From contig JAGAUH010000280.1 in assembly GCA_017620875.1 (NCBI GenBank), positions 1 to 11,775 of the forward strand: DNA of 11,775 nucleotides, in the 5' to 3' direction. A model generated the notes under the pieces. It saw only the letters and a program-made list of their open reading frames with translations. It ran no database searches and was not told the DNA's origin. This document shows, piece by piece, positions 1 through 11,775 of the stretch. Made by a program: the position numbers and the translations under genes. The stretch is from Clostridia bacterium (GTDB taxonomy: Bacteria > Bacillota > Clostridia > Christensenellales > Borkfalkiaceae). How positions within the stretch are numbered: the stretch's first letter is position 1; every line of letters starts with the position of its first letter.

Positions 1-219
1 AATAAAACGTCTATCGTTCTTGATTTTTTTGCTGGTAGCGGAACCACGGGGCATGCCGTTATGGAATTAAATAAAGAAGATGGTGGACAAAGAAAATTTA
101 TTCTTATAACAAATAACGAAAGTGATATTTGTCAAAAAGTAACCATCCCTAGAATAAAAAATGCTATTAAAAAATTTGCTTATTCCGAAGATATTCAAAT
201 TGTTTTAAAGGAGGATTAA
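1..219 (+). CDS. Type III-like DNA (adenine) methyltransferase Mod, C-terminal end (5' truncated)
   Basis: The open frame enters from the left edge, so only the last 72 residues are visible. They start NKTSIVLDFFAGSGTTGHAV, and the DFFAGSGTT stretch (residues 8-16 of the fragment) is the AdoMet-binding FxGxG motif. In beta-class N6-adenine methyltransferases such as type III Mod subunits this motif lies C-terminally, after the DPPY catalytic motif, which would be upstream of this window. The following NKEDGGQRKFI, TNNE and ICQKVTIPRI stretches match the conserved tail of type III Mod proteins. The protein ends shortly after this and lacks the longer C-terminal extension many Mod proteins carry. 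The last codons contain the ribosome binding site of the next gene, so the two are cotranscribed. A Res helicase-nuclease gene would usually follow mod, but none does. Confidence 0.88.
   Translation, partial: NKTSIVLDFFAGSGTTGHAVMELNKEDGGQRKFILITNNESDICQKVTIPRIKNAIKKFAYSEDIQIVLKED
207..214 (+). promoter_or_regulatory. Strong ribosome binding site inside the mod 3' end
   Basis: AAAGGAGG lies within the last codons of mod and ends 7 nt before TTG at 222. This near-perfect Shine-Dalgarno sequence at ideal spacing decides the otherwise weak TTG start of the Smr-domain gene. Confidence 0.8.
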
Positions 220-221
220 CG

Positions 222-542
222 TTGTTAAAAGAAATAAACGTAGAAAATGGTTTTAGTAGCCAAGAAGCATTAGATTACGTAAAGCAGGTACTTCTTTATA
301 GTAAAAAAGATTGCATTTATATAATACACGGATATGGTAGTAGTGGAAAAGGTGGAATAATAAGGCAAAAATTAAGGAGTTATCTTAATGCACAATTAAA
401 AAATGGAAAAGTTAAGTCGGTTATAAATGGAGAAGATTTTAACGTTTTTAATTTAAAAGCGTTAGAACTAAAAAATAAATATAAAGAGTTAGAGCAACTT
501 TTTAGGGTGTGTAACCATGGTGTTACTATTGTAGAAGTATAA
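222..542 (+). CDS. Small Smr-domain (MutS2 C-terminal-like) protein
   Basis: This is a 106-residue protein starting at TTG, two bases after the mod stop and 7 nt after AAAGGAGG. No ATG lies nearby. It begins with a short helical stretch (SSQEALDYVKQVL). The signature IHGYGSSGKGGIIR at about residues 35-48 matches the HGxGxGxLR core of Smr domains, which are found at the MutS2 C-terminus and in stand-alone proteins that nick or bind nucleic acid. The glycine-rich variant and the closing NHGVTIVEV are typical of small stand-alone Firmicutes members annotated as Smr/MutS family. No other domain fits in the length. Translational coupling to a modification methyltransferase suggests a role with DNA modification or restriction, but the substrate is unknown. 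Family assignment is fairly sure; function is not. Confidence 0.75.
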   Translation: MLKEINVENGFSSQEALDYVKQVLLYSKKDCIYIIHGYGSSGKGGIIRQKLRSYLNAQLKNGKVKSVINGEDFNVFNLKALELKNKYKELEQLFRVCNHGVTIVEV

Positions 543-650
543 TTGCCTTTGTTGTTTTATAGCGTATTTGTTTTTACTAAAAAAGAAAAAAATTAATATT
601 TTTGATATAGAATAAATTTTTATATTTAACTAGTAAAAACTAGAATAAAA

Positions 651-685
651 AATCTCGTTTCGGAATTTTGAAACGAGATTTTTTT
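651..685 (+). terminator. Intrinsic terminator of the mod-smr unit
   Basis: An 11-bp perfect stem AATCTCGTTTC / GAAACGAGATT (651-661 with 670-680) has an 8-nt loop and is followed by a T-rich tract (TTTTTG). It lies about 110 bp after the Smr stop and ends the operon. Confidence 0.9.
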
Positions 686-686
686 G

Positions 687-715
687 TTGGCTTAAAAGCC
701 CAAATGTGATATAAT
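687..715 (+). promoter_or_regulatory. Candidate extended -10 promoter reading rightward
   Basis: TTGGCT (687-692), a 17-bp spacer and TATAAT (710-715) preceded by TG (707-708) make an extended -10 element. It points into a stretch with no open frame and towards the 3' end of the minus-strand nitroreductase. The product would be a short RNA covering the hairpin at 763-798. Sequence-only prediction. Confidence 0.35.
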
Positions 716-762
716 AGCGTTTAAATGTAAAGAACTATTTTTGCTTAAAATAGACACAACAC

Positions 763-798
763 TACAACCCCAAAAGGTAATTGCCTTTTGGGGTTGTA
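763..798. terminator. Strong 15-bp hairpin between convergent transcripts
   Basis: TACAACCCCAAAAGG (763-777) pairs perfectly with CCTTTTGGGGTTGTA (784-798) around a 6-nt loop TAATTG. It lies 43 bp past the nitroreductase stop on the minus strand, so it is best read as that gene's transcript end. The tract after it on the minus strand (GTGTTGTGTCTATTTTAAG) is only weakly T-rich, so it may instead stabilise a 3' end or belong to a short rightward RNA. Confidence 0.5.
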
Positions 799-840
799 TG
801 ATTAAGGGGTAGTTTATTCGGGAGTTATATAATAACTTTT

Positions 841-1356
841 TTATTTTAAATAATAAATATAATTTTCTTTTCTTGGTTTTGGGGTAGGGATTTCGCCGTC
901 GGCGTAGCCTAGGATACAATGACCTATACCTTCGTATTCGCCTTGGATATTTAGCATAGATAAAATTTCTTTGCCGAGTGGTTTTTCAAATTCTTCTTTG
1001 GCGCGGTGTATCCAACAAGAACCCAAGCCTAAAGAGTGGGCGGCTAGCATAAGGTTTTGCATAACTAAACTGCCGTCGTAAACGTGGGTAGGAAATTCTT
1101 TATTTGCAAGCACTACTAACACTACTGGTGCGTTGTAAAAAGGATCTATATTTTTTACACCCATAATTTCAGCGTTTAGTTTAGATAGTTTGTCCCTTAT
1201 TTCTTTGTTGGTTATGGCAATTATTATAGGGGACTGATAATTTCTGCCCGTAGGGGCAAAAGTGCCTGCTTCTAAAATTTTATCTATCAACTCTTGCGGA
1301 ACGGGTTTATCTAAATATTTTTTTACACTAGTTCTACTTTTAATTAAATCTATCAT
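841..1356 (-). CDS. Nitroreductase-family FMN-dependent oxidoreductase (171 aa)
   Basis: This is a compact nitroreductase-fold flavoenzyme. Such proteins bind FMN and use NAD(P)H to reduce nitro groups, quinones or related substrates in the cytoplasm; the substrate here is not predictable. Visible family marks are the N-terminal RTSVKKY (residues 8-14) that contacts the FMN phosphate, TFAPTGRNYQSP (about 32-43), the central LVMQNLMLAAHSLGLGSCWI segment and the closing LGYADGEIPTPKPRK. At 171 residues it belongs to the short class, as expected for small anaerobe nitroreductases. The start is fixed by AAGGAG 5 nt upstream of ATG. It lies downstream of the ZIP transporter on the same strand with a 177-bp gap filled by a long palindrome, so cotranscription is possible but not certain. 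Confidence 0.9.
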   Translation of the reverse strand: MIDLIKSRTSVKKYLDKPVPQELIDKILEAGTFAPTGRNYQSPIIIAITNKEIRDKLSKLNAEIMGVKNIDPFYNAPVVLVVLANKEFPTHVYDGSLVMQNLMLAAHSLGLGSCWIHRAKEEFEKPLGKEILSMLNIQGEYEGIGHCILGYADGEIPTPKPRKENYIYYLK

Positions 1357-1377
1357 ACGAACTCCTTAAAAAATTAT

Positions 1378-1534
1378 GCTTTGTCACAATTAGTGGTTGA
1401 TAAAAATAAGCCTTTTAAATGCAATTTGGCAAGGCAAATCTCCGAAGATAAGAGTATACGTCTTTTCAAGGAGTTTAACGCAATATTTCGTAGTATTTTA
1501 ATGGCTTATTATCAAACAATTGTTGTGTCAGAGC
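1378..1534. repeat. 157-bp imperfect palindrome centred on GTATAC (MITE- or REP-like)
   Basis: The whole gap between the ZIP stop and the nitroreductase leader is one imperfect inverted repeat. The ends GCTTTGTCACAA (1378-1389) and TTGTGTCAGAGC (1523-1534) match as inverted repeats at 10 of 12 positions. Further in, TTGATAA..TAAGCC..TT.AAAT matches on both arms (1397-1420 with about 1496-1516), then CTCC blocks and GA.AAGA blocks, meeting at the palindrome GTATAC (1454-1459). It has no coding capacity. It could be a non-autonomous mobile element or a long RNA hairpin in the ZIP-nitroreductase transcript. Confidence 0.7.
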
Positions 1535-2328
1535 TAAAAAATTAACAAACTAACGCACATAATAGCCATACCGCCAACCAAGCCGTAAATGGATAAATGG
1601 TGGTGGCCGTATTCTCTTGCGCTAGGTAATAATTCGTCTACCGAAATGTAAACCATAATGCCTGCAACAAAGGCAAAAATTATGCCAAAAATTAAATCGT
1701 TTAAAAAAGGCATTAGCACTAAATATCCAACAAGTGCCCCTATAGGTTCGCTAAGTCCAGATAAAAAGGAATATAAAAAGGCTTTTTTCTTGCTACCTGT
1801 TGCTTGATAAATAGGTACGGACACCGCTATACCTTCTGGGATATTATGCAGTGCAATAGCCACGAAAATAGGTATTGCAACACTCGGTTCGCTTAGTGCC
1901 GAAACGAAAGTTGCAAGCCCTTCTGGAAAGTTATGCACGGCAATAGCAAGAGCGGTAAACACCCCCATACGCATAAGCGTTTTAGATTTGTCTATTTCTT
2001 TTTGTTCTTCTTCTATAAGTTTGCTCTCGTGCGGGTTTTTGTTTTCTGGCAAAATTTTATCTATTAGTCCAATAAAGAGCATACCGACAAAAAAAGCGGC
2101 GGCGGTTATCCAACCTGCAAGGTTTTCCCCTTTAGCCTTTGTTATATAATCTAGTGCTTTATCAAATATTTCTCGCATAGATACAAATATCATAACTCCG
2201 GCAGAAAAACCTAGGCTAACGGATAAAAATTTTGTATTGGTTCTCTTTGCAAAAAATGCAATTAAACTGCCAATGCCCGTAGATAACCCCGCAAGCATAG
2301 TTAACGTAAACGCTAGCAAAATGTCCAT
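1534..2328 (-). CDS. zupT: ZIP-family divalent metal transporter, ZupT-like
   Basis: This 264-residue integral membrane protein, the usual length of bacterial ZupT, imports zinc and often iron or manganese across the inner membrane. The diagnostic motifs are both present: HNFPEGLATF (residues 132-141, TM4) and HNIPEGIAVSVP (161-172, TM5), whose His and Glu residues form the binuclear metal site. GLSEPIGAL (191-199) and a C-terminal membrane pair ending VGGMAIMCVSLLIF complete the fold. A charged cytoplasmic loop (about 93-119, ENKNPHESKLIEEEQKEIDK) stands where ZIP proteins have their variable metal-binding loop, but it has only one His. GGAAAGG precedes the ATG. The gene diverges from the feo operon, so ZIP and Feo share a metal-uptake control region. 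Metal specificity cannot be read from sequence; the gene symbol is by family similarity. Confidence 0.9.
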   Translation of the reverse strand: MDILLAFTLTMLAGLSTGIGSLIAFFAKRTNTKFLSVSLGFSAGVMIFVSMREIFDKALDYITKAKGENLAGWITAAAFFVGMLFIGLIDKILPENKNPHESKLIEEEQKEIDKSKTLMRMGVFTALAIAVHNFPEGLATFVSALSEPSVAIPIFVAIALHNIPEGIAVSVPIYQATGSKKKAFLYSFLSGLSEPIGALVGYLVLMPFLNDLIFGIIFAFVAGIMVYISVDELLPSAREYGHHHLSIYGLVGGMAIMCVSLLIF

Positions 2329-2375
2329 AATTCCTTTCCTTATATTATTCTATTAAAAAATATTGGGTTAATATT

Positions 2376-2404
2376 ATTTTACATAAAAAACGCAAAAAAT
2401 ACAA
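2376..2404 (-). promoter_or_regulatory. Candidate promoter for the ZIP transporter
   Basis: On the minus strand TTGTAT (2404-2399), a 17-bp spacer and TAAAAT (2381-2376) form a good sigma-A-type promoter about 48 bp before the ATG. One copy of a 14-nt direct repeat occupies its spacer. Confidence 0.5.
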
Positions 2405-2427
2405 TAGAATTATATAAAAAACGCAAA
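2383..2427. repeat. Pair of 14-nt direct repeats at the ZIP promoter
   Basis: ATAAAAAACGCAAA occurs exactly at 2383-2396 and 2414-2427, 31 bp apart (about three helical turns). One copy is inside the spacer of the candidate ZIP promoter and the other just upstream of its -35. The placement suggests operator sites. AT-rich chance similarity is possible, but the shared CGC core makes a purely compositional match less likely. Confidence 0.4.
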
Positions 2428-2461
2428 TGAAAAAAATTTTTAAAAAATTTAAAAAAATTAG

Positions 2462-2490
2462 TTGACAAAACGCTTTTAAAAACATATAAT
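2462..2490 (+). promoter_or_regulatory. Consensus promoter of the feo operon
   Basis: TTGACA (2462-2467), a 17-bp spacer and TATAAT (2485-2490) match the housekeeping sigma consensus perfectly. Predicted initiation at about 2497 falls directly on the first operator, so strong basal transcription would be held down by a repressor. Confidence 0.85.
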
Positions 2491-2498
2491 TTATTATG

Positions 2499-2514
2499 GT
2501 TAGCGGTGGCTAAC
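2499..2514. promoter_or_regulatory. Candidate metal-repressor operator 1 (feo)
   Basis: GTTAGC-GGTG-GCTAAC is a 6-bp perfect dyad with a 4-nt centre, overlapping the predicted feo transcription start. The same dyad recurs at 2534 and 3062. Its likeness to the TTAGG/CCTAA-type dyads of DtxR/IdeR-family iron repressors suggests such a regulator, but no regulator gene lies in the window. Confidence 0.7.
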
Positions 2515-2532
2515 TAAAATTTACGCACGTTG

Positions 2533-2550
2533 AGTTAGCATAGGCTAACT
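2533..2550. promoter_or_regulatory. Candidate metal-repressor operator 2 (feo)
   Basis: AGTTAGCATAGGCTAACT lies 35 bp downstream of operator 1 in the leader of the first feoA. It is identical over 18 nt to the copy before feoB, and the dyad arms are perfect. Confidence 0.75.
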
Positions 2551-2567
2551 TTAAAAGGAAAAGTTTT

Positions 2568-2780
2568 ATGATACCATTAACTTATGCAAATCCTCAAGAG
2601 TCGGGTATAATAAAAAAAATCGGCGGAAATCCCGAAGTTAAAAGGCATTTAGAAAACTTAGGGTTTGTCGTTGGGGCAGAAATTAGAGTTGTTAATTCTG
2701 TTGGCGGAAACCTTATCGTAAGCGTAAAAGAAGTAAGGGTTGCACTTAGCAAAGAACTTGCTCAAAAAGTAATGATATAA
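2568..2780 (+). CDS. feoA: FeoA-domain protein, first copy
   Basis: This is a 70-residue SH3-like cytoplasmic FeoA protein thought to interact with FeoB and support ferrous iron uptake. It starts MIPLTYANPQESGIIKKIGG, and has the family pattern of a hydrophobic start, a central LENLGFVVGAEIRVVN (about residues 29-44), then GGNLIVSVKEVRVALSKELAQKV. The LGFVVGAEI.V block corresponds to the LGxxxGxxIxV core of FeoA domains. ATG follows AAAAGGAA at 7-nt spacing. It is the first gene of the feo operon, 10 bp ahead of a second FeoA that is clearly diverged from it. Two FeoA genes before FeoB is a known arrangement in Clostridia; the division of labour between them is not known. Confidence 0.9.
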   Translation: MIPLTYANPQESGIIKKIGGNPEVKRHLENLGFVVGAEIRVVNSVGGNLIVSVKEVRVALSKELAQKVMI

Positions 2781-2790
2781 AGGAGTTAAA

Positions 2791-3012
2791 ATGAAAACCA
2801 TTAAAGATTTAAAGGTTGGAGAAAGTGCAGTAGTTAAAAAACTATATGGCGAAGGACCTGTTAAAAGAAGAATTATGGATATGGGCATAACCAAAGGCGT
2901 AGAAGTTTACGTAAGAAAAGTTGCTCCGCTTGGCGACCCAATAGAACTAACCGTTAGGGGTTACGAACTATCTATAAGAAAGGCAGACGCCGAATTAATA
3001 GAAGTAGAATAA
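2791..3012 (+). CDS. feoA: FeoA-domain protein, second copy
   Basis: A 73-residue FeoA-domain protein. The block RRIMDMGITKGVEVYVRKVAPLGDP (beginning about residue 29, seen in pieces) is the canonical FeoA core RxxxMGxxxGxxVxVxxxAPLGDP. It is followed by IELTVRGYELSIRKADAELIEVE, where the LS.R..DA.. tail is also standard. It matches classical FeoA better than the first copy, which lacks the APLGDP loop. The ATG is preceded by AAAGGAG, which overlaps the stop of the first feoA, so the two are translationally close. A hairpin and a third operator separate it from feoB. Role: small cytoplasmic partner of the FeoB ferrous iron permease. Confidence 0.93.
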   Translation: MKTIKDLKVGESAVVKKLYGEGPVKRRIMDMGITKGVEVYVRKVAPLGDPIELTVRGYELSIRKADAELIEVE

Positions 3013-3043
3013 GGCTTTAACTAATATTAATTAGGAAAAAGCC
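3013..3043 (+). other. Intercistronic hairpin between feoA and feoB
   Basis: GGCTTT (3013-3018) can pair with AAAGCC (3038-3043). An inner stem CTAAT/ATTAG (3021-3025 with 3030-3034) lies inside, and AAAATTTTT follows. It begins on the base after the feoA stop. It may act as a partial terminator or processing site that sets feoB level relative to the feoA genes. The stem is AT-rich and weak. Confidence 0.35.
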
Positions 3044-3060
3044 AAAATTTTTGGATTTTA

Positions 3061-3078
3061 AGTTAGCATAGGCTAACT
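3061..3078. promoter_or_regulatory. Candidate metal-repressor operator 3, internal to the feo operon
   Basis: AGTTAGCATAGGCTAACT is an exact 18-nt copy of operator 2, placed 13 nt before the AAGGAG of feoB. No convincing -35/-10 pair flanks it (weak TTGGAT at 3051 only). It may be a roadblock site or mark a weak internal promoter; as RNA it would also form a 6-bp hairpin near the feoB ribosome binding site. Confidence 0.65.
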
Positions 3079-3102
3079 AAATATATAAAAAAGGAGTATT
3101 TT

Positions 3103-5256
3103 ATGGAAAAGGAAATCGTAATTGCCTTAGCCGGAAACCCCAACTGCGGAAAAACTACGCTTTTTAACGCATTTACGGGTGCAAACCAATACGTTGGTAA
3201 CTGGCCGGGGGTAACGGTTGAAAAAAAAGAAGGTAAACTTAAAAAGCACGAAGGGGTTAAAGTGGCAGACTTGCCTGGTATTTATTCTCTTTCGCCTTAC
3301 ACTTTAGAAGAAGTTGTTGCTAGAGACTATTTGGTAAACGAAAGACCAAACGTAATTTTAAATATAGTAGACGCAACTAACTTAGAGAGAAATTTATATT
3401 TAACAACGCAACTAATAGAACTTGGTATCCCCGTTGTAATTGCGCTTAATATGATGGACTGCATCCGCAAAAACGGTGACAAAATAGACACGGCGGAAAT
3501 TTCTAAAAGGTTTGGGTGTCCTATAGTAGAGATATCCGCGCTTAGACTAGAAGGAATATTCGAAGCGGCAGAAAAATGTATAGAAGTTGCTAAAAACGGA
3601 TATAAAATACCAACGCACTCTTATTCTGGGGCGGTAGAACATGCGCTTGCTCATATAGAAGAAGTAGCATTACACGACATGCAAGAAGATTTACAACGTT
3701 GGTATGCAATAAAGATTTTTGAAAGAGACCAAAAAGCCATAGAGCAATTAGGCTTGTCTAAAGAACTAATCGAGCATATAGAAAAGGATATTGCTTCTGC
3801 CGAGGCAGTACTTGACGACGATAGCGAAAGCATTATCACCAACGAAAGATACGTTTACATTGGCGAACTACTAAAAGGTTGTTACAAAAAAAGGCAAGCG
3901 GGTAAACTAACCGTATCGGATAAAATAGATAGAGCGCTAACAAATCGTTGGGCGGCGTTGCCAATTTTTGCTTGCATAATGTTTTTAGTTTATTGGTTGT
4001 CTATCGGCTCTATCGGAGATTGGACCGTTGGCTTTATGAACGATAAACTTTTTGGCGAGTGGATTATACCAAACGTTACCACTTGGATGGAAAACGCAAA
4101 TTTTGCACCTTGGCTAACTAGTTTAATTGCCGACGGTATTATCGGCGGAGTTGGTGCGGTGCTTGGCTTTGTACCACAAATGCTAATTTTATTCTTCTTA
4201 TTATCTATTTTAGAAGATTGTGGATATATGTCTAGGGTAGCCTTTATTATGGATAGATTATTCCGTAAGTTTGGTTTATCGGGTAAAAGTTTTATACCAA
4301 TGCTAGTTGCAACGGGTTGCGGAGTGCCGGGTATTATGGCTAGCCGTACCATAGAGCAAGATAGAGATAGAAAACTAACTATAATGACTACGGGCTTTAT
4401 ACCTTGCGGTGCAAAAATGCCAATAGTTGGTTTAATTGCAGGTGCGTTGTTTGGCGGAAACGCGTTAGTTGCGGTATCTGCTTACTTTATAGGCGTTGGT
4501 GCAGTAATTATATCAGGAATTATTTTAAAGAAAATAAAAGCCTTTGCAGGTGACGTTGCTCCGTTCGTAATGGAATTGCCACAATATCACTTCCCGGTAG
4601 CAAGCAACATTTTTAGAGCCACTTGGGAAAGGGGTTGGTCTTTTATTAAAAGAGCAGGAACGGTTATTTTATTATCTTCCGTATTAATTTGGGTATTAAA
4701 TAGTTTATCCTTTACGGGAGGATTCCACTACATAACGGAAGAAAGTGGCGGAAGAAGTATTTTAGAATACATAGGCACGGCGTTTGCTTGGTTGTTTAAG
4801 CCACTAGGCTTTGGCAATTGGGAAAGCGCAGTTGCAACCATTTTAGGTCTTGTTGCTAAAGAAGAAGTTGTTTCTACCTTTGGAGTATTAACGGGCACGG
4901 AAGAAGGTGCAGGTTTAAACGAAGCGGTTAAACTGCTAATATTTAACGGTAGCGGACTTGCAGCGTATTCGTTTATGATATTTAACCTACTTTGCGCGCC
5001 TTGTTTTGCCGCAATGGGTGCTATTAAAAGAGAAATGAACAATTGGAAATGGACTGCGTTTGCAATTAGTTATATGTGCGTATTTGCTTATGCAATTAGT
5101 TTTATAGTATATCAATACGGTTGTTTATTTACAGGTACGGGTGCTTTATGGGCAAGGATAGTCGGCTCTATAATTGCAACTGTAATTTTAGGTGTATTAA
5201 TATTCTTATTAGTAAGACCTAACAAATATAAAAATAAAGAGTTAATTAAGGAGTAA
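3103..5256 (+). CDS. feoB: FeoB ferrous iron transport GTPase/permease
   Basis: A 717-residue full-length FeoB, the G-protein-coupled inner-membrane importer of Fe(II). The N-terminal GTPase has all its motifs: G1 GNPNCGKTT (11-19), G2 with the NWPGVTVE threonine (T38), G3 DLPG (56-59), G4 NMMD (116-119) and G5 SAL (145-147). A helical region of about 165-270 fits the GDI-like domain. The membrane part starts near residue 283 and carries the two Gate repeats: ATGCGVPGIMASRT (about 403-416), PCGAKMP (434-440), and the Cys pair CAPC (631-634) near the second Gate. ATG follows AAAAGGAG. The stop overlaps the ribosome binding site of the next gene. A copy of the operator seen at the operon promoter lies immediately upstream, suggesting additional iron control at this gene. 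Confidence 0.97.
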   Translation: MEKEIVIALAGNPNCGKTTLFNAFTGANQYVGNWPGVTVEKKEGKLKKHEGVKVADLPGIYSLSPYTLEEVVARDYLVNERPNVILNIVDATNLERNLYLTTQLIELGIPVVIALNMMDCIRKNGDKIDTAEISKRFGCPIVEISALRLEGIFEAAEKCIEVAKNGYKIPTHSYSGAVEHALAHIEEVALHDMQEDLQRWYAIKIFERDQKAIEQLGLSKELIEHIEKDIASAEAVLDDDSESIITNERYVYIGELLKGCYKKRQAGKLTVSDKIDRALTNRWAALPIFACIMFLVYWLSIGSIGDWTVGFMNDKLFGEWIIPNVTTWMENANFAPWLTSLIADGIIGGVGAVLGFVPQMLILFFLLSILEDCGYMSRVAFIMDRLFRKFGLSGKSFIPMLVATGCGVPGIMASRTIEQDRDRKLTIMTTGFIPCGAKMPIVGLIAGALFGGNALVAVSAYFIGVGAVIISGIILKKIKAFAGDVAPFVMELPQYHFPVASNIFRATWERGWSFIKRAGTVILLSSVLIWVLNSLSFTGGFHYITEESGGRSILEYIGTAFAWLFKPLGFGNWESAVATILGLVAKEEVVSTFGVLTGTEEGAGLNEAVKLLIFNGSGLAAYSFMIFNLLCAPCFAAMGAIKREMNNWKWTAFAISYMCVFAYAISFIVYQYGCLFTGTGALWARIVGSIIATVILGVLIFLLVRPNKYKNKELIKE

Positions 5257-5258
5257 GT

Positions 5259-5465
5259 ATGAATTGGGAAACGATTGTAGGACTAATAGTTGTAATTAGT
5301 TTAGTAATTGCAATAATAGTTAAGAGCATAATAGATAAAAAGAAAGGCAAATCTAGTTGTTCTTGCGGTGGAAATTGTAGTGCGTGTAACGTATGCCACC
5401 CAGACGCATCTAAAGAGTTAAAAGATGCCGAACAATGCGATTGCGAAAATAATAGTAAAAATTAG
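5259..5465 (+). CDS. FeoB-associated Cys-rich membrane protein
   Basis: A 68-residue protein starting 2 bp after feoB, with AAGGAG lying in the feoB 3' end. Residues 4-24 (ETIVGLIVVISLVIAIIVKSI) form one transmembrane helix, then KKKGK marks the cytoplasmic side. The tail has seven cysteines, in CSCGGNCSACNVC (34-46) and CDC (60-62). This layout is that of the small FeoB-associated Cys-rich membrane protein family found after feoB in Firmicutes, sometimes viewed as a FeoC-like accessory. Its exact role, metal handling or FeoB stabilisation, is not established. Position, length and Cys pattern all agree. Confidence 0.92.
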   Translation: MNWETIVGLIVVISLVIAIIVKSIIDKKKGKSSCSCGGNCSACNVCHPDASKELKDAEQCDCENNSKN

Positions 5466-5558
5466 TAAGCCAAAACACGTACAAATACGAAAAGGGCAAG
5501 CCTAAAACTAGGCTTGCCCTTTTTGTTATTATAGCAAAAAATTTTAAGTTTTGGCTTA
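5466..5558. repeat. Perfect 11-bp inverted repeats flanking the feo terminator
   Basis: TAAGCCAAAAC (5466-5476, just after the Cys-rich protein stop) and GTTTTGGCTTA (5548-5558) are exact inverted repeats enclosing the terminator hairpin. Function unknown; may be remains of a small palindromic element. Confidence 0.5.
5490..5524 (+). terminator. Intrinsic terminator of the feo operon
   Basis: A 15-bp perfect stem AAAAGGGCAAGCCTA / TAGGCTTGCCCTTTT (5490-5504 with 5509-5523), tetraloop AAAC, ending in a T tract. Its A/T ends could also allow leftward termination. Confidence 0.93.
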
Positions 5559-5596
5559 AAATCGACTTATAGGTGGAGTTTTGTAAGTTTTTAAAA
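5557..5596. repeat. Small palindromic repeat, copy A
   Basis: TAAAATCGACTTA at the left end and TAAGTTTTTAAAA (5584-5596) at the right end form an inverted repeat with a TCG bulge. The left 12 nt, TAAAATCGACTT, recur exactly at 9960-9971 in copy B, whose right end is CAAGTTTAAAA. Both copies sit just after a terminator. Confidence 0.5.
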
Positions 5597-5610
5597 GGCT
5601 TTTTTATAAA
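5581..5610 (+). promoter_or_regulatory. Candidate promoter of the macrodomain operon
   Basis: TTGTAA (5581-5586), an 18-bp spacer and TATAAA (5605-5610) lie 65 bp before the ATG. A second possible -10, TATAAT at 5642-5647, has no good -35. Both are sequence predictions only. Confidence 0.35.
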
Positions 5611-5674
5611 TATTTAGGAATTTATTTTTTTGTTGGTTATTTATAATTATCGACTAAAACAAAAGGAGAAAGTT

Positions 5675-6823
5675 ATGCCGTTACAAATTTTACAAGATAA
5701 TATTATAGGGGTAAAGTGCGACGCACTTGTTAATCCTACAAACAAAAAACTTAAAGCGGGTGGTGGGCTAGACGAATTAGTTCACTACTTAGCAGGGGAA
5801 GAATTAGATAAGGTTTGCGCTATAATAGGCGAGATAGAATTGGGGCAAGCGGTTATTACGCCTGCTTTTAATTTAGATTGCAATTTTATTATACATACCG
5901 TTGGACCTACTTGGCAAGGTGGACTTTATAAAGAAGAAGAAACGCTAATATCTTGTTATAAAGAGTGTTTAAAACTAGCCGAAGGTTGCAAATGTAATAG
6001 CGTTGCTTTTCCGCTAATATCATCCGGCAGATACGGATATCCTAAAGATAAAGTTTTAAAAGTGGCGGTTGATACTATAAAAGAGTTTTTACAAAGTAGC
6101 GAACTTATGGTTTATTTGGTTGTGCATAATAAAGACGCGTACGAAATAAACGAGCAACTAGATAAAGGCTTAACGGATTTTATTATAGACACTTTTAAAA
6201 AACCTAAACTTATTAGCCGACCTAGTACGGAAGAAAGAAAAGGCGTTTTTGAGTGTCCTGCTCCAAAAGAAATGGAAAGGCTTATTAAGTCAAAAACTAA
6301 AAAAGAAGTTCCTTTACAAGCCGTAGACTGCTATTTCGAAGAAGAGGGCTTGTCTTTTCAAGAGAGTTATAACGCTATTGGGACAAGCGTTAATAAAGAG
6401 ATAGAGTTTCCGCCAAGTTATTATAAAACTCAACCTTTGCCAACTTTTAAAGAAGAAGATAATTTAAAAAGGTTTATGTATAAAGGGTTTGCTTTAACGC
6501 TTTTTGAACTAATAGATAAAAAGGGGCTAAAGGACGTAGAGTGCTATAAAAGGGCAAACGTAAGTAGGCAAACTTGGTATAAAATTGTAAACGACAGAAA
6601 TTATACACCAAACAAAAACACCATAATTTCTTTTGCAATAGCATTGCAATTAGACATTATGGACACGCAAAAACTACTTGCCACCGCAGGGTTTATTTTG
6701 TCTAAAAGTAGTTTGTTCGACGTTATTATTATGTATTGCATAGTAAATAAAATTTACGACGTTTTTGATATAGATTCTATCTTGTTTAAATACGAACAAC
6801 CAACGCTATTTTCTAAAGAATAA
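5675..6823 (+). CDS. Macrodomain (ADP-ribose binding/hydrolase) protein with C-terminal putative HTH
   Basis: A 382-residue two-domain protein. The ATG at 5675 is chosen because AAAGGAG lies 6 nt upstream; an in-frame TTG 45 bp earlier has no such site. Residues 1-170 form a macrodomain with its hallmarks: DALVNPTN (16-23), AGGGLDELVHYLAG (28-41, with the Asp at 33 that is catalytic in hydrolytic macrodomains) and ISSGRYGYP (115-123), the phosphate-binding loop. It should bind ADP-ribose and may remove it from proteins or nucleic acid, or deacetylate O-acetyl-ADP-ribose. A polar linker (about 180-260) leads to residues 264-375, which resemble an XRE-like helix-turn-helix (KRANVSRQTWYKIVNDRNYT at 292-311, then helices). 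It could therefore be an ADP-ribose-responsive regulator. First gene of a cassette with vWA and ADP-ribosylglycohydrolase genes. The macrodomain call is firm; the HTH is inferred. Confidence 0.88.
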   Translation: MPLQILQDNIIGVKCDALVNPTNKKLKAGGGLDELVHYLAGEELDKVCAIIGEIELGQAVITPAFNLDCNFIIHTVGPTWQGGLYKEEETLISCYKECLKLAEGCKCNSVAFPLISSGRYGYPKDKVLKVAVDTIKEFLQSSELMVYLVVHNKDAYEINEQLDKGLTDFIIDTFKKPKLISRPSTEERKGVFECPAPKEMERLIKSKTKKEVPLQAVDCYFEEEGLSFQESYNAIGTSVNKEIEFPPSYYKTQPLPTFKEEDNLKRFMYKGFALTLFELIDKKGLKDVECYKRANVSRQTWYKIVNDRNYTPNKNTIISFAIALQLDIMDTQKLLATAGFILSKSSLFDVIIMYCIVNKIYDVFDIDSILFKYEQPTLFSKE

Positions 6824-6840
6824 AATTGTCAATTGCCAAT

Positions 6841-6870
6841 TTACCAAATAAAAAAATAAAGGTGTATACT
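6841..6870 (+). promoter_or_regulatory. Candidate internal promoter before the vWA gene
   Basis: TTACCA (6841-6846), an 18-bp spacer and TATACT (6865-6870) lie in the 79-bp gap between the macrodomain and vWA genes. No terminator is visible in the gap, so readthrough from the first gene is also expected. Confidence 0.35.
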
Positions 6871-6902
6871 AAAACTACAATATTTTTAGGAGGTAAATAA
6901 AA

Positions 6903-7547
6903 ATGAAAAATAAAGAACAGATTACGGAAATCGTTTTTATTATAGATAAAAGCGGTTCTATGCACGGATTAGAAAAGGATACTATCGGCGGATTTAATTC
7001 CGTTATAGAAAAACAAAAAAAGCAAAGCGGAAAGGTTTTGGTTTCTTTAGTGCTATTTAACAGTAGTTTTCACGTAGTGTACGACAGGGCAGATTTGCAA
7101 CAAGTAAATCCACTAACGGAAAACGATTATAGGGTTGGTGGCTCAACTGCGTTGTTAGATGCGTTAGGTGGGGCAATAAAACATATTGGCAACGTACACA
7201 AATACGCCAGAAAAGAAGACGTGCCTACAACAACCACTTTTATTATCACTACCGACGGGTTAGAAAATTCTTCTAGGACGTACGATAGCGAACAGGTAAA
7301 AAGTATGGTAAAACGCCAAACCGAAAAATACGGTTGGGAATTTGTTTTTATGGCTGCCAATATAGACGCGGTAGAAACCGCTAAAAGATACGGCATAAGA
7401 GAGGATAGGGCGGTAAACTACGATTATTCGCCACAAGGCGTTGCTCATTGTTATTGCGCTATGGACGAAATTGTGGCTTGCAGAAGAACGGGCGCTACTC
7501 TAGATAAAAGCACTTTTAAAAACAAAGTGAATCCAAACAAAAAGTAA
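6903..7547 (+). CDS. Stand-alone von Willebrand factor A (vWA) domain protein
   Basis: A 214-residue cytoplasmic-looking protein made of a single vWA fold, with no signal peptide. The metal-ion-dependent adhesion site is complete: DKSGS (D15, S17, S19), the Thr in GGSTALLDAL (T82) and the Asp in TTDGLENSS (D118). It should therefore bind Mg or Mn and a protein ligand. The C-terminal third (EFVFMAANIDAVETAKRYGI at 146-165 and onwards) continues the Rossmann-like fold typical of bacterial vWA proteins of the TerY-like type. A strong AGGAGG lies 8 nt before the ATG. In bacteria such single-domain vWA proteins usually work as scaffolds or assembly factors with partners encoded next door. Here these are two ADP-ribose enzymes and a membrane peptide, which makes a role in an ADP-ribose-linked stress or defence complex plausible but unproven. 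Confidence 0.88.
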   Translation: MKNKEQITEIVFIIDKSGSMHGLEKDTIGGFNSVIEKQKKQSGKVLVSLVLFNSSFHVVYDRADLQQVNPLTENDYRVGGSTALLDALGGAIKHIGNVHKYARKEDVPTTTTFIITTDGLENSSRTYDSEQVKSMVKRQTEKYGWEFVFMAANIDAVETAKRYGIREDRAVNYDYSPQGVAHCYCAMDEIVACRRTGATLDKSTFKNKVNPNKK

Positions 7548-7561
7548 TTAGGGGTTAGGGT

Positions 7562-7702
7562 ATGGTTTATTTTTTATTAATGGTTTTTATAGTTACTTTA
7601 ATATGTGGGTTTATTTTTCATAATAACGTTGTGATAATTATAGGTGCTATAGGTACTGCTATTTTCGTTTTGTTATACTTAATTTTTTCGTGGCAGTGCT
7701 AA
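7562..7702 (+). CDS. Small membrane protein, apparently cut short by a frameshift
   Basis: A 46-residue, highly hydrophobic peptide (MVYFLLMVFIVTLICGFIFH, a short NN turn, then VVIIIGAIGTAIFVLLYLIF) with two predicted transmembrane helices. It starts 14 bp after the vWA stop behind AGGGG. It ends SWQC, TAA at 7700. Reading on in the -1 frame after the T6 run at 7683-7688 instead gives LIFFVAVLIKHKKLEQEDKE and then DDFFD, stopping at 7753-7755. That would complete the second helix with a positive anchor and an acidic cytoplasmic tail and end 17 bp before the next gene. The whole gene is therefore probably 7562-7755 with one base lost (T7 to T6), or the shift is made during expression. The family is not recognised. 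Its place in the operon suggests it anchors the vWA/ADP-ribose module at the membrane. Confidence 0.55.
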   Translation: MVYFLLMVFIVTLICGFIFHNNVVIIIGAIGTAIFVLLYLIFSWQC

Positions 7703-7772
7703 TAAAGCATAAAAAACTAGAACAAGAAGATAAAGAAGACGATTTTTTTGATTAAAACTTTAGGGGGTAATA

Positions 7773-8702
7773 ATGACGAGAGAGTTTAACGAAGTTTTAA
7801 AAGCTGTAATAATAGGGCACGCCGTTGCCGACGCGTTAGGCGTGCCAGTAGAGTTTAAAGATAGAGAGTATTTATCTTTGCACCCTATAACCGATATGGT
7901 GGGATACGGCACTTACAATATGCCAAAAGGTAGTTGGTCGGACGATACAAGTATGGCTATATGCTCGTTATCGGCTTTAAATAATGGCAAAATAAACTTT
8001 GATAAAATAATGCATAACTTTTGTTTGTGGTATTATAATGGGGAGTTTACTCCTACGGGCGTAACCTTTGACGTTGGCAGTACTTGTAGTATGGCAATAG
8101 AAAACTATTATAACAATTATAAAACTTGGAAAGAGTGCGGACTTGGTACCGAAAATTCTAATGGTAACGGCTCTTTAATGCGTATTTATCCTTTTGTGTT
8201 TTACACTTATAAACTACAAACCGATTTAAAAACTAAAATAGATATTATAGAACTTGCTAGTGGTTTAACCCACGCACACAAGCGCAGTAAAATTGCTTGC
8301 GGAATTTATGCTTTTATACTTTGGGAACTAATAGGTAATCCTTGCAAAAATAGTATTTATATTGGTTTACAAAAGGCAAAAGAATATTATTTAAACGAAT
8401 TAGAAGGTGCGTATTTTTATAGGATTTTTGCCGACAATTTTGCAAGTTTATCGCCTAATTTAATAAATAGTAGCGGTTACGTTGTAGACAGTTTAGAAGC
8501 GAGTATTTGGTGTTTACTAAATTCTACAAACTATAAAACTTGCGTGTTAAAAGCGGTAAACCTGGGGGAAGATACCGATAGTATTGGAGCAATAGCAGGT
8601 AGCCTTGCAGGAGCTTTATACGGATATAACGATATCCCTTTAGAGTGGAAACGCAGTTTAATAAAAAAAGACTATTTAGAGAGTTTTAGTAAAAATTTAT
8701 AA
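7773..8702 (+). CDS. ADP-ribosylglycohydrolase (DraG/ARH family)
   Basis: A 309-residue enzyme of the all-helical, dinuclear-Mg ADP-ribosylhydrolase family, which removes ADP-ribose from proteins or other substrates. Family marks run in order: GHAVADALGVPVEF (15-28), GSWSDDTSM (53-61, with metal ligands D57, D58 and T59), GNGSLMRIYP (the substrate loop), THAHKRSKIAC, and NLGEDTDSIGAIAGSLAGALYG (from residue 263, ligands D267 and D269). All metal residues are intact, so it should be active, and the length fits the family. ATG follows AGGGGG. It closes the macrodomain-vWA-membrane protein cassette. Since it is chemically distinct from the macrodomain, the cassette holds two ADP-ribose-handling activities but no recognisable ADP-ribosyltransferase. 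The substrate is unknown. Confidence 0.93.
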   Translation: MTREFNEVLKAVIIGHAVADALGVPVEFKDREYLSLHPITDMVGYGTYNMPKGSWSDDTSMAICSLSALNNGKINFDKIMHNFCLWYYNGEFTPTGVTFDVGSTCSMAIENYYNNYKTWKECGLGTENSNGNGSLMRIYPFVFYTYKLQTDLKTKIDIIELASGLTHAHKRSKIACGIYAFILWELIGNPCKNSIYIGLQKAKEYYLNELEGAYFYRIFADNFASLSPNLINSSGYVVDSLEASIWCLLNSTNYKTCVLKAVNLGEDTDSIGAIAGSLAGALYGYNDIPLEWKRSLIKKDYLESFSKNL

Positions 8703-8704
8703 AT

Positions 8705-8732
8705 AAAAAAGCAATCCTATTTTTAGGATTGC
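8705..8732 (-). terminator. Intrinsic terminator of the XRE gene (leftward)
   Basis: GCAATCCTA / TAGGATTGC (8711-8719 with 8724-8732) forms a 9-bp stem with a TTTT loop. On the minus strand it is followed by six Ts (8710-8705). Rightward there is no T tract, so it stops the ADP-ribose cassette less well. It sits between two convergent genes. Confidence 0.75.
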
Positions 8733-8748
8733 ATAAGAATATAAAATT

Positions 8749-8958
8749 TTAAAGATTTTCGTCTAAAAGATATTCTACTGAAACGGCAAAATAACGAGAA
8801 ATACTTAAAAGAGTGTCTAAATCCGGTTCTCTTTTACCTATTTCCCAAAAACTAATCGTTTGGTTGCAAACGTTAAAAATTTCCCCAAGTTTTCTTTGAG
8901 ATAAATTATGTTCTAATCGTAATTCTTTTAATCGTTTTCCAAATGTATTATTTTTCAT
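8749..8958 (-). CDS. XRE-family (Cro/C1-type) transcriptional repressor
   Basis: A 69-residue single-domain HTH protein. FGKRLKELRLEHNLSQRKLG (residues 6-25), VCNQTISFWEIGKREPDLDT (30-49) and LLSISRYFAVSVEYLL (50-65) are the five-helix XRE fold with the recognition helix near NQTISFWE. It lies divergently from two unrecognised genes, with two matching dyads (8969-8985 and 8999-9015) in between, so it almost certainly represses the rightward promoter and itself. There is no Shine-Dalgarno sequence before its ATG, and a -10-like TAAACT (8970-8965) would start transcription at or near the ATG, so the message may be leaderless. The gene is small and lacks any dimerisation or peptidase domain, as in minimal phage-type or toxin-antitoxin-type regulators. 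Confidence 0.9.
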   Translation of the reverse strand: MKNNTFGKRLKELRLEHNLSQRKLGEIFNVCNQTISFWEIGKREPDLDTLLSISRYFAVSVEYLLDENL

Positions 8959-8968
8959 ACGTTTAGTT

Positions 8969-8985
8969 TACTACAAAAAGTAGGA
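8969..8985. promoter_or_regulatory. XRE operator 1 (imperfect)
   Basis: TACTACAAAAAGTAGGA is a dyad with one arm diverged (TACTAC versus TCCTAC). It is centred 30 bp from operator 2 and covers the region just upstream of the XRE start codon, consistent with autoregulation. Confidence 0.7.
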
Positions 8986-8992
8986 TTTATTG

Positions 8993-9021
8993 TTGACTTC
9001 CTACAAAATGTAGGATATAAT
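8993..9021 (+). promoter_or_regulatory. Rightward promoter with the operator filling its spacer
   Basis: TTGACT (8993-8998), a 17-bp spacer (8999-9015) and TATAAT (9016-9021). The spacer is exactly operator 2, TCCTACA-AAA-TGTAGGA, so repressor binding would exclude RNA polymerase. It drives the genes at 9053 and 9418. Confidence 0.9.
8999..9015. promoter_or_regulatory. XRE operator 2 (perfect dyad)
   Basis: TCCTACA-AAA-TGTAGGA is a perfect 7-bp dyad with a 3-nt centre, equal to the whole promoter spacer. It is the best candidate binding site of the adjacent XRE protein. Confidence 0.85.
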
Positions 9022-9052
9022 AAAAATATAAATAAATTATAGGAGTAAAAAA

Positions 9053-9403
9053 ATGACAAATGCAGAATTTTTAAACAAATATTTTGGGACAAATTATAAA
9101 CAATGGATGAGATGTACCTATAACGTTTCCAAAGATACGGTTGTTTGGATGGTTAATATAGATGGCTCTGTTGCTATGGGGTGGTCTAACGTATTGTTGC
9201 CAGACGGAAAAACTATCGAAGAAAGGTTTGTTTGGGATTTGTCTAGACAAATACCGCCACATAGACATATCGATTACAATTATAGAATTGTAGTAGACAA
9301 AAGTAAAAATTATAAGGTGTTAGGGTTCTTTAAATACGATAGAGAAAATAGCGACGAAAGAACTTATCGTGTTTGGCATAAAGTAAAAGACGTGGAATTA
9401 TAA
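9053..9403 (+). CDS. Unrecognised 116-residue protein, first gene of the XRE-controlled operon
   Basis: I do not recognise this protein. It is soluble, with no signal peptide or membrane helix, and rich in Trp and Tyr. Features visible are an N-terminal helix (NAEFLNKYFGTNYKQWMR), a beta-rich middle with WMVNIDGSVAMGWSNV (32-47), and a C-terminal motif YKVLGFFKYDRENS...YRVWHKV (87-111). That motif resembles the YVFLGLYK...KVWVKTF motif of the next gene product, so both may share a small beta-rich domain. AGGAG precedes the ATG at 7-nt spacing. It is driven by the TTGACT/TATAAT promoter containing the XRE operator, so it is probably silent until repression is lifted. It could be an effector, toxin or nucleic-acid-binding protein; none of these can be shown here. 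Confidence 0.75.
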   Translation: MTNAEFLNKYFGTNYKQWMRCTYNVSKDTVVWMVNIDGSVAMGWSNVLLPDGKTIEERFVWDLSRQIPPHRHIDYNYRIVVDKSKNYKVLGFFKYDRENSDERTYRVWHKVKDVEL

Positions 9404-9417
9404 TTTGGAGGTGTAAA

Positions 9418-9918
9418 ATGAGATTAAAAAGGGTTGTAAAAAATCCACTTGTAAAAAATTTAGAATTTAGTTACGGAACAAAAGCAATAGATATTTACGA
9501 TAGTTGTTGTGAAGTGTTTAATTGGTCTAGTTGGGAAAGAAACAATTTTGGTATGCAAAAACCATTATGGAAGGACGACGTTACACCAGAAGGATACGAC
9601 GCTTGGTTTTTGTGCCATAATAACTTTACAAACACAACTAATTTTAATAAATATAACAAAATAGATTTAGTAGGTAATAAGATAGAAGAAATATGGTTTG
9701 CAAGAGATTTTGGGTTGTACGAACACAATAATAAAAGAGTTACTTTTGCAAAAATGGAAGGGGATTACGTTTTTTTGGGACTGTATAAAGTTGTTTCTGT
9801 AAAAGAAGAAATTCTTAGTTATAATTTAATAGTAAATGGTAAAGTCGTAAAAGGTATGGGAGAAAAAGTTTGGGTAAAAACTTTTAAACAAATATCTGAT
9901 ACGTACAAACAAAAATAA
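9418..9918 (+). CDS. Unrecognised 166-residue protein, second gene of the XRE-controlled operon
   Basis: I do not recognise this protein. It begins 14 bp after the previous gene behind a strong TTGGAGG, so it is cotranscribed. It is soluble and basic at its N-terminus (MRLKRVVKNPLVKN). The middle has aromatic and Asp-rich stretches (NWSSWERNNFGMQKPLWKDD at 35-54, GYDAWFLCHNN at 59-69). The C-terminal half carries IEEIWFARD (89-97), RVTFAKMEGDYVFLGLYKVV (107-126) and EKVWVKTFKQI (149-159). The FAK..GDYVFLG.Y pattern reminds me of PUA/SRA-like beta-barrel domains seen in some modified-base recognition proteins, but that is only a visual resemblance. A strong terminator follows. Together with the XRE gene it forms a compact three-gene accessory unit of unknown purpose. 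Confidence 0.75.
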   Translation: MRLKRVVKNPLVKNLEFSYGTKAIDIYDSCCEVFNWSSWERNNFGMQKPLWKDDVTPEGYDAWFLCHNNFTNTTNFNKYNKIDLVGNKIEEIWFARDFGLYEHNNKRVTFAKMEGDYVFLGLYKVVSVKEEILSYNLIVNGKVVKGMGEKVWVKTFKQISDTYKQK

Positions 9919-9928
9919 ATCGTTTTAG

Positions 9929-9955
9929 GCGTAGCAAAATTTGCTACGCTTTTTT
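9929..9955 (+). terminator. Intrinsic terminator of the XRE-controlled operon
   Basis: GCGTAGC / GCTACGC (9929-9935 with 9943-9949), extendable through the AAA/TTT ends of the loop and followed by six Ts. It lies 10 bp after the stop of the 166-residue protein. Confidence 0.93.
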
Positions 9956-9959
9956 GCTA

Positions 9960-10020
9960 TAAAATCGACTTGTTTTAAAATTAGTAATAGGCTATTAAAA
10001 TTAATAATACAAGTTTAAAA
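9960..10020. repeat. Small palindromic repeat, copy B
   Basis: The core 9968-10014 is a 47-bp imperfect palindrome centred on AATAGGCTATT (9986-9996), with ends ACTTGT / ACAAGT. Flanks TAAAATCGACTT (9960-9971) and CAAGTTTAAAA (10010-10020) match the ends of copy A at 5557-5596. It sits directly after the terminator at 9929, as copy A sits after the feo terminator. Non-coding. Confidence 0.55.
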
Positions 10021-10028
10021 TTTTAGGG

Positions 10029-10057
10029 TTGAAGTTTAAACGAACAAATTATATAAT
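10029..10057 (+). promoter_or_regulatory. Candidate upstream promoter in the gene-free region
   Basis: TTGAAG (10029-10034), a 17-bp spacer and TATAAT (10052-10057) form a strong promoter. The RNA would start near 10064 and cover only a ribosome-binding-like GGGAG with a three-codon ATG-TTA-ATT-TAA, so no protein is expected. It may give a small RNA or a long leader for the gene at 10319. Confidence 0.5.
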
Positions 10058-10113
10058 TTTATTATAACTTATTGGGAGAAAACAAAAATGTTAATTTAAA
10101 AAAGTGGTAAATC

Positions 10114-10170
10114 TTGTAAAAAATGTGTAAAAGTAGCATTTTTTTATGTAAAACACGCATTTTTGTACAA
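10114..10170. repeat. 57-bp imperfect inverted repeat in the gene-free region
   Basis: TTGTAAAAAATGTGT (10114-10128) pairs imperfectly with ACACGCATTTTTGTACAA (10153-10170), and eight Ts follow about 11 nt later (10181-10188). It could be a weak attenuator of transcripts started at about 10064. AT-rich, so stability is doubtful. Confidence 0.3.
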
Positions 10171-10195
10171 AAGGGCTAATTTTTTTTATTTAAAA

Positions 10196-10224
10196 TTGAC
10201 ACGTGGCGTATATAATTGTATAAT
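10196..10224 (+). promoter_or_regulatory. Consensus promoter for the secreted phosphodiesterase
   Basis: TTGACA (10196-10201), a 17-bp spacer and TATAAT (10219-10224) match consensus perfectly, about 95 bp before the ATG at 10319. An 11-nt element ATTGTATAATA containing this -10 is repeated 21 bp downstream (10236-10246). Confidence 0.85.
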
Positions 10225-10241
10225 AATATATACTCATTGTA

Positions 10242-10273
10242 TAATAGTATAGTATTCGTTTATTATACTATTA
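10242..10273 (+). other. Leader hairpin in the phosphodiesterase 5' UTR
   Basis: TAATAGTATAGTA (10242-10254) pairs with TATTATACTATTA (10261-10273) with one G-T pair around a TTCGTT loop. It lies in the predicted 5' UTR, has no T tract after it, and probably affects mRNA stability or marks an operator-like dyad. Confidence 0.4.
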
Positions 10274-10318
10274 AAAAAAGTGTATTTGAAAGATAAAAAT
10301 TTTTTTTGGAGAATTGTT

Positions 10319-11775
10319 ATGAGTTTAAAAAGGAAAATAGCAATTACAATTTTAGCACTTTGCTTTATATTTGCTACGCTTTTAGGTGTAGTTGGCTATA
10401 AAGCAAACACAACTTTAACCGTTTACGCTGCAAACGAACTAACGGAAACTGAGTATTACGCTCAATTAACCCATTATGGTAGTTCTGGTACAAATGATGC
10501 GAATAAGATAGCAAATTCCAAAAACCGTGCAAGAATAAGTTTCTCTATCAAAATGGCGACAGGTACTAATATTACTTTTAAAGGTGATACATCTGTTTAT
10601 AAGTGGGCAGTAAACGAAATGTCTGCTCCTTATGCAATTTGGGGTTCTGTTTTGCTAGATACTGGTTGGAAAACGGATAATTCAACTTATGCTATAACTC
10701 AAGATTGCTACCCTACAATAGTAATAACGAGAAATGATAGTGCAGTATTAACAGATGATGAACTTTACGCTATAAAGGATTGGTTTACGGTTAGCGGAAC
10801 AAAAGTTTCGCCAACTACAACTTCTACTAGCGGAAGTCTTACCACGGATGAATACAATTCTCAAGTGGCAAGTTTTGGTAGTCTTCCTTGGCAAAATACA
10901 CTAAGAAGAGCAAGGCTTACTATTGCAATAAGATTACGTAAAGGTGCAGTGGTTACTTTTAAAGGCAATACTTCTACTTATAATTGGGGCGTTATAGAAA
11001 CAAATAATCCTAGCCAATTTGTAGAAGGTGCTTATTTAGATAGTGGATGGCTAGGGACTGCCACTTCTTACACAACTAAATTAGACGGAGTGTATTTAGT
11101 GTTGACAATTAAAGGTGCTACGGATGACAGTGCCGCCGTAAATTTATCAAGCACTGACCTAACATCTATACATTCGTTATTTAGTATAACCGCAACCAAA
11201 TTAGGTGGCGATACCATTGCCGACGTAGAGCAAAAAGACTATGCGATAAATTCTATTGCTCATAGGGGAGTTCCGTATTACGCACCAGAAAACACTTTAC
11301 CTGCTTACGAATTGGCAGCAGACCAAGGTTTTAAAATGGTAGAGTGTGATATTTCGTTTACTAGCGACGGAGAGCCCGTATTATTACACGACGATACGAT
11401 AGCCCGTACTAGTAATGGTAGCGGTAACGTTAGTGATATGACAACAGAACAACTAAAAACGTACGACTTTGGTAGTTGGATGGGACACGAATATGCAGAA
11501 ACAAAAATCCCTACGCTAGCAGAATTTTTAGATTGTTGTATAACTAACAATTTGCATCCGTATATCGAACTAAAGGGAACTATAACGGATGAACAAGCAC
11601 AAAAGTTGATAGACGTAGTAACAAACAAAGGCATGCTAAAAAAGGTTACTTGGATATCTTACGGGACTGAAAACTTGGCTAAAATTGCTACTTTAGATAG
11701 CACGGCTAGGGTAGGTCGCGTTGCAAGTAATAGTACTAGTTTTACAATTACGGAAGATTGGTTAGAAACACAATA
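10319..11775 (+). CDS. Secreted glycerophosphodiester phosphodiesterase with duplicated N-terminal domain (3' truncated)
   Basis: The frame is open from ATG at 10319 (TGGAGA 6 nt upstream) to the window end, 485 residues seen. A signal peptide is clear: SLKRK, a hydrophobic core at 7-24, and likely cleavage after TVYA (37). Residues about 41-162 and 174-294 are two copies of an unrecognised domain: compare TFKGDTSVYKWAV (86-98) with TFKGNTSTYNWGV (213-225), then DTGW/DSGW. They may bind cell-wall or host polymer. From about 310 a GDPD domain begins: IAHRG (313-317), APENTLPAYELA (322-333), VECDISFTSDG (341-351, E342 and D344 as metal ligands) and LLHDDTIART (355-364). These are all the catalytic residues of glycerophosphodiesterases, which release glycerol-3-phosphate from lipid-derived or teichoic acid glycerophosphodiesters outside the cell. 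The last part of the barrel and any C-terminal anchor are outside the window. Confidence 0.92.
   Translation, partial: MSLKRKIAITILALCFIFATLLGVVGYKANTTLTVYAANELTETEYYAQLTHYGSSGTNDANKIANSKNRARISFSIKMATGTNITFKGDTSVYKWAVNEMSAPYAIWGSVLLDTGWKTDNSTYAITQDCYPTIVITRNDSAVLTDDELYAIKDWFTVSGTKVSPTTTSTSGSLTTDEYNSQVASFGSLPWQNTLRRARLTIAIRLRKGAVVTFKGNTSTYNWGVIETNNPSQFVEGAYLDSGWLGTATSYTTKLDGVYLVLTIKGATDDSAAVNLSSTDLTSIHSLFSITATKLGGDTIADVEQKDYAINSIAHRGVPYYAPENTLPAYELAADQGFKMVECDISFTSDGEPVLLHDDTIARTSNGSGNVSDMTTEQLKTYDFGSWMGHEYAETKIPTLAEFLDCCITNNLHPYIELKGTITDEQAQKLIDVVTNKGMLKKVTWISYGTENLAKIATLDSTARVGRVASNSTSFTITEDWLETQ

What the first reader, a model, noticed from the sequence alone, without database searches (positions are those of the whole stretch)
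5675..8702. Four-gene macrodomain-HTH / vWA / membrane peptide / ADP-ribosylglycohydrolase cassette
Seen: four same-strand genes, the last three with short gaps, and no terminator inside. Two encode unrelated ADP-ribose-processing folds with intact active-site motifs, one a vWA scaffold with a complete metal site, one a tiny membrane protein. No ADP-ribosyltransferase is present. Established: macrodomain and ARH enzymes act on different ADP-ribose linkages. Inference: the cassette senses or erases ADP-ribose marks (its own, or ones made by phage or competitor toxins) and may act at the membrane. This is the best candidate for an uncharacterised system here.
Basis: partly seen in the sequence, partly recalled or inferred. 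Interest (0 to 1): 0.75.

Follow-up and report, generated by a model that had tools for sequence, protein, structure and literature searches.

The report
Macrodomain regulator of ADP-ribose-erasing genes
A bacterial gene set in which a protein that recognises ADP-ribose is joined to a DNA-binding domain and probably switches on, through one conserved DNA switch, a neighbouring gene or genes that handle ADP-ribose-marked molecules; it recurs in gut Clostridia and also turns up on phages and mobile DNA.

Summary
The four genes are real and intact. Comparison changes the reading: the conserved unit is macrodomain-HTH gene (MH), a 17-bp palindrome, then the vWA gene (V). V is on the same strand within 2 kb in 68 of 80 MH loci, and MH or an MH-type HTH is within 2.3 kb in 18 of 20 V-bearing family genomes. 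ADP-ribosylglycohydrolase (ARH) is a recurrent optional member (14 of 80), from two subfamilies. The membrane peptide is not conserved. The new finding is the switch. A palindrome (window 6828-6844) precedes V or ARH in most loci; a -10 box starts exactly 20 bp after it in 73 of 81 (19 in the window), and its half-sites change with MH's recognition helix (80 of 83). So MH very probably binds it. Centred near -42, mostly without a -35, it looks like an activator site. Best reading: MH senses an ADP-ribose ligand and switches on V (and ARH). Binding is strongly supported, activation likely; ligand and purpose (countering phage or toxin ADP-ribosylation) are inferred. It resembles the ARG-centred systems predicted in PMC9503650, with a macro-HTH sensor: a new variant of a known, untested kind.

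The parts
5675..6823 (+). MH: MacroD-type macrodomain (residues 1 to about 175) + low-confidence linker + C-terminal helix-turn-helix domain (residues 261-372); start at ATG 5675 (M1 P2 invariant in the aligned homologues), not the TTG at 5630
   Evidence: Pfam; alignments; model; Foldseek
6828..6844 (.). 17-bp palindromic operator GTCAATTGCCAATTTAC (followed by CA)
   Evidence: only such site found in the held part of the own genome
6865..6870 (+). -10 box TATACT of the promoter of V, 19 bp after the 18-letter site
6888..6893 (+). ribosome-binding site AGGAGG of V
   Evidence: sequence
6903..7547 (+). V: stand-alone vWA protein with complete metal site
7562..7702 (+). 46-aa hydrophobic ORF; not conserved in sequence, gene status unproven
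7773..8702 (+). ARH: ADP-ribosylglycohydrolase, metal motifs intact; nearest NCBIfam model is Tri1 but below its cut-off
9053..9403 (+). SRA-like 116-aa protein; tentative associate (an SRA-like gene directly follows V in one relative, L042)
5490..5523 (.). terminator-like hairpin (scored on the - strand) upstream of MH

Best explanation
MH is a one-component transcription factor. Its MacroD-type macrodomain binds (and may hydrolyse) free ADP-ribose or an ADP-ribosylated ligand; its C-terminal HTH binds the 17-bp palindrome just downstream of its own gene, centred near -42 of the promoter of V. In this position it most likely acts as an activator, because the promoters have a good -10 but mostly no -35 at normal spacing. 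When ADP-ribosylation or an ADP-ribose signal rises, V (a metal-dependent, presumably protein- or peptide-binding vWA scaffold) is made, together with ARH where present, and the ADP-ribose marks are bound and removed. Shown by comparison: linkage, operator, helix-operator match, fixed geometry, operator before ARH as well as before V. Inferred: ligand, direction of control, role of V, biological purpose (response to ADP-ribosylation by phage, toxin or defence enzymes).
For: Linkage: V on the same strand within 2 kb in 68 of 80 loci, 67 of them downstream; 18 of 20 V-bearing family genomes have MH or a free-standing MH-type HTH within 2.3 kb on the same strand. ARH downstream within 3 kb in 14 of 80, 0 within 5 kb upstream, from two subfamilies (35-54% identity to the window's against 21-29% where the alignment exceeds 150 columns). 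Operator: strict form GTCGC-N7-GCGACC occurs 52 times in 1,108,089 bases of the 80 loci, 46 within 250 bp upstream of V; a looser form lies before 51 of 70 V genes against a mean of 0.135 (largest 2) in base shuffles. Genome-wide it is rare: 29 sites in 31 genomes picked for showing this form, of which I assign 25 to cassettes by their letters; reversed control 5. Helix-operator match 80 of 83. -10 exactly 20 bp after the site in 73 of 81, 19 bp in 3, while spacer letters are near chance identity (0.34 against 0.27; 77 loci). 1 of 78 promoters has a -35 match of 4 or more of 6 at 16-18 bp. ARH and V each with an operator in L195, L210, L212. MacroD residues N23, D33, H37 all kept in 47 of 55.
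Against: No binding, expression or enzyme data. 19 of 100 distinct loci have no recognisable site. The one promoter with 4 of 6 at -35 is the window's own (TTACCA, 18 bp), and the lack of a -35 is partly a by-product of the fixed operator letters. XRE-type regulators are often repressors (recalled). Independent helix/operator switches on the macrodomain tree are few: 3 supported pairs for the window's class, all agreeing (p 0.25); for the GTCTC class 2 pairs, one agreeing and one without difference. 8 of 55 macrodomains lack at least one of the three catalytic residues, and L043, L048 and L059 have the HTH without a macrodomain but a site of the matching class and V, so ADP-ribose sensing is not universal. 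12 of 80 loci lack V in place; only 5 of these have contig ends within 1.6 kb. ARH is absent from 66 of 80 loci. In the own genome, at one mismatch, the reversed control pattern matched as often as the operator pattern (2 and 2, the operator's two being one place read on both strands).
Confidence: 0.55

Rival explanations
1. MH is a repressor: it sits on the palindrome over the -35 region and blocks RNA polymerase until an ADP-ribose ligand releases it, like the negative regulators proposed for the ARG-centred systems.
For: Operator lies where a -35 would be; the AT-rich class has a TTGACA-like hexamer at 20 bp (5 of 6 matches in 12 of 17); the window has 4 of 6 at 18 bp; PMC9503650 section 3.8 proposes Nudix/WYL repressors.
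Against: Exact operator-to--10 distance kept despite a diverged spacer and fewer than 4 of 6 -35 matches at 16-18 bp in 77 of 78 fit activation better.
Confidence: 0.3
2. The cassette serves ordinary NAD+/ADP-ribose housekeeping (an NrtR-like circuit) and has nothing to do with conflict.
For: Nudix-HTH regulators that sense ADP-ribose are known (PMC9503650 section 3.8); in the window the cassette follows what look, by eye, like chromosomal Feo genes; most downstream genes listed are, by eye, not defence genes.
Against: No NAD-biosynthesis gene was recognised by eye in the listing or among the 30 proteins scanned; patchy distribution (V in 20 of 201 family genomes); presence on a phage genome, in 13 contigs of the viral collection, on a plasmid and beside mobilisation genes; variable inserted genes.
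Confidence: 0.25
3. It is a mobile-element stress or DNA-repair module, for which ADP-ribose is only the alarm signal; the actual output is the variable cargo.
For: Y-family polymerase with a YolD-like protein (L208) or without a scanned one (L121), Exo_endo_phos (L079, L212), HhH-GPD (L212), GmrSD (L040), HNH (L043) in or beside cassettes; mobC and relaxase beside it in L192; SRA-like gene near V in the window and L042.
Against: Each cargo type was seen in few loci; V, not the cargo, is the usual gene after the operator (46 of 52).
Confidence: 0.2
4. Chance neighbours: four unrelated genes that happen to lie together.
For: ARH and the 46-aa ORF are not linked in most relatives.
Against: Linkage of MH and V, the shared operator and recurrent ARH (14 of 80 downstream, 0 upstream) speak against this for MH, V and ARH; it remains open for the 46-aa ORF.
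Confidence: 0.03

Closest known systems
ARG-centred predicted host systems that counter viral ADP-ribosylation (PMC9503650; section 3.8 read whole; other parts as passages)
   Same: ARH-type hydrolase without a coupled transferase; one-component HTH regulator; vWA as predicted chaperone; accessory HD phosphatase, SseB, restriction nucleases and Macro. L065 has MH-V-ARH followed by an SseB+HD_4 protein.
   Different: There ARG is the core and the sensor is Nudix or WYL (repressor proposed), in actinobacteria, planctomycetes and proteobacteria. Here the sensor is a MacroD-type domain fused to the HTH, V is the core, ARH is optional, hosts are mostly labelled Clostridia, and an operator with probable activator geometry is defined.
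MacroD-type macrodomains (E. coli YmdB, human MACROD1/2, Oceanobacillus iheyensis)
   Same: Sequence and fold of residues 1 to about 165; catalytic residues.
   Different: Fused to a DNA-binding domain; below the NCBIfam equivalog cut-offs of the macrodomain models matched.
NrtR (Nudix-HTH, ADP-ribose-responsive)
   Same: An ADP-ribose-handling domain fused to an HTH.
   Different: Different domain and different targets (V/ARH). NrtR facts are from the PMC9503650 passage and search listings.
DarTG and Macro-sirtuin pairs
   Same: Macrodomain eraser.
   Different: No transferase or sirtuin family matched in the 7 window and 30 relatives' proteins scanned.

Membership tests
ARG-centred anti-ADPr systems (PMC9503650) | ARH/ARG domain without a coupled ADP-ribosyltransferase or sirtuin | tested here: met
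   Window: ARH present, no transferase or sirtuin family among the 7 window proteins scanned
ARG-centred anti-ADPr systems (PMC9503650) | ARG as conserved core | tested here: not met
   ARH downstream in 14 of 80 MH loci; V in 68 of 80
ARG-centred anti-ADPr systems (PMC9503650) | Nudix- or WYL-HTH regulator (over 42% of systems) | tested here: not met
   Regulator is Macro-HTH
ARG-centred anti-ADPr systems (PMC9503650) | Predicted peptide-binding chaperone (vWA, SseB, TY-Chap) nearby (often) | tested here: met
   vWA in window; SseB in L065
ARG-centred anti-ADPr systems (PMC9503650) | Phosphatase coupled (a little over 55%) | tested here: inconclusive
   None among the window proteins scanned; HD_4 in L065, L106, L115, L134, PHP in L216; not counted over all loci
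MacroD-type macrodomain hydrolase | Fold and catalytic N, D, H residues | tested here: met
   residue roles recalled
MacroD-type macrodomain hydrolase | De-ADP-ribosylating or deacetylating activity | not testable with these tools
   needs enzyme assay
ARH/DraG family | ADP_ribosyl_GH domain with binuclear metal motifs | tested here: met
   PF03747 9.3e-69; motifs
ADP-ribosylarginine hydrolase Tri1 (NF041672) | Score above the equivalog cut-off | tested here: not met
   203.8 bits against 490
DarTG-type toxin-antitoxin | DarT-like transferase next to the macrodomain | tested here: not met
   no such family in the window proteins scanned nor in the 30 proteins
Known anti-phage systems (PADLOC 2.0.0) | Matches to system models | tested here: not met
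   0 families for MH, V, 46-aa ORF, ARH and for 3 MH relatives
Ter / TerY systems | TerD, TerC or kinase-phosphatase partners | not tested
   no match among the 7 window proteins scanned; no dedicated search in relatives

The most novel reading that the evidence does not exclude
MH founds a class of macrodomain transcription activators: a widespread, mobile, ADP-ribose-responsive regulon in Clostridia and their phages, with its own operator, in which one ADP-ribose-recognising fold measures the signal and recruited ARH enzymes and a vWA scaffold clear it.
Probability: 0.45. Interest if true: 0.78.

Novelty: new variant of a known kind. Interest (0 to 1): 0.63.

Why it matters
How bacteria notice that their molecules have been ADP-ribosylated is, to my knowledge, largely open. 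Here a macrodomain is joined to a DNA-binding domain, with a short, sharply defined operator, rare elsewhere in the genomes searched, and a matching recognition helix. That makes the sensor question testable with one purified protein and one short DNA fragment. No macro-HTH regulator of this kind turned up in the literature searches made (an open-access library that lacks most subscription papers).

Tried and rejected
Rejected: a fixed four-gene operon (ARH and the 46-aa ORF optional; V has its own promoter). Not found: a transferase partner in the window proteins scanned. Rejected as artefact: an apparent antisense gene family overlapping V, judged from position to be reverse-strand ORFs of vWA made by my simple gene caller; the V linkage counts rest on stop-to-stop ORFs. 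The 250-aa protein between MH and V in L039 looked to me like a DNA glycosylase, but Pfam gave no match, so it is not used. A leader hairpin that starts inside the -10 box is common in relatives but absent in the window; not part of the main claim. Tree-based independent-pair tests were too weak to decide. A profile search of PDB with the vWA alignment gave nothing at E 0.01.

Limits: my gene caller is crude, so accessory genes are examples, not rates; L094's MH was missed by it. The 80 genome-contig loci are the best-scoring of 563, so their rates are not a random sample; the family survey (201 genomes) is the less biased one. The 31 genomes were chosen because their cassettes show the GTCGC form, so '25 of 31' is no independent confirmation; the rarity of other sites is the point. 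Many G genomes are incomplete drafts. Contigs of the viral collection may be prophage or other mobile DNA. For the covariation count, of 100 distinct loci (three duplicates L032, L037, L041 dropped) 81 had a site; L110 was dropped because its helix was not parsed, and L191, L193, L195 were added, giving 83. The 81 include L052 and L056, whose sites are doubtful; without them 72 of 79 have the -10 at 20 bp and 2 of 79 at 19 bp. L052 and L056 were dropped.

Papers: PMC9503650 section 3.8 read whole, other parts as passages; PMC8195603, PMC7159879, PMC7824862 and PMC13036486 passages only; PMC11833690 abstract and passages; all others search listings only. The lambda cI/PRM and class II activator comparison, the roles of the catalytic and metal residues, the habits of XRE regulators and the T4 facts are recalled.
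Full report
WHAT IS THERE. The window is one whole contig (C96, 11,775 bases) of a draft genome of 1.28 Mb in 291 contigs, 58% complete. The four ORFs are as described. MH starts at ATG 5675, since M1-P2 is invariant in the aligned homologues. The macrodomain is of MacroD type: best PDB relatives are DR_2288, MACROD2 and YmdB by profile and E. coli YmdB and MACROD2 by fold. The AlphaFold2 model has a confident macrodomain, a low-confidence linker (207-253) and a confident helical domain at 261-372. The vWA has all five metal-site residues. ARH has both aspartate motifs.

THE CONSERVED UNIT. In 201 genomes of the same family, V (vWA alignment, E at most 1e-30) occurs in 20. In 18 of these MH, or a gene with only the MH-type HTH, lies within 2.3 kb on the same strand; the exceptions are G043 and G096. 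In G100 and G173 V comes before the HTH gene. ARH (PF03747) occurs in 74 of 201 genomes but beside V in only two, the window and G012. Of the 12 others, five have contig ends within 1.6 kb, L102 has V on the opposite strand, L106 has an HD-domain gene in V's place, and L076 and L080 (one of the five) have ARH. ARH lies downstream of MH within 3 kb in 14 of 80 (L061, L062, L064, L065, L076, L079, L080, L088, L096, L098, L115, L116, L123, and L137 in two pieces) and within 5 kb upstream in none (67 of 80 hold 3 kb or more upstream), in the orders MH-V-ARH and MH-ARH-V. Two ARH subfamilies take this place: one like the window's (35-54% identical: L039, L080, L096) and a shorter, distant one. Such replacement in one position argues that the activity, not one gene, is what is linked.

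THE SWITCH. Among the 68 of 80 loci where my caller found V or ARH downstream, the gap from MH to the first of them is 80-130 bp in 42 and 60-160 bp in 48. It contains a palindrome in most. Commonest is GTCGC-N7-GCGAC followed by C; the window's group has an AT-rich form that starts GTCAA or GTAAA and ends in TTGAC or TTTAC. The strict form occurs 52 times in 1,108,089 bases of the 80 loci, 46 of them within 250 bp upstream of V; the other six are before ARH (1), before MH (L096), before the HD gene of L106, before a 117-aa ORF in L077, and two just after MH without a called gene (L094, L130). In 31 whole genomes, picked because their cassettes show this form, the 13-letter form TGTCGC-N7-GCGACCA occurs in 25, 29 sites in all; by matching letters I assign 25 sites to cassettes; the four others are in G204 (1.8 kb upstream of MH), G206 and G223 (two); the reversed control gives 5. 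In the held part of the own genome the site at 6828 is the only one; the reversed control matched twice there.

Three kinds of recognition helix go with three kinds of site: DRKLF-type with GTCGC/GCGAC (54), VS(K/R)QTW with the AT-rich site (17, window included), D(K/R)KTF with GTCTC/GCGAC (9, one in reverse order). Three of 83 do not fit: L039 (an intermediate helix) and two HTH proteins without macrodomain (L052, L056) and without a recognisable site. The site search fixed the outer GT and ACC and preferred palindromes, but not the letters that differ. Nineteen of 100 distinct loci had no site. On a macrodomain tree the classes change at least 6-7 times by parsimony; for the window's class three supported independent pairs all agree, for the GTCTC class one of two agrees and one does not differ; both are too few for significance.

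A -10 box begins exactly 20 bp after the 18-letter site in 73 of 81 loci and 19 bp in 3, the window among them (72 and 2 of 79 without the doubtful L052 and L056). The spacer letters are nearly random (identity 0.34 against 0.27 by composition) while site (0.67) and -10 (0.81) are kept (77 loci). One of 78 promoters has four or more -35 matches at 16-18 bp, about 12% being expected in shuffles; part of this deficit follows from the fixed site letters, and the window itself is that one. The palindrome centre is thus near -42, where class II activators such as lambda cI at PRM sit (recalled). I therefore favour activation, with repression as the main rival.

ARH BELONGS TO THE REGULON. In a Selenomonas plasmid (L195) and two viral contigs (L210, L212) the order is MH, site, ARH, site, V: each gene has its own copy of the switch. 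In L061, L062, L076, L088, L098 and L123 the site is before ARH. In the window ARH has no site of its own; it lies downstream of V with no terminator-like site between them on the + strand.

MOBILITY AND COMPANY. MH with V is on a record deposited as a phage genome, PV036457 (MH, 151-aa protein, site, V, metal-dependent phosphohydrolase). Of 20 viral-contig loci 13 have the HTH part as well as the macrodomain (L218 cut off, L220 in two ORFs); among these V is found in 8, ARH in 6, the site in 8. In Vescimonas (L192) the cassette lies beside mobC and a relaxase. Companions seen include HD_4 (L065, L106, L115, L134), SseB+HD_4 after MH-V-ARH (L065), PHP (L216), Exo_endo_phos (L079, L212), Y-family polymerase with a YolD-like protein (L208; YolD just below its cut-off) or without a scanned one (L121), GmrSD (L040), HNH (L043), a WapI-like immunity protein (L098) and SIMPL (L079). 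HD phosphatases, SseB, vWA and restriction nucleases are among the companions listed for the ARG-centred systems of PMC9503650 (section 3.8).

COMPARISON. The likeness to those predicted systems is in design: no transferase, hydrolase, sensor-regulator, predicted chaperone. It fails two of their features tested here: ARG is not the core, and the sensor is not Nudix or WYL. I file it as a variant that works like them, not as a member. PADLOC gave no match for MH, V or ARH. Searches of the paper library for macro-HTH regulators or a macro-vWA-ARH unit showed none; the library lacks most subscription papers.

HOW SURE. MH binds the palindrome: about 0.9. It activates: about 0.65. Its macrodomain senses an ADP-ribose ligand: about 0.6; loss of catalytic residues in 8 of 55 and macrodomain-free relatives with a matching switch (L043, L048, L059) count against a universal rule. 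Purpose in conflict with phages or toxins: about 0.45.

Noticed in passing
relatives, for example L061, L082, L089 between the -10 box and the start codon of V/ARH: A strong hairpin (z below -2 in 51 of 79 loci) often begins inside the -10 box; 27 of 79 have z below -1.5 and a T-run. Read-through from MH would carry a terminator-like hairpin, while transcripts from the promoter would lack most of its first arm. Absent in the window.
   Followed up: partly
window 8749-9403: A small XRE gene (8749-8958, - strand) diverges from an SRA-like gene (9053-9403); between them lie two palindromes, CTACAAAAAGTAG and CCTACAAAATGTAGG, perhaps its operators.
   Followed up: no
window 9053-9403 and 9418-9918; L042: SRA-like protein (PF18491, 1.6e-12), followed by a 166-aa protein with no Pfam match at 0.1. 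SRA-like genes occur in 13 of 201 family genomes; a second copy is on G000:C242; in L042 one directly follows V.
   Followed up: partly
L175 (genome of L125): A second protein that looks, by eye, like an MH-type HTH is followed by the same kind of site and a 475-aa gene: further regulators of this HTH type may each control their neighbour.
   Followed up: no
L042, L049: MH relatives with strongly degenerate macrodomains (weak match in L042; judged by eye for L049) next to V: possible change from enzyme to pure sensor.
   Followed up: no
L071 1359-2165 and 703-1362: A separate ARH-V pair about 7 kb from, and on the opposite strand to, the MH gene of that locus.
   Followed up: no
L121 10071-10697: A chloramphenicol acetyltransferase-family gene directly follows MH, before a Y-family polymerase gene.
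   Followed up: no
L036, L037, L043: Short proteins of 110-116 aa with hydrophobic stretches directly follow V, as the 46-aa ORF does in the window, without a match to it.
   Followed up: no
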